Shown here one piece after another: positions 1 through 64,000 of a stretch of DNA of 64,000 nucleotides. Where the stretch lies: contig NZ_AYLO01000100.1 of the NCBI RefSeq assembly GCF_000496735.2, positions 1 through 64,000 of the forward strand, read 5' to 3'. Source of the DNA: Methyloglobulus morosus KoM1. Its GTDB lineage: Bacteria; Pseudomonadota; Gammaproteobacteria; Methylococcales; Methylomonadaceae. A program made the translations under genes and the position numbers. The notes under the pieces were generated by a model that worked only from the letters and a program-made list of their open reading frames with translations, searched no databases and had not been told where the DNA came from. Each line of letters opens with the position of its first letter. The stretch's first letter is position 1.

Positions 1-246
1 GGCGAAATTCCAGCGGCCAAACCAGGGAAATGTTGGGTGTTCATCGAAGACGATTTGATTAATTGGCTGCGCAGCCTCTACAATACTGGTGGGGATGCAA
101 GGCAAGGAGGTCAGGCATTATGCTCTTTAAAAGAAAAGACTCAAAACTCTGGTGGGCGCGTTTTACCACGCCCAACGGCAAACGCCTACGCGTTTCGACT
201 GGGACTGAAAACCGCAAGCAAGCACAGGAATTCGCCGACCAATTGA
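1..246 (+). CDS. Excisionase-like helix-turn-helix protein, C-terminal part (5' end outside window)
   Basis: Frame 1 is open from the first base to a TGA at 244-246, giving 81 residues. The first part (GEIPAAKPGKCWVF, then IEDDLINWLRS) resembles the end of a MerR/AlpA-type winged helix-turn-helix (HTH_17) as found in excisionases and small DNA-binding proteins of integrative elements. The gene overlaps the integrase start at 120 by about 127 bases, a long but plausible overlap for compact element genes; the tail after residue 40 may be of little importance. The N-terminal recognition helix lies left of the window, so the family call rests on a short stretch. If correct, the protein would steer excision or transcription of the element whose integrase follows. 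Confidence 0.55.
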   Translation, partial: GEIPAAKPGKCWVFIEDDLINWLRSLYNTGGDARQGGQALCSLKEKTQNSGGRVLPRPTANAYAFRLGLKTASKHRNSPTN

Positions 247-1112
247 AGGCGAAAACCTGGAATGTCCAGAAATTGGGCGAAAAGCCGGAACGGGGTTGGC
301 AGGAAGCGGTGTTACGCTGGCTGGATGAAACCAGCCATAAAGCAACGCAGAAAGACGACATCGGTCATTTACGTTGGCTTGATCCTTACCTGGGCAGTTT
401 GATGCTGCACAGCATTACCCGCGACATACTCGATGACTTGGTCGTGCGGCGGAAACAGGAAGGGGTCAGCAATGCCACGGTAAACCGGATGTTGGCTGTG
501 GTCAGGGCGATCCTCCGGCGGGCGGCATTGGATTGGGATTGGCTGGATAAAGTCCCGAAGTTCAAGTTGCTGCCAGAACCCAAACGGCGGGTTCGCTGGC
601 TTACGCACGAAGAAGCTGCCCGCCTCATCACGGAATTGCCAGATCATTTGGCGGAGATGGTGCGGTTTACCTTGGCGACCGGGTTGCGGCAAGCCAACGT
701 GACCCAACTTGAATGGGCACAGGTTGACCTGGAAAGACAGTTCGCTTGGATCCATGCCGATCAGGCAAAGGCGAGAAAACCAATTTCGGTGCCGTTAAAT
801 TCAGGGGTTATGTCGGTTCTCACGCGGCAGATAGGCAGGCATCCAACACGGGTGTTCACTTACGAAGGCAAGCCAGTGCGACAGGTGAACACCAAAGCTT
901 GGCGGAATGCATTGAAGCGGGCGGGGATCACTGGCTTTCGCTGGCACGACCTTCGGCATACCTGGGCTTCTTGGCATGTGCAAAACGGGACGCCGCTGAA
1001 TGCGCTCCAGGAACTGGGTGCCTGGGAATCGGCGGACATGGTGCGTCGGTATGGTCACCTTGGGCAAAACCACCTGGCCCACTATGCCGAAAACCTGTGC
1101 CAACCAGATTAA
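120..1112 (+). CDS. Tyrosine-type site-specific recombinase / integrase
   Basis: A 330-residue phage-type integrase that would catalyse strand exchange between the element and its chromosomal attachment site. The ATG at 120 is chosen because AAGGAGG lies at 104-110 with ideal spacing; the open frame extends upstream to a TTG at 63 without a ribosome binding site. The N-terminal third carries an arm-binding and core-binding region. The catalytic domain shows Arg190 (TGLRQANV), the H-x-x-R box His276/Arg279 (WHDLRHTW), Trp302 in the third position and the nucleophile Tyr311 (VRRYGHL), so it looks intact. It ends 67 bases before the 3' end of a tRNA-Thr gene, the classic position of an integrase beside its tRNA target. 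The element therefore lies to the left, beyond the window. Confidence 0.93.
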   Translation: MLFKRKDSKLWWARFTTPNGKRLRVSTGTENRKQAQEFADQLKAKTWNVQKLGEKPERGWQEAVLRWLDETSHKATQKDDIGHLRWLDPYLGSLMLHSITRDILDDLVVRRKQEGVSNATVNRMLAVVRAILRRAALDWDWLDKVPKFKLLPEPKRRVRWLTHEEAARLITELPDHLAEMVRFTLATGLRQANVTQLEWAQVDLERQFAWIHADQAKARKPISVPLNSGVMSVLTRQIGRHPTRVFTYEGKPVRQVNTKAWRNALKRAGITGFRWHDLRHTWASWHVQNGTPLNALQELGAWESADMVRRYGHLGQNHLAHYAENLCQPD

Positions 1113-1179
1113 AATTGGCACGTTTTTGGCACGGTGAGCCGGATACAGTAACTAAAATATCGCTAACTCGTTGAAAAAA

Positions 1180-1255
<76 letters not shown>

Positions 1256-1748
1256 TTTTAATTGACGATTCCTTTAATAACTCAGGAATTCGGGATCGCG
1301 TACACTTCTATCTCGATAACCACCCTTGCACTTTTCAAGCGCGGTTAAATTTAAGTCGAAACCAATGCTGGGAGGTGCGGACAATTTTAAAACATATCAT
1401 TGGGTATGATATCGGTTTTTCCCTCAACTTTTATTGCATTAAGTAATGGAAGTTTTCGCTAAGACAACCCTGATTCGCACCTTATAAAAGAAGCCTTCAT
1501 AAACTCGCCATTTTTTAACGCCGAAATATTTTCCACCTACGCCGCCTGTTAATTATACACCCGAATAAGGCAAGCATTTTAGGAAGAAATTTCCAGCTTC
1601 ATGACCATATACCCTACAAATTGGCAGTTCGGTAAACGAACTGTATTCGCACTGGCGTACAAAGTCTTTTTCGCGCAAATCCAATTGTTATCGGATGGCT
1701 CGTGGCACCAGAATGATTTTGTGCATCCAACTTCGCCAACAAGAACCA
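1256..1748. other. Intergenic stretch without a recognised gene
   Basis: About 490 bases between tRNA-Thr and the DUF411 gene. Short open frames here lack ribosome binding sites and recognisable protein character. I see no tRNA, clear terminator or insertion sequence. It would contain the tRNA-Thr promoter (near 1260-1320, minus strand) and the 3' flank of the DUF411 gene. Confidence 0.6.
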
Positions 1749-2210
1749 TCACTCGGCCTGATAACTGTTAAATACGTGATGCTGATTTTTTTTGTCGAAA
1801 CCGATAACCTCGTAAGCGTCTTTTTTTCCGCCCATTTCCATGCCCGGCGTCCCATTAGGCATACCCGGAACGGTAAGGCCGACAATGTCAGGCTTATTTT
1901 TCAACAGCGTCCTGATATCGCTTGCAGGAACATGACCTTCAACGACATAGCCGTCAACAATGGCAGTATGGCATGAGGCCAGGTCTTGGGTAATACCGTA
2001 CTTGTTTTTGATGGCTTGCACATCGCCTGAGACAATGTCTTTCACATTGAAGTTGTTTTGTTCCAGGTGTTCCACCCACTTCCCGCAGCAACTACAGGTT
2101 GGGCTTCTGTTTACGACTATATCCACCGATTTCTCGGTTTGCTTGCTTTCCGCAAAAATAAAACCCGTATTGACCAGTAATGCAATGGTCAGAAACTGTT
2201 TCGCTTTCAT
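1749..2210 (-). CDS. DUF411 family exported metal-binding protein
   Basis: A 153-residue protein with a signal peptide (MKAKQFLTIALLVNTGFIFA) and the DUF411 hallmarks: a CSCC cysteine cluster in SPTCSCCGKWVEHL near mature residue 20, the segment LASCHTAIVDGYVVEGHVPA, and a GLTVPGMPNGTPGME stretch rich in Gly, Pro and Met. DUF411 proteins are often found near copper and other metal resistance genes and probably bind metal in the periplasm; the exact role is not known. The second ATG (2210) is preferred over the one at 2219 because AGAGAGG sits about 10 bases upstream of it but directly abuts the first. No metal efflux gene is adjacent. Confidence 0.85.
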   Translation of the reverse strand: MKAKQFLTIALLVNTGFIFAESKQTEKSVDIVVNRSPTCSCCGKWVEHLEQNNFNVKDIVSGDVQAIKNKYGITQDLASCHTAIVDGYVVEGHVPASDIRTLLKNKPDIVGLTVPGMPNGTPGMEMGGKKDAYEVIGFDKKNQHHVFNSYQAE

Positions 2211-2274
2211 AATCAACATTCCTCTCTTCGGAAAATGTGCAGGTGAAGATTTTTAAATCAATTGCTATTCGCTT

Positions 2275-2300
2275 GCCCCAGCCCTCTCCCATGGGGAGAG
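2275..2300. repeat. REP-like GC-rich palindrome (copy 1)
   Basis: The sequence contains the hairpin CTCTCCC-AT-GGGGAGAG in a CCCCAGCCCTCTCCC context, between DUF411 and hemE. A related element in the opposite orientation lies at 48915-48947. Such CCCTCTCC...GGAGAGGG elements are a widespread class of short intergenic repeats. Confidence 0.6.
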
Positions 2301-2315
2301 CTTAGGAATTCCTTA

Positions 2316-3383
2316 TCAGGACTTATGATACATCGGGCTGTATTGGTGAACGGCATCCACCATCGCTTTGACGTGATCGGGATTGATGTCCGGGAGGATA
2401 CCGTGCCCTAAATTAAATACATGACCGAAGCCTTGCCCATATTTTTCCAGGATAGTTTTAACTTTATCGACAATATAATCGGGCTGTGCGTACAGCGTAA
2501 TCGGATCCATATTGCCTTGCAGCGCGACCTTATCGCCTACCCTGGCACGGGCCAATTGAATGTCTGTTTGCCAATCCAGGCCTAATGCGTCATAGCCAGC
2601 ATCAGCCATGCTTTCCAGCCATTGTCCGCCGCCTTTAGTGAACAGTATGGTGGGAATTTTATGTTCGCCTGTCTCCGTATTCAACAACGACCGCACTTGT
2701 TTGGCATAATACAATGAAAATTCCGCATAATCTTCGGAGGTTAACATCCCTCCCCAGGTGTCGAATAACATGACGGCCTGCGCACCAGCGGCAATCTGCG
2801 CGTTCAAATACGCTGCCACCGATAAGGCCAGCTTATCCAACATGATGTGCAGATACTTGGGCTGTTCATACATCAGGCTTTTGGCTTTTTGGAAGCTTTT
2901 GCTGCTGCCCCCTTCAATCATATAGGTTGCCAATGTCCATGGGCTACCGGAAAACCCGATGAGCGGTACGCTGCCCCGTAATTCTTTTTTGATTAACCGA
3001 ACGGCATCGACCACGTATCGTAACTCCGTTTCAGGGTCGGGGATGGGCAGGTTGTTGATGTCGGCTACTGTCCTCACCGGATTCTTGAATTTAGGCCCTT
3101 CGCCTTCCGTAAAATATAACCCCAAACCCATCGCATCGGGGATGGTCAGGATGTCGGAAAATAAAATTGCCGCGTCAAAATCAAACCTCCGCAGGGGTTG
3201 CAGGGTAACTTCACAGGCCAACTCAGGGTTGGTACACAGATTAAGGAAACTACCCGCCTGCTCCCTAACCTCCCGGTATTCCGGCAAATAACGTCCAGCT
3301 TGGCGCATCATCCATATCGGCGTGTATTCCACCGGCTGTTTCAATAACGCCCGGATAAAGGTATCGTTTTTTAGTGTCGTCAT
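2316..3383 (-). CDS. hemE: Uroporphyrinogen decarboxylase
   Basis: A 355-residue cytosolic enzyme of haem and sirohaem/chlorin supply; it decarboxylates the four acetate side chains of uroporphyrinogen III to give coproporphyrinogen III. Full family length. The N-terminal signature [15 protein letters not shown] with the substrate-binding arginines is intact, as are [12 protein letters not shown] (active-site Asp) and the [17 protein letters not shown] segment. The start follows the damX stop by a single base, so the two are probably translationally linked. It forms the tail of the aroK-aroB-damX-hemE run, an order shared with many gammaproteobacteria. Confidence 0.97.
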
Positions 3384-3384
3384 T

Positions 3385-4881
3385 TTAATCAGGCGTATCG
3401 GTTGGGATTGTGGCGTTGATTTCAGATTGGACTACGCCTATTTTACGCAACCAAGTTTTCTGCAACTCTTTGGGCAACGTGTTTATGTCCGCTTTAGCCA
3501 GTTCCGGGCTGGCGAACGAGCCGTAAAGCAAGACGAATCTGTCCCTGCCGCTTCTAGTTTTAGTTTTTAGGTAGCGCAAGTTTTGCCCTACTGCCTGATG
3601 CCTTTGCATAACTTGGATGATGGCTTGTTCATTTGATAAGGCCATAAGTTGTAGCGTGTAGTTTTCAATGGGCTGTTCTAATAGCCATCGTTCACCGGCA
3701 TCCAGCGCGACCGAAGGATCAAGTTGAACCTGACGGCCTGAATCCGCACCTATTTCTGCCGCCTTTGGCGTATCATTGGCTAAAGGTTGACTGGGGGGGG
3801 CTACGACAGGTGCTGGATGGGGTGCTTGTAATGGGGTATCGTTATGTTTCAAACCTTCTTCAATAGCCTCCCGGCTGTGCATGTCATTGATGACATCATT
3901 CCTGATGCCGGTTAATGGGGCATTATTCAATGATTCCACAGGTTTTTGGGGTTGGGATGAGGTAGCTTGGGACGCAGGGATTTCCGGTGCCTGGGCAACA
4001 GTTTGCGGTTGAACGGCCTGCGCCGGAACTGCTGGCTGCTGAATAGTTGGCTTAGTTTTCGGGGTGGCTATGGCTACGGTAGTTTCTGGGGCGGCTTTTT
4101 TGGGCCTGGAACTCCACCACTGCACACCCAATGCCAAAACAATTAATACAGCAACGGCAGAAAACAAGATAGTCTTGGAATAATCCTTTTTGTTGTCATC
4201 GGTTGCTGGTAAATGGGCCAGTATATTCCCAGGTATGCCATGCGTTTCACGATAAAGCGAAGCAACCATACTTTCGTTGATGGCACTGAACTGGATACGT
4301 GGGTTAGGCAAAGTCGATAAATATTCCAGGAAATCCCCGCATTGTTTTTCAGACAATGGCGGGATGTCGATTTGATAACAATCATCAATCGCGGGATCCG
4401 TGCCGTTCTTTAAATATATTTCACTGTGCGTCAATGTGAGAATGACCCTTAAAACGGGCTTTCTTTCCGCATAGGAAATGATTTTTTCAATCAACCCGGG
4501 CGCCAAGTTTCCGGCATCATCAATCACTAAAACGATTTTATTATGACGGGCAGCAATTTTGTCAAACGCATTTGCCAGAGGCAACGATTTAAGGTCGGGC
4601 ATATACTGGGCGATATTTTCACCCAATATTTCCTGAATCTTTTCCATGCTTAATGAATTGTCGCCTTTTAGCCAACAAAAAATCCAGGATTCGGTAGTGG
4701 TTTCCTGAAATCTCTTGAGCAACCGGCTCTTGCCAACGCCTTCCGGCCCACAAATGATAACCGTATGCGCCAAGTTGGCGACAAGATGTGTCAGCAATTC
4801 AAGCTTCTGGACGCGTTCCCTGCTAATTAACGGATTGCCGGAAACCGTCACAGTCCTTTGCATATTGAGTTGGGTTTTCAA
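3385..4881 (-). CDS. damX: DamX-like AAA ATPase with SPOR domain
   Basis: A 498-residue protein with an N-terminal ATPase domain (Walker [10 protein letters not shown] at 44-52, Walker B VLVIDDA near 117-123), one membrane segment near 238-257, a long Pro/Ala/Gln-rich linker and a C-terminal SPOR domain (about 410-490, beginning [10 protein letters not shown]). SPOR domains bind denuded septal peptidoglycan, and DamX in E. coli is a divisome accessory protein. The ATPase is expected in the cytoplasm and SPOR in the periplasm. E. coli DamX is shorter and lacks an obvious P-loop; this ATPase-SPOR form is more like the GspA/ExeA-type fusions. The position directly after aroB supports the name. 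Confidence 0.88.
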
Positions 4882-4886
4882 AATAA

Positions 4887-5966
4887 TCAGCTTTTGTAAG
4901 ATTCTAGGGTCAAACGCAATAACTGTTCATCAACGCCAACAGGCAGCGTAGCTTGCCCAATGGCTTTTAGCAAAATGAGCCTAATTTCGCCATCAACATT
5001 TTTCTTGTCTACCGACATCAATTGCAAAAATTGCTCAGTGCTAAGAGCGTCCGGCGGATACACGGGAAGCCTTGCCTTTTTTAACAGCGCCTTTATTTTT
5101 CCCATCTCGTTATCGCTTAACCAGCCTTTCCGTCTTGATAGATCCGCCGCTTGGCATATCCCGATGGCAACCGCTTCACCATGTAAATACTCACCATAAC
5201 CCAGCCCTGTTTCTATCGCATGGCCAAAGGTATGGCCCAAATTCAAAGTTGCCCTAATGCCCGACTCGGTCTCGTCTTCCGCAACGACCTCCGCTTTATT
5301 CATGCAGGAGCGTTCTATAGCGTATGCCAGCGCTTTCTTATCCCTAACTAACAGCGCATCCATATTATCGTCTAACCAGTCAAAAAATTCAGCATCCCTA
5401 ATAAGGCCGTATTTAATGACCTCAGCAAGTCCGGCGGACAATTGGCGATCATCCAACGTATCAAGGACACCGGTATCAGCGATGACGCACTGCGGCTGAT
5501 AAAATGCGCCGATCATATTTTTGCCAAGCGGGTGATTGACTCCCGTTTTCCCACCGACAGAGGAGTCCACTTGCGCCAGCAAGGTCGTGGGTATTTGGAT
5601 AAAGGGAATGCCGCGCTGGTAACACGCTGCCGCAAATCCGCCCATATCCCCTATCACGCCGCCACCCAAGGCAATCAAGGTCGCATTCCGGCCAAATTTG
5701 TTTGCCAATAAGGTATCGAATATTTGGTTGAGGACATCCAGCGACTTGTATTGTTCCCCGTCTGGCAGGATGACCTGTGCCGTATTGTACGCCCTAAGTT
5801 GCATCAAAACCCTGTGCAAATATAAGGGCGCAACCGTTTCGTTCGTCACCAGCAGCACTTGCTTACCTTTAATGTGCCGTGCATAACATTCAACCTGATC
5901 CAGCAAATCAGGACCTATGTATATGGGATAACTGCGTTCACCTAACGCTACTTGAAGTGTGTTCAT
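4887..5966 (-). CDS. aroB: 3-dehydroquinate synthase
   Basis: A 359-residue NAD- and metal-dependent enzyme that converts DAHP to 3-dehydroquinate, the second step of the shikimate pathway. Visible family features include the glycine-rich [16 protein letters not shown] nucleotide region near 95-115, the substrate loop [14 protein letters not shown], and the metal ligands in AEVIKYG and [11 protein letters not shown]. Length is normal. It lies 3 bases after aroK and 5 bases before damX, so the genes form one operon. The final step of aroK and this gene together supply aromatic amino acid precursors. Confidence 0.97.
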
Positions 5967-5969
5967 TTC

Positions 5970-6521
5970 TTATTGGCTTGCTTGATTGACCGCCCTGTAA
6001 TCTTCCAAAATCCGGCTGACTACAGTTTTGCTCTTGAGGACACCGGTATCTATCTTGAAATTGGCGCAGGACAAATATAAGGCTTGTCGCTGCTCAAACA
6101 GATATTGCAAGTTCTCCTTAGGGTTATCCGCCTTTAATAAAGGCCGCTGGGTATCCCTGCGGGTACGCTCCAATATCCTATCCACAGAACATTGCAAATA
6201 GACGATATAACCATTCTCTTTAAGCAGCTTCCGGTTTTCTTCCCGTAAAATTGCACCACCGCCAGTTGCCAGCACGATGCCTTGCAATTGGGTCAACTTC
6301 TCGATCATTTTCTGCTCGCGATCCCTGAAACCTTGTTCGCCTTCAAATTCAAAGATGGTGGGAATATCGACACCCGTATTCTCTTCGATGGCTTTGTCGC
6401 TGTCGTAAAACGGCACGGCCAGGGCTTTCGCCAATTGCCTGCCAATAGTGGTTTTACCAGCGCCCATAAGGCCTATCAGGTATATATTCTCCGAGGTCAT
6501 CTGGGCTATATTACAACGCAT
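5970..6521 (-). CDS. aroK: Shikimate kinase I
   Basis: A small P-loop kinase (183 residues from the first ATG) that phosphorylates shikimate at O3 using ATP. Walker A GLMGAGKTTIG spans residues 17-27, the shikimate-binding DSDKAIEE and FRDREQKM segments follow, then the GGGAI loop and the lid RRDTQRPLL. The start is uncertain: the ATG at 6521 lies right against the T-run of a strong hairpin (6523-6548), while Met8 (ATG at 6500) would give the more usual N-terminus MTSENIYLIG. Neither has a good ribosome binding site. It heads the aroK-aroB-damX-hemE run, directly downstream of pilQ. Confidence 0.95.
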   Translation of the reverse strand: MRCNIAQMTSENIYLIGLMGAGKTTIGRQLAKALAVPFYDSDKAIEENTGVDIPTIFEFEGEQGFRDREQKMIEKLTQLQGIVLATGGGAILREENRKLLKENGYIVYLQCSVDRILERTRRDTQRPLLKADNPKENLQYLFEQRQALYLSCANFKIDTGVLKSKTVVSRILEDYRAVNQASQ

Positions 6522-6522
6522 T

Positions 6523-6548
6523 AAAAAAGGGGCATTATGCCCCTTTTT
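6523..6548 (-). terminator. Terminator/attenuator hairpin between pilQ and aroK
   Basis: GGGGCA-TTA-TGCCCC forms a 6-bp GC stem flanked by A/T tracts that extend it. On the minus strand it ends in TTTTTT, as in an intrinsic terminator. It lies 19 bases after the pilQ stop and directly before the first aroK ATG. It therefore probably ends most pil transcripts, with partial read-through into aroK. Confidence 0.8.
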
Positions 6549-6566
6549 CGTCCCGAGTTGAAGCGG

Positions 6567-8867
6567 TCAGTTTACCGCCACATTGTCTTTTACGATTTTC
6601 GGCGTAACAAAAATTAGCAACTCATTTTTGTCGTCCTGCTTTATTGTCCGCTTAAACAAGAAACCTACGCCTGGTAAATCACCAAAAAACGGCACTTTAT
6701 TAAGGTTATTGTTTAGAGTCCCTTGAAATACCCCTCCCAAAACGACGGTTTCCCCATCCATGACATGGACATTCGTTTCCAGTTGCTGGGTATTGATACC
6801 GGGCGCTGTCGCCCCGGCGACGATAGATGGCGCATCTTTTGTGACCCTTAATGCCATCACCACGCTACCGCTCGGCGTAATTTGTGGCGTCACATCCAGC
6901 ACCAATGCCGCATCGACAAAGATGGTCGTGGTACCTAGGTTGCCGCTCGTCGTTTGATAGGGAATTTGCACACCGGACTTTATGGTTGCCCTGCACCGAT
7001 CTGATGTCAACACCCTGGGATTTGACAGCAATTCACCTTGGTTCTGATCTTGCAAGGCCGACAATTCAAGATTTAACACATAGTCAGCCCCTCTCGCCAG
7101 CGTCATTCCTAATGCACCGTAAGGATTAGCCGTAGTCCCTAACTCCACTAGCGTATCTGTGACAGTGGTAGCACCAGACGTGCTGTTTCCTTGAGTCCCA
7201 AGACCGCCTATCGCAAATTTTTTACCGTCCCCTGCGCTGCCTTGTTTTGCCACGCCAAACCTTACGCCCAGTTGCTTCGCAAAATTATTATTTGCAGCCG
7301 CTATCCTGACTTCAATCATCACTTGCCGTACGGGCAGATCCAGCCTACGAATTAATTTTTTGGCTTCTTCCAATTTCTTTGCCGTCTCACGAATGATCAA
7401 GGTGTTTGTCCTGGCATCGACAACGGCCGAACCACGGCCGGACAGGATCTTGAATCTTTCATTTTGGGCGTTACCTCCTTGACCTTGGGCTTGAGCTTGG
7501 CCTTGTTGACCTTGACCGTAGCTTTGTGAGCCCGGTGTCAATGAACTCGCGGATGCTGTGGTCGCACCACCAGAGGTCGAGCCGGAACCAGTGAGCCCAG
7601 ACCCGCAAGCGCCAAAAGCCCCGGTATCCAGCCCATTCAACAAATTCCTGAAATTTTCCGCCCGGGCATAATTGATTTTAATGTACTCCGTTACCAAAGG
7701 TTCCAGTTGCTCAACGACTTTTTCTGTCGCTTCTTGTTTTTCTTTGTATTCTTTAATCCTGCCGACTGGCGCAATCAGGATGACATTGCCCGATTCAAAT
7801 TTTTCCAAGCCCTTGGTCATCATGATGAAATCCAGCGCTTCATCCCAAGGCACGTCGTCCATTTTTAAGGTGATGGTGCCGGCCACATCATCGCCAGCCA
7901 CCACGTTTTGCCCGGTAAACTCAGCCAAGATGGCGATTACGCTGCGTATGTCAATGTCTTGAAAGTTTAGGGATAACCGGTCCCCTTTGTATTTTTCCCT
8001 TTTGCTATCGAGAATTTCTTTCTCTTCACTTGTCAAAGGACGAAATTCAACTGTCAACAAGCCCTCGGATTGAAACAGGGAATAATCATACAGGCTATTT
8101 TGCATCCCTGCGGTGATGGTCGTTTCCCGGCTTGAAGAGGTTGCTGCAATCGTTTTGACCGGTGTTGCGAATTCAGAAACGTCCAGGCGCTTAGCCAAGT
8201 TATCGGGAAGCCGCGTGTTGACAAAACTTAGGACGACATTGCCGCCCTCTTCGCGCGTATTTACGATGGTATCGGGATTTTCCAGAGAAACCAGGATACG
8301 CCCTTCGCCATTATCGCCACGCTTGAAATCGATGCCCCTGATGCCTTGCTCAGGTATTAGGCCTGCTGCGACCGAAGATGGTGTCGATTTTCTTATAAAT
8401 GGTCGAGTGACCGACGCAACGGGCATGTGCTGGGCTGATTGTGAATGCTTTAAAGACAGCAATACCCTATTGCCTTCAATCTTGGTGTCAAATGGCATAG
8501 ATTCCGCTAAATTAACCACCACGCGAACCCTATCCGCCGCTTCCGCCACATAAATACTGCTCACTGAACCTTGGTTTATAGGGAACATTTTTTTCTCAAG
8601 GCCATTGGCTACACCCGGAAAATCCAACGCTATCCGTGCGGGATTATCAGTCTGGAAGACTTTGGGCGCAATGGCAGGCCCAGTCATTTCCATCTGTATC
8701 TGTAGTTTATCCCCAGGCATTGAAGCAACGTCAATACTCGAAATAGCAAGACCAGCAGCATTAACAAAAGTAATTTGGAACATCAATAACAATACGCTCA
8801 AACAAATGTACGCATCCCTATGTCGCACCATTCTGCCACCCATCATATCACCCTGTTTAATATTCAT
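6567..8867 (-). CDS. pilQ: Type IV pilus secretin PilQ
   Basis: A 766-residue outer-membrane secretin through which type IV pili exit. After an N-terminal extension there is a hydrophobic signal segment (VRHRDAYICLSVLLLMFQ). Two AMIN domains follow (about 40-140 and 170-280; peptidoglycan binding), then an STN domain (DIDIRSVIAILAEFTGQNVV) and N-domains. Between them is a low-complexity Gly/Ser/Gln insert (about 415-470) of the kind that forms a flexible loop. The C-terminal secretin core ends with GVGFLFKRTIKQDDKNELLI, the family signature. The start at 8867 has GAGGG upstream at good spacing. It is the last gene of pilMNOPQ. Confidence 0.97.
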   Translation of the reverse strand: MNIKQGDMMGGRMVRHRDAYICLSVLLLMFQITFVNAAGLAISSIDVASMPGDKLQIQMEMTGPAIAPKVFQTDNPARIALDFPGVANGLEKKMFPINQGSVSSIYVAEAADRVRVVVNLAESMPFDTKIEGNRVLLSLKHSQSAQHMPVASVTRPFIRKSTPSSVAAGLIPEQGIRGIDFKRGDNGEGRILVSLENPDTIVNTREEGGNVVLSFVNTRLPDNLAKRLDVSEFATPVKTIAATSSSRETTITAGMQNSLYDYSLFQSEGLLTVEFRPLTSEEKEILDSKREKYKGDRLSLNFQDIDIRSVIAILAEFTGQNVVAGDDVAGTITLKMDDVPWDEALDFIMMTKGLEKFESGNVILIAPVGRIKEYKEKQEATEKVVEQLEPLVTEYIKINYARAENFRNLLNGLDTGAFGACGSGLTGSGSTSGGATTASASSLTPGSQSYGQGQQGQAQAQGQGGNAQNERFKILSGRGSAVVDARTNTLIIRETAKKLEEAKKLIRRLDLPVRQVMIEVRIAAANNNFAKQLGVRFGVAKQGSAGDGKKFAIGGLGTQGNSTSGATTVTDTLVELGTTANPYGALGMTLARGADYVLNLELSALQDQNQGELLSNPRVLTSDRCRATIKSGVQIPYQTTSGNLGTTTIFVDAALVLDVTPQITPSGSVVMALRVTKDAPSIVAGATAPGINTQQLETNVHVMDGETVVLGGVFQGTLNNNLNKVPFFGDLPGVGFLFKRTIKQDDKNELLIFVTPKIVKDNVAVN

Positions 8868-8882
8868 TTGTTACCCTCAAAA

Positions 8883-9443
8883 TCACTCTGTTAAAGCTAA
8901 TGAAGTTTGTTGTTCTCGCCAGGTGCCAGGCGTGTCAGGAACAATTTCCATTAATTCAATCTTATCGGTCAATATGCGGATAATTTTCCCGTAATTCTTG
9001 CCCATGTAGTTGCCGACTTGTACACGATAAATAGTCTTATCGCTCGCTTTTACCAAGCCCCATAAATTGCCCTTCATGACGACTGTACCCACCATTCTCA
9101 GGCTATCAAGCGGAAATGCCTCCAATTCTTCTTTACGCCTTGAGGTGTCAGGTTTAATGCCGTTTCCGGCAGCAACTTGTGCCTCATCGGCTTCTTGGGT
9201 CTCGCTAATGGGTTTAAAGGGGTCACGTAACCCTTCCGGTTTAAACACAAAGGGTTCGACTGTCTTTATTTCCGGTAACGGCTCAATGGTTCCCTTAGGC
9301 CTGGCATTAACGTCCGCTATGTATTGCTTAAGATCAGAAAAGCCGTCATCGCCACAACCAACTAGCACAATCGAGATAACCAGCGAGAACAGCACCCAAT
9401 TTAGGCACCTAAGGCTTATAACATATAACTGTTTTTCACCCAT
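8883..9443 (-). CDS. pilP: Type IV pilus assembly lipoprotein PilP
   Basis: A 186-residue inner-membrane lipoprotein that links the PilMNO platform to the PilQ secretin. The hydrophobic leader ends in the lipobox LVGC with Cys30. The C-terminal beta-sandwich domain is recognisable from FPLDSLRMVGTVVMKGNLWG onward. Its ATG overlaps the pilO stop by one base, which suggests translational coupling, and pilQ follows after 15 bases. Confidence 0.95.
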   Translation of the reverse strand: MGEKQLYVISLRCLNWVLFSLVISIVLVGCGDDGFSDLKQYIADVNARPKGTIEPLPEIKTVEPFVFKPEGLRDPFKPISETQEADEAQVAAGNGIKPDTSRRKEELEAFPLDSLRMVGTVVMKGNLWGLVKASDKTIYRVQVGNYMGKNYGKIIRILTDKIELMEIVPDTPGTWREQQTSLALTE

Positions 9444-10057
9444 TACTTACCTCCCCTTGTTCTTACTCCGGGAGTGCTTACTTCTGTTAATTGTTCGTTA
9501 TATGTCTTGACTGTTGCATCCATTAACATCGTATCATCCTTGCCGACCGGTGAGATTTTCACATCATGCACAGTAACGATTCTGGGCAGTGCCGCCAACC
9601 CGCTGACAAACAGGCTTAGTTCCTCATATTTGCCGACGACCTGTATATTGATGGGCAGTTCCGAGTAGAAATCCCGCGCAATCGGCGCACCCGGCCTGAA
9701 CAACCTGAATTCCAACCCGCTCGCCAAGCCGGTTTGGGAAATATCGACCAACAGGCTAGCCACTTCCTCTTTTGTTGGCATCTGTTTGATCATGATAGCC
9801 AAGGATGTTTCTATTTGTGCCAGCTGATCCCGGTAATCCTGGAGGTTGGCCGCTTTTTTTTGTTTGCTTTCAAAATCGCTTTTTAGGTCAACTTCTTGTT
9901 TTTCTAATGCTTCAAGTTCCTCTATTTGCCCTGCCGTATCCAGGTAAAAGCCGGCTGCACCCACCACAATACAAATTAGCGCGGCTATGGCTACCTTGAC
10001 GGGGAAAGGCCATGTCCCTGAAGCGTTTATGTCCCAATTTATTTCCGACAGGTTCAT
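9443..10057 (-). CDS. pilO: Type IV pilus assembly protein PilO
   Basis: A 204-residue bitopic inner-membrane protein. It has a short cytoplasmic N-terminus, one membrane segment (about 22-42, VAIAALICIVVGAAGFYLD), a coiled coil (about 45-95) and a periplasmic ferredoxin-like domain. It pairs with PilN in the alignment subcomplex. The start overlaps the pilN stop by 4 bases. Length and layout match the family. Confidence 0.94.
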   Translation of the reverse strand: MNLSEINWDINASGTWPFPVKVAIAALICIVVGAAGFYLDTAGQIEELEALEKQEVDLKSDFESKQKKAANLQDYRDQLAQIETSLAIMIKQMPTKEEVASLLVDISQTGLASGLEFRLFRPGAPIARDFYSELPINIQVVGKYEELSLFVSGLAALPRIVTVHDVKISPVGKDDTMLMDATVKTYNEQLTEVSTPGVRTRGGK

Positions 10058-10629
10058 CGTTTTACCTTTTCATTCGCTTCTGTGATCTTCTTACCCAACG
10101 TGGCCCGCAGGGTAAAGTCGCTATTTTGCTCTACATTAGTTTTATCGGGCGAAATAATGACCCCAAGCTTGGGTGTCCGCAACCAAGAGGAGGCTTCAAC
10201 GGCCCGCATGAAAGCCGAAACCCTGGCATTGGACTGGGTTTTACCATCGAAGGTTATGTCTGCGCCTAATTGAGTGAACTTGGTCAAAAACACCCCGTCT
10301 GGCGTAGTCCTTGGGATCTCGTCGAATAAATGGACGATTTCTGGCCGACTTTCCTGCAACCGTTGCACGAGGTCAATTTTGGAAAGCAGCTTGCTTTTCC
10401 TTTCACCAATACTCTTTACTTCGACAATTTTCGTGTCCAGCAGGGCAATTTCATCTTGCAATAATTTGTTCCTTTGCCCTTGGTGTTCTTTCAGCCCAAG
10501 CATGTAAAGGTGAACCAAACCCATTACGATGACAGTCATTAAGGCGGCCAACCCCAGCAAGGATAAAAATTCCTTTTTCTTTTCTTGGCGCAGTTCTTCC
10601 CGCCATGGGAGTAGATTGATTTTTGCCAT
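10054..10629 (-). CDS. pilN: Type IV pilus assembly protein PilN
   Basis: A 191-residue inner-membrane protein. Its N-terminus, MAKINLLPWREELRQEKK, carries the conserved INLLPWRE motif that binds PilM in the cytoplasm. A membrane segment follows (about 23-43), then a periplasmic coiled coil and fold that dimerise with PilO. The ATG overlaps the last base of the pilM stop, so translation of the operon is tightly coupled. Confidence 0.96.
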   Translation of the reverse strand: MAKINLLPWREELRQEKKKEFLSLLGLAALMTVIVMGLVHLYMLGLKEHQGQRNKLLQDEIALLDTKIVEVKSIGERKSKLLSKIDLVQRLQESRPEIVHLFDEIPRTTPDGVFLTKFTQLGADITFDGKTQSNARVSAFMRAVEASSWLRTPKLGVIISPDKTNVEQNSDFTLRATLGKKITEANEKVKR

Positions 10630-11690
10630 TAATCAAAACTCCTTAATGCCAGTCCGCAAGCCAGCATCATTGCCGGTGCATCCGCACTCAAAGTTTGTGG
10701 TTTTACCTTATTGGAAAGCGCCATGCTGATAAACGGATTTGCTATGTAGGCGGTGATTCCCAGCGTTTGCTCAGTCAGGCTATCAATCCCTGGTAGGGAA
10801 GCACAACCGCCCGCCAGAATAATTCCGTCTACACTCCGGTTCGCACTTGATGATATAAAAAACTGCATGGAGCGGGAAATTTGTTGCACCATGGCTTTTT
10901 TGAATGGCTCTAAAACATCGACAATATAACTCTCCGGCAACCCGCCACGCTTTTTTGCCAGCCCCGCTTCTTCGTACGAAAATCCGTAGCGCCGTTGGAT
11001 TTCTTCAGTAAGCTGCCTTCCGCCGAATCCTTGCTCCCTCGTGTAAACGGTACGCCCATCGTGGACAATATTGAGGGTCGCCATCGTAGCGCCTATGTCC
11101 GCTACGGCATACGTCTTACCTTCAGTGGCACCTTCCAGTTGGTCGGTAAGCAACTTGAATGCGTTCTCTATCGCAAACGCCTCAACGTCGACAATTTTTG
11201 CCTTGATACCTGCCTTGGTTAGGGCTTCAACGCGGTCGTTAACGTTTTCTTTCCTGGATGCCACCAGCAATACATCCAGCATTTGCGGATTGGATTCATT
11301 GACGCCCTGCACTTCAAAATCAAGATTGACCTCGTCAAGCGCGTAAGGGACATATTGTGACGCTTCGTCCATGACTTGTTCTTCAATTTCAATGTCGCCC
11401 AGGGACGCAGGTATGGCAATAACTTTCGACATGACTGCCGAACCAGAAACGGCGACGCAACCCTGTTTTAATTTTGTGCCCGATTGCTTTACCACCAACT
11501 TTACCGCTTCAGCAATCATGTCAATATTGGCCACATTTTTATCGACAAATGCTTCTTGGGGCAAAGGCGCGACGGCATAGCTTTCTACCCGGTATCGGGT
11601 CCCAAGATTACTTAATTCCAGTAACTTGACAGCGGCTGTGCTTATATCCAGACCTAGCACCGAATTCTGTTTCTGATTAAACCAGCTCAT
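10629..11690 (-). CDS. pilM: Type IV pilus assembly ATPase-fold protein PilM
   Basis: A 353-residue cytoplasmic protein of the actin/FtsA superfamily. The N-terminus SVLGLDISTAAVKLLELS is the phosphate-1 loop, ADIGATMATLNI the phosphate-2 loop, and GIILAGGCASLPG the adenosine loop. It recruits PilN and links the pilus machine to the cytoplasmic motor. First gene of the pilMNOPQ operon, divergent from the penicillin-binding protein gene. Confidence 0.96.
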   Translation of the reverse strand: MSWFNQKQNSVLGLDISTAAVKLLELSNLGTRYRVESYAVAPLPQEAFVDKNVANIDMIAEAVKLVVKQSGTKLKQGCVAVSGSAVMSKVIAIPASLGDIEIEEQVMDEASQYVPYALDEVNLDFEVQGVNESNPQMLDVLLVASRKENVNDRVEALTKAGIKAKIVDVEAFAIENAFKLLTDQLEGATEGKTYAVADIGATMATLNIVHDGRTVYTREQGFGGRQLTEEIQRRYGFSYEEAGLAKKRGGLPESYIVDVLEPFKKAMVQQISRSMQFFISSSANRSVDGIILAGGCASLPGIDSLTEQTLGITAYIANPFISMALSNKVKPQTLSADAPAMMLACGLALRSFD

Positions 11691-11946
11691 GAAACGCCCT
11701 TATTTGTTATTTATCCCAGGTTGCAATGCTGTAATCACTGATAGCGTAAAACTATCAAAATTCTACCCGGAAAAGTATAGTAGCCTTTTCAGTTTTCATG
11801 TTAAAAAAATATTCAATTTATTTGTTTCTATTGTTGTTCTATACTCGCTGCCTGATTTTTTTGAAGCATTTAAAGAAACAAAAAGCCGGGTGAGGCCCTT
11901 AAAACCCCTAGCTTGCCAACCGAATAACAACTCACCAGGATTATTT

Positions 11947-14223
11947 GTGCCCCAAAAAACACAAAGCGGCAGCATATTGAAATGGTTCGCTATTTTTTTT
12001 GTTATCGTTGTTATAGGCGTTGCCGCTTTAAGTTACGTCACCTATACCCGCCTGTCCTCTGACTTACCTGACGTAAAGACCTTGCATAATTTCCGGTATG
12101 AAGTACCGTTAAGCGTTTTCAGTAAAGATAATCGGCTGATTGCCCAGTTTGGCGGCAACAAGCGTATGCCCGTTAAGATCGAAGAAGTCCCCAAGCAGCT
12201 CATCAATGCATTCCTTGCCGCTGAAGATGACAATTTTTTTAAACATCCGGGCGTCGATTATAAAGGACTTATAAGGGCCGGATTGCAGCTAGCCTTGACC
12301 GGAAAAAAAAGACAAGGCGGCAGCACAATCACCATGCAGGTGACGCGCAATTTCCTGCTGTCCAATGAAAAAACCTTTACCCGCAAGCTTAAGGAAATCC
12401 TTCTTGCCTTAAAGATAGAACGTGAATATACCAAAGACAAGATTCTTGAACTCTACCTCAACCAAATTTATATGGGCCATAGTGCGTATGGCGTGGTGGC
12501 CGCAGCGCAAACTTATTACGGTAAAGACCTGAACAATTTGACACTCGCCGAGCAAGCCATGATTGCCGGCCTTCCGAAAGCACCATCGGCGTATAATCCC
12601 ATAGCCGATGAGGCCCGTGCACTTGAACGCCGAAATTACGTCTTGCAACGGATGCTTGAGCTTAATTACATCACCCAGGAAGATTATGGTTCCGCTTTAG
12701 CGCAGGATTCAACGGCAAAGCTCCAATATCACTCTTCTGAGGTTTCGGCCCCTTTTATTGCCGAAATGGTTAGGCAATATGTCCATGAAAAATATGGTGA
12801 TGAAGCTTATACATTGGGCTTAAAAGTCTTTACGACCATAGAGCCAGACTTGCAAAACGCGGCTGAACAAGCACTTAGGAATGCGCTGCACACTTACGAT
12901 GAACGTCATGGCTTCCGTCTCCTTGCTCAAGGCATGACGGACCCCAATAAGCCATCCGAAATAATCAACCCTCTCATTGGCGACACGGTAGCGGCCACTG
13001 TCAGCAGTGTTGATAACGACGGCGTAAACGCTCGGCTATATAGCGGCACTCCGATCAAAATTTCATGGAAAAAAATAACCTGGGGCGGAAATAAGCTCAA
13101 AAATTATTTGAGAGCAGGGGCCGCTATACGGGTACGTCAAATAAAAAATGGCCCCTGGACACTGACACAAATACCTGACGTCGAAGGTGCTTTTGTCTCC
13201 CTTAATCCTTCTAATGGCGCTATCTTGGCCTTGGTTGGTGGTTTTGAATTCGACCAGAATAAATTCAACCGCGCTATCCAGGCCAAACGACAACCCGGTT
13301 CAGGTTTCAAACCCATTATTTACACAACAGCTCTTGAAGAAGGCTATACCGCTGCCAGCATGGTCAATGACGCACCGCTGGCAATCTTTGACCCTGGCCT
13401 GGGAAGAATCTGGAAGCCAGAGAATTTCACCAGAAAATTCTATGGCCCAACCAGCCTTAGAAAAGGCTTAACCTATTCAAGAAATATGGTAGCCATCCAG
13501 TTGCTGAAAGAAATGGGCATCGCCAAAGGTATCGCCACTGGCTTGCGTTTTGGTTTTGCCAAAGAACAATTACCTTACGGGTTATCACTTGCCTTGGGCA
13601 GCGGCTATGCATCGCCATTGCAGATGGCCCGCATGTATTCGGTTTTTGCAAATGGCGGTTTTTTGGTGGACCCTTACTTTATCGAACGCGTTGAATCGCA
13701 CGAAGGCACGGTCATTTTCCAGACCAATCCCAAAACTGCTTGCGATGCATGCCAAAACCAAGCGCCAAGGATTATCTCGCCTGGCATTAACTACGTCATG
13801 AATTCGATGATGCAGGATGTGGTAAAAATGGGGACAGCAACTGATGCCAATATCCTGGGACGCAACGATTTGGCGGGGAAAACAGGCACTACAAATGACC
13901 AGCGTGATGCATGGTTCAACGGGTTCGTACCCACACATGTCGCATCTACCTGGGTCGGCTTCGATAATTTCAAACCGCTAGGGCATTATGAAACAGGGGG
14001 GGCGGCTGCGTTACCCATGTGGATTGAATATATGCGCACCGCCCTTAAAGACACACCGATCGCAACATTTAATCCACCTGACGACGTATATATGAAAGGT
14101 ACGGAATACGTCCAAAAAGGTGTCGCACTTAAGAATTTATCGCCGATTTCCTCCGCCAAAAAATCGGCTGCGGAAGCAACCAAGAAATTGATCAAGGAAA
14201 AACCGATGGAAGCGCTGTTTTAG
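11947..14223 (+). CDS. mrcA: Bifunctional penicillin-binding protein 1A
   Basis: A class A peptidoglycan synthase. The frame is open from an ATG at 11689, but that start overlaps pilM and its first 86 codons look like non-coding leader. A GTG at 11947 with AGGA at 11937-11940 gives 758 residues starting just before the membrane anchor, as expected. The transglycosylase domain follows (Glu93 in AAEDDNFFKHPGVD, then GGSTITMQV). The transpeptidase domain has Ser452-x-x-Lys455 in PGSGFKP, SRN in TYSRNM, and Lys645-Thr-Gly-Thr. An OB-like domain lies between them. Divergence from pilMNOPQ is a common gammaproteobacterial arrangement. The start choice is inference; the family is certain. Confidence 0.95.
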   Translation: MPQKTQSGSILKWFAIFFVIVVIGVAALSYVTYTRLSSDLPDVKTLHNFRYEVPLSVFSKDNRLIAQFGGNKRMPVKIEEVPKQLINAFLAAEDDNFFKHPGVDYKGLIRAGLQLALTGKKRQGGSTITMQVTRNFLLSNEKTFTRKLKEILLALKIEREYTKDKILELYLNQIYMGHSAYGVVAAAQTYYGKDLNNLTLAEQAMIAGLPKAPSAYNPIADEARALERRNYVLQRMLELNYITQEDYGSALAQDSTAKLQYHSSEVSAPFIAEMVRQYVHEKYGDEAYTLGLKVFTTIEPDLQNAAEQALRNALHTYDERHGFRLLAQGMTDPNKPSEIINPLIGDTVAATVSSVDNDGVNARLYSGTPIKISWKKITWGGNKLKNYLRAGAAIRVRQIKNGPWTLTQIPDVEGAFVSLNPSNGAILALVGGFEFDQNKFNRAIQAKRQPGSGFKPIIYTTALEEGYTAASMVNDAPLAIFDPGLGRIWKPENFTRKFYGPTSLRKGLTYSRNMVAIQLLKEMGIAKGIATGLRFGFAKEQLPYGLSLALGSGYASPLQMARMYSVFANGGFLVDPYFIERVESHEGTVIFQTNPKTACDACQNQAPRIISPGINYVMNSMMQDVVKMGTATDANILGRNDLAGKTGTTNDQRDAWFNGFVPTHVASTWVGFDNFKPLGHYETGGAAALPMWIEYMRTALKDTPIATFNPPDDVYMKGTEYVQKGVALKNLSPISSAKKSAAEATKKLIKEKPMEALF

Positions 14224-14238
14224 CGCTTCCATCTTTTT
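14205..14238. terminator. Intrinsic terminator at the mrcA / rpmE convergence
   Basis: GATGGAAGCGCT (14205-14216) pairs perfectly with AGCGCTTCCATC (14222-14233) around the mrcA stop codon, followed by TTTTT on the plus strand. The 12-bp stem overlaps the last mrcA codons. It is a clear terminator for mrcA and may also limit antisense reading from rpmE. Confidence 0.85.
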
Positions 14239-14263
14239 AGTAAAAAATTAAAACCGGGAAAGC

Positions 14264-14464
14264 TTACTTACCGTATTTTTTACGGAATTTATCAACCCGC
14301 CCAGCGGTATCAACAACCCGTTGTTTGCCGGTATAAAACGGATGGCAGGAAGAACAAACTTCGATTTGCAAGTCCTTAGTGAGCACGGAGCCGGTGGTAA
14401 AAGTATTGCCGCAACCGCAGGTCACAGTAATTTGTTTGTATGCTGGGTGAATTTCGGGTTTCAT
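14264..14464 (-). CDS. rpmE: 50S ribosomal protein L31 (zinc-binding form)
   Basis: A 66-residue large-subunit protein. It has the zinc-ligand cysteines of the C+ form (TCGCGNTF and [14 protein letters not shown]) and the typical C-terminus [14 protein letters not shown]. Monocistronic, convergent with mrcA. Confidence 0.97.
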
Positions 14465-14554
14465 AGCTTATAGTCCGCTGATAAAGTTACTGCTTGTAAT
14501 TTAACCCAATATGATACGTTTTCCATTGTTAAACCGCAACCTCAAAATTAATCC

Positions 14555-15322
14555 ATGCGAATAATTACCCTGAACGCCAATGGTATTCGTTCAGCAGAAC
14601 GCAAGAATTTCTTTCTGTGGATGCAAGCCCAACAGCCGGATATCGTCTGCCTGCAAGAAACCAAAGCGCAATTGCACCAGCTTGATTCCGATGTTTTTTG
14701 CCCGGTCGGTTATCATTGTTATTATCACGATGCCCAGAAAAAAGGTTACAGCGGTGTCGCCATCTATAGCAAAAAGAAACCCACGGAAATTATCGAAGGT
14801 CTCGGCTGGCCGGATATGGATACCGAAGGCCGATTTATCGAAGCGCGGTTCGGCAATCTCAGCGTCATTTCCCTCTACTTACCCTCTGGCTCATCAGGCG
14901 AAGAACGGCAGGCCATTAAATTCAGCTTCATGGAACGCTTCATGCCGTTTTTAATGGCATGGGGGAAGAATGGGCGGGATTACATCATTTGCGGCGATTG
15001 GAACATCGCCCACAAAGCAATTGACCTAAAAAACTGGCGCGGCAACCAAAAAAACTCAGGCTTCTTACCGGAAGAACGGGCTTGGATGGATGAGTTACTA
15101 ACCAGCGGCCATTGGCTGGATGCGTTCAGGGAGATCAACCAAGAAGGAGACCAATACACTTGGTGGTCAAACCGGGGACAAGCCTGGGCTAAAAACGTCG
15201 GCTGGCGGATTGATTACCAGATTGTCAGTGCGGCGCTTAAAGACAAGATCAAAACAACCAGCATTTATAAGGACGAACGGTTTTCTGACCATGCGCCGTT
15301 GATTGTTGATTATGATTTGTAA
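14555..15322 (+). CDS. xth: Exodeoxyribonuclease III
   Basis: A 255-residue Mg-dependent AP endonuclease / 3'-exonuclease of base excision repair. Motifs of the EEP superfamily are complete: LNANGIRSA, the metal-binding Glu in CLQETKAQ, ICGDWNIAHKAID with the catalytic Asp and Asn, and the terminal SDHAPL His. Several paralogues (xthA, exoA types) exist, so the subtype is not fixed. It stands alone between divergent rpmE and the small protein at 15402. Confidence 0.94.
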   Translation: MRIITLNANGIRSAERKNFFLWMQAQQPDIVCLQETKAQLHQLDSDVFCPVGYHCYYHDAQKKGYSGVAIYSKKKPTEIIEGLGWPDMDTEGRFIEARFGNLSVISLYLPSGSSGEERQAIKFSFMERFMPFLMAWGKNGRDYIICGDWNIAHKAIDLKNWRGNQKNSGFLPEERAWMDELLTSGHWLDAFREINQEGDQYTWWSNRGQAWAKNVGWRIDYQIVSAALKDKIKTTSIYKDERFSDHAPLIVDYDL

Positions 15323-15401
15323 TTAATGCCTAGTTGATTGCGAGAGCTCGAAAGACTGTTTGAGAGAAGTTCTAGCGGTTTCACAATATTCCATCATTTT
15401 T

Positions 15402-15749
15402 TTAATGCTTCTTAATGTCGGCAGAATAATATTCCCCATGCTGATAGTTCTTATTTTCATCTTGCTCCGAATAATCAACCAACAATTTATCCTCAGAAGT
15501 TACAACGATACGAAACCTGTGTGGTTCAAACCAATCTGCACCTGTAGCCGATGCATCCCTTACTAAAAGACCCTTCGGCAGGGTGAAAACTGCATCCCTC
15601 CCATTGAAATAGCCTACTTTTAAGTCTTTCGAAAGCACACCAAGCTTACCATTTGGTTTTTCGGCACAGCCTTCAAGGCTCAAGTATGTAACTAAAGCCA
15701 TTAGTACAATGTTCAGCAGAATCGATCCAATTAATGCAAAGATTTTCAT
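15402..15749 (-). CDS. Small membrane-anchored or exported protein of unknown function
   Basis: A 115-residue protein I do not recognise. Residues 5-25 form a hydrophobic segment (IGSILLNIVLMALVTYLSLEG), either a signal anchor or a signal peptide; Cys28 follows but the context is not a good lipobox. The rest is a soluble, charged domain of about 85 residues with alternating hydrophobic residues suggesting beta strands. The acidic C-terminus (SEQDENKNYQHGEYYSAD) is unusual. It lies between xth and the permease gene, with no operon partner. Confidence 0.6.
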   Translation of the reverse strand: MKIFALIGSILLNIVLMALVTYLSLEGCAEKPNGKLGVLSKDLKVGYFNGRDAVFTLPKGLLVRDASATGADWFEPHRFRIVVTSEDKLLVDYSEQDENKNYQHGEYYSADIKKH

Positions 15750-15812
15750 ACTGTTGTAATATAAGGCATTAATTGTTAAGAAGAATTTAAAAGCGAAGGA
15801 TTAATAAACAGT

Positions 15813-17042
15813 CTATTCTTTCTCATCCCACGGCGCAACCTTAAACAGCAACAACATCCCCGGAATGGCAATAAAAAAACAAATCAAAAAAAACGTGTTC
15901 CAGCCTAACCATTCCACCATATAACCCGTGGCGGCATTGGCGAAGGTGCGCGGGACAGCGGCAAGGCTGGTAAACAAGGCAAATTGGGTGGCGGTATAAA
16001 GCGGATGGGTAGCACGGGCGATGAAGGCCACAAAAGCCGACGTTCCTAATCCTACGCCTAACGCTTCTACGCCAATCACCACTGCCAACCAGAGGTGACT
16101 ATGTCCTACCATCGCAAGCCAGGCAAACCCTAATATAGCGAGCATTTGCACGGCACCGAAAAGCCACAAGGCCCGGTTGATTCCCAGCCGTATCATCCAC
16201 ACACCACCCAACAGTCCACCGATGACGCTAGGCCATAACCCCGCATTTTTGGCGATTAGGCCGATCTCGGTTTTGCTGAATCCCATGTCGAGATAAAACG
16301 GCGTTGCCAAGGCAGTCGCCATGCTGTCGCCCAGTTTGTAAAAAAAGATGAACGCCAATATGAGCAATGCGGGTTTTATGCCACGGCTACGGAATTCTTC
16401 AAACGGCTCAACCACTGCCGCCCTCAATGTCTTTGGCGCACCTTTAAGTTCCGGTTCGTTGACCAACAGCGTCATGACGATCCCTGGCAACATGAACAAG
16501 GCGGTGATGAGGTAGACGCTACTCCAAGGCAAATGGTCGGCCAGCACCAGGGACAATGCCCCAGGCACCAAGCCGGCAATTTTGTACGCATTGACATGGA
16601 TGGCATTGCCCAGGCCGAGTTCTTCTTCCAGCAATAACTCGCGGCGATAGGCATCCAACACAATGTCTTGCGAGGCACTAAAGAAAGCGACGATGATAGA
16701 CAAGTAAGCGATAGCCCATAAGTCCAGCTTGGGGTGCAAATAACCAAAGGTCGGAATCACCAATAGCAACGCAATCTGAGTAATGATTAACCACCCGCGC
16801 CGACGACCCAAGGGGGGAATGTATCGGTCAAACAAAGGTGACCACAGGAATTTCCAGGTGAACGGCAATTGGATCAACGCAAATAAGCCGATGGATTTCA
16901 GGTCCACACCTTCCGAACGCAACCAGGCAGGCACCAGGCTTATCAGGATATACAGCGGCAAGCCGGAGCTGAAGCCCGTGAAGATGCAAATCAGCATACG
17001 CCTGTTAAACAACGAATCGCGGAGAGTTGCTTTATCTGTCAT
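15813..17042 (-). CDS. AmpG-like MFS permease (muropeptide transporter family)
   Basis: A 409-residue polytopic membrane protein with about 12 hydrophobic segments. The start (FTGFSSGLPLYILISLVPAW) and the loop FTWKFLWSPLFDRYIPP are the hallmarks of the AmpG group, which imports anhydro-muropeptides for peptidoglycan recycling. AAGGT lies about 10 bases before the ATG. No beta-lactamase or ampD gene is adjacent, so the substrate is assigned by family only. AmpG paralogues with other substrates are known in methanotroph-like genomes and cannot be excluded. Confidence 0.85.
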   Translation of the reverse strand: MTDKATLRDSLFNRRMLICIFTGFSSGLPLYILISLVPAWLRSEGVDLKSIGLFALIQLPFTWKFLWSPLFDRYIPPLGRRRGWLIITQIALLLVIPTFGYLHPKLDLWAIAYLSIIVAFFSASQDIVLDAYRRELLLEEELGLGNAIHVNAYKIAGLVPGALSLVLADHLPWSSVYLITALFMLPGIVMTLLVNEPELKGAPKTLRAAVVEPFEEFRSRGIKPALLILAFIFFYKLGDSMATALATPFYLDMGFSKTEIGLIAKNAGLWPSVIGGLLGGVWMIRLGINRALWLFGAVQMLAILGFAWLAMVGHSHLWLAVVIGVEALGVGLGTSAFVAFIARATHPLYTATQFALFTSLAAVPRTFANAATGYMVEWLGWNTFFLICFFIAIPGMLLLFKVAPWDEKE

Positions 17043-17104
17043 CGAGTGACCTTAATTCCCGAGAGTGCACGAATGCCATCGCATTGTAAAATTTTGCAGG
17101 CGGC

Positions 17105-17566
17105 CTATTCATTCAGGATGAGGCGCAGGGGAATCATGTCAGAAAACCTGAAGCCATGCCTTTGATAAAAACGATGCGCCGCCGCATTAACACGATCCGT
17201 GAGCAAGGTAATACGCTTGCATCCGTTCAAACGCGCGAATTGAATGGCTTGTTCCAAAAGCAGGGAGCCCACGCCGACACCCCTAACATGGGGGGAAACC
17301 ACCATATCTTCCAGTAGGGCAACGCGGTCGCCTAGCACAGTCGATATCGTGTACAGAAGACTGACCATGCCTACAACGTGGTTGTCTTGGCGGGCGACAA
17401 CAATAAGCCCGACATCCGGGCTGATAATGATGCGCGCCAAACCACGGCTTTGTGCTTCGCGATTGGGTGCAAAATCCGCTTCTTGAGCAAACAAGAGATG
17501 TAACAGCTCACAAAGCGCGGGGATGTCAGAAGTGTCCGCAGGCGTAATTTGAATTGCCTTGTCCAT
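17105..17566 (-). CDS. GNAT family N-acetyltransferase
   Basis: A 153-residue acetyl-CoA-dependent acyltransferase. The GNAT fold is recognisable from ALLEDMVVSPHVRGVGVGSLLLEQ: beta-4 followed by the pyrophosphate-binding loop RGVGVG near residue 97. HRFYQRHGFRFSD is the usual C-terminal motif. Substrate unknown. It lies upstream of and on the same strand as the AmpG-like gene, about 60 bases apart, and could be co-transcribed with it. Confidence 0.88.
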   Translation of the reverse strand: MDKAIQITPADTSDIPALCELLHLLFAQEADFAPNREAQSRGLARIIISPDVGLIVVARQDNHVVGMVSLLYTISTVLGDRVALLEDMVVSPHVRGVGVGSLLLEQAIQFARLNGCKRITLLTDRVNAAAHRFYQRHGFRFSDMIPLRLILNE

Positions 17567-17681
17567 TAATAGCGGCGGTTAACCATTTAAGTTAGGCAAC
17601 AATGCCATGCCCTATTGCCTGTTCGCTTCTAGCGGAAATACCATACTTACGCCACCAAATCCCAAGAGCGAAGCTATCGAT

Positions 17682-17719
17682 AAAAATAAAATCGGGGTCA
17701 ATTGCAATTGGCCCCGACT
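17682..17719 (-). terminator. Intrinsic terminator downstream of nhaD
   Basis: On the minus strand GTCGGGGCCAATTG pairs with CAATTGACCCCGAT (one G-A mismatch in an otherwise long stem), followed by a T-rich run TTTATTTTTATC. It begins about 38 bases after the nhaD stop. Confidence 0.75.
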
Positions 17720-17756
17720 TAATTCAAACATCAGCCAGTTTGGCTAGATCGTTCTA

Positions 17757-19118
17757 TCAGCCATTAATCAGGTAATGCGCAAAAATACTGCCCGCATAAC
17801 CCGCCGCAATGGCAGGTGTCCATTTCAAGTGGCTGAAAAAGGTGTACTTGTGGTCGGATTGCCCCATCAGCGCAACACCCGCAGCCGAACCGACCGACAA
17901 CAAGGACCCACCCACCCCAGCGGTCAATGTCACTAGCAACCATTGGTACAAATCCATATCCAAGTTCATGTTCAATACCGCAAACATCACGGGAATATTA
18001 TCGACCACTGCCGAGATCAACCCGACCAGGATATTGGCCGTGGTTGGGCCAAGCGTGTCGTACATCGCGCCAGACAGCAATTCCAGGTAGCCGATATAAC
18101 CCAAACCACCGACTGCAAACACAACCCCAAAGAAAAACAACAAAGTATCCCATTCGGCATTGCGAACATGATCGAAAATGGTAAAACGTTTGTCGCCTTC
18201 TACGGTAACATTGATTTTTAGATAATAGCCATAAAGCATCAAAACAGACAAACCCACCATCATCCCCATGAAAGGCGGCAAATGCAGGACTTGTTTAAAA
18301 CTGACCGCCGATGCAATCGTTGCCAAAAACATGAAGCAGATGACCAAAGCACCTGGCTTAAGTTGTACAGCCACTTCATTGGTTGCCGCTGGCTGTTCGT
18401 CCGGTAACGCAAAATACATCACCGCTGCCGGGATGCCATAATTGACCGCAGATGGGATAAATAATTTAAAGAAATCAAAAAACTCAGCGTATTCGGCCTG
18501 CCAAACCATCAAGGTGGTAATATCACCAAATGGACAGAAAGCACCGCCGGCATTCGCGGCAATAACGAGATTCACAAAGCCCATACTGATGAATTTTTCA
18601 TTACCTTTGCCCACCGCAGAAACCACCGCGCCAATGAGCAGTGCAGCCGTCAGGTTGTCGGCCACGGACGAGAGGAAGAAAGTGGTAATGCCCGTAATCA
18701 CAAATAATTGCCGATAACCGAATTGCTTCCTGACCAGCCAGGAACGCAAGGCCTCAAACACGTCCCGCTCAGACATGGAATTAATATACGTCATGGCAGT
18801 CAGCAGAAACAGCATCAGCTCGGCATATTCTTTCAGGTTATATTCGAATGCCTTGTGCATGTCCTCCGCAGAAACACCCGCTTCTTTGGAAAGAATGGCC
18901 GCATGGGCCCAGATAATCCCGGCGGCCAGAATCACTGGCTTGGACTTGCTCAAATGGGTAAATTCCTCGGTCATCACGAACGCATAAGCAATGATAAAAA
19001 TCAATACCGTATAAATGCCCCGTTGTGTCCCCGTCAGCCCCAATGTATCAAAATCTGCGGCCATCGCCATTTCCGGCAATAACAGCGCGAACAATAAGAC
19101 GAATAAAAATCGCAACAC
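17757..19118 (-). CDS. nhaD: Na+/H+ antiporter NhaD
   Basis: A 453-residue inner-membrane antiporter of the ion transporter superfamily. It would exchange cytoplasmic Na+ (or Li+) for protons, supporting pH and salt homeostasis. A signal-like first segment (MLRFLFVLLFALLLPEMAMA) is followed by about 12 more membrane helices. The NhaD/ArsB-like stretches SSVADNLTAALLIGAVVSAV and NAGGAFCPFGDITTLMVWQ contain the polar residues typical of the transport core. The start is the GTG at 19118, with AAGGAAGGGG just upstream. Divergent from the reductase gene. Confidence 0.93.
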   Translation of the reverse strand: MLRFLFVLLFALLLPEMAMAADFDTLGLTGTQRGIYTVLIFIIAYAFVMTEEFTHLSKSKPVILAAGIIWAHAAILSKEAGVSAEDMHKAFEYNLKEYAELMLFLLTAMTYINSMSERDVFEALRSWLVRKQFGYRQLFVITGITTFFLSSVADNLTAALLIGAVVSAVGKGNEKFISMGFVNLVIAANAGGAFCPFGDITTLMVWQAEYAEFFDFFKLFIPSAVNYGIPAAVMYFALPDEQPAATNEVAVQLKPGALVICFMFLATIASAVSFKQVLHLPPFMGMMVGLSVLMLYGYYLKINVTVEGDKRFTIFDHVRNAEWDTLLFFFGVVFAVGGLGYIGYLELLSGAMYDTLGPTTANILVGLISAVVDNIPVMFAVLNMNLDMDLYQWLLVTLTAGVGGSLLSVGSAAGVALMGQSDHKYTFFSHLKWTPAIAAGYAGSIFAHYLING

Positions 19119-19267
19119 AATCCCCTTCCTTATGTCTGTAATTATAAAAATGAAAAATTTAAGCCGATAATGGTATCACTAAACCAATAAATTTTGTCAT
19201 TTTAAGACGCACAGTATATGATTGAAAGTCTTGATGAACGACCAGCAAAGGCCACGAAAAGCCCACT

Positions 19268-20920
19268 ATGTACCAGTACAATGAAATCGACCAAAAACTT
19301 GTGGACGAACGGGTCGCCCAATTTCGGCGACAAACCGAACGGTTTTTGAAAGGCGAACTCAGCGAAGACCAATTTAGGCCATTACGGTTAAGGAATGGGC
19401 TCTACATCCAAACCCATGCTCCGATGCTACGTATTGCTGGCCCTTATGGTTTGCTAAATACGAAGCAATTCAGGATGTTGGCACACATTGCCCGAAAATA
19501 CGATAAAGGCTATTGCCACTTTACCACCCGCCAAAACATCCAGTTCAACTGGCCTAAATTGGAGGCAGTGCCCGACATCCTGGCAGACCTTGCCAGTGTA
19601 CAAATGCACGCCATTCAGACCAGCGGCAACTGTATGCGGAACACTACGTCCGACCATCTGGCTGGCGTGTGTGTGGATGAGATCGAAGATCCGCGCCCGT
19701 ATTGTGAAATCATTCGCCAGTGGACGACCTTGCATCCCGAATTCGACTACCTGCCGCGCAAATTCAAAATCGCCGTTAGCGGCTCCCTGAATGACCGCGC
19801 CGCAACCCAACTGCATGACATCGGTGTCCATATCGTCAAGAATGAAGCGGGCGATCTGGGCTTCAGGATCCTGGCTGGCGGAGGATTGGGACGCACGCCC
19901 GTTATCGGGCAAGTTATCAAGCCCTACCTGGAAAGGAAATACCTGCTCTCATACCTGGAAGCCATCCTCCGGATTTACAACCTGTATGGACGCAGGGACA
20001 ACAAATACAAGGCGCGTATCAAAATTCTGGTCAGAGAAACGGGTATTGAAGAATTTACCCGTCAAGTTGAAGAAGAATGGTCGCATACCAAAGACACGCT
20101 TATCTTGACGGATGAACGAATTGCCGCCATCAAAGCACATTTTGCGCTACCGCCCTATGATAAGGACGCAGCGTCGAATACCCGTTTTGCTACCCACCAA
20201 GCCACTAACCCCGCCTTCGCCACTTGGTACAAGCATAATACGGCCGACCATAAGGTTGCAGGTTACCGAGCCGTGTTCCTGTCGCTAAAAGCGCCCGATG
20301 TGCCGCCCGGCGATATGACCGATACCCAACTCGATGCCGTTGCCGATTTGTCCGACCTCTACAGTTTCAGCCAAATACGTGTTACGCACCGACAAAATCT
20401 AGTGTTTGCCGATGTCAGGCAAGCGGATTTATTTCCGCTTTGGCAACAATTGGATCAGCTGAAACTCGCCACTCCCAATATCGGCACGGTAACCGATATG
20501 ATTTGTTGCCCTGGCCTGGATTTTTGCTCGCTTGCCAATGCAAGCTCTATCGGTGTCGCCAAAGAAATCAACGAAGCCTTGGACGATATGGATTACATCC
20601 ACGACATCGGCGAACTAAAAGTCAACATGTCCGGCTGCATGAACGGCTGTGCCCACCAAAGCGTCGGACATATCGGCATATTGGGTGTCGATAAAAAAGG
20701 CACGGAATGGTATCAACTGACCTTGGGCGGCTCGTCCGACAATGAAGCAGCGATCGGCGAACGCTTGGGCCCAGCCATTGCCAAAGACGAAGTCACCAAT
20801 GCCATCACCACGATTCTCGATGTCTATGTCAAACAGCGCCAGGAAGAAGAATCCTTCCTGGACATGGTAAAACGCGTGGGAATCGAACCGTTTAAGGACC
20901 AAGTTTATGCAAATCATTAA
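19268..20920 (+). CDS. cysI: Siroheme-dependent sulfite/nitrite reductase hemoprotein
   Basis: A 550-residue reductase of the sulfite/nitrite reductase family, which carries a coupled siroheme and [4Fe-4S] cluster and performs a six-electron reduction. Two ferredoxin-like halves are visible (HFTTRQNIQFNW and RVTHRQNLVFAD are the equivalent siroheme-contacting motifs). The cluster cysteines are Cys414, Cys420, Cys457 and Cys461 (CPGLDFC and SGCMNGC). Sulfite reduction for cysteine synthesis is the likelier role because a DUF934 gene follows, an arrangement usual in assimilatory sulfate loci. No flavoprotein partner (cysJ) is nearby. Nitrite as substrate cannot be excluded. Confidence 0.9.
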   Translation: MYQYNEIDQKLVDERVAQFRRQTERFLKGELSEDQFRPLRLRNGLYIQTHAPMLRIAGPYGLLNTKQFRMLAHIARKYDKGYCHFTTRQNIQFNWPKLEAVPDILADLASVQMHAIQTSGNCMRNTTSDHLAGVCVDEIEDPRPYCEIIRQWTTLHPEFDYLPRKFKIAVSGSLNDRAATQLHDIGVHIVKNEAGDLGFRILAGGGLGRTPVIGQVIKPYLERKYLLSYLEAILRIYNLYGRRDNKYKARIKILVRETGIEEFTRQVEEEWSHTKDTLILTDERIAAIKAHFALPPYDKDAASNTRFATHQATNPAFATWYKHNTADHKVAGYRAVFLSLKAPDVPPGDMTDTQLDAVADLSDLYSFSQIRVTHRQNLVFADVRQADLFPLWQQLDQLKLATPNIGTVTDMICCPGLDFCSLANASSIGVAKEINEALDDMDYIHDIGELKVNMSGCMNGCAHQSVGHIGILGVDKKGTEWYQLTLGGSSDNEAAIGERLGPAIAKDEVTNAITTILDVYVKQRQEEESFLDMVKRVGIEPFKDQVYANH

Positions 20921-21359
20921 AGACAACCAGATAACGGACGATACTTGGGAATATGTCCCCGACGATACCGACCTAAGGAATGGGGACATCACCGTTTCCC
21001 TAAATCACTTGAAAGAAAACAATAAAGCCTTGTTTGATCGAAACGGAAAACTGGGGGTTCGCTTAACACCGAGCGACTCCGCCACTGCTATTGCAGAATT
21101 TTTGCCGAATTTGTCACTCATCGAACTGTACTTTCCAGAACTTGCCGATGGGCGCCTGTTTTCCCATGCTTGGCTACTCAGAAACCGATACGGTTATAAA
21201 GGTGAAATCAGGGCTTGCGGACATTTTTTGCCTGACCAAGTGTTTTACTTGTCCCGCGTTGGCGTCAATTCGTTTTACCCTGAAAATACGGAAGACTTAT
21301 CCTCAACACTCGTCGGTTTGAAGGATTTTTCGGTGAACTACCAGCCCTCCGTAAACTAA
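20907..21359 (+). CDS. DUF934 family protein (oxidoreductase partner)
   Basis: A 150-residue protein of the DUF934 family, commonly encoded next to sulfite/nitrite reductase and thought to assist assimilatory sulfate reduction, with no proven mechanism. Family features include GVRLTPSDSATAIAEFLP, IELYFPELADGRLFSHAWLLR and GEIRACGHFLPDQVFYLSRVG. The start codon overlaps the reductase gene by 14 bases, so the two are translationally coupled. Confidence 0.9.
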   Translation: MQIIKDNQITDDTWEYVPDDTDLRNGDITVSLNHLKENNKALFDRNGKLGVRLTPSDSATAIAEFLPNLSLIELYFPELADGRLFSHAWLLRNRYGYKGEIRACGHFLPDQVFYLSRVGVNSFYPENTEDLSSTLVGLKDFSVNYQPSVN

Positions 21360-21486
21360 AAAACCTCGATTCAACAATGGCAAGGCCGAATTTATAAGGG
21401 TTTTACAATCATGCATCTTTATGTTGATTTATTCTTAAGCCAACAGGCGGGATTTTTGCTTTGTCCGCTGGACCGATAGCGATGCC

Positions 21487-22242
21487 ATGAACAATCGACG
21501 CAATTTCTATCGCATTTTGCATGTACAACCTGAGGCCCCACTTGAGGTCATCAAGGCAAGCTATCGCAGCTTGATGACTAAACTCAAATTGCATCCTGAC
21601 CTAGGCGGGGATCACGAATCTGCCGTACTGATTAACCAAGCCTACGCCGTCCTCAGTGACCCGCAAAGGCGCAGGCAATACGATGAAATACTGAATGCAC
21701 GCAAAAACCAGGGTCGTAGTCACTTCACTGGCGAATTTCACACCCATTCAACCGGCTGGACAAGAACCCGCAATCCTTCCGGTTACCCCAATACCGGGGA
21801 CGACGACCAGCCCCCCTCATCCACAACCTATCGGTGCCTTTTTTGCCGGGGTAGGCTGATTTCGCAGGGCAACAAACATTGTATACATTGTGGAAGCCCC
21901 TTGTCGCTGGCACAACACATTCCGAATGACCGCCTCGGTGAGCTGATTGGCCGACGCACGACGCCGAGGATCACAAAAGCCGGAACGATCATCATTTATC
22001 CAAGCTGGCCCCATCCAGGCTATCCGGCGAGGTTACGCGACCTGTCGACATCCGGCGTGAGCCTATTGACGGCGTATGGCGCACGCGTCGGACAAATCCT
22101 AAAATTTGATTCCAACAACCTAAAAGCCGTGGCGCGTGTCGTTTCTGTGCGGGCAAATGGCTCGACCTTCTCGGTGCATGCCTCATTCCTGACTGCCGAA
22201 TTCGTCAGCAAATCCGGCCTGTTCGTCACTGAAAAAGCCTAG
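21487..22242 (+). CDS. J-domain / zinc-ribbon / PilZ fusion protein
   Basis: A 251-residue protein with three parts. Residues 6-68 are a J domain with the HPD tripeptide at 36-38, needed to stimulate DnaK-type ATPases. Residues 117-135 hold two CxxC pairs (Cys117/Cys120 and Cys132/Cys135) forming a zinc ribbon. From about 155 a PilZ domain shows the c-di-GMP motifs RTTPR (Arg157-Arg161) and DLSTSG (185-190). The sequence therefore suggests a co-chaperone whose action depends on c-di-GMP; that is inference. The next gene downstream, convergent, is a GGDEF protein. No signal peptide or membrane segment, so cytoplasmic. Confidence 0.85.
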   Translation: MNNRRNFYRILHVQPEAPLEVIKASYRSLMTKLKLHPDLGGDHESAVLINQAYAVLSDPQRRRQYDEILNARKNQGRSHFTGEFHTHSTGWTRTRNPSGYPNTGDDDQPPSSTTYRCLFCRGRLISQGNKHCIHCGSPLSLAQHIPNDRLGELIGRRTTPRITKAGTIIIYPSWPHPGYPARLRDLSTSGVSLLTAYGARVGQILKFDSNNLKAVARVVSVRANGSTFSVHASFLTAEFVSKSGLFVTEKA

Positions 22243-22259
22243 CGTCCGATGGGCTGCTG

Positions 22260-23204
22260 CTAATATTTCACGCAATTGCGCCCACTTTGTTTAGCTGAAT
22301 ATAACTGCTTGTCTGCGGCTGAAAATAGTGATTTTGACGTTGAGCTTGCATCGCTAAGCGCAATACCAATTGACACCGTTATACTCGGCATTGCAGCACC
22401 GTCGGGGTGCGCAATGACTTGATTTTCTGTTTCCTGCCGTATTCGTTCCGCTAGTGCGATACCGACCGTCAAATTGGTGTTTGGCAGAAGGACCATAAAT
22501 TCCTCACCCCCAATACGGGCGGCAAAATCATAAGGCCGAATATTGGACCTGACAACATTCCCCATATAAATTAACGCGATATCACCCCCCTGATGACCAT
22601 GTAAATCATTGTATTTTTTGAAGTAATCGATATCAATAACGAGCACGCAAAGCGGTTGGCCGATGCCAATCATTTGCGAAAGGATGCGCGGAAGCGCATT
22701 ATCCAGCCAGCGGCGGTTGTATAGCCCGGTTAGCCCATCGATGTTGGCCTGATTGGTTAGTTCGGATATTTGGACTTGGTCATTGATGATTTTCTGCGTG
22801 TTGGCTTTCATCCATTGGGTAAGTAAACGAAGCAAATTGTATGCAATCGGCTGGGCATTATGTATGAGCTCGAGCAGAAAATCGCGATGAATGGGGAATA
22901 CCCTGCAAAAACCTTTGGCCTTCACGTAAGCGGACGGGGCCGTATCGCCAATAATTGACATTTCGCCCACCGAAAAACCTTCGGTTATTTCCCGAATTAC
23001 GGGCGAGTCCGGCGAATCAAAATGCACTGTGAGCGTACCTGAGAGCAACAAGTAAATATGCTTATTGTCCTGCTCGGGTGAAAGCAGCACTTCACCAGGG
23101 CTGAAACCCAAAGGTTCGGCATGCGCCAAGACTTGTTTTAGGATGTCATCCGATACCTGCCGTAATAATTCAGTTTCTGCTAACTCCTGGATGAGAAGGG
23201 GCAT
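22260..23204 (-). CDS. Cyclic-nucleotide-binding-domain diguanylate cyclase
   Basis: A 314-residue soluble protein. Residues 10-125 form a cNMP-binding (Crp-like) beta roll (YLLLSGTLTV, then EGFSVGEMSIIG), which may bind cAMP/cGMP or act only as a protein-protein module. A short helix leads into a GGDEF domain (about 155-314) with the intact active site GGEEF at 232-236. The inhibitory RxxD site RPYD is at 223-226, so it is predicted to make c-di-GMP with product inhibition. Its target could be the PilZ proteins on either side (21487 and 24267). Convergent with the J-domain/PilZ gene, 17 bases apart. Confidence 0.93.
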   Translation of the reverse strand: MPLLIQELAETELLRQVSDDILKQVLAHAEPLGFSPGEVLLSPEQDNKHIYLLLSGTLTVHFDSPDSPVIREITEGFSVGEMSIIGDTAPSAYVKAKGFCRVFPIHRDFLLELIHNAQPIAYNLLRLLTQWMKANTQKIINDQVQISELTNQANIDGLTGLYNRRWLDNALPRILSQMIGIGQPLCVLVIDIDYFKKYNDLHGHQGGDIALIYMGNVVRSNIRPYDFAARIGGEEFMVLLPNTNLTVGIALAERIRQETENQVIAHPDGAAMPSITVSIGIALSDASSTSKSLFSAADKQLYSAKQSGRNCVKY

Positions 23205-23265
23205 GGAGCATCCTGTATTGTTGAATGTTAACTGTCAGTAAAGTACAAAATCGGCGGATCTTTCT

Positions 23266-23293
23266 TTGTACACTTCCTTAGGCCCCATATAAT
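23266..23293 (+). promoter_or_regulatory. Candidate sigma-70 promoter
   Basis: TTGTAC, 16 bases, then a perfect TATAAT. It fires rightward, about 170 bases before the S26 peptidase gene, with no convincing gene directly after it. It may give a long leader or serve a small RNA. Confidence 0.45.
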
Positions 23294-23403
23294 ACGATGA
23301 ATGCTTGAAAAGTGTAATTTGTAAGGCTTTATTCACGGCATCCATTTCAACGGGACCCCACCTATTGCCGTTTCAATTCTATAAATGATCCATAACGCGG
23401 CAT

Positions 23404-23431
23404 TTTACGGTAATTTCCATAATGTTATACT
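23404..23431 (+). promoter_or_regulatory. Candidate sigma-70 promoter for the S26 peptidase gene
   Basis: TTTACG, 16 bases, TATACT, ending 34 bases before the ATG at 23466. The position suits a gene promoter. Confidence 0.45.
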
Positions 23432-23465
23432 GGATGCATCATCAACCCTGTAACCATTCGACTCT

Positions 23466-23996
23466 ATGGACAAAAATAAAGCTTCAATGACGCTCGTGTC
23501 AATTACCGCCATTTTATTATTGCTGTGCGGTGCTTTTTTCACGATGGGCGGTATTGTCAATACGCGTTCAACCATACCTTCCGGCTTGTACTGGAAAGTC
23601 GATAAGCCCTTAGGCATTGGCAAGACGGTTGTTTTCTGCCCGCCCAACCGACCCGAATTCCAGGAAGCACTGAATCGCGGCACTATTGGTCCAGGCAATT
23701 GCCCGGATGGTTTCGACAGCATGATGTTAATAGTGGCAGCTAAGTTTAAAAATAGAGTGACGATCAATGCTGACGGCGTATACGTAAATAATGTATTGTA
23801 CCCCAATAGCAAGCCGCTCGCGCATGACCGGGATGGGCATCCTATGGCCCTGCCAACAATAGAAAATTATGAATTAAAAGAAGATGAAATTTTGTTAATG
23901 TCCAATATCGATGAAGATGCGTTTGATGGCCGTTATTTCGGCCTGATCGATGTCGAACAGGTGGACTCAGTCATCAAGCCGGTTTTACAGTGGTGA
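23466..23996 (+). CDS. TraF-like S26 family signal peptidase
   Basis: A 176-residue protein with an N-terminal membrane anchor (about 9-30) and a periplasmic domain. The segment NTRSTIPSGLYW matches the nucleophile region of S26 peptidases of the TraF/conjugative type, with Ser35 as the probable nucleophile. The general-base Lys is Lys93 or Lys95 in LIVAAKFKNRV, where the spacing is slightly unusual and the usual LIKRVVA pattern is weak. TraF processes conjugative pilins, but no conjugation gene is near. It could mature a secreted protein of this cell or be a leftover of a lost element. No strong ribosome binding site. Confidence 0.78.
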   Translation: MDKNKASMTLVSITAILLLLCGAFFTMGGIVNTRSTIPSGLYWKVDKPLGIGKTVVFCPPNRPEFQEALNRGTIGPGNCPDGFDSMMLIVAAKFKNRVTINADGVYVNNVLYPNSKPLAHDRDGHPMALPTIENYELKEDEILLMSNIDEDAFDGRYFGLIDVEQVDSVIKPVLQW

Positions 23997-24266
23997 AAAC
24001 AACGACTACACACTGAATTACCGCTTAACTTAATGGCGGCAACCGTCCTTTCTGCGAGGCGTTTGTACCGTAGTAGCCATCCGAAACAGCAGTATTGATG
24101 GGTTACATTTTGGTTAAGTTAAATTTTGGCGGAAGCAAATGCCGTTAAAGTTTGCTAAAGTGTTTCTAAAATCACAATCTCTAACTAAAATTAGATGCAA
24201 CCACAATTTTATTGCATGGAAAACTTTAATGCCCATGCAACTTTACCTCAACCCAAGGCGTAACTG

Positions 24267-25946
24267 ATGAGTTCTCACTCGTTTAATTTGTCATCAACAT
24301 ACCCATCTTGCCCACAGCCCATTACCGTGCCATTGCCGTTTGCCATTGATGAGATGGCGTTTTCAGAATGGCTTAAGACGCTAGCCAAAGAGGGAGAAAT
24401 AACAAAATGCCTGAAAATCCTGCAAGTACTACAAGCGCTGAATAACGATTACCCTCCTGCACGGAACCTCATCCCCGGCAGGACGCGCTTGTTTTTTTTG
24501 GAAAAAATGGGTTTGATGCTGGTGGCAGCCACAACCATGCTAACTGCCCTCCCGAACACTAACGACTCCCTTTCCGAATCGCCTGACAATGAATCGGTCA
24601 GAAATGACCTGTCGGTTTGGAGCACCCTGGAACTTGCAGAGGGGTATGCGCTGTTTTGTCAGGACGACGCTTTTAAAGGGGATGAATACTTCACCATCGA
24701 GGAAAAAACCTCGATCTTGTCCAACGGCATCCAAGCAATGGGCAGAAGCTTGTTATACATTTTCCAAACTTACACCAAACCTGTCACTAATTTTTGGCAC
24801 AGATGCTTTCAATTTTATCGTCACGCCCAACTTAACCGTCTTACGGACAGCGAATTCAATCCCGGCGCACGGGCCATCGACAACGCCTTCAAACGGGTAC
24901 TGGTGTTTGCCCTAAGCAACACCAATCAATTTTCACCGTCGGAAATGCGGACGATTTACGACTTGTTGGGGCTCTATGCAGAAAATACCGGATTATTGAA
25001 ATCCGTCCCCCAAAAGAAGTTCAAGGGCATTCCCTCCATACACTTGAGAGGCAATAGCCCACCCCTTATTTCTAATGAAAACTCGGAAAACCCCGACCCA
25101 GACCGCTTGTATATCGCCACGGTCATTGTCGCCAGCAATATTCTCGAAGCGACTTACGATAAACGCACCCATTATGTCCCTACCGATCGTTTAATGCTTC
25201 TGCGCCTAGCAAAAACATTAACCCTCAACGAGCAAAGAAAAGACCCGAGGGAACCTGCGGAAGGCAACCATCTCGGCATTATGGATTTTGATAACATCGT
25301 CAATTTCTTGCGCAGCAAGGAAATTGAACAACAAAATTTTCTTGCGCAAGCAGGATATTTCGACCCCAGCCGGCCCGGTGAATTACGCGAACTGGATTTT
25401 GAAATAACGCCGACAGATGGCAAACATACTGGAAACTTGATTTCGCAACCAACCTTCCAGGTTGAATTTACCGACACATCGGAGATCTGGAAGAACAACC
25501 AACAAACCCCGCCCCATAAAACCAATATGCACCTCGTCGACAAAAGCCCAAAAGGCTTTGGATTATTATGGACAGACCACCATATAAGGCCCAAAGTAGG
25601 CAGCATTATCGGAATCATGAATAAAAACCTGACCATTGGCTTAATCCGTTGGCTGGCACAATCCAAAGAAACGGGGATGTTCATGGGTGTTGAACTAATG
25701 GGAGAGAATGCCTCATTCGTAAAGGTTTCCAATCCAGGTTATCCAAATAACGAGGTTTATGCCATTTTGTTGCCCGGCAAGGAAGCCACCAAACAACCCA
25801 CCAGCTTGATCTTAATGAACAAAGACTTTCGTCCTAGCGAATTCATATTTATACACAAAAACCACAGGAATGCCCGCTATCGCCTGACCAAACAGCTGCA
25901 CCTCACCTCGTTTATCAACCATGTTGAAGTGATCCGTTCACATTAG
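24267..25946 (+). CDS. Large PilZ-like c-di-GMP signalling protein of unknown function
   Basis: A 559-residue cytoplasmic protein. The first ~400 residues are largely helical and unfamiliar; the C-terminal ~120 residues resemble the PilZ-containing tail of betaproteobacterial and gammaproteobacterial c-di-GMP effector proteins. MHLVDKSPKGFGLLW carries the DxSxxG motif, and SIIGIMNKNLTIGLIRWLAQ resembles the strand pattern of those proteins. The usual RxxxR arginine pair before it is not visible, so c-di-GMP binding is uncertain. The 267-base leader upstream has no clear gene. Nearby cNMP-GGDEF and J-PilZ genes make a c-di-GMP role reasonable. Confidence 0.7.
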   Translation: MSSHSFNLSSTYPSCPQPITVPLPFAIDEMAFSEWLKTLAKEGEITKCLKILQVLQALNNDYPPARNLIPGRTRLFFLEKMGLMLVAATTMLTALPNTNDSLSESPDNESVRNDLSVWSTLELAEGYALFCQDDAFKGDEYFTIEEKTSILSNGIQAMGRSLLYIFQTYTKPVTNFWHRCFQFYRHAQLNRLTDSEFNPGARAIDNAFKRVLVFALSNTNQFSPSEMRTIYDLLGLYAENTGLLKSVPQKKFKGIPSIHLRGNSPPLISNENSENPDPDRLYIATVIVASNILEATYDKRTHYVPTDRLMLLRLAKTLTLNEQRKDPREPAEGNHLGIMDFDNIVNFLRSKEIEQQNFLAQAGYFDPSRPGELRELDFEITPTDGKHTGNLISQPTFQVEFTDTSEIWKNNQQTPPHKTNMHLVDKSPKGFGLLWTDHHIRPKVGSIIGIMNKNLTIGLIRWLAQSKETGMFMGVELMGENASFVKVSNPGYPNNEVYAILLPGKEATKQPTSLILMNKDFRPSEFIFIHKNHRNARYRLTKQLHLTSFINHVEVIRSH

Positions 25947-26072
25947 GCCATTGGGCTATAATTAAACTTAAACGGCTGATTGGCTTAGCGTCCACTCGAC
26001 ACAAGGCCACTAATTGACCTCGCCTATCTTAATAGGGAAAATCACGGCATCCGGGAAACAAACTCCGAACAA

Positions 26073-26150
26073 GTCCTGACAAGCTCAGGACGAACGGTAA
26101 GGTGTTGGTTCCGTTCATGGCGAGTGTGTCGAACCATGAGCGGAATCAAC
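26073..26150. repeat. Composite REP-like palindromic repeat (copy A)
   Basis: Two inverted repeats in tandem. GTCCTGA-CAAGC-TCAGGAC lies at 26073-26091. GTTGGTTCCGTTCATGG (26104-26120) pairs with CCATGAGCGGAATCAAC (26134-26150) at 15 of 17 positions. This is the class of short repeat built around a CCATGA...TCATGG palindrome with GACAAGCTC-like internal sequence. A diverged copy lies at 59003-59045, sharing CGAACCATGAGC. Confidence 0.65.
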
Positions 26151-26228
26151 TTATTCAGGGATTCCACAAGTATTCCTTCAAATGTCGCCCGTACCGATTC
26201 GTACGATTACACCCATAGCTATAGACCT

Positions 26229-26249
26229 GGTTTAAGGCATCCTTAAACC
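26229..26249. repeat. Perfect 9-bp hairpin upstream of rdgC
   Basis: GGTTTAAGG-CAT-CCTTAAACC. Flanking GACC/GGTC can extend the stem past small loops. There is no T-run, so it is not an obvious terminator; it lies about 115 bases before the rdgC start. Confidence 0.6.
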
Positions 26250-26363
26250 ATCCGGTCATATCCTTAAAAGCGACAAGATTGCCTTGGTTACGAAATGAAG
26301 TTCGCGTTCAAGCTTCATTGTGCAATAATGCCGCTCCCATTTTCTTGAGGTAACAATACATCC

Positions 26364-27272
26364 ATGTGGTTTAAAAATCTTAGCCTTTTTCGTATCACAG
26401 AACCGTTTACTTTTGATCCCGATGAGTTGGCAGAAAAAATGGAAGCATTACGGTTTCGCCCCTGCGGAGCCCATGAAGAATCCAGTTACGGATGGGCTGC
26501 ACCCATGGGAAATTCAGGGCAGGCATTAGTCCACGCAACCAATGGCTATATGATGCTGTGCGTCAAGAAACAGGAGCGGGTTTTGCCGACAGCGGTCGTC
26601 AACGAAATGCTTCAGGAGAAATTGGCTGACCAGGAAGAACAGCAAGGGCGAAAGCTATCGAAAAAGGAACGTACGCGCCTTAAAGATGAGCTTATTTTCG
26701 ATTTGTTTCCACGGGCGTTTACGTTTTCCCGCAAAACATACGCATACATTGACCCTAAAGGCGGCTGGCTGGTAGTGGATGCTGCCTCGTCGAACAAGGC
26801 CGAGGATTTGTTAAGTTTATTGCGCAGAAGCCTAGGCTCATTGCCTGCCGTGCCGATAAACACCACTAACAACCCGGTTACGGTTATGACCCAATGGCTG
26901 GTAAGCCAACAAACGCCTGACGATATTGTGGTTGAGGACGAATGCGAGTTGCGTTCGCCTGGGGAAGAAGCCAGCATTATCCGCTGCAAACGCCAGGATT
27001 TGGCGTTGCCGGAGATCCAGAATCATCTGGATTCGGGCAAGGAAGTCATTCAATTGGCACTGAGTTGGGCGGATCGATTGTCTTTTGTGCTGGATAAAAA
27101 TCTAGCCATCAAGCGATTGCGGTTTTTGGATTTGGTGCAGGATCAATTGAAGGAATTGGATATCGAGGATGAAGCGACCCGCTTTGATGTGGATTTTGCG
27201 ATAATGTCAGCGGAACTTGGATTGTTTCTGCCGCGCATTATTGCCTTGTTTGGCGACGTAAGCCAGCCGTAA
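26364..27272 (+). CDS. rdgC: Recombination-associated protein RdgC
   Basis: A 302-residue DNA-binding protein that forms a ring around double-stranded DNA and limits RecA-mediated strand exchange. The start MWFKNLSLFRITEPF, the segment WAAPMGNSGQALVHATNGYMML and the C-terminal FDVDFAIMSAELGLFLP are typical of the family, and length is normal. It is monocistronic, with the REP-like repeats upstream and a shared terminator downstream. Confidence 0.95.
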   Translation: MWFKNLSLFRITEPFTFDPDELAEKMEALRFRPCGAHEESSYGWAAPMGNSGQALVHATNGYMMLCVKKQERVLPTAVVNEMLQEKLADQEEQQGRKLSKKERTRLKDELIFDLFPRAFTFSRKTYAYIDPKGGWLVVDAASSNKAEDLLSLLRRSLGSLPAVPINTTNNPVTVMTQWLVSQQTPDDIVVEDECELRSPGEEASIIRCKRQDLALPEIQNHLDSGKEVIQLALSWADRLSFVLDKNLAIKRLRFLDLVQDQLKELDIEDEATRFDVDFAIMSAELGLFLPRIIALFGDVSQP

Positions 27273-27281
27273 CCCAGGGCA

Positions 27282-27321
27282 AAAAAAAGCTCGATGGCTT
27301 CAATGCCACCGAGCTTTTTTT
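27282..27321. terminator. Bidirectional terminator between rdgC and the Lpp-like gene
   Basis: AAAAAAAGCTCG-A-TGGC pairs with GCCA-C-CGAGCTTTTTTT around loop TTCAAT. A-runs on one side and T-runs on the other let it act for both convergent genes. Confidence 0.9.
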
Positions 27322-27346
27322 GGTCTCACTATAGCAATAATGACGA

Positions 27347-27604
27347 TTATTTCATCATCGATTTTTTGAACATGTTGTCCAGTTTGCTGTTTGTATCTTG
27401 TGCATATTGTGCAGCACGTTCTGCAGCGGCTTTCGCGTCAGCAGCAGCCGCATTTGCGCTAGCTGCATCAGAAGAAGCTTGTGCAACAGAGGTTTTCAAA
27501 CCATCAATCTGAGTTTGCAAATTTTCGATATCTGAATTGGTAGCACAGCCAACCATTAAGCTAGCCGCTAGAGCAATCATTGACACTTTAACTAATCTTT
27601 TCAT
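27347..27604 (-). CDS. Lpp/OprI-like alanine-zipper lipoprotein
   Basis: An 85-residue lipoprotein. The signal peptide ends in lipobox MVGC with lipidated Cys20; the mature 66 residues form an Ala-rich heptad helix (DIENLQTQIDGLK, then a run of Ala/Ser/Asp). It ends in Met-Met-Lys. Murein lipoprotein (Lpp) ends in Lys and is covalently attached to peptidoglycan by L,D-transpeptidases of the ErfK/YbiS group. Here such an enzyme lies directly upstream on the same strand, so this may be a peptidoglycan-linked outer-membrane tether; no linkage can be proven from sequence. Confidence 0.85.
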   Translation of the reverse strand: MKRLVKVSMIALAASLMVGCATNSDIENLQTQIDGLKTSVAQASSDAASANAAAADAKAAAERAAQYAQDTNSKLDNMFKKSMMK

Positions 27605-27657
27605 GTTATTTTCCTTATTTCAAAGTTATTGCTACAAAAAAACGTATAGCCAATTAA

Positions 27658-27666
27658 ATTCTAGCA
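27658..27666 (-). promoter_or_regulatory. Extended -10 promoter element of the Lpp-like gene
   Basis: On the minus strand TGC-TAGAAT matches the extended -10 pattern TGnTAtaAT, about 55 bases before the start codon. AAGGA precedes the ATG at good spacing. Confidence 0.5.
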
Positions 27667-27688
27667 TCGTTTTTAATAATTTCCAGCT

Positions 27689-28231
27689 TTATTTTATTTT
27701 TACAAGCGTTCCCGTATCGACCCACTGGCTTAAATGGTCAATTTGGTTATTGGTTAACGCGATACATCCGTGCGTCCAATTCATCGTCCTATGAATTTCT
27801 TCACTGGCATTCCCAAGCCCGTGAATGCCAATCCGACCACCCAAAACCGTGTTTTGCGGCGGAACTTGATGGTACATGTGGGCGCTTAAGATATCCTTAT
27901 AAGTATATCGGTCGATCATGCCTTTCCGTAACGCATTATCAGCATCTTGAATGGATGGGTAGTTGAGGCCGAAAAACTTGTGAAACGAGCTTTGCTGGCC
28001 CACCCAGCCAATACGATATTCGCCGTAAGGGGTAATATTGTCGCCACGATGCGTCTTTTGTCCAGCACCTGCCTGCCCTATGGCAATGCCATCAATGATG
28101 TCAATGGTTTGTTCGCCGCGTTTGACTTCAATTTTAAGCGCATTCGTGTCGATAAGCAGCCAGATATCGTCGTAAGCAAAAGCACTTAAAGGACAAAAAC
28201 AACAAATCAGAAATAAAAAAATCCGTAACAT
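27689..28231 (-). CDS. L,D-transpeptidase (ErfK/YbiS/YcfS/YnhG family)
   Basis: A 180-residue exported enzyme with signal peptide (MLRIFLFLICCFCPLSAFA). The catalytic motif is intact: His137 in IGIHGLG and, 17 residues later, T-His154-Gly-Cys156 in NWTHGCIALTN. Such enzymes form 3-3 peptidoglycan crosslinks or attach lipoproteins to diaminopimelate. Adjacency to a Lys-ending lipoprotein favours the second role (inference). Divergent from pgm. Confidence 0.93.
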   Translation of the reverse strand: MLRIFLFLICCFCPLSAFAYDDIWLLIDTNALKIEVKRGEQTIDIIDGIAIGQAGAGQKTHRGDNITPYGEYRIGWVGQQSSFHKFFGLNYPSIQDADNALRKGMIDRYTYKDILSAHMYHQVPPQNTVLGGRIGIHGLGNASEEIHRTMNWTHGCIALTNNQIDHLSQWVDTGTLVKIK

Positions 28232-28301
28232 ATCGCAAGGTCTACACGAGATAGGAAATATAGTGTACTTTACTCAGACAGTCTAACACCGTACAGGATA
28301 A

Positions 28302-29939
<1,638 letters not shown>

Positions 29940-30046
29940 GCCCTGAACCTGTGTTACCTTAATTACGGCTAAAAGCGCGGACAATTCCAACCACTAAGAG
30001 CAAGCAGATGGACGAGCCTTATCCGGGCCATAGGGTTCCGGCCAAT

Positions 30047-32434
30047 TTACAGCGCACCTTCCTTATCGTCATCACCGGCCAGGTCGGAAATTTCTTTTAA
30101 CCGGGATATGGCTTTAAAATTAAGGCTGTGTTCCGGGTAATTACCGTCGTTGTCGATGGTGCCTATGGTTTTACCGGTTAGCAACTCCAAGGTTTCGTCG
30201 ACGCTTGAGACGGCATAAATTGAAAATTGCCCTTTCATGACGGCATCGATGACCTCTTGCTTCAACATCAGGTTACGCTTATTTGCGGTGGGAACAATAA
30301 CCGCATGGTCGCCATTAAGGCCCCGTGCTTGGCATAAGCGGAAAAAGCCCTCTATTTTTTCATTCACGCCGCCGATGGCTTGCACTTCACCGTATTGGTT
30401 GATTGATCCGGTCACTGCGAAAGACTGCTTGATCGGAGTACGCGTAAGGGCGGAAATAAGGCAACACAATTCCGCCAACGAAGCGCTATCGCCGTCTATG
30501 TAGCCGTAAGATTGTTCAATAGCGATACTGGCAGAAATTGCCAAAGGAAATTGTTGGGCGTAGCAATGGCCTAAATAACCGGTCAATATCATCACGCCCT
30601 TGGAATGGATGGATTGGCCTAACTCGGCTTCCCGCTCAATATCGACGATACCCCTTGAGCCAGGGTACACGGTAGCCGTGATTCGTGCAGGTGCGCCAAA
30701 ACTGCTGCCGCCTATTTCAATGACGGTCAACCCGTTGATTTTGCCGACTGCCTCACCCTCCGTATCGATGAGTATGGTGCCATCCAGCATTTCTTCCAGC
30801 ACGGTTTGGGGTATCCTTCCATTGCGGTATTCCCGCGCAGTCAACGCTTGTTCGATATGCGACTTATCGATGAAATCATCATGAGTTTGGTCTACGAACA
30901 GTTGGGCTTCTGAAATAATATCCAAGGAATCATTGATGTGTGCAGATAGATGATGTTGATTTTCCGATTGACGGCAACTATGCTCCATAAGCCGTTGGAT
31001 AGCGGCTTTGGTTAAGGGTTTAAATCCTGTGTCCGCGGCATGTTTCACCATACGAAATGCAAATTGTTGCGCGGATTCTTGGTTCAGCGGAATGTAATTA
31101 TCAAAATCGGCGAGGATTTTAAACATCTCGTTAAATTCACTATCCAGTTCTTCGAGCAAATAATAAATATCCCGTGATCCGACCAGGATGATTTTGGTTT
31201 TTAAGGGAATGTCCTGGGGTTTTAAGGTCACGGTGTTGATACCCAAATCGGAATAAGGCGATTCAATTTCTATGCGGCCTGCTTGTAAGGCCCGCTTAAT
31301 GCCTTCCCAAACAAACGGATAGGTTAAGAGTTTTTCAGCATCGAGGATGAGATAACCGCCATTTGCCTTATGCAACGAGCCCGCACAAATCCTGCGGTAA
31401 GTAGTAATCAGCGTCCCTTGGTCGCTAAGGTACTCAATGCGCCCAAACAGGTTTTGGTAAGTGGGGTGCGGTTCAAAAATAACGGGTGCGCCGCTGCCAT
31501 GAGGGTGATCGACCAAGATATTAGGGGCATAAAGCTCGATTAATGCGGCCCGTTTGATGGCGTTATTGCTGGGCTCAATCGAGCGGGTCGGTGCCAAGTA
31601 GTCGGTAATCGTGTTATTCAGGTTTTTTTTGATTTCCGACAAATAACCGCAGACATCAGCCAAGTCTCGGTATTTCTCATCAATTGCCGCAAATAGGGGA
31701 GTAATGGCAAGTTGAATTGTCTCAGTATCTAATTGTTTGATTTTTTCGACCATCGTCCTGCGCCATTGGGGCAAATCCAATAACGCTTCATTCAAATATT
31801 CTTCAAGTTCTTCGACATCCTGGTGAAACAAATCCCGTTCGGTTTGAGGCAATTCAGCGAATTGGTCCTCATCAAGGGATTTATTGTTTTTTATCGGAAC
31901 GAAAGTGACCCCTTCATTTTCCCGGAATAAGGCAATGCTTTTGCTTCTTGATTTTTTATCAACTACGTCAATCGCATTGTTATAAGCTTGATTGAACGAC
32001 CGCTCGATGGCCGATTTTTTTTGCTGGTAACTGGGGCTTTCAAAAACAGCGGGGAAAGTGACCAGCAAATTATCGATCAGGTCTTCAATATCATTGCAAA
32101 ATTGCCGACCCAACCCAGGCGGCAATGAAATAGCCAGTGGCTCCCTTTGGTTGTCAAAGTTATCGACATAGGCGTAAGAAGACGGGGTGGGGAGATTTCG
32201 GCACAATTCGTTCAGATGACTAGTGACCATAGACAAACGCCCCAATCCTGGCTCACCCATCACAAAGACGTTATATCCTTCGTTGGGCATGGCGATGCCA
32301 AACTCCAGCGCGGATTGCGCCCTGGGCTGGCCCAGAATGTTATATTGGGGTGAGGATATTGCTTCTAAATCAATATCCGCTAGGTCGATAGTTAATTTCA
32401 GCGCATCAGATGGGAGCTTCAAGCGTGAGGACAT
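30047..32434 (-). CDS. Lon-like ATP-dependent protease (AAA_32 / LonB type)
   Basis: A 795-residue protein distinct from the classical Lon at 51667. N-terminal ATPase region with insertion, then a C-terminal Lon-type Ser-Lys peptidase domain: Ser650 in DGDSASLAE and Lys693 in GGVNEKIEG. The nucleotide loop reads GEPGLGRLS where a Walker A would have Lys, so it is Arg. The late ATPase motifs (GGYLILDAEKLL, which is Walker B-like, and ILVGSRDIYYLLEELD) are present. This group is widespread in proteobacteria with poorly known substrates. Divergent from the BON lipoprotein gene. Confidence 0.92.
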   Translation of the reverse strand: MSSRLKLPSDALKLTIDLADIDLEAISSPQYNILGQPRAQSALEFGIAMPNEGYNVFVMGEPGLGRLSMVTSHLNELCRNLPTPSSYAYVDNFDNQREPLAISLPPGLGRQFCNDIEDLIDNLLVTFPAVFESPSYQQKKSAIERSFNQAYNNAIDVVDKKSRSKSIALFRENEGVTFVPIKNNKSLDEDQFAELPQTERDLFHQDVEELEEYLNEALLDLPQWRRTMVEKIKQLDTETIQLAITPLFAAIDEKYRDLADVCGYLSEIKKNLNNTITDYLAPTRSIEPSNNAIKRAALIELYAPNILVDHPHGSGAPVIFEPHPTYQNLFGRIEYLSDQGTLITTYRRICAGSLHKANGGYLILDAEKLLTYPFVWEGIKRALQAGRIEIESPYSDLGINTVTLKPQDIPLKTKIILVGSRDIYYLLEELDSEFNEMFKILADFDNYIPLNQESAQQFAFRMVKHAADTGFKPLTKAAIQRLMEHSCRQSENQHHLSAHINDSLDIISEAQLFVDQTHDDFIDKSHIEQALTAREYRNGRIPQTVLEEMLDGTILIDTEGEAVGKINGLTVIEIGGSSFGAPARITATVYPGSRGIVDIEREAELGQSIHSKGVMILTGYLGHCYAQQFPLAISASIAIEQSYGYIDGDSASLAELCCLISALTRTPIKQSFAVTGSINQYGEVQAIGGVNEKIEGFFRLCQARGLNGDHAVIVPTANKRNLMLKQEVIDAVMKGQFSIYAVSSVDETLELLTGKTIGTIDNDGNYPEHSLNFKAISRLKEISDLAGDDDKEGAL

Positions 32435-32715
32435 AGAGTAATGAAAATGGTTGGCATAAGGTTTAGGATTTTATCATTCTTCTTGATAAACGCCGATTTA
32501 CTGAGCTTAAAGCAAACGCCGCGAGGGATTTTGTAACGAGTGGTTACAACTATTCGATATTGTTGTATGATAAATCTCAGCCAGCAAAAACGGCTGTATC
32601 TTTTGGTGGTTTGCTTAATTGTGCATTAAGGGATCCCTGCCAGAATGTGCGGCGAACATAGCTTGGATTTTAGTATTTCAATTTTTGCTCTCTTCACCCT
32701 TGATAGACAAATACC

Positions 32716-33030
32716 ATGCACAATTTAAAATTATTGGCCCTTATTTTGCTCAGCCTTTCTGTGCCTCCTTCACTGGTTGGTTGTGCCGGGGGCAAAACCT
32801 ATCAAAGTACAGGAGAATTGCTCGATGACAGCGTTGTCTCCAATAAAGTGAGATTGTCAATCCTAGGCGATTCCAAAGTTAAATTCGGACAAGTTTCAGT
32901 CGAAACCTTTAAAGGCGTCGTCCAATTGAGTGGTTTCGTGAACACTAAAGAAGCTGCCAATCGGGCCGTAGATTTGGCGCGTCGCGTTAAAGGAGTCAAA
33001 CAGGTCAATAACAGCTTGATTGTTAAGTAG
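32716..33030 (+). CDS. BON-domain lipoprotein
   Basis: A 104-residue protein with a signal peptide ending in SLVGC (lipidated Cys23) and one BON domain (about 38-104; VVSNKVRLSILGDSKV, then VETFKGVVQLSGFVNT). BON domains are thought to bind phospholipid or other membranes in the envelope, as in OsmY/DolP-type proteins. It lies between two minus-strand genes and is likely a single-gene unit. Confidence 0.9.
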   Translation: MHNLKLLALILLSLSVPPSLVGCAGGKTYQSTGELLDDSVVSNKVRLSILGDSKVKFGQVSVETFKGVVQLSGFVNTKEAANRAVDLARRVKGVKQVNNSLIVK

Positions 33031-33153
33031 CTTACCCCTTATGGCCTTGCTAATTTGTCATGTAAAATCGTAACATCCTCGTCTTGACCCTGCCAATCAG
33101 GCTTTGCTTAACGCATCGATAAACCGCATTGCCTATCCTTCCCGATGAAAGGA

Positions 33154-36100
33154 TCAACTGTTAGTTTCATCAGGTTCCGTTTTGAGACTAGTGGGCACGA
33201 CAGCGGTATCTTTAGTCAGGTTGCCCTTGTTTTCAATTGAAAAATCATGCGCCATGAGTGCAGGAATTTCGCTGCCCGAAACGGGACGGCTAAACAAATA
33301 ACCTTGCATGACATTGCAACCCAAACCCAACATCACGGAAGCCTGATCCTTGGTTTCCACACCTTCGGCTATGAGGGTAAAATTCAACGCGTTAGCCAAA
33401 CCGATAATAGTACCTAGCAGTAATGGCGTATGCGGATTTGTCATCAGGTCTTCGATAAACATTTTGTCGATTTTTAAGCCGTCAAGAGGCAGTTGCTTTA
33501 GCGATGCCAAACTGGAAAATCCGCTGCCGAAATCGTCTATCGCTATTTTTACGCCCAGCTTTCTCAAGTGACCAAAGATTTCTATGCGGCTAACAGCCTG
33601 TAATCCATTTTCAGTTATTTCCAATTGCAGGTATTGGGCGGGAACTTGGGTTTTATCAAGCAATTCTTTTATGGTGTCCAGTAGGCTTGGATCCTGAAAA
33701 TAAGCTGGCGAAATATTAACGCCAACTTGGATATACGGAAGCCCCGCGCTATGCCACTCGGCAATTTGTTCGCAGGCCGTTTTCAATGCCCAATGACCCA
33801 GTTGGGCTATTAAACCCAGTTGCTCGGCAAGGGAAATAAAATCGCCGGGGGAAATGATCCCTTTCTCTGGATGTTGCCAACGGGCGAGAGCCTCAACCCC
33901 CACGATTTTGCCCGTTTTCAACGACACCTGAGGTTGATAGTGCAGCACAAATTGTTCCTTGGCAGATGCTTCGCGCAACATACTTTCTTTTTCCAGGCGT
34001 TGTTGGGTCTGGTTAGCCATGTCTGGGGAATAGAAAATATAACGCTGTTTACCGGTTTGTTTAGCCAAGTACATGGCGGTATCCGCCGCTTTCAATAATT
34101 CCGGTTCGCTGATACCATCTTTTGGGAATAACGCGACCCCTATACTGGCTTTGGGCTTGATCTGGTGATTGTTCAGCATCAGTGGCTGATTGATTTTTTG
34201 CAGGCAGCGTTTCGCGACTTCCGAAACGCTAGCCTCATCCGTAATATTGTTCACGATGATGCAAAATTCATCCCCCCCAAGCCGTACGATAAAATCTATT
34301 TCCCGTGCAATAAGCTTTAGCCGTTGGGCGATTTCTTGGAGATAAACATCGCCGATATGGTGGCCGAAATTATCGTTGATGCTTTTAAAGCCATCCAAGT
34401 CAATAAACAAGAAGGCGAATTGGGCCTTGCGTTGCGCGGCTGACTTGATGATGTCTTCCATGCGTTCCTGGTAGTAGGATCGATTGGCCAGGCCGGTCAG
34501 GTGGTCAAAGTAGGCTAGGCGATGGATTTGCTTTTCCGTTTGTTTCTTGTGGGAAATGTCCTGGACGATGCCGGTAATAAAAAGCAGGTTCTTGCTGGTT
34601 AAGGCTTCAATTTCTTGCTGCACCTCGATAATTTCCGATGGCTTGGCATTAACCCGATATTCAATATGCTGGATTGCCTTGCTGTGTGCAGCGGCGTTGA
34701 TGACATCTTTGACGAACTCCCTGTCCTTGGGATGAATAAGATTAATAAAACCAGCTAGCGTGCCGTCGAACGTATTCAGGTCTATGCCGCATAATTGCGC
34801 CAGTTGGTCAGAAATGGTGAAGTGGTCACGTTGTTTGTCCCACGTCCAGTAGCCTAAACGGGCAATCCGTTGTGCGGCGGTCAACTGGAGTTTGCTGTTC
34901 CTAAGTTCAGCCGTCACTTGTCCAGTACGTAAACCAAAGTTAATGCGCTGTATGAGAATCGGGTAGTTAACAGGCTTGGCAACAAAGTCTGTAGCGCCCG
35001 CAGCAAAGGCCTTATGTATAGAGTCCACATCATCCATGCCCGTCGCCATGATGATAGGGATGTCCGTCAAGTTTGGGTCCTGCCTTAACAACCGGCAAGT
35101 CTCAAAGCCGTCAAGATCAGGCATGTTAGCATCAAGCAAGATTAAATCCGGCAACTGTTGTTTGACCCGTTCTATCCCTTCAGGCCCGCTCGCTGCCTCA
35201 TCGACGACAAAGTCTGAAGCCGTTAACGCGGAACTGGTTATTGCACGAAATCCGGAGTCATCGTCAATGAGTAAAATTTTATTGCGCGATTGATAATTTT
35301 GCGGTTCGGTATTGCCTGTTTCCACTGCTGAAGGCGCATCGGGCTTGGCAATTTCTTTTTGTAACGCCTCGATAACCAAGGGCAATTCATCGCCCATGGT
35401 TCGCACCAATTCGATTGCACCTTGCGTGTGTTTTTGTCTACCGATGGATTCCAGCATCGCGGCATTTTTGGCCATGGCATTCGCACCGAGGTTGCCGCAA
35501 GAAGATTTGAAATTGTGTGCGATATTAGCCAATTGCACGGCATCCCTATTTTCCGCCGCCTGCTTTAGCGCCTCAATTTCCTGGGGTGCCGATTCCAAAA
35601 ACAAGGCGACGGCCTTATCCAACAAGTTCTCTCCGCTGGATGTGGTCAGGTAACGTAAGTTATCAAGTGCCGCTTGATCAAGCAATGTTTGGCTGGATTG
35701 CTGATCGTCGGTTTGTTTTGTTGATTCATCGAAGCCTTTTGTGGGTGTTTTTTGTTTAAGGGGCAACCATTTCACTAAGGCTTGTTGCAACTGCCTTCGG
35801 GTATAGGGCTTACTGAGGTAACCGTCCATTCCAGCGGCGGAGCATTGTTCGATAACACCTTTTTGTACATCGGCAGTTAAGGCGACGATAGGGACTCGGG
35901 AAACATGACCTGACAGTTCACGCCGCCTAATTTGAGCGGCCGCCTCAAAACCATCCATCCCAGGCATGTGGCAGTCCATGAGGATAAGGTCATATTTGAC
36001 CTTGGTGGACTTGTCCAAGGCTTCCAAACCGTTATGGGCTACATCCACATCACACCCTATAACCCTAAGTAGGCCTTTAGCAACTTCCTGGTTGATAAAA

Positions 36101-38199
36101 TTGTCCTCCGCCAATAAGATATTCCCTTCCAATTGAAGGTCTTCGTCATTGCCTAGGGATTCAGGCAAATTGAGCGAGTGTTCACTTTCTACACCAAAGA
36201 CATTGAGCAAGGTATTGCGCAAGTTTCTTTGAGTGACGGGTTTGTTTAAAAAATGGCTGATCCCATATTTGCTGTGTTGGCCGTAATCCAGGGCAAGATT
36301 TGAAGTACCCATCAATATGACCGACAATGGCGGAATGCGAGGTTCCGTCCGTATGGCCAGGGCGGTTGCCAAGCCATCCATGCCAGGCATTTGACAATCC
36401 AATAATACGCAGGTATAGGGGTTGTTGATTCGAGCCGCTTCAATCAATTCCTTGAGCGTGGAATCGCCGCTCTTCACACAATGGCAACGCATTCCCCAGG
36501 TGGTCAACTGGTCATTAATAATCGTCCTGATTATGGGATTATCATCGGCAACGAGTACCGGTTGATTTTTCAAGGCGCTAATATCTACGGCTTTGTCAAA
36601 CGCTTTTGTGCTGCGGAGGTTAAGGCTAAAAAAGAAACAAGAACCCTGCCCCACACGGCTTTTGACCTTGAGCTCACCGCCCATAAGCGCGACCAAGCGC
36701 TTGGAAATTGTCAACCCCAACCCTGTGCCGCCGTGCACGCGAGTGGTGGAGTTGTCAGCTTGCGTAAAGCTGTCGAAAATTTGCGCCTGTTGCTCCGGCG
36801 CTATGCCGGAACCGGTGTCAATAACTTCAAAAAGGAGATTACTGCGTCCACCCGGCTCAAGGCCAGGAAGACGGCTAACTTTAAGTTCTATATAGCCTTG
36901 ATCGGTAAATTTTAATGCGTTCCCCAGCAAATTGACCAGAACTTGCCTAAGCCTTTCATCATCGGCGTTAACCTTACCGGACAAATCGAGCGGCAAGTTT
37001 AAGACCAACTCAAGGTTCTCCCTTTCGATCTGGGTGGACAGCATTTCCGCTATATCGGTAAGCAATTGGCGTAAATCAAACTCTCTTGGCACGAGTTGGA
37101 ATTTACCCGATTCAATTTTGGAGAAATCCAAGATGTTATTGATGATGCCGAGCAGCGATTTTGCTGACCGGAACGCAGTGTCAGCCAATTGTTGCTGTCG
37201 GGAATCAAGATAAGAATCTAACAGCAGTTCCGTCATGCCGAGCACACCATTCATCGGGGTGCGGATCTCGTGGCTCATAGTTGCCAAAAATTCACTTTTG
37301 GCTTTGCTGGCGGCTTCCGCTTTATGGGCAAGCTCGACGGCTTCATTGGTCTTTTTTTGCAGATCCCGGGTACGCTGGCTGACCTGTTCCTCCAAAATCT
37401 CACGGTGTTCAGAAACCTCTTTCTGATAGAGCGCCAACTCTTGGGACATTTTATTGAAGGATTGCGCAAGTTCGCCTATCTCATCGTTTTTTGATGAAAC
37501 TGTAAAATCTTTGCCAAAATCGCCCTTGGCAATATCGTGTGTGGCCAATACCAATTTCTTAATGGGTTGGGTGATCCGACGAGTTTGCCAAAGCGTCAAA
37601 AACATGCCCAGAACGATAGTCAAAGGCGCGATTATCAACGTTTGCAATACGAATTTATTCGTACTCTGAGAAATGCTTTTCTGGCTAATTCCAAGCTGGA
37701 TATAACCGATGATTTCTGGATTGCTTGATGGGCTTGGGGACGCTGTAAACTCTTGTTCCAGGCCAGTGCCGGACATGCCTGCCTTAATATAAACGGGGTT
37801 GACAATATTGATATAGCGATTGCCTTCAGGGTCGGAGTACTCGTCACTCTGGGACTGCAAAATGGGCAACTTCCCGCTATCCAGCAAGGGCAATTTGGCT
37901 AAGTTGCGCTTATGCCGCTGGGTTAAGACTTCCCCACCCTTGTTATAAACCATTACATAGGCGATGTCCTTATTATCTTCCAAGCTTTGCAGGGATTGCC
38001 CGATAGCCTCCTGGTTTTCGGTGTAAATGCCGTAGACAATGTTCTTGGAAAGCATGGCGGCAATTTCTTCGCCATGCTCCGTAAAGTTCTTGTAAGCACT
38101 GAGTTGATGCTGCCAAATGATGTAACCAGCGGTGAGAAAAGCCGTCAGCGCGATTAAAAAAATAGTCAGTAAATTAAATTTTGTAGCAATTGATCTCAA
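33154..38199 (-). CDS. Giant hybrid sensor kinase with phosphorelay and GGDEF-EAL output
   Basis: A 1681-residue membrane protein. Two membrane helices (about 10-28 and 185-205) flank a periplasmic sensor (about 30-185); then HAMP, HisKA with His310 ([11 protein letters not shown]), and HATPase to about 530. REC1 follows (about 548-670, Asp601), REC2 (about 692-815, Asp742), HPt (His895 in NIAHNFKSS) and REC3 (about 974-1090, [11 protein letters not shown]). A PAS region (about 1110-1225) leads to GGDEF with intact RLGGDEF and RxxD site REID. An EAL domain follows (EALARW, ITE, DDFGSG, KID, AEGVET). It thus joins a full phosphorelay to c-di-GMP synthesis and breakdown in one chain. It is the last gene of the TonB receptor block. 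Confidence 0.95.
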
Positions 38200-38255
38200 A
38201 CGATTGATCTCTCCAGTGTCCTACCAAGCAGGAAATCCCTAAGATTCCCAAAACT

Positions 38256-38278
38256 CCTGCCCCTTAAGAAATAGGGCA
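38256..38278. repeat. Small hairpin between binding-protein and kinase genes
   Basis: CTGCCC-CTTAAGAAATA-GGGCAG. A second, weaker inverted repeat ATCATTTC...GAAATGAT lies at 38303-38343. Neither ends in a strong T-run, so they may modulate rather than stop read-through between the two minus-strand genes. Confidence 0.4.
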
Positions 38279-38358
38279 GCGATAGGTATAAAATTTAAAT
38301 TTATCATTTCTCCTTAAGCTCTTCCTGTTAGGAAGGAAATGATCTTGAAGAATTTAGC

Positions 38359-39291
38359 TTAATTAAATACCATTTTAGCGTTTTTAAGCAGTGCTTCTGG
38401 AATGTCCATCTTCATGTGTTCAGCAATCTTGGCATTAATAGTATATGTGACTTTTCGCGGATGTTCTGGAGAAATTGTTTTAATTGATGCACCGTTCAAT
38501 ATTTTTAGCGCCAATTCCGCAGATTGTTGGCCCAAATCCGCATAATCCCAGGACAAAGCATAAAAGGCCCCTGATTTTACCCAGTTGTCGGACAAGCCAA
38601 TAAATGGCACTTTATTCCTGAAAGAGGCCAACAACACTTCTTTGGCAGTATTGACGGACATTACCGTTTCATCCGGGATAGCCAACAGGATTTCGATGTT
38701 GTTTGCTAACTGCTCGAGAGCGAAAGGCAGTTGCTTTGGCGATTCGACCGGAATGGCGACCAAATTGAAGCCATTTTGCAGGCCCGCTTTTTGGGCTTCC
38801 AAGACGGTGGCGGCATTCTCGGCAGGGTTAAATAAGACGGCTACCGTTTTTTGTTGAGGAAAGAATTTTTTTAACCATTGGAATTGGGTTTGTAATGAAT
38901 AGCCCAGGCTGATACCGGTAATATTGGGCGCTTGCCTGAACACATCTTCTTTCAATACCATGGTGGCGACAATCGGGATGCTGGATGTCTGTAAGCTGGC
39001 CCATTTCGCAGCATCCACACCCAACGCATAAATCAAGTCAGGTTTAATGCTGTCGATTTGCTTAACGGCGGGAGCGTGGACTTGAGACAACAACATCTCG
39101 GTGAATTTGATATTGCCGCGCGCTGAAACTTGCTGTTTAAACCCATTTATCGCTTCTTGCAATGGGGCATCATTGGAAGTGGCTATGATTAAAATATGGC
39201 TGGTTTTTTCGGCAAAAACAGGATTGGCCCACAAGCAAATGCCAATGATTAGTGCAATCAAATTTTTGTGTACCGTAAAATAAAAGCGCAT
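38359..39291 (-). CDS. ABC-type substrate-binding protein (PF04392-like), orphan
   Basis: A 310-residue periplasmic binding protein. The open frame extends to 39408, but the ATG at 39291 begins a proper signal peptide (MRFYFTVHKNLIALIIGICL, cut after ANPVFA). The family features are KPDLIYALGVDAAKWA, SIPIVATMVLKEDVF and NITGISLGYSLQTQFQWL, as in the ABC_sub_bind group (often tryptophan/aromatic-related by homology; ligand here unknown). No permease or ATPase gene is near, so a sensory rather than transport role is suggested by context: TonB receptor upstream, sensor kinase downstream. Confidence 0.85.
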   Translation of the reverse strand: MRFYFTVHKNLIALIIGICLWANPVFAEKTSHILIIATSNDAPLQEAINGFKQQVSARGNIKFTEMLLSQVHAPAVKQIDSIKPDLIYALGVDAAKWASLQTSSIPIVATMVLKEDVFRQAPNITGISLGYSLQTQFQWLKKFFPQQKTVAVLFNPAENAATVLEAQKAGLQNGFNLVAIPVESPKQLPFALEQLANNIEILLAIPDETVMSVNTAKEVLLASFRNKVPFIGLSDNWVKSGAFYALSWDYADLGQQSAELALKILNGASIKTISPEHPRKVTYTINAKIAEHMKMDIPEALLKNAKMVFN

Positions 39292-39351
39292 CACCCAAAA
39301 CCATCGTAACCTTATTGCGACAGGCCATACTAAAACCCGCCCCTCAGCCTC

Positions 39352-39371
39352 GCAATTAGTACGAATACCTA
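39352..39371 (+). repeat. 20-bp repeat, copy 1 (inverted relative to copy 2)
   Basis: GCAATTAGTACGAATACCTA on the plus strand, identical to the reverse strand of 41671-41690. It lies 60-80 bases upstream of the binding-protein start codon, downstream of the TonB receptor stop. Confidence 0.85.
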
Positions 39372-39464
39372 TGGCACAGTTATGGATCGATTTAATACCA
39401 GGGAACACCGGATGAATCGCCTTACTATAAATTAAACTATTATTTGTGTGATGAAAGCAACAGA

Positions 39465-41501
39465 TTAGAAATCCATGCTTGCCTTGACCCTGAATGTTAT
39501 GCCGTCTCTTTGTATGCCTGTTTGCCTGTGGTCGGGGGAGCCGGGATCGAAATAACGTTCGTCAAACAGGTTGTAAGCCCCCGCCGACAACTCCAGGCCT
39601 TTCACCCAGTTCTTAGTAAAGACGGTGAGGTTACTGATGACATAATCATCCACTTTTCCAATGACCCCGCCAGGATTTTTTGCAGGCACTAACCTGCTGC
39701 TCAGGTATTGGGTTTCAAAGCCAAGAAATACGATGTCCTGCCAAAGCGGCGCAATTAGGTTGAGCTTGGCCATGTGGGCAGGGGAATTGGCTAGGCGTTG
39801 GTTAGTCTTTGAGTCTGTGGTTTTTTGAAAGGAATAACTGATACGGCCCTGAAAGCCATTACCCCAGTTATCTTCTAACTGTAACTCAAGGCCGTTGGAT
39901 TCGGCATTATTGACGTTTTGGGATTGTGTGTTGTTGTTATTCACTGAAACCTGGGCAATGATGTTATTGACATCGGTATGAAATAAGTTGAATTCTCCAC
40001 GCAGGTGGTCATTGAAATAATGTTCTAGGATTAACTCTGTGGTATCCAATTTTTCAGGTTTCAAGCTAGGGTTAGGTAAGTTCCCGAAGAAGGGGGTATT
40101 GATCTCAAATTGGCTGGGTGCCCTAAAAGCGGTGCCGTACAGTAATTTTACTGTCGTCTTTTCCCAAGGGTTATAGATCAAGGCCAAACGCGGGTTGAGG
40201 GTGTCACCGAAAATACTGTAAAAATCATAACGAATACCGGCATTGAAGGTAAATTGGTCATTGAATTTATATTCATCCTGGGCAAACAGCGCCCAGCGGT
40301 AAGAGTTTACGTTAGACGAAACTAGCTGGGAAATTGGCAAATTGGGACGGGCATTGAAATTGCTAAGGAACTGGTCGAAATCATGCTGGATTTCGCCGCC
40401 GACGGTAAGCCTATGGTCGTCAATGACTTTGGATAGTTCCGTAATGGCACGCCACCACTGACCATGGGTCGAATCCTTGTTTATGGCAATCCCCGGGGGG
40501 GTGAATTGATTTCCGAAATCGGTTGGGAAATCCCCTTTGTAGTTGTATTGATTGTACGAAACCCTTGTTTGCAGGTTAAGTTGGTTCTCAAAAGTGTGGT
40601 TGTAGTTAAGGTACAAAAAAGCCGCCTGGTCTGTGGTATGGGTGCGTGGATCGTTAAAAATGGTTTCGAACGATGCGGTAGGAATTCCTTTCCTGCGGTT
40701 GACATAGACCCCTTCCAGGGTAAAGTCGCCGTAGCTGAACTTGCCCATCAGTTTTTGGGCCTCTTCGTAATCATTGTTTTGGTAAATGCCATTGTTGGTG
40801 GCAGGGCTGTCAAACTCCTTGGAAAAAAACCGGGTGTTGCCTTGGCTGTTATAAATCGTTCCGGTAAGGAAAGCTTCCAGTCCACTGTTAAAGCGTTTGC
40901 CATAGCTCGCGCTAGTCTTGTAAGTATCGAAGGACCCATATGAAGCCTTCACATTCGCACCGTCCAGGTCCCGCCCCCGCTTAGTGATGACATTAATGAC
41001 GCCGAAAACCGCACTGCTGCCGTAAAGGGAAGAACTGGGGCCACGCACCACTTCCACCCGTTCTATCATGTCCACATCAACCGGAAAATTTTGATCGGAA
41101 TAAAAGGATTCAAACAGGTTGTCGTTATATCGATGACCGTCAATCAGCAGCAGCAAACGGGTGTTGTTGTCGGTGGGAAGGCCAAATCCGCGAGAGCCGA
41201 TAAAACCATAATTATGGTCAGTCGTATTGTAAAAACCTTTCAGGCTGGCAATGATGTCGCCAAAACTCTGGTAACCCCATTTTTTTATCTCATCGGCAGT
41301 CACAATGCTAACAGATGCAGGGGCTTTGCTTACTTTCTGTTCGTATTTGGAAGCGGTGAATACAGAGGGGATTTCCTGGAACAATTGTTTTTCTTCGGCA
41401 GTTGCCGAGCCTCCTGGCGAATAAGGGTCATTTTGAGCGTAAGCCAATCCTAGGGGCAGGAAAATCATGCTCACTAATTGGATAAATGATTGAAATCTCA
41501 T
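39465..41501 (-). CDS. TonB-dependent outer-membrane receptor
   Basis: A 678-residue beta-barrel receptor with signal peptide (cut after GLAYA) and N-terminal plug (about 45-165): APASVSIVTADEIKKWGYQS, VEVVRGPSSSLYGSSAVFG and VINVITKRG are plug landmarks. The barrel follows, with a typical aromatic C-terminal strand ending in Phe. It would import a ligand using TonB energy. No siderophore or vitamin gene is adjacent, so the ligand is unknown. The following binding protein and hybrid kinase, on the same strand, suggest the three sense or capture a common ligand (inference). Confidence 0.92.
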   Translation of the reverse strand: MRFQSFIQLVSMIFLPLGLAYAQNDPYSPGGSATAEEKQLFQEIPSVFTASKYEQKVSKAPASVSIVTADEIKKWGYQSFGDIIASLKGFYNTTDHNYGFIGSRGFGLPTDNNTRLLLLIDGHRYNDNLFESFYSDQNFPVDVDMIERVEVVRGPSSSLYGSSAVFGVINVITKRGRDLDGANVKASYGSFDTYKTSASYGKRFNSGLEAFLTGTIYNSQGNTRFFSKEFDSPATNNGIYQNNDYEEAQKLMGKFSYGDFTLEGVYVNRRKGIPTASFETIFNDPRTHTTDQAAFLYLNYNHTFENQLNLQTRVSYNQYNYKGDFPTDFGNQFTPPGIAINKDSTHGQWWRAITELSKVIDDHRLTVGGEIQHDFDQFLSNFNARPNLPISQLVSSNVNSYRWALFAQDEYKFNDQFTFNAGIRYDFYSIFGDTLNPRLALIYNPWEKTTVKLLYGTAFRAPSQFEINTPFFGNLPNPSLKPEKLDTTELILEHYFNDHLRGEFNLFHTDVNNIIAQVSVNNNNTQSQNVNNAESNGLELQLEDNWGNGFQGRISYSFQKTTDSKTNQRLANSPAHMAKLNLIAPLWQDIVFLGFETQYLSSRLVPAKNPGGVIGKVDDYVISNLTVFTKNWVKGLELSAGAYNLFDERYFDPGSPDHRQTGIQRDGITFRVKASMDF

Positions 41502-41670
41502 AACTACTACTATGTCTAGTGTGTTTCTTCAAATATAGCTGAATTTATCAGAAGGTGCGCTGTAAAACTTATAGCAGTGAGCAAACTTCGCTTAAGTCGT
41601 TGCCTTTTTTGAAATGCCAAGGGATAAATTGCTTAGGGAAAACTTCTCCTTTATTTTTTATTTCGCTTCG

Positions 41671-41690
41671 TAGGTATTCGTACTAATTGC
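41671..41690 (-). repeat. 20-bp repeat, copy 2
   Basis: The minus strand reads GCAATTAGTACGAATACCTA, identical to 39352-39371. It lies 20-40 bases downstream of the predicted promoter of the TonB receptor. A related 13-bp core (GTACAAATACCTA, 12 of 13) is found at 61524-61536 (minus strand). Confidence 0.85.
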
Positions 41691-41708
41691 CCACCTAACC
41701 AACCTTCC

Positions 41709-41735
41709 ATAATATAAGACAGATTATTTTGTCAA
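41709..41735 (-). promoter_or_regulatory. Candidate sigma-70 promoter of the TonB receptor block
   Basis: On the minus strand TTGACA, 15 bases, TATTAT. The spacer is short but the -35 is perfect. Transcription would give a leader of about 200 bases before the receptor ATG. Confidence 0.55.
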
Positions 41736-41969
41736 GGTGTAAAATCAAGCAATTTTTGGATTGCGTGACATACCTCACATTATTGCGAATTATTTATTCA
41801 TTTATTGTGAGTTCATCTACGCTTTTACAAAAAGACAATAGCATTTTTAAAGCACTTATGGTTGGCATTTTCGATCCAGGAAGCGTTTGACCTTTTTATA
41901 CTGAACTGTGCAGTTTGCCGGACTCGGGCAGCTGCTGGAACTTACTATAGATATAGAGGATTTAAATTT

Positions 41970-42863
41970 ATGTGGTTGTATTATGCGCTGTTGGGGCCAC
42001 CATTCTGGGCATTGGTTAATATTCTCGACAGCCATTGCGTAGGCAATGTGTTTGACCGTCCCTGGATTGGCGTTATTACTGGCTCCCTGGCGACGGCAGT
42101 TATCTTGCTGGTATTTCCTTTTGTGTTGCCATATATGGAATGGCAACTACCGGATTGGCCTATCATCGCCTTGGCTTTGTTGTCAGGGGCGTTGATACAA
42201 TTAGCCCAAGCCTTTTATTTCCAAGCATTGGAAGAAACTGAGGCGGGCATCGTAGCGGCCTATGAAAATTTTACCCCTACGCTTTTGCCGTTAGCCAGCT
42301 ATTTTTTGATGGGCGATGAATTGGAACTTTGGCATTACATCGCGATTGGGGTATTGATCATCGCATCACTCTGTTTTTGCTTGATCGATATTTCCAGAAA
42401 CGGCAAATGGGATTCGATTTTTTTAATGCTGATGGCATCTTCAATTCAGGTTGCTGCGATATTGCTTGAAAAATACGTGTTTGAAAATGGCACGTTTATT
42501 ATCTGTTTCATGTTTATCATTATCGGCGTGGTGTTTAGCGGCCTGTTGCCCTTAGTGCTCAGCCCTCAAGTTAGAACGACATTCAGCAATAATCTCCCCA
42601 AACTGACCCCCATGGCCCCGCTTTTTATCGGGCTTGAATTTGCCAATGTGGTCGCCTTATATTTGAGCCAGAAGGCGCTTGATTTGGGTTCGCCCGCATT
42701 GTCCGCCGCTATGGAAACCACGGTGCCCGGCTATACGTTCCTGCTTACGATCTTACTGCTGTATTTCAAACACCATTATGGCGATGAAGATGCCCGCTAT
42801 AAAATCCGCACTAAAATGGTCCTAGTGGGCATAATGACAGCGGGCGTTATGCAAATAGCTTAA
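41970..42863 (+). CDS. EamA/DMT-superfamily membrane transporter
   Basis: A 297-residue protein with about ten membrane helices in two repeats, as in drug/metabolite transporters. The frame is open from 41862, but AGAGGA at 41955-41960 and the hydrophobic start MWLYYALLGPPFW favour the ATG at 41970. The segment EETEAGIVAAYENFTPTLLP resembles the EamA fold's helix end. Substrate unknown; DMT members export amino acids, nucleosides and other metabolites. Its stop overlaps the convergent gspB stop. Confidence 0.8.
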   Translation: MWLYYALLGPPFWALVNILDSHCVGNVFDRPWIGVITGSLATAVILLVFPFVLPYMEWQLPDWPIIALALLSGALIQLAQAFYFQALEETEAGIVAAYENFTPTLLPLASYFLMGDELELWHYIAIGVLIIASLCFCLIDISRNGKWDSIFLMLMASSIQVAAILLEKYVFENGTFIICFMFIIIGVVFSGLLPLVLSPQVRTTFSNNLPKLTPMAPLFIGLEFANVVALYLSQKALDLGSPALSAAMETTVPGYTFLLTILLLYFKHHYGDEDARYKIRTKMVLVGIMTAGVMQIA

Positions 42864-43654
42864 GGCCGATCAACCTTAAACGTGTCATTACCGTTCTCGA
42901 GAATGATACTGTCTGCACGGATTTCCTTGAGTTTTACTGAACCCTTTATGAACTGCCCGGCCTTGTATTTAACCATATCGATGATGACAAATCGATCTTC
43001 CGGTTGTTGGGCATAACTGAACACATTGATGGTTAAATTAGGCAACGTGCTGCGCTCTTCGTAAGGCAGTTCGTTCAAGTCATGGACACTTTCCCCCTTG
43101 GGTGCAAGCAGTGGCTTTGACGGAGACATAGGTTCTTCATCGGCAATGGAAAATTCAGGCTGGCTTGCGGGCAATGCTTTGCTGCGGCTAATCGTCTCTT
43201 TATTCATGGTTGGCCATTTTTTTTCTGGGGCCTTCTTAACGGGCCGCTCGATTTCAGCCATTTTTTTTGATTCGATCAACTCCGCAATGGAAGGCGAAGG
43301 CGGTTGTGGTACTGCCTGTTGGGGCGACGGCTTAACCGCTTGGTTAATGCCATTCTGTGATGCGGGGCTTCCTAGAGGCAAAAGCCGCTTTTCTGATGTC
43401 AACGGCAATAGCTGTGTGTCTAAGCTTCCTGTGGCCTTACCTTTGGGTTGCGACTCCACAGAGGACTTCTGGGTGAAATGCCACACAAAATATGCGACCA
43501 CCAATAGATTGCCGATAATCAACGCAATTATCCACTTGGTTGATTTTTGTTTAGGTTGCGGCGGGTTAAGCAAGATTCTGTCCGTCGCGGAATCCGGTTG
43601 GGTAGCTTGCCGTTGCTGTTCGGATTTACGTAAGGCATCGAGGATATATGACAT
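42860..43654 (-). CDS. gspB: General secretion pathway protein GspB-like
   Basis: A 264-residue bitopic protein: short cytoplasmic start MSYILDALRKSEQQRQ (the GspB hallmark), one membrane segment (about 43-60), a Pro-rich linker and a C-terminal periplasmic domain (about 195-264; LPNLTINVFSYAQQPEDRFV). GspB works with GspA to span the peptidoglycan and help assemble the type II secretin. It follows gspA by 6 bases. No other type II genes lie in the window. Confidence 0.88.
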   Translation of the reverse strand: MSYILDALRKSEQQRQATQPDSATDRILLNPPQPKQKSTKWIIALIIGNLLVVAYFVWHFTQKSSVESQPKGKATGSLDTQLLPLTSEKRLLPLGSPASQNGINQAVKPSPQQAVPQPPSPSIAELIESKKMAEIERPVKKAPEKKWPTMNKETISRSKALPASQPEFSIADEEPMSPSKPLLAPKGESVHDLNELPYEERSTLPNLTINVFSYAQQPEDRFVIIDMVKYKAGQFIKGSVKLKEIRADSIILENGNDTFKVDRP

Positions 43655-43660
43655 TGTGCA

Positions 43661-45304
43661 TCAGTCCTGTTTTAAATGCGGCGAACCCTGTGCGCCAGTT
43701 GCATTATCTAGGTGAAAAATTGTTTGGATGCCCACTTTGCCGTCTTGCTTTAAGTGGTACGTTCGTTGAAAATTGACGACCCTTGCTTTCAGGTCGGCAT
43801 CAAAAAAACGGCGATTTTTAACTTCTGGGTTAACGCCGTCTATTGCCGCCAACCGCTCCCGCAACCAAACGACATTATCGGACGATTGCCCTGGGAAAAT
43901 CATGTTCACCCCAGGCTTGGGGGGTTGCCAAAGCAATACGTAATAACCATCCCAAAAACTCAACACATCCGCTAACGGAAATGTCACATCGTGGTCGAAT
44001 GCGAAGGTTGGCCGTCCGTCCTTTATCGCTGTCAATAGGACGTAATGTTTAGTTTCTGGCGACAACGAAAACTCCAATACCACAGGACGATTAAATGCCA
44101 GCAGGTCTTTCCAGTTGCCCTTGTCAAACTGACATTTCAACCCCATTTTTAGGGCAGTATTGCAGTCTACTTGTTGGCTGGTTGGAGGTTCTTTGCCCCA
44201 GCGCTTCAAGGCATTGCTTAACCCCGCGCTTAAAGTAAGGGCTGGATCGGCCAACCACGCACTAAAGGGTTTAGTTTCAGCAACAGGCGGTTCGTGCTTA
44301 ATGACAGTCGGGGCAACCTTAGCGGGCACTAACGGTCCTATGCTGGGCTTTTCTGGCAAAGCATCGGGTATAATCGTCTTGATTTTAGGGGGGGCTTGGT
44401 TGCTTGCATAATAAGTTTTGTAATATAGCCCAATAGCAAGGCAGCTTAAGGCCAACCCAGCCAATATAGGCTTTAACCAAAATGGCTTATCATGGGTAGG
44501 TGCCAGCGTTTCTTTGGCGGCACGTTTGATGATGGCCGGTGTAATGACGCGGGTGTCAGTTGAGTATGCCCCCAGCAAGGCGCAATGGCTGATAATGTTG
44601 ATTATCCGAGGGATGCCCTTGGAATAATGGAAAATCTTATCGATTGCTTTTTCTTTGAACAGGTCAGGATCGCCTTTGCACATCATCAACCGGTGGCGTA
44701 TATAGGTACGGGTTTCGGGAAGAGAGAGCGGCAGCAGATGATAACGGGCGGTTATGCGCTGATTTAACTGGCGCAATTCGCGCCGATTCAATAAATCTTT
44801 CAATTCCGGCTGACCAACCAGGATGATTTGCAGTAATTTTGTCTTCGTGGTTTCAAGGTTGGTCAGCAAGCGGACTTGCTCCAAAACCTCCAGGCTTAGG
44901 TTTTGGGCTTCATCAATGACCAGGACGGTGCGCCTACCATTGGCGTGGGCGGTGAGCAAGTGTTGGTTGAGTGCATCAATAAGGTTTTTTAAGCTGTGCT
45001 GGTGCTTGTCATAAGCTATCCTCAATTCGTCGCAAATCGTCGCCAATAGTTCAATAGCATCCAACTTGGGGTTTAAGATAAGGGCAATGTCAATATTTTC
45101 TGGCAATTGCTGCAACAAACAGTGGCACAATGTTGTCTTACCTGTGCCGACCTCGCCGGTCAAGGCGACGAAGCCGCCACCGTGATTGATCCCGTACAAT
45201 AGATGCGCCAAACCTTCCTGATGACGGGCACTCATGAAAATGAAGTGCGGATCCGGTGCGATCGAGAACGGCAACTCGCTAAAATGAAAATATTCGTTAT
45301 ACAA
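43661..45304 (-). CDS. gspA: GspA/ExeA ATPase with peptidoglycan-binding domain
   Basis: A 547-residue inner-membrane ATPase. Walker A GEVGTGKTT lies at 50-58 and Walker B TVLVIDEAQNLS near 130. A membrane segment follows (about 276-296), then a periplasmic part with a C39-like region and a C-terminal PG_binding_1 domain (about 470-540; GVNPEVKNRRFFDADLKARV). ExeA opens the peptidoglycan for ExeD secretin assembly. The start MYNEYFHFSELPFSIAPDP is typical. Operon with gspB. Confidence 0.92.
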   Translation of the reverse strand: MYNEYFHFSELPFSIAPDPHFIFMSARHQEGLAHLLYGINHGGGFVALTGEVGTGKTTLCHCLLQQLPENIDIALILNPKLDAIELLATICDELRIAYDKHQHSLKNLIDALNQHLLTAHANGRRTVLVIDEAQNLSLEVLEQVRLLTNLETTKTKLLQIILVGQPELKDLLNRRELRQLNQRITARYHLLPLSLPETRTYIRHRLMMCKGDPDLFKEKAIDKIFHYSKGIPRIINIISHCALLGAYSTDTRVITPAIIKRAAKETLAPTHDKPFWLKPILAGLALSCLAIGLYYKTYYASNQAPPKIKTIIPDALPEKPSIGPLVPAKVAPTVIKHEPPVAETKPFSAWLADPALTLSAGLSNALKRWGKEPPTSQQVDCNTALKMGLKCQFDKGNWKDLLAFNRPVVLEFSLSPETKHYVLLTAIKDGRPTFAFDHDVTFPLADVLSFWDGYYVLLWQPPKPGVNMIFPGQSSDNVVWLRERLAAIDGVNPEVKNRRFFDADLKARVVNFQRTYHLKQDGKVGIQTIFHLDNATGAQGSPHLKQD

Positions 45305-45371
45305 AATTATTTTTTCTAGATAGTTGGTAAAATGAATTTTATTTCAGTAACCTGTATGCGAAAATTTATCA

Positions 45372-45398
45372 AGGCATTATGACTAATGCCTGTCTTTT
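45372..45398 (+). terminator. Terminator-like hairpin in the gspA / DUF3014 divergent region
   Basis: AGGCATTA-TGAC-TAATGCCT, an 8-bp perfect stem followed by GTCTTTTTG. It lies about 75 bases upstream of the DUF3014 start, on the same strand. It could be a terminator/attenuator of its leader or an inverted-repeat operator. Confidence 0.45.
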
Positions 45399-45472
45399 TG
45401 CCTTGAATCCTGAACCTTGCACCACCTAATGCATAATTGTAACCTACAACAGAAATAAGGTCTCGCTGCAAC

Positions 45473-46384
45473 ATGGGTCGCTACGATCAAAACAGAAACA
45501 AAAAGTCCAACAATACGGCTTTTATTATTGCTATCCTGGTTTCATTGCTTACCGGAATCAGCGGCACTTATTATATTTTGACCAATTTCGAGCTTCCTAA
45601 AGAAGCAGAAACTACGGATTTGGGCATTGAACCCACCAACAAAACGACGATTTCAAAAGCATTTCCTGATGAACAAAAAGCTGTAAACCTGAGCGAACCC
45701 CTACCGCCCGCAAAGCCAGAAATTTTGGTTCGCAACAACGATAAAATCCCAGCCCAACAAGATGGATTGCCCGATTTACTGGGCAGTGATAATTATGTCA
45801 GGCAAACACTGGCTTCGCTTTTTCCAGGGCTTGCCCAATGGCTTAATACTGACCGGTTGATTAGGCGGTATGTGGAAATCATAAACGATTTCGCCCAAGG
45901 CACACGCATTGTCAAACATGTCAGCTTTCTGCGGTTTGACGAGTACTTTACCGTAGCCCAAGATGAAAATGGCCTGTATATTGCGCCTAAAAGCTTTGCG
46001 CGATACAACAACTTAGCGCAAACGATCCACGCTATTGATGTTAAAGCCGCCGTTGCCGTTTACCAAAAACTCAGGCCGTTGATGCTTCAAGTGTTTGCAG
46101 AATTCAATTATCCCGACGACATCACCTTAGAAAACATCGTAAATAAGGCTGCAGGTGAAATTATTGCCACACCTGTGCTGGATGGAAATATCACCTTGGT
46201 CAGGCCGTCCGTCTTCTACAAATTTGCCGATCCCAAACTTGAAGCGCTCAATCCCGTCCAAAAACAAATGCTAAGGATGGGCGCTGAAAACACGCGTCTT
46301 ATCCAAAACAAATGCCGTGAATTTTTGGTCGAATTGGCTAGATCAGATGTTAAGGCTATCGATTATCAGGAAACCCCACAATAG
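45473..46384 (+). CDS. DUF3014 family inner-membrane protein
   Basis: A 303-residue protein with an N-terminal membrane anchor (about 15-37) and a periplasmic DUF3014 domain (about 100-300). Family-like stretches are LPDLLGSDNYVRQTLASLFP, FDEYFTVAQDENGLYI and LNPVQKQMLRMGAENTRLIQ. Function unknown. It is divergent from gspA and separated from tRNA-Ser by about 375 bases. Confidence 0.85.
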   Translation: MGRYDQNRNKKSNNTAFIIAILVSLLTGISGTYYILTNFELPKEAETTDLGIEPTNKTTISKAFPDEQKAVNLSEPLPPAKPEILVRNNDKIPAQQDGLPDLLGSDNYVRQTLASLFPGLAQWLNTDRLIRRYVEIINDFAQGTRIVKHVSFLRFDEYFTVAQDENGLYIAPKSFARYNNLAQTIHAIDVKAAVAVYQKLRPLMLQVFAEFNYPDDITLENIVNKAAGEIIATPVLDGNITLVRPSVFYKFADPKLEALNPVQKQMLRMGAENTRLIQNKCREFLVELARSDVKAIDYQETPQ

Positions 46385-46760
46385 CAAAACCTATTTCATA
46401 AACAGAAAGACAAGTGATTATTGTAGAAGGACAATAATTTCTTCTGTGCCGGGGATTAATATCTTTCCCTACAAGCTGCATTATTAAGGATTTAAGAACC
46501 TTAAAATAACATAGCTATGAACTTTACCACAGGCATCAAACTCCAGTCCTGTACTGATTGCCTGGAGACGGAGAGTCGCCATGCCAGCATGAAGTGTAGT
46601 CACCCCGCCCGAATTGGTGGATGATACCAATCCTAAAAAAACACCTCATTTGTTGCGGATATCAATACACCTTGTTGTACTTTATTGGGCAATAAAAAAA
46701 CCGCTATGCCACAAAACATGCAGGTTTTTGTACTTTGTTGAACGGCGTTAAAGCACTTGG
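46385..46760. other. Intergenic region between DUF3014 and tRNA-Ser
   Basis: About 375 bases without a gene. The only feature I can support is the terminator-like hairpin at 46694-46729. Confidence 0.55.
46694..46729 (-). terminator. Probable terminator of tRNA-Ser
   Basis: On the minus strand an interrupted stem (outer AAAAACC/GGTTTTT, inner ATG/CAT) ends in TTTTTTT, about 32 bases after the tRNA 3' end. Confidence 0.5.
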
Positions 46761-46848
46761 TGGCGGAGAGAGAGGGGTTCGAACCCTCGATACGTTGCCG
46801 TATACACACTTTCCAGGCGTGCGCCTTCGACCACTCGGCCATCTCTCC
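46761..46848 (-). tRNA. tRNA-Ser (GGA anticodon)
   Basis: An 88-nt type II tRNA with acceptor stem GGAGAGA/TCTCTCC, long variable arm (TATACGGCAACGTA) and encoded CCA at 46761-46763. The anticodon loop CTGGAAA gives GGA (reads UCC/UCU, Ser). The T arm GAGGG-TTCGAAC-CCCTC is standard. Confidence 0.95.
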
Positions 46849-46949
46849 TGATTGTTACTGTTTTGATGCTTGCCCTGGGGTTATCTTAATTTGGGCAGGG
46901 CGGCAAGGATAAGCCAGAATGCCTTTTGTTGCAATGATATTATGTGATT

Positions 46950-48866
46950 TTATGCTGATTTCAGGCTTTCAAGCTCATCCCAGCGTTGGTAAGCTTGCTC
47001 TAACTGGGTATCTGTGACTTGCAGTTCTGCCAAGGTGTCGGCGACAACGGTTGGGTCGTTTTTGTAAAAATCCGGGGAACTGATCTTTTGGGTCAGTTCC
47101 GCTTGCTTAGCTTCAAGCTGGGCGATGATTTCGGGCAAAGCATTTAACTCTTGTTGCTCTTTGAAGCTGAGTTTACTTTTAGTCGGTTTTTTAGGGACAT
47201 TTGGATTTTCAACGCCTGAGTCCGGTTTCTTTTTGCCATCCAGGTTTTTTTTGTCAGTTTCTGTTTTTGCGATGGCTTGTTTCTGTTTTTGCCAGTCGCT
47301 GTAACCACCGACTAACTCTTCCACTTTTCCTGAGCCATCCAGAACGCAAACGCTGGTGACGACGTTATCCAGGAATGCCCTGTCGTGGCTGACTAATAAT
47401 AACGTCCCACTATAATCAACCAGCTTTTCTTCCAATAGCTCCAGGGTTTCCAGATCGAGGTCGTTGGTCGGTTCGTCCATCACCAAAAAATTGGCAGGTT
47501 TGGTGAACAATCGCGCCAACAACAGGCGATTTTTTTCACCGCCCGACAGGCTCTTGACGGGCGACCTCGCCCTTGCTGGAGCAAACAGGAAATCGGACAA
47601 ATAGGACATGACGTGTCGCCTGTTTCCTGCTATTTCGACAAAATCATTGCCGTCAGCAACCGTATCAACAACTGTCATTTCAGGATCAAGCTGGTCGCGG
47701 AGTTGGTCGAAATAGGCGATTTCCAGGCGTGTACCGTGTTCCACCGTGCCGCTATCGGGCGGCAATTCCTTGAGCAATAGCCTAAGTAAAGTCGTTTTAC
47801 CTGCCCCATTTGCACCGATAAGGCCGATTTTATCGCCACGTTGGATGAGCGTGGAGAAATGACTGATGATTTGCCTTTCCGGATAACTAAAGCAAATATC
47901 GTTGACTTCGATAACTTTTTTGCCTGATGCGTCGACATTAGTTAATCCCAGCTTGCTGGTTCCTTGTTGAAGTCGGCGTTGCGCCCGCTCTTTGCGGAGC
48001 TTTTCCAATGCCCTCACCCGGCCTTCGTTACGGGTACGCCGAGCCTTTACACCTTGCCTGATCCAGACTTCTTCTTGCGCCAGCTTTTTGTCAAATTCGG
48101 CATTTTGGTTCGCTTCGTCTTCCAGTGCCGCCGCTTTACGCCGCAAGTAATCGTCATACGTGCCTTGCCAAGACACCAAGTTGCCGCGGTCCAAATCGAC
48201 AATACGGGTTGCCAGTTTCTGTAAAAACGCCCGGTCATGGGTAACGAAAAGCACCGCGCCATCGAAGTTAAGCAATTGCTCCTCCAGCCAAGTAATGCTT
48301 TCAAAGTCGAGGTGATTGGTTGGCTCGTCCAGTAACAGCACTTGCGGCTCGATAACCAAGGCTTTCGCCAACGCAACTCGGCGTTTCCATCCGCCCGATA
48401 AATCCTTGACCTTTAATTCTCCCGGCAGGTTCAATTTGCTGAGTGTGGCTTCTATTTTGGTGTTGAAATGCCAACCATTCAGGGCTTCCAGCTTGTGCTG
48501 CAAATCACCCAGTTCTTGCAAGGATTTCTGGTCGTGGTAATCCATCGTCAATGATAGGTCATGGTAACGCGCAATCACTTCACCCAGTTCGCCTAAGCCA
48601 CTGGCAACCGCATCGTAGACAGTCGCTTCATTTGGCAATTCGGGCGCTTGTTCCAGCCATGCCAGTTTTAATGCAGGTTCCCGCCAGATGTCGCCGCCAT
48701 CAGGCAGTACACTGCCGGCTATGATTTTCATCAGGGTCGACTTACCTTCGCCATTGCGCCCTAACAGCCCTACCCTTTCACCCATATCCAACTGGAAATT
48801 TTCCTTATTTAATAAAGCATGGGAGCCAAAAGCGATGGCGATGTTCGATAGGCGTAATAAAGGCAT
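46950..48866 (-). CDS. uup: ABC-F ATPase Uup
   Basis: A 638-residue soluble ABC-F protein with two ATPase domains and no membrane domain. Walker A loops are LLGRNGEGKST (near 33-43) and LIGANGAGKTT (near 345-355); signature motifs LSGGWKRR and LSGGEKNR; Walker B boxes LLLDEPTNHLD and LVMDEPTNDLD. A linker with coiled coil (about 250-310) and a C-terminal basic coiled coil (about 550-630) mark the Uup type. Members act on ribosomes or branched DNA; Uup affects precise transposon excision in E. coli. Confidence 0.93.
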   Translation of the reverse strand: MPLLRLSNIAIAFGSHALLNKENFQLDMGERVGLLGRNGEGKSTLMKIIAGSVLPDGGDIWREPALKLAWLEQAPELPNEATVYDAVASGLGELGEVIARYHDLSLTMDYHDQKSLQELGDLQHKLEALNGWHFNTKIEATLSKLNLPGELKVKDLSGGWKRRVALAKALVIEPQVLLLDEPTNHLDFESITWLEEQLLNFDGAVLFVTHDRAFLQKLATRIVDLDRGNLVSWQGTYDDYLRRKAAALEDEANQNAEFDKKLAQEEVWIRQGVKARRTRNEGRVRALEKLRKERAQRRLQQGTSKLGLTNVDASGKKVIEVNDICFSYPERQIISHFSTLIQRGDKIGLIGANGAGKTTLLRLLLKELPPDSGTVEHGTRLEIAYFDQLRDQLDPEMTVVDTVADGNDFVEIAGNRRHVMSYLSDFLFAPARARSPVKSLSGGEKNRLLLARLFTKPANFLVMDEPTNDLDLETLELLEEKLVDYSGTLLLVSHDRAFLDNVVTSVCVLDGSGKVEELVGGYSDWQKQKQAIAKTETDKKNLDGKKKPDSGVENPNVPKKPTKSKLSFKEQQELNALPEIIAQLEAKQAELTQKISSPDFYKNDPTVVADTLAELQVTDTQLEQAYQRWDELESLKSA

Positions 48867-48914
48867 TGGATCAGTTGCGTATTGTTTATGCCGTTAAGCA
48901 AAAAAAGCAAAGCT

Positions 48915-48947
48915 CCCTCTCCTATTGGAGAGGGACGGGGTGAGGAG
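48915..48947. repeat. REP-like GC-rich palindrome (copy 2)
   Basis: CCCTCTCC-TATT-GGAGAGGG followed by ACGGGGTGAGGAG. It is the opposite orientation of the element at 2275-2300, lying between uup and ppiD. Confidence 0.6.
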
Positions 48948-49078
48948 AAATAATCTCGTCTGAACGTAGATAGTTATGCCTGTTTTTGGGCGCACAAGGG
49001 AACAGGACTCAATCGATTAACTCTACGGCATTAGATATTAAATTTCCCCGTCAATACATGACGGTGCTGCATCGCTGT

Positions 49079-50950
49079 TTATTGTACTTTAGGCTGGGTT
49101 TTTATCGATACATCCGCTTTTGTTTGCAGGCTTGCCAGCATCGCATTAAATTCTGACTGCCCAAAAGCTTTAGCTAAATTTTTCTTGGCAAGATCCATTT
49201 GCTTTTTGTCGTCTTCGCTCATAACACCCGCTGTCACTTTTTTCAGGCTGACGACGACTTGTTCACCTGTGGGCAAGACGACATCAAAAATTGTCGCTTT
49301 TCCAGCAACCGGTTTTGCTGCCCTAAAAATGGCATCGCTCAGTTGTTCAGGCAAAGCGCTTTTGTTTCGGGTCAGGCCGGTTGCCTCCTTTACAGGCAGT
49401 TTAAAATCAGCAGCGACTTTCTGGATGGCTTCACCCGTCTGTAGCCGTTGTTTAATTTTGTTTGCCGTATCGACCGCTTGCTGTTTGGCCCTCTCATTTG
49501 ATAAGGCCACAATCACATCCGTTTTAACGTCTTTCAATTCACGTACGGCGGCAGGTTTGTGTTCAAGTATCCTAAGAACCACCAAGCGATCGCTCCCTAG
49601 CTCTATCGGCGTACTGTTATTGCCTTGCAGTACTTCCTCGGTAAAGGCGGCATCACGGATTTTTTGTTCAGTGGCGATACCTTCGCCTTTGTCCTTCGTA
49701 AAGAACCCCGATTTTTTAACCGCTAGCCCAAGGTTTCCTGACACTGTTTGCAAATTGTCGGGATTCTCGTAGCTCATTTCCGTAAGTTTTTCGCCCGCTT
49801 CATAGAAAGCATTTTCCGCTTGAGCTTTTTGGTAGGTTTTGGTGAGTTCGCCTTTAACTGTATCAAAAGACTTGACTTCTGCTGGCACTAATTCAGTGAC
49901 CTTGATCAGATGATAGCCGAATGAGGATTTAACCGGCTTGGAAACTTCGCCCGCTTTCAATGCACTTGCGGCTTCTTCAAAGGATTTCTCCATGCTGCCG
50001 ACAATAAACAAGCCCAAGTCGCCGCCTTTTTTGGCGGTGAGTTTGTCGTCGGAAACTTCTGCGGCAACTGCCGAGAACTCTTTGCTTTTCAAATCTTCTT
50101 GCGCCTTTACGGCTTTTGCCAAGGCAGTTTTATCATCCGTTTTTGCATTGACAGCAAACAGGATATGGCTGATTTTTCGCCGTTCCGACGTACTGAATTG
50201 GTCTTTTTGCTCTTCGTAATAGGCCTTGAGTTTGTCGTCTGTCACTTCCACTTTTTTGGCAAGTTCTTCTAACGACAATTCTACATAATCCACTGCCACT
50301 TGTTCGGGCAATTTATAAGCGTCCTGGTGCTGTTGGTAATAAGCGACAATCTCTGTGTCGCTGGGTTGTGCAGTCGCTTTTTCCAAGGCGACCGTAATAT
50401 AGTCAACATCGCGTTGCTGATTTTGGATTTTGAAAAAGTTTTCAATTGCGTAAGGCGTAGCAAAACTGCTGTCAATGACACTGCGTTGGAATTGCTCCAT
50501 AATCAGTGCGCTTTTGATTTTGTTTACAAATTCAACTGTTGACAACTTTTGTGTAGCAAGCAGTGATTTATAGCGTTTTTCGTCAAACTTTCCATCGGTT
50601 TGAAAATACGGCAAGGTCTTGATGAAATCACGGGCGCTAGTGTCCGTTGTGACCAAGCCCGCCCCTTTGGTGTACTGCAACAGCACTTCGTCTTTTATCA
50701 GCTTGTCTAAGGCTTGCTGTTTCAGGAGTTGCTCATCAATGTTCATCCCCCGAAAATTCTGGGCATACTGTTCGTAGGCATTGTTGACATCGCGCTGGTA
50801 AAAATCCTTGTCGCCTACGGAAGCGACCGGCGCTTCCTTGCCAGTATCAATATAATTTTGGATACCCCACAACGCAAATGGCACACAAATCACTATCAAG
50901 ATTATCCAAGCGAAAGCCCCTTGCGCTTTTTCTCTGATTGTTGTCAACAT
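49079..50950 (-). CDS. ppiD: Peptidyl-prolyl isomerase / periplasmic chaperone PpiD
   Basis: A 623-residue protein anchored in the inner membrane by an N-terminal helix (about 13-31) with the folding domain in the periplasm. SurA_N-like region (about 35-200) precedes a parvulin domain (about 255-360; ERRKISHILFAVNA, then KKGGDLGLFIVGSMEKSF and KSSFGYHLIKVTEL). A C-terminal chaperone region follows. PpiD helps outer-membrane and exported proteins leave the SecYEG channel. Downstream of two tRNA genes and their terminator, the usual gammaproteobacterial neighbourhood of hupB-ppiD. Confidence 0.95.
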   Translation of the reverse strand: MLTTIREKAQGAFAWIILIVICVPFALWGIQNYIDTGKEAPVASVGDKDFYQRDVNNAYEQYAQNFRGMNIDEQLLKQQALDKLIKDEVLLQYTKGAGLVTTDTSARDFIKTLPYFQTDGKFDEKRYKSLLATQKLSTVEFVNKIKSALIMEQFQRSVIDSSFATPYAIENFFKIQNQQRDVDYITVALEKATAQPSDTEIVAYYQQHQDAYKLPEQVAVDYVELSLEELAKKVEVTDDKLKAYYEEQKDQFSTSERRKISHILFAVNAKTDDKTALAKAVKAQEDLKSKEFSAVAAEVSDDKLTAKKGGDLGLFIVGSMEKSFEEAASALKAGEVSKPVKSSFGYHLIKVTELVPAEVKSFDTVKGELTKTYQKAQAENAFYEAGEKLTEMSYENPDNLQTVSGNLGLAVKKSGFFTKDKGEGIATEQKIRDAAFTEEVLQGNNSTPIELGSDRLVVLRILEHKPAAVRELKDVKTDVIVALSNERAKQQAVDTANKIKQRLQTGEAIQKVAADFKLPVKEATGLTRNKSALPEQLSDAIFRAAKPVAGKATIFDVVLPTGEQVVVSLKKVTAGVMSEDDKKQMDLAKKNLAKAFGQSEFNAMLASLQTKADVSIKTQPKVQ

Positions 50951-50994
50951 AAGTTCAATTCCAAAAAAGCCAAATAACCCATAAAAACTCCTGT

Positions 50995-51033
50995 AAAAAA
51001 AAAGCCCCGAACCTTGTCGGTACGGGGCTTTCG
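50995..51033 (-). terminator. Terminator after the tRNA-Val/tRNA-Asp pair
   Basis: On the minus strand GAAAGCCCCG pairs with CGGGGCTTT and is followed by a nine-base T-run at 51003-50995. It ends the hupB-tRNA-Val-tRNA-Asp transcript before ppiD. Confidence 0.9.
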
Positions 51034-51036
51034 ATT

Positions 51037-51113
51037 TGGCGGAGCGGACGGGGCTCGAACCCGCGACCCCCGGCGTGACAGGCCGGTATTCTAACCAACT
51101 GAACTACCGCTCC
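51037..51113 (-). tRNA. tRNA-Asp (GTC anticodon)
   Basis: A 77-nt tRNA with GGAGCGG/CCGCTCC acceptor stem, encoded CCA at 51037-51039, and anticodon loop CTGTCAC giving GTC. It follows tRNA-Val by 6 bases. Confidence 0.96.
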
Positions 51114-51119
51114 AAAGTC

Positions 51120-51195
51120 TGGTGGGTGCTGAGGGGTTCGAACCCCCGACCCTCGCCTTGTAAGGGCGATGCTCTCCCAGCTGAGCTAAGCACCC
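51120..51195 (-). tRNA. tRNA-Val (TAC anticodon)
   Basis: A 76-nt tRNA with GGGTGCT/AGCACCC acceptor stem, encoded CCA at 51120-51122, and anticodon loop CTTACAA giving TAC. It begins 12 bases after the hupB stop, so it is likely processed from the hupB transcript. Confidence 0.96.
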
Positions 51196-51207
51196 GACTC
51201 AAGACGA

Positions 51208-51480
51208 CTATTTTATAGCATCTTTGAGCGCTTTACCAGCCTTAAATGATGGTAGTCTAGCTGCGCTTATAGTTATCTCGCGCCCTGTTTGGGGATTGCG
51301 GCCTACCCGTTCAGCCCTTTCTTTTACGGCGTAGGTGCCAAAACCGACTAAAGTAACTGAGTCCCCTTTGCTTAAAGCCCCTGTTACCGCACCGATAAAG
51401 CCCTCTAAAGCACGACCGGCATCGGCCTTAGTCAATCCAGAAGACTCAGCTATAGCGTCAATTAGTTCCGATTTATTCAT
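51208..51480 (-). CDS. hupB: DNA-binding protein HU-beta
   Basis: A 90-residue histone-like nucleoid protein. The [20 protein letters not shown] start, [19 protein letters not shown] with the Arg-rich beta arm, and the C-terminal [13 protein letters not shown] are family hallmarks. It bends DNA and dimerises. It lies downstream of lon, as in E. coli and most gammaproteobacteria. Confidence 0.97.
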
Positions 51481-51666
51481 TTATTCCCCCTTAGGAAAGT
51501 GAGTATTGTTTTTATGTAGCAAGAACTGCGTATCGATTCTTAGCCGCTCGTTTGGACAACTAAAGAATAAGATGGGTGTATTTATAACAACTGCCTTTGT
51601 AGAGTGTCAAGCGTTAAAGGTCAGTATATTTTGCACCCCGACCATTTAACGCCCTTACTCATTGTT

Positions 51667-54093
51667 TCAATGCGCGATTACCCCACTGCTGGGTTTAATT
51701 TTTGCCGTATCGGCTTCCACTTTACTTTGCTCATCGCCCGCAATTTTCTCCAAAGGGCTGGGCATATATTGCAAGGCGACTTCCAATACTTCATCTATCC
51801 ATTGCACAGGCTTGATCAGCAAATTCTGCTTGATGTTTTCAGGTATTTCCGCGAGATCCTTTTCGTTTTCAGAGGGTATCAACACGGTAGTAATACCGCC
51901 ACGGTGCGCGGCCAATAATTTTTCCTTTAACCCACCAATAGGCAACACTTCGCCACGCAAGGTGATTTCGCCCGTCATGGCAACATTAGCACGCACCGGA
52001 ATCTTAGTCAGTGCCGAAACAATCGCCGTACACATGCCAATCCCGGCACTGGGCCCGTCTTTCGGCGTCGCCCCTTCCGGCACATGGATATGTATATCAT
52101 TCTTTTGGAATATTTCGCTATCTAGGCCCAATATGTCCGCACGACTCCTGACCACGGTCATGGCGGCTTCGATAGACTCTTTCATCACGTCACCCAGCTT
52201 ACCTGTAGCCGATTGTTTACCCTTGCCTGGAATCACCGCAGTCTCTATCGTCAACAGTTCGCCGCCAACTTCCGTCCAAGCCAATCCTGAAACATGACCG
52301 ACCTGGTCTTGTTCTTCGGCAATACCATAATGGTAGCGTTTCACGCCCAAATAATGATTGAGGTTTTTAGGCGCAACCACCACGGTATCCTTGCTAGGCT
52401 TCAATAATAACTCTTTGACAACTTTCCGGCATATTTTTGAAATATCGCGCTCAAGGCTACGCACGCCCGCCTCACGGGAGTAATACCTGATCATGTCCCT
52501 AACCGCCGTTTCGGTAATTTCGATTTCCTTGCCTTCCAGTCCATTGTTTTTTATCTGCTTTGGAATTAGGTACTTGATCGCGATATTGATTTTCTCATCT
52601 TCGGTATAACCCGCAAGCCGTATAACTTCCATCCTGTCCAATAAGGCATGGGGAATATTCATAGTATTGGCAGTAGCGACAAACATCACGTCGGACAGAT
52701 CAAAATCCACTTCCAGATAATGGTCAGAGAAAGTATGGTTTTGTTCTGGATCAAGGACTTCCAATAATGCCGAAGCCGGATCGCCACGAAAATCCTGCGC
52801 CATCTTGTCGATTTCATCGAGTAAGAATAACGGATTTCTGGTTTTTACTTTGGCCAGACTTTGCAATATTTTACCCGGCATGGAACCGATATACGTCCGG
52901 CGATGACCGCGTATTTCCGCTTCATCCCGAACACCACCCAACGCCATCCTCACATACTTCCGATTGGTCGCCCTAGCGATGGACTCGCCCAATGAAGTTT
53001 TGCCCACACCCGGCGGCCCCACCAAACACAATATAGGCCCTTTGAGCTTCCTGACGCGTTGTTGCACGGCGAGGTATTCCAATATGCGTTCTTTGACTTT
53101 TTCCAGCCCGTAATGCTCAGATTCCAATACGAGTTCCGCATCCTTTAACACTTTGGTGACCTTGGTTTTTTTCTTCCAAGGCACATTCACCATCCAGTCT
53201 ATATAATTCCTTACAACTGTCGCTTCAGCGGACATCGGCGACATCAGCTTAAGCTTGTTCAATTCGGCGTTGGCTTTAGTTTTCGCCTCTTTGGACATAC
53301 CCGCGTCTTCAATTTTGTTCTCCAGGTCTTCGATTTCATTAGGCACATCATCCATATCGCCCAATTCTTTCTGGATGGCTTTCATCTGTTCGTTAAGATA
53401 ATATTCCCTTTGGTTTTTCTCCATTTGCTGCTTCACGCGCACGCGGATTTTCTTTTCCATTTCCAGAATATCGACTTCGCCTTCCATCAGTGCCATCAGG
53501 ACTTCAAGTCGTTGCTCTATGTCGGCGGTTTCGAGAATCACCTGTTTTTCTTGGATTTTGATGGCGATATGCGCAGCCATCGTGTCGGCAAGGCGACTGG
53601 GGTCATCAACCCCGTTCAATACATTCAACACTTCAGGTGGAATTTTGTTGTTGAACTTGACGTACTGGTCGAATGTATTCATGACCGTACGTTTCAGGGC
53701 ATCCAACTTTTGCTCTGAGATGAGCAGGACGTCATTAATTTTTGAGACAGTCGCCGAAAAAAAACTGTCCGTTTCTTGGTAAGAGCTTACATGGCTGCGT
53801 TCACTGCCTTCCACCAGCACCTTGACCGTCCCATCCGGCAATTTCAACAATTGCAGGATGTTGGCTAAGGTTCCGACTTCATAGAGATCGGTAAATTCTG
53901 GCTCATCGACACTCGCTTCTTTCTGGGCCACTAGCAAAATCTTCTTGTTTTCCAGCATCGCGGCATTCAAGGCGTCGATGGATTTCTGCCTACCGACAAA
54001 TAAGGGGATAACCATGTGGGGATAAACGACGACATCCCTTAATGGCAAGACCGGAACTATTATTTCTGATTCTTTCATCTTCTGCTCTTCCAT
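51667..54093 (-). CDS. lon: ATP-dependent protease Lon
   Basis: An 808-residue cytoplasmic protease that degrades misfolded and regulatory proteins. It has the N-terminal substrate domain (about 10-200), ATPase with Walker [16 protein letters not shown] (near 360) and Walker [11 protein letters not shown], and the peptidase domain with Ser682 (DGPSAGIGM) and Lys725 (GGLKEKLLA). The first ATG (54093) has no ribosome binding site; Met6 (54078) has GGAAGAG upstream and may be the true start. A sigma-32-like promoter lies at 54123-54150. Confidence 0.97.
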
Positions 54094-54122
54094 ATATGGA
54101 ACAAAACCTACGTTAACTGTGA

Positions 54123-54150
54123 TTATGGGGATGTTATTTCAAATAGCAAG
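54123..54150 (-). promoter_or_regulatory. Heat-shock (sigma-32) promoter of lon
   Basis: On the minus strand CTTGCTA, 13 bases, CCCCATAA. The consensus is CTTGAAA-N11-16-CCCCATnT, so the -10 core CCCCAT is perfect and the -35 matches at 5 of 7. It lies 30 bases before the first lon ATG; lon is a heat-shock gene in E. coli. Confidence 0.8.
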
Positions 54151-54224
54151 AATGAAATGGCTTTATCTAGACTGACTTAGCAATTTTTTTTTTTGCTTTT
54201 GCGAATCGAACAATACCCACAAAC

Positions 54225-54257
54225 AAAAAAGGGGCTTTAAACGACAAAGCCCCTTTT
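54225..54257 (-). terminator. Terminator of the tig-clpP-clpX operon
   Basis: AAAAGGGGCTTT pairs with AAAGCCCCTTTT around a 7-base loop; on the minus strand it ends in TTTTTT. It lies about 26 bases after the clpX stop and separates clpX from lon. Confidence 0.9.
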
Positions 54258-54282
54258 ATGTGAATCCCTAATCATAATGCCA

Positions 54283-55545
54283 CTAAGCCTTAATCTTTTC
54301 TGTCTCGTAAACTAAGTACGGTTCGGCCTCTCCCATAATAACGCCCTCATCAACCACAACTTTGCTGATATTGTCGGCAGACGGCAATTCATACATGGTG
54401 TTGAGCAGGACGTTCTCCACGATAGTCCGTAAACCCCTGGCGCCAGTTTTTCGCTCCATGGATTTACGGGCAATTGCGCCGAGTGAATCATCACGGAATT
54501 CCAATTCTGCACCTTCCATCTCAAATAAATGTTGGTATTGCTTGATTAAGGCATTCTTAGGTTCAGTCAAGATCTTAATCAGCGCCGATTCATCCAGTTC
54601 ATCCAGCGTGGCGACTACAGGTAACCTGCCCACAAATTCGGGGATCAGGCCATATTTAATCAAGTCTTCAGACTCGACATCGGCGAAAAGCTGACCGACA
54701 TTTTTGCTCTCATCCTTTGTTTTGACATCCGCAGAGAAACCAATGCCGCCTTTTTCGGAACGCGCCTTGATGACCTTATCCAACCCCGCAAACGCACCGC
54801 CCACAATAAACAAGATGTTCGCGGTGTTGACTTGCAAAAACTCCTGTTGGGGATGTTTACGGCCACCTTGTGGCGGTACGGAAGCTATCGTGCCTTCAAT
54901 AAGCTTTAATAAGGCTTGCTGTACGCCTTCGCCTGACACATCGCGGGTAATAGAAGGGTTGTCGGATTTACGCGAAATTTTGTCAATTTCGTCAATATAA
55001 ACGATACCCGTTTCAGCTTTTTCAACATCGTAATCGCATTTTTGCAAAATCTTTTGGATGATATTTTCGACATCTTCGCCAACATATCCAGCCTCGGTCA
55101 ACGTAGTGGCATCGGCAATGGTGAACGGCACATCCAGCAAACGCGCCAGGGTTTCGGCCAACAAGGTTTTGCCTGATCCGGTAGGGCCTATTAACAAGAT
55201 ATTGCTTTTTGCCAATTCAACGCCGTCTTTCTTGGTCTTGTTCCGTAAGCGTTTGTAATGGTTGTATACAGCAACTGCCAGGATTTTCTTGGCGCGTTCC
55301 TGCCCGATCACATAAGCATCAAGCTCTGATTTGATTTGTTTGGGCTTGGGCAATTCGCCACCATAAAAAGATGATGATTTGTCCAGTAGCTCATCTTTAA
55401 TGATGTCATTGCACAGGTCTACGCACTCGTCACAGATGTAGACTGAAGGGCCTGCGATCAGCTTCCTGACTTCTTGCTGGCTTTTGCCGCAAAATGAACA
55501 ATAAAGCAATTTATCGTCCTCTTTACCGTGTTTGTCATTACTCAT
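54283..55545 (-). CDS. clpX: ATP-dependent Clp protease ATP-binding subunit ClpX
   Basis: A 420-residue AAA+ unfoldase that delivers substrates to ClpP. The N-terminal zinc-binding domain has Cys16/Cys19 and Cys38/Cys41. Walker [13 protein letters not shown], Walker [10 protein letters not shown], the pore loop AGYVGED, the RKH loop (GGRKHPQQ) and sensor-2 region are intact. The start codon is preceded by GTGGAGTCCAC, a small palindrome holding the GGAG ribosome binding site. Follows clpP by 99 bases. Confidence 0.97.
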
Positions 55546-55644
55546 ACGTGGACTCCACTAAGGCCCAGTTCAACAAGATTTTTACCGTTACTGCAAACAT
55601 ACTAAAAACTGGATGTTATAGCTACTATTAATTGCGTTAATTGA

Positions 55645-56292
55645 TTAGGCTGTCACAGAAGTTCTATGCGCCAACACTTTATCAATCAAGCCGTAGCCGA
55701 CCGCATCGTCAGGGCTTAGAAAATTATCCCTATCTGTGTCAATCTGAACCTTCTCTATAGGCTGTCCTGTATGATGGGACAAAACCTTATTCAGCTTGTC
55801 CCTGATGGACAAAATTTCCCGTGCATGGATATCTATATCCGATGCTTGGCCTTGAAAACCGCCTAAAGGCTGGTGAATCATCATCCGTGAATGCGGCAAA
55901 CAATAGCGCTTACCTTTCGCGCCGCCCGTCAACAGCAAAGCACCCATACTGGCGGCTTGGCCTATGCACATGGTACTGACATCTGGCTTGATGAACTGCA
56001 TAGTGTCATAAATCGACATACCTGCCGTCACAGAACCACCCGGGGAATTGATGTAAAGGTGTATGTCCTTATCAGGATTTTCAGATTCCAGGAACAACAA
56101 CTGCGCCACAATCAGGTTGGCCATATAATCTTCGACCTGCCCAACCAGGAAAATGACCCGCTCCTTTAAGAGCCTGGAATAAATATCAAAACTGCGTTCG
56201 CCCCTAGCGGTTTGCTCGATGACGATTGGCACTAAATTGCCGGCAGCTTGTGGCGTTGTTATCTTGTTTGCGTCAGATTTGGTGTATATCAT
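55645..56292 (-). CDS. clpP: ATP-dependent Clp protease proteolytic subunit
   Basis: A 215-residue serine protease subunit that forms a 14-mer barrel. The catalytic triad is Ser115 ([11 protein letters not shown]), His140 ([10 protein letters not shown]) and Asp189 (DTDRDNF). It has the usual N-terminal propeptide-like stretch. It starts 17 bases after the tig stop in the tig-clpP-clpX operon. Ribosome binding site weak. Confidence 0.97.
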
Positions 56293-56309
56293 AATAACTT
56301 TAGAAAGAA

Positions 56310-57611
56310 TTAGCGTTGATTTGCGTCCATAATATCACTAAAACTCATTGTTTCATTAGCAATTTTTGCTTTTGAAACCAACCATTCGACGGTTTGGTCC
56401 TCCAACACCATCTGTTGAACGCTATGCAAGCGGCTTTTATCGGAATAATACCACGATACATAGGCCTCCGGCTGCTCGTAGCTTTTCGCCATATCTTCTA
56501 TAGTGCTGCGGACTTTATTGTCATCAACCTTGATTTCTTGGGCATGGATGATTTCGCCCAAGATCAATCCCAATGCCACACGCCGTTGCGCTTGGTCTTG
56601 GAACATTTCCTTGGGCAGTTGAACATCCGTCTGCTTTAGCTTATTCCGTTTGGCGGATTCCAGGTACGGTTTCATGAGGTTTTGAATTTCTTCGTCAACC
56701 AGGGCGTTAGGAACCACCAACTGCACTTTTTCGTATAGGGCATCCAACACCGCATTTTTCAGCCTGCCATGCAGGGCTTGCACCAATTCGCGCTCCATAT
56801 TGGCCTTAATATCCGTCCGAAAAGTAGCCATTGATCCGCCCTGGGTGCCGTAACCCTTGATAAAATCCTCGTCGACAACAGGTAACGCCGCCTCTTCAAC
56901 CTTAATCACCTCGACCGAAAACTCAGCAGGTTTTCCCGCCAGTTTTGCGTTACTGTACCCTTCTGGAAAAGTCACCGAAAAAGTCTTGGACTCTCCTTTT
57001 TTAAGGCCAACAAGATTATCTTCAAAACCAGGTATCATTTGTTTGGCGCCGATTTCCACAGGAAAATCCTTAACCGTGCCATCGGTAAAATTTTCGCCTT
57101 CGCTAATTCCCGAAAAAGCAATCGATATCCGGTCATTTTCTTGCGAAGCACGTTCGACTTCATTCCAGGTTTTTTTCTGCGCCCGCAATTTTTCGATCAC
57201 AGTATCTACATCGCTTTCTTCTACGGTAGCTGTTGTCTTCGTTATCTCCAGCCCTTCGATTCCCGCCAAAGAGATCTCAGGATACACCTCAAACTCAGCA
57301 ATATATTGAAAGCCTTCCGTTTCGTCCAAGTCGCGGATATTCGGTTGTCCGGCAGGTTTTAAGTCTTGATCACGCAAGGCATCATAATACGTGGATTGAA
57401 TCAAGTCGCCCGCCACTTCTCCGCGCACCTTGTCACCGTACATTTTATTGACAACATGTTGAGGTACTTTGCCTGGGCGGAAACCATCAATCTTGACCTG
57501 ACGCGCCAGGGCTTTCAGACGTTCGGCCATTTTTTCCTGGACAACGGTTTCAGGGACACTAACGGTCATTTTTCTGCTCAATTCTGATATTTTTTCGACA
57601 GAAACTTGCAT
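56310..57611 (-). CDS. tig: Trigger factor
   Basis: A 433-residue ribosome-associated chaperone. The N-terminal ribosome-binding domain shows [12 protein letters not shown]; the FKBP-type prolyl isomerase domain spans about 150-240 ([11 protein letters not shown], then [16 protein letters not shown]); the C-terminal arms follow. GAGGAAAG precedes the ATG. First gene of the tig-clpP-clpX operon, placing folding and degradation in one unit. tRNA-Leu lies 105 bases upstream on the same strand. Confidence 0.97.
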
Positions 57612-57716
57612 GGTCTTTCCTCAACAAACGGGTTTGATTTTTACGGGAATGCCGACAATCGGCGTATAAGTTGGATGAGCACGGCTCATGTATCGCTAAA
57701 TTCAAATTTGGCTAAG

Positions 57717-57801
<85 letters not shown>

Positions 57802-57877
57802 ACATGGTCGGACTTTGCATTATAGAGGCTAGAAAGACCGGCAACAAGGGATAAGTTCCAGATTTAGGCGATAGTCC

Positions 57878-58732
57878 TCAACAAGCGACAGACACCACAA
57901 ACCCTAACTGGCGAATTTCTTCCGCAATGGCATTCAAGACATCAGGCGGTAACATAGCCAATCGATTAGCTTCTGGATGCATGGAGGGCCTTGCTAGTGT
58001 ATAGAGCATGATTTCCTTAACATCAGCCGTCGCTTTAATGGTTTTTAGCGCATCCAGATAAGCCTGCTTTTCAGCCTCAGGCCAGCCCTGCCCTGCGTAA
58101 TCAAACAGGCAGGTCTGCAGTTTTGTTGTGCATAATTCCGACGAAATCCTGAGATTTTCCAGGCTGCTTTTTACGGACTGCGTGGTTTCGTTAAACAATG
58201 CCCGGCGTTGTTTAGTGGCGCTATCTAATTTAAACCATACCTCACCGCCGTAGCGGTTTAAGGTTTGCAACCCTTCCTTTACTTTTTGCTGGTGAACCAA
58301 GCTGCCATTAGTAATCAGCACAAATTTACTTGTCGGAAACACCCCTGATGTTGTTGCAATTTCCCCTATCAAGGCAATCGCCTTAGTGAAATTTTTTACG
58401 CTGGTCGGCTCACCATTACCTGAGATTGCAATATCCTTGATGACCTGGTTATTGGTTTCCACCCGAAAACGCCGATAAAAATCACCTTGCTGGACATCCT
58501 TAAGGAAAAACCCTAACTCCCACTCAAGCAACGCTAAGTTCAAATCGGGCGCAGCACCTTTGACAAGATTTGGTACTTGACAGTAGATACAACGCCAATT
58601 GCAAGCATTATTCGTGTTGAAATTAATACCAATCGATAAACCGCCTGCCCGTCTTGATAGTACGGGGTAAACGTAAGTAAGACCGGCCACATCACGGTCA
58701 TGGTTGAGGGTTGTTAGGGAGGATGGTGTCAT
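57878..58732 (-). CDS. Radical SAM family protein
   Basis: A 284-residue radical SAM enzyme with the cluster motif C-x3-C-x2-C at Cys44/Cys48/Cys51 (NNACNWRCIYCQVP). SAM-contacting GNGEPT appears as ISGNGEPTSVKNFTKA (near 130), the GGE-like motif. The start (TYVYPVLSRRAGGLSIGINF) matches a group of uncharacterised radical SAM proteins with no C-terminal accessory domain. The reaction and substrate are unknown. The nearest upstream neighbour is a diverged REP-like repeat, so it is probably a single-gene unit. Confidence 0.87.
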   Translation of the reverse strand: MTPSSLTTLNHDRDVAGLTYVYPVLSRRAGGLSIGINFNTNNACNWRCIYCQVPNLVKGAAPDLNLALLEWELGFFLKDVQQGDFYRRFRVETNNQVIKDIAISGNGEPTSVKNFTKAIALIGEIATTSGVFPTSKFVLITNGSLVHQQKVKEGLQTLNRYGGEVWFKLDSATKQRRALFNETTQSVKSSLENLRISSELCTTKLQTCLFDYAGQGWPEAEKQAYLDALKTIKATADVKEIMLYTLARPSMHPEANRLAMLPPDVLNAIAEEIRQLGFVVSVAC

Positions 58733-59002
58733 GTTGACAATAAATCACAGTGGGGCGGCGTCATTGGCATTTCCTTTTGGCTGACAGCATCGACATAGCA
58801 GGTTGATGGCATTTTATTCCCAGACAAACAAAAAACGGAATCGGAAATGCATAGTAAACGAATCGACATAAGCTTGGCAAAACAGGCTGCCAGGTAAGCC
58901 TTCCCAGAGAAAGGAGTTTTTAGAGCTTTATTGACAGCGGCCTCTAAATCGCACTCATCTTTGTAAGAAGCGCTGACCAAGCCCTTCAACTAGCTTATTT
59001 CG

Positions 59003-59045
59003 ACTAGCTCAGGAAGCCTGATTCCGCTCGTGGCGAACCATGAGC
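59003..59045. repeat. REP-like palindrome (copy B, diverged)
   Basis: GCTCGTGG (59026-59033), loop CGAA, CCATGAGC (59038-59045) with one G-T pair. It shares CGAACCATGAGC with the repeat at 26104-26150 and is preceded by CGACTAGCTCAGGAAG, a degenerate form of the same unit. Confidence 0.55.
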
Positions 59046-59306
59046 TTGCGAAACAGCCTAAGCATTTACGGAAACAACTTATTCCGAGGTTTCCTTGCTA
59101 TGGGCAATTAAAGACATTTAAAGCTTACGAGGATAAATAGCATTTTCCACACATTAATTAAATGCGGCTCAAATAAACCGCCAGCCTTGGTGCATTTCAA
59201 CCATTATTCTGAAAACGAGCCTTACAATCTTCCAAAGAAATATAAAATAATTATTATTAATTATTGAGTTATAAAAAAATATGCTGTTGGCATGATTTTC
59301 GCTCTT

Positions 59307-59336
59307 TTGAACATAGAATGCTGCTTTTTCTATACC
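59307..59336 (+). promoter_or_regulatory. Possible sigma-70 promoter of the PAS-LuxR gene
   Basis: TTGAAC, 18 bases, TATACC, about 120 bases before the ATG at 59457. Match is moderate. Confidence 0.3.
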
Positions 59337-59456
59337 TTAGTTAAATTTGTTTAAAATACAACACAGCTTTAACAACAGATAAAGGGATCTTTTAGGCCTT
59401 TAAAACTGCAGCCGTAATTTTGCAGGTAAATTTCCTTATTGCTGTTGGGCAAGAAT

Positions 59457-60806
59457 ATGAATGAGTCAAATGAGATGAATGCCAATAAAATTCACCAGGA
59501 CAACTTTACAAAAGAAGGGCTGAAACAGCGTAACGGTGAATTGCAACTTGCACACGTTGACCAAGAAAAATCGCCCGACTACTACCGCAATCTCTTCGAT
59601 TTCTCCCCTACTAGCTATATCACCTTAACCGATGACGGGATAATCGTTGAATGCAATTATGCGACCGCCAATCTGCTCGGCGTGGAGCATAAAAAACTCG
59701 CCAAAAAACGATTTGCCCGATTTGTCGCCGATGAAGACAAGGAGCTTTGGAATTGGCATTGCCTATTAGCTAAACAAAGCCGCAACAATCGAAGCTTTGC
59801 ATTATCAGTGCTACGGGATGACGGCGTTCCCGTCTACGTTCAGCTCAATTGCATAGTCAAACAAGCGGTTGATGGCTTCCCGCTTTTCCTAGTCACACTT
59901 AACGACATTTCCAGCTATAAGCAAGCAGATGAAGCGCTACGCATTGCTGCTGTAGCTTTCGAAACGCAAAACGGCATCGCTGTAACGGATGCCGACAAAG
60001 TTATTTTACGGGTGAACGAGGCATTCACACGTATTACAGGCTACATTGCCGAAGATTCCATTAAACAGACCATTTCCATACTTAGTATGGGCCAACATAA
60101 CCCAAGTTATTACGAATCAGTATGGGTAACGGTTATGAACAACGGGTACTGGCAAGGTGAAACACTGGAAAAACGCAAGAATAGCGAAACATTCCCGGCA
60201 TGGATCACGCTCACGGCAGTCATTAATAAGGAAGGGGGCGTTAGCCACTATGTTTGTTCCTTAACCGATATTACCGCGCAAAAGCAAGCTGAAAAAATTT
60301 TACTTGAGACTCGTCATCGCCTGGAAAACCAAGTGATAACCACGAAAGAGGAACTGGAAAAGGTCAAAAAAGAAACCGCCGACATTAACGCTGCGATAAC
60401 TGTTCTACTCAAGCACCAGGAGTCAAACAAGGCACAATCCCAACAAGCGCTCTACCGCGAAGTGGAAGAAACCATCTTGCCTTTCCTAAAGAAGTTGAAG
60501 GGGGCCAGCACCGGACGGGTACAAGCCTCCGAACTGCTCGGGGTTATTGAAGCCAACTTACTGCAGTTGGTTAGTGCTTACGGGCGCACAGGCACAGCAC
60601 CCTCTGCCCTCAAACAATTGACGCCGCTGGAAACACAGGTTGCATCAATGGTCAGGCAAGGCTTGCCGACCAAATCGATTGCAAATACCTTAAGGATTAG
60701 CGAAGGGACGGTCAGCATCCACCGAAATCATATCCGCAAGAAATTAGGCCTAAACAAAACTTCGGACAACTTGCAAATCTACCTAAAAACATTGCTAGAC
60801 GACTGA
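59457..60806 (+). CDS. PAS-PAS-LuxR transcriptional regulator
   Basis: A 449-residue cytoplasmic regulator. Two PAS domains (about 40-155, and 160-275, the second with GYIAEDSIKQTISIL), a coiled coil (about 285-335), then a LuxR-type helix-turn-helix (about 385-445; LTPLETQVASMVRQGLPTKS and SEGTVSIHRNHIRKKLGLNK). It would sense a small signal such as redox or a ligand and switch genes. The TTG at 59439 would add six residues; the ATG at 59457 is preferred. The next genes to the right are exported proteins, which may be its targets (inference). Confidence 0.9.
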   Translation: MNESNEMNANKIHQDNFTKEGLKQRNGELQLAHVDQEKSPDYYRNLFDFSPTSYITLTDDGIIVECNYATANLLGVEHKKLAKKRFARFVADEDKELWNWHCLLAKQSRNNRSFALSVLRDDGVPVYVQLNCIVKQAVDGFPLFLVTLNDISSYKQADEALRIAAVAFETQNGIAVTDADKVILRVNEAFTRITGYIAEDSIKQTISILSMGQHNPSYYESVWVTVMNNGYWQGETLEKRKNSETFPAWITLTAVINKEGGVSHYVCSLTDITAQKQAEKILLETRHRLENQVITTKEELEKVKKETADINAAITVLLKHQESNKAQSQQALYREVEETILPFLKKLKGASTGRVQASELLGVIEANLLQLVSAYGRTGTAPSALKQLTPLETQVASMVRQGLPTKSIANTLRISEGTVSIHRNHIRKKLGLNKTSDNLQIYLKTLLDD

Positions 60807-61843
60807 GGCAGGCCTTAGCCAATATGGGTATTAAGAGAACCCCGATTAAGCACTGGTTGTTTTGACCGCAACCACAAATGCGCCCAATTGTCGCATTTTT
60901 ATTGCGAGCGCTCCGATCTTATCTTCTTAATGTCAAATTCCTTGGTCAAATAGCAATACATGGCTATATACCGCACAGGTTGGCCGCTATCGGGCTCCGT
61001 GACTTCAATTGGTTAACCAACAAACAACTACCTTTTTACCTATGGCTTGTTAATAGCCATGTGACAATATTCCACCCTAAGAAGCGCTTCCAACGCAAAC
61101 CCTCATTCCGCCATAAAAAGGCTTTTCTACGACCGCTTAAACTTAAAATCAATAATATATATTACTTATATATTAAATATGTATTACGTATATGTTTTGT
61201 CGTTTTTAGCTTTGTCATTAATTTTTTCAACCACTATTTAATACAGTAAATAATAAATCAAAATAACCCAATAAAGCGACATATATTTATGCATATAAAC
61301 TCTATATAAATAATATTAATATTGTTTTTTATAAAAAAGTTTAATGTTATTTTTATTATTATTTTACCTTAAATATTAATCAGATAAGAAAAAATACATA
61401 GCTTTTATAATCAATACATACACAATATATCACTATTGCAAACCAAATTCTTTAAGCACTTTTCAAACCTCTATCTCTGGGCAATAACTCAATCGACTTA
61501 ATTGGTAAAAATACCCAATGAAATAGGTATTTGTACGTATATCAATAAACAGGACAAAACCCTAGCATAGTGTCCAGCGGTAAAGACCGTGAATTTTACA
61601 CCGCAACGATATTAATGGATTTAACCAGCTCATTGACTGTGGGTGAAAACCCGATTGATTTTGGTGTTTTATACCGATTAACCAGTTATTTAATTGTGTT
61701 AATTCCGAAAAGGACTTTAAAGGATTTTCGTTTATTTCAAGGAATGAAAGTTGAGTACCAAACAACCTTGCTAGGTTTTGTTTGATTGGCGAATCTACAG
61801 AGCAGTCAAGGAATATTTACAGTTATTGTTCAGGAGAACTGAA
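60807..61843. other. AT-rich region without a convincing gene
   Basis: About 1 kb, much of it AT-rich (especially 61140-61440). Open frames at 60878-61249 and 61570-61785 lack ribosome binding sites and protein character. It holds the GTACAAATACCTA-like motif at 61524-61536 (minus strand). It may carry the promoter of the secreted-protein gene. Confidence 0.6.
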
Positions 61844-63567
61844 ATGAAACTTACAACCAAAATGGTAACGGCAATCCTTGCCGCTACCTTAGCAACAGGC
61901 GTTTACGCCAAAGGCGGGACGGCCAAGTCGCCCGTCAAAGGGGCTCTGGGGCCGTTCAATGTTCCGACGCTACCCGACCCAGTATTAGCGCCAGGAACTA
62001 CACTGAGCGGGTTTGACGACACAGGTTTTTTGCAAAATGCAACCGTGAGCAGTGCTGGCTGCACGAATCTTGACCCGTCTCTCTGGGGCGGCACAGCCAC
62101 TATCAACGGCAAAACGATCACAATTCCGTGCAACATGATCATCCAGATGCCGGCAAACACCTTCACCTGGGCCGATATGGTCAACGGCGGGCTTTCGCTG
62201 TCTCTTAATAGTGGAGCTTACCCTGGTTATGAACTGAACGTGGTCGGCAACATCGTCAATGGCAAGCACATCGCGGGGCTGATGTACATTTCCCAGCAAT
62301 CCCTCAACAGTGGCAATGGCATAATTTCTAGGATTGACTACAGCACAGGGATGAGGTAGATACCGGCAATCCGAACAGCCCAGTGGTCCTTCAGATCAAC
62401 GATCCGGGCCACGACACAGGCTTGCCCCCACCATTCAACAAAGATGGCCGTTTTGGCCGTGCGCAAAGCCCGGACCCACGCTTCAGCGTTGACGACGAGA
62501 ACCCAACCATCCACGCTGCCACCGGCTATCCCATGTGTGTTCCAAGAACAAACCCAGCTGTAGCCGACGACCCGCTGTGTCCACAGAAAAATCGTCCTAA
62601 AGCGAACTTAGGTTGCCGCAACTTTAGCCAAGCAGGTGTTGCACCTCCTGTTAGTGGCGAACTGGGACTTCCTACTGGAACTTATTGCACCCAGTTCGTC
62701 ATGCGAGCTGTCCCAGGAACAACAGCAAAACCTCCGTTTTTTGCGCCCGACCCAAAAGCCGGCGCCACCGACTTAGTGTATAACATTGCTCAACCAACCG
62801 ATCCGGACGCAAGGCAACAAGCGCCGCTTGAAGTTGGGGACTACATTTCGTTCTCAGGCACACTCCTGTCGAACGGCATTATCTCCACGCATACGATTGA
62901 AGCCAATGTGGGCATCTATACCCAGCCCGGCATCCAACCTAGCTACCTGGCGATTGGTGAGTTTGGTGTCGGTACCGCTGACCCCCTTGCCACCTCAATT
63001 AATGGCGTACCTCAGGAAACTCAGGACCGAATCTTTCTGGAAGCTGAAACCACCGATGTCAAAGTCCCTGTTGATATTTACATGGTCGATGTTGGCCCTG
63101 ATGGTATAGAACATAACCGCTGGGCAACTATGTTCGAGATGACTGGCGAGTGCGATCCATCCGCAACACTTGCAGTTAGTTGTATGGGCGTTGATGGTGG
63201 TATCACCACCCAAAATACCGGCCCGCAACCACAACGCGCCAGGATTCGTGCAACCAAGTCGATTACTGGGATTTTGAGCCAACCAAGTCGTAACATCCGC
63301 GTAGCGGCACGCTCGTTGTGCAAACCTACCCATGCCGACCTAGATGTCAACACTGGACATTCGGCCAGTTTAGATGCCTGTTTGTCAGCCGCGCCTCTTG
63401 CAGCTAACGGTCTTATGGTAGGACAGTATTCGGCACCCGTGTTCGAGTATATTTTCCCTGAAGGTGTAAGGCCAGGTGACTTGGTTGTCCCGAACGACTT
63501 CTGGCATTTGCCTTTCCTACGCTTTGGCGATGCCGATGTGGGGCCGCTCACCCCAACACCTTGGTAA
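61844..63567 (+). pseudogene. Secreted protein of unknown family, split by a single-base frameshift
   Basis: The first frame starts at ATG 61844 with AGGAGA at 61832-61837 and a signal peptide (MKLTTKMVTAILAATLATGVYA), and stops at TAG 62357-62359. The second frame (open from about 62350, first start codon GTG at 62383) continues in the same protein style to TAA at 63567. Joining at the G run 62348-62350, by one inserted G, gives DYSTG-DEVDTGNPNSP and a 574-residue protein. I recognise no family. The product is Pro/Thr/Gly-rich with several Cys (for example PMCVPRTN, ADDPLCPQKN, GCRNFSQ). The shift may be a sequencing error or a true inactivation. Confidence 0.8.
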
Positions 63568-63595
63568 GCAATACGTAAGGAGAATCTTAGCTAAC

Positions 63596-63624
63596 TTAGG
63601 GTGGTTGTGTTACCGCCACCCTAA
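63596..63624 (+). terminator. Stem-loop downstream of the secreted protein
   Basis: TTAGGGTGG pairs perfectly with CCACCCTAA around an 11-base loop, starting 28 bases after the stop codon. No T-run follows, so it may be a transcript-stabilising hairpin or a Rho-independent terminator without U tract. Confidence 0.45.
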
Positions 63625-63823
63625 ATCAAGCCTAGTAAGTAAAAGTTGTTGCCAACAAGATACCCAAACAAGCAGTAAACATAAATAACTAGAGCTTCCT
63701 TCAACTAAGGAACCACAGAGTAATTGCAGGTGCAAACCTACTCATTTGTCAAAGGAATGACCAAACAGCGTTTGCCCTCATCTCGCATGCAAACCCCTAA
63801 CCGTCTTTAGAGAGGATGTTAAA

Positions 63824-64000
63824 ATGTACATAATGAATCACTTTAGCGCTACGGATAGCGCTAAAATAAAACGCAGGGATAAAACCAGTAAGCTTCGAAC
63901 GCTTTCTTACAACCCATTAAAATTATCCAGCTTGACTATCGCCATTGCTGCGCTGTCTGGATTTTTCGTGTCTTCGTCGCCCGTGCAAGCAAAATTCAAT
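63824..64000 (+). CDS. Exported protein, N-terminal part (3' end outside window)
   Basis: An open frame of 59 codons to the window edge, starting at ATG 63824 with AGAGAGGA at 63809-63816. After a charged N-region it has a signal-like hydrophobic core (LKLSSLTIAIAALSGFFVSS) and a probable cut after SPVQA. The long N-region (about 32 residues) is like that of large surface or outer-membrane proteins. A 10-bp perfect hairpin lies in its first codons (63842-63865). Function not determinable. The second ATG (63833) is an alternative start. Confidence 0.7.
   Translation, partial: MYIMNHFSATDSAKIKRRDKTSKLRTLSYNPLKLSSLTIAIAALSGFFVSSSPVQAKFN
63842..63865 (+). repeat. Perfect hairpin in the 5' coding region of the edge gene
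   Basis: TTTAGCGCTA-CGGA-TAGCGCTAAA, 10-bp stem with a 4-base loop, beginning 18 bases after the ATG. It would sit near the ribosome entry site and could modulate translation. Confidence 0.7.

Follow-up and report, generated by a model that had tools for sequence, protein, structure and literature searches.

A single gene of Methyloglobulus morosus KoM1 joins a J domain, a linker, a zinc-ribbon-like segment and a PilZ domain in one chain, and this architecture is conserved among its relatives. The gene lies in the window, by which we mean the whole stretch of 64,000 nucleotides that was analysed. We think it probable that its product is a specialised co-chaperone of the J-domain type, with c-di-GMP setting either its activity or its docking to clients; a c-di-GMP-controlled co-chaperone of DnaK is the most likely reading, with ligand binding and the control of DnaK as the steps that we infer. 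An earlier note on this DNA had described a chain of 251 residues with an HPD tripeptide, a zinc ribbon and the PilZ motifs RTTPR and DLSTSG, and translation of the open reading frame confirms that description. The features discussed below are these:

21487..22242, + strand: the J-ribbon-PilZ gene, ATG to TAG, 251 amino acids, in the order J domain, linker, zinc ribbon, PilZ.
21502..21684, + strand: J domain, residues 6-66, from Pfam DnaJ (51.5 bits), an own-genome search (identical stretch) and a fold match.
21592-21600, + strand: HPD, residues 36-38, from the sequence.
21712..21825, + strand: linker, residues 76-113, with pLDDT below 50 and presumably flexible.
21835..21891, + strand: zinc-ribbon-like C-x2-C...C-x2-C, residues 117-135, with four invariant cysteines.
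21952..22188, + strand: PilZ match, residues 156-234, from Pfam PilZ, motif invariance and fold matches.
21955-21969, + strand: RTTPR, residues 157-161, from the sequence.
22039-22056, + strand: DLSTSG, residues 185-190, from the sequence.
22260-23204, - strand: GGDEF protein with an N-terminal cyclic-nucleotide-binding domain and a GGEEF motif, tail to tail with the J-ribbon-PilZ gene.

In the mechanism that we propose, the J domain would stimulate the ATPase of DnaK through its HPD, while c-di-GMP would be bound at the PilZ barrel by [D/N]xSxxG, which lies on the barrel itself, and by RxxxR, which lies on a switch loop N-terminal to it. In the predicted model the switch loop (residues about 145-164, of low confidence and presumably mobile) joins the ribbon to the barrel, and by analogy with known PilZ proteins c-di-GMP would order this loop and shift the J-ribbon half relative to the barrel. 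Because the loop links ribbon with barrel, the J-ribbon half may close onto the PilZ half when the ligand binds, or may be released from it, and at high c-di-GMP DnaK would be brought to a client or held off. DnaK as the partner, the direction of control and the client are all parts that we infer. We take DnaK to be the natural partner because the own genome has full-length Hsp70s beside J matches: two of its five Hsp70 matches are full length, one standing beside a strong J match on contig C62 and the second beside a weak J match on contig C11. Judged by position, the C62 pair is DnaK-DnaJ and the C11 pair is presumably HscA-HscB.

The gene is present in a single copy in its own genome, which holds seven J-domain matches (one below the cut-off) and five PilZ matches at other loci. 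Within the same family 5 of 237 genomes have an orthologue, and within the same order 5 of 311, the own genome included in both counts. Over the class, a profile of the ribbon and PilZ parts matched 19 of 369 genomes, 15 of them (own included) with the full J-ribbon-PilZ order; the other four matches (L069-L072) are PilZ-only proteins and were not counted in the family. A profile of the J part, applied at E<=1e-18, matched 17 of the 369, namely the same 15, G454 (locus L141) and L142, the last being an ordinary CbpA-like protein that was not counted. The search for the fusion in other genomes that the earlier note had suggested thus finds it in 16 of the 369 sampled class genomes (own included), spread over 14 families. 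Across the phylum 24 of 398 genomes matched, with only the own genome (G000) and G631 counted as family, and this profile search of 398 genomes found no J-ribbon-PilZ member outside Gammaproteobacteria. The other 22 phylum matches were set aside: the 13 with open frames have RxxxR and [D/N]xSxxG and none has HPD, and the remaining nine, which match in the PilZ part, have no frame under the filter (one of these, L092, matches profile positions 7-126 and has two stops inside). Of the 22 loci L091-L112, 21 belong to a single family (f212) in a class other than the window's; these short PilZ proteins carry the pattern R-R-x-x-x-R-H-P and D-[IL]-S-x-G-G, and frames were read for 12 of the 21 (147-190 amino acids).

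A contig scan with the single protein as query returned no relative. With alignment A2 as query the scan, which worked through one ribbon pattern and is not a census, gave five named loci:

L039: Methylobacter sp. KS41.
L040: Methylobacter sp. STD1_208.
L041: Methylococcaceae bacterium fen_1218, broken by two unknown bases.
L042: Methylococcales bacterium SW_4_3, at 5380-6411, a tandem-J relative with a second J-like copy that has no HPD.
L043: Gammaproteobacteria bacterium Dive96_bin10.163, cut at the contig end.

Alignment A5 combines the window protein, four of the named loci and 14 class members in 19 rows, the split L041 being left out, at a mean column identity of 33%. In the tree of these rows 3 of the 16 inner branches are well supported, corresponding to the window's Methylobacter group and one pair, and we draw from it no history of the second J copy. 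Codon-wise comparison (NG86) of the window gene gave dN 0.26 and dS 2.3 against L039, and dN 0.27 and dS 1.7 against L040, with dS near saturation; since dN lies well under dS in both, the sequences point to purifying selection. The antisense strand of 21487-22242, translated in one frame, is interrupted by several stops. A scan for sigma-70 and terminator sites found none on the + strand at the gene, and its counts were the same as in shuffled sequence. Plasmid spread of the gene was rejected, as no plasmid record covers 80% of the protein; ten plasmid records match, eight of them in the J domain only, while the two from Listeria share 26-28% identity with residues 4-169.

Made from the sequence of this one protein, the PilZ call is weak: Pfam PilZ gives E 8e-4 and 20.1 bits against a cut-off of 22.5, which is a threshold set by curators and no biological property, and the own-genome search gives 21.3 bits. 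It is strengthened by the Pfam matches of relatives, by the invariance of the motifs and by the predicted fold. At E<=0.01 Pfam DnaJ matches all 19 members and Pfam PilZ 14 of them (best 4.8e-7), with five unmatched; with PilZ also under the cut-off here, such proteins may well pass through automatic annotation as ordinary DnaJ-domain proteins. Searched against the sequences of solved structures at E<=1, the ribbon-PilZ profile A6 gave four matches, including three Alg44 PilZ chains (E 0.86-0.91); a papilloma E6 match (E 0.54) was taken as chance. The score below the Pfam cut-off, the five unmatched members and the high E values of the PilZ chains all count against the proposed co-chaperone.

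The earlier note had called for structure prediction of the modules, and predicted models match both the J and the PilZ folds. The AlphaFold2 model of the full protein, made with seven rows, has a mean pLDDT of 69 and a pTM of 0.47; it contains the J-domain helices, a loop at 145-164 with pLDDT below 50 and barrel residues 171-240 at about 79-90. A six-strand PilZ barrel is predicted at residues 167-239, with matches to 2rde, 9fnn, 5vx6 and 5xly. Foldseek at E<=0.001 returned three matches, all cellulose synthase with 95 columns aligned, in a region that we take to be its PilZ domain. In structure comparison the nearest match to the barrel of the full-protein model is c-di-GMP-bound VCA0042 (2rde_A, Z 8.7, 82 residues, rmsd 2.4), and BcsA, MrkH, MotI and MapZ also match. 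When the ribbon-PilZ part was predicted alone (mean pLDDT 72), 2rde_A again ranked highest (Z 8.2, 79 residues), level with 3f3b, an unrelated phage-like protein (Z 8.2, 69 residues). PilZ proteins make up 20 of the 21 highest-ranking rows, and unrelated barrels, F1-ATPase among them, appear further down. The Z values of these model-based matches are middling. The register of the switch arginines relative to VCA0042 shifts by a residue or two between the two comparisons, and we therefore claim no residue-by-residue superposition on VCA0042.

The regions around 17 members (16 kb for 14 of them, and 20, 10.3 and 8.5 kb for the other three) and an 18-kb part of the window were compared all against all, and among these 18 loci there is no widely conserved neighbour gene. 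The J-ribbon-PilZ gene itself was recovered in 17 of the 18, its absence for L085 probably reflecting a greedy choice of open reading frames. Most widely shared are proteins like the window's GGDEF protein, at 4 of the 18 loci (window included); of the other neighbour groups printed, one occurs in 3 loci and the rest in 2. A conserved operon was rejected, GGDEF proteins being common in any case, and because it is found near only 4 of the 18 loci the GGDEF neighbour is given little weight. Its product is a probable diguanylate cyclase, and since a GGDEF protein with an intact GGEEF adjoins the gene, c-di-GMP is very likely made in this bacterium. A neighbourhood that names neither client nor pathway counts against the proposed co-chaperone, as does the patchy occurrence in 5 of the 237 genomes of its own family.

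The same architecture would also be explained if c-di-GMP placed the J domain without gating it. Ligand-bound PilZ would then dock on a partner of the PilZ domain (a motor, a pilus, a polysaccharide synthase or a signalling enzyme are candidates) and bring DnaK to that one machine, while J activity stayed constant. MapZ and MotI, whose structures both match the predicted barrel, are examples of PilZ proteins that work by docking on partners; moreover, the long, low-confidence and variable linker between J domain and ribbon is better suited to tethering than to tight allosteric coupling. However, the ribbon stands directly before the switch loop, an arrangement that suits allostery, and no conserved neighbour names a docking partner. 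We regard placement without gating as unlikely.

The protein likely binds c-di-GMP. In A5 Arg157, Arg161, Ser187 and Gly190 are invariant in all 19 rows and position 185 holds Asp 17 times and Asn twice, so that every row carries the RxxxR and [D/N]xSxxG of c-di-GMP-binding PilZ proteins; both are also present, by eye, in L141 and in the L041 fragment. Arg156, the arginine preceding the motif, is kept in only 13 of the 19. From residue 150 onward 5 of 102 columns are invariant, and four of these five are c-di-GMP positions (hypergeometric P ~1e-6, a value that ignores relatedness, the bias of profiles and aligners toward such motifs, and also that 13 of the 14 unnamed rows, though distant from the window's, were found by way of the PilZ part). 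That HPD, the cysteines and the c-di-GMP positions are invariant at a mean column identity of 33% counts in favour of a c-di-GMP-controlled co-chaperone.

Some PilZ proteins do not bind c-di-GMP, and the PilZ part might be a protein-binding module only, in which c-di-GMP plays no role. The weak PilZ score of this protein would fit such a module, and of the two PilZ-DnaK chaperones of Myxococcus xanthus the excerpted text of PMC10313047 expects c-di-GMP binding of CsdK2 only, not of CsdK1. Yet the known ligand positions are the very ones that stay invariant over 19 divergent rows, and all 16 members found through the J profile keep both motifs (15 aligned, L141 by eye), although the search is not fully independent, because the members that went into this profile had themselves been picked up by their PilZ part; only G454 is new. 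We consider a module without c-di-GMP to be very unlikely.

Pfam matches the J domain above its cut-off (E 1.1e-13, 51.5 bits, cut-off 27.8), and the J part of the predicted model matches solved J domains with Z up to 11.5, among them the DnaK-bound J domain 5nro (Z 8.4). As in class C J proteins, which have a J domain but none of the remaining DnaJ parts, HPD sits between helices II and III of the predicted J fold. The earlier note had stated that its reading would fall if orthologues had lost HPD; the tripeptide is present in all 18 rows of A5 that extend to it (L043 breaks off earlier) and, by eye, in L141 and the G002 fragment. The residues directly after HPD are L and G in the window protein, where E. 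coli DnaJ has R and N, a difference that counts against the proposed co-chaperone. The linker varies in length among relatives, and in some a second J copy occupies its place: five complete members (L042, L056, L057, L059 and L065) have a second J-like copy directly before the ribbon, as does L043 as far as its sequence goes, and in all six this copy has no HPD. Each of the five complete members has HPD once, in its first J copy, and this retention in the first copy only counts in favour of the proposed co-chaperone. The residues after HPD, together with second copies whose J folds persist without HPD, could be read as signs of a structural or decoy module that does not act on DnaK, but all 18 of 18 first J domains keep HPD, Arg27 and Arg62. 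We find this reading scarcely credible.

Between linker and barrel, the cysteine pairs CLFC (117-120) and CIHC (132-135) contain Cys117, Cys120, Cys132 and Cys135, invariant in 19 of 19 rows. No Pfam zinc family exceeds its cut-off in the 251-residue protein, and we call the segment a zinc ribbon because of these four invariant cysteines in two C-x2-C pairs; it presumably binds zinc. The DnaJ zinc domain is of a four-repeat type. Canonical DnaJ and CbpA share with the present protein an N-terminal J domain with HPD; unlike them it has a ribbon and a PilZ domain, and Pfam finds in it neither the CxxCxGxG zinc domain nor the DnaJ C-terminal domain of class A at E<=1. With a single C-x2-C/C-x2-C unit and neither of these domains, the suggestion in the earlier note that the ribbon provides substrate contact as in DnaJ is not supported other than as an analogy.

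Among known proteins, the YcgR-like and single-domain PilZ receptors (VCA0042, MotI, MrkH and MapZ) share the barrel, RxxxR, [D/N]xSxxG and the fold matches. Their partner domain is YcgR-N or none, whereas here PilZ is paired with a J domain and a ribbon. The excerpt of PMC10313047 describes CsdK1 and CsdK2 as PilZ-DnaK chaperones, with a complete c-di-GMP motif in CsdK2; both raise the level of a PilZ protein during heat stress, and the interaction between CdbS and CsdK2 is independent of c-di-GMP binding by the client CdbS. No c-di-GMP control of the CsdK chaperones is shown in that excerpt; this and the independent interaction count against the proposed co-chaperone. Compared by this description only, they resemble the present protein in placing PilZ and the Hsp70 machine in one chain, and differ in that PilZ is fused to DnaK itself rather than to a J domain and that the excerpt mentions no zinc ribbon; the 251-residue protein has no match to Hsp70 nucleotide- or substrate-binding domains at E<=1. 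A second excerpt, from PMC8316039, makes a statement on four of the 24 M. xanthus PilZ proteins that puts PilZ joined with DnaJ in print, and reports that 24 single deletions gave three motility defects and two developmental defects. By that statement, proteins that combine a J with a PilZ domain exist elsewhere too, though in a different bacterial group, and the excerpt covers the deletion screen of all 24 genes only, not domain order, ribbon or kinship.

Judging from these excerpts, the joining of PilZ to the Hsp70 machine is already known, including, by the PMC8316039 statement, with DnaJ. The earlier note had not recognised the link between c-di-GMP and a chaperone partner as an established system, and this calls for correction: PilZ-DnaK (PMC10313047) and PilZ with DnaJ (PMC8316039) are in print, while among the matches listed from the open-licence literature we recognised no paper on the J-ribbon-PilZ family and none on control of a J protein by a cyclic dinucleotide such as c-di-GMP. 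Four other candidate precedents were rejected on the text excerpted from them: PilZ and DnaJ are separate proteins in the Treponema paper (PMC4403809), Hsp40 appears only within a reference title in the Leptospira paper (PMC12943098), a review (PMC12564702) has only the Myxococcus paper, as a reference, and the Bdellovibrio paper (PMC9140294) has one mention of a PilZ domain and none of DnaJ.

If c-di-GMP controls a J protein, the switching of lifestyle would be wired directly to protein quality control in various Gammaproteobacteria, and not in myxobacteria alone, for which the PilZ-DnaK proteins suggest it. We further hypothesize that these are gammaproteobacterial second-messenger-gated J proteins, in which c-di-GMP acts as the on/off switch of a dedicated DnaK co-chaperone and the motile/sessile signal directly re-targets Hsp70, a proposal to which we give an even chance of being right. 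The prediction is a sharp one, since it comes down to two arginines, HPD and four cysteines in a protein of 251 residues.

Three further genes were noted. In the window, 23466-23996 (+ strand) encodes a conjugative signal peptidase of the TraF type that scores above the NCBIfam cut-offs for PRK13884 and TraF_Ti; it may mark an integrated element. The gene at 24267-25946 (+ strand) encodes a 559-residue protein without a Pfam or NCBIfam match at E<=1, in whose C-terminal part a DKSPKG stretch recalls, by eye, a PilZ motif. Elsewhere in the own genome, a J-domain protein (G000:C68:7787-8005; L003 1456-2136) has, by eye, a hydrophobic stretch and a charged tail, and a similar protein occurs in a genome of the same genus (L008).
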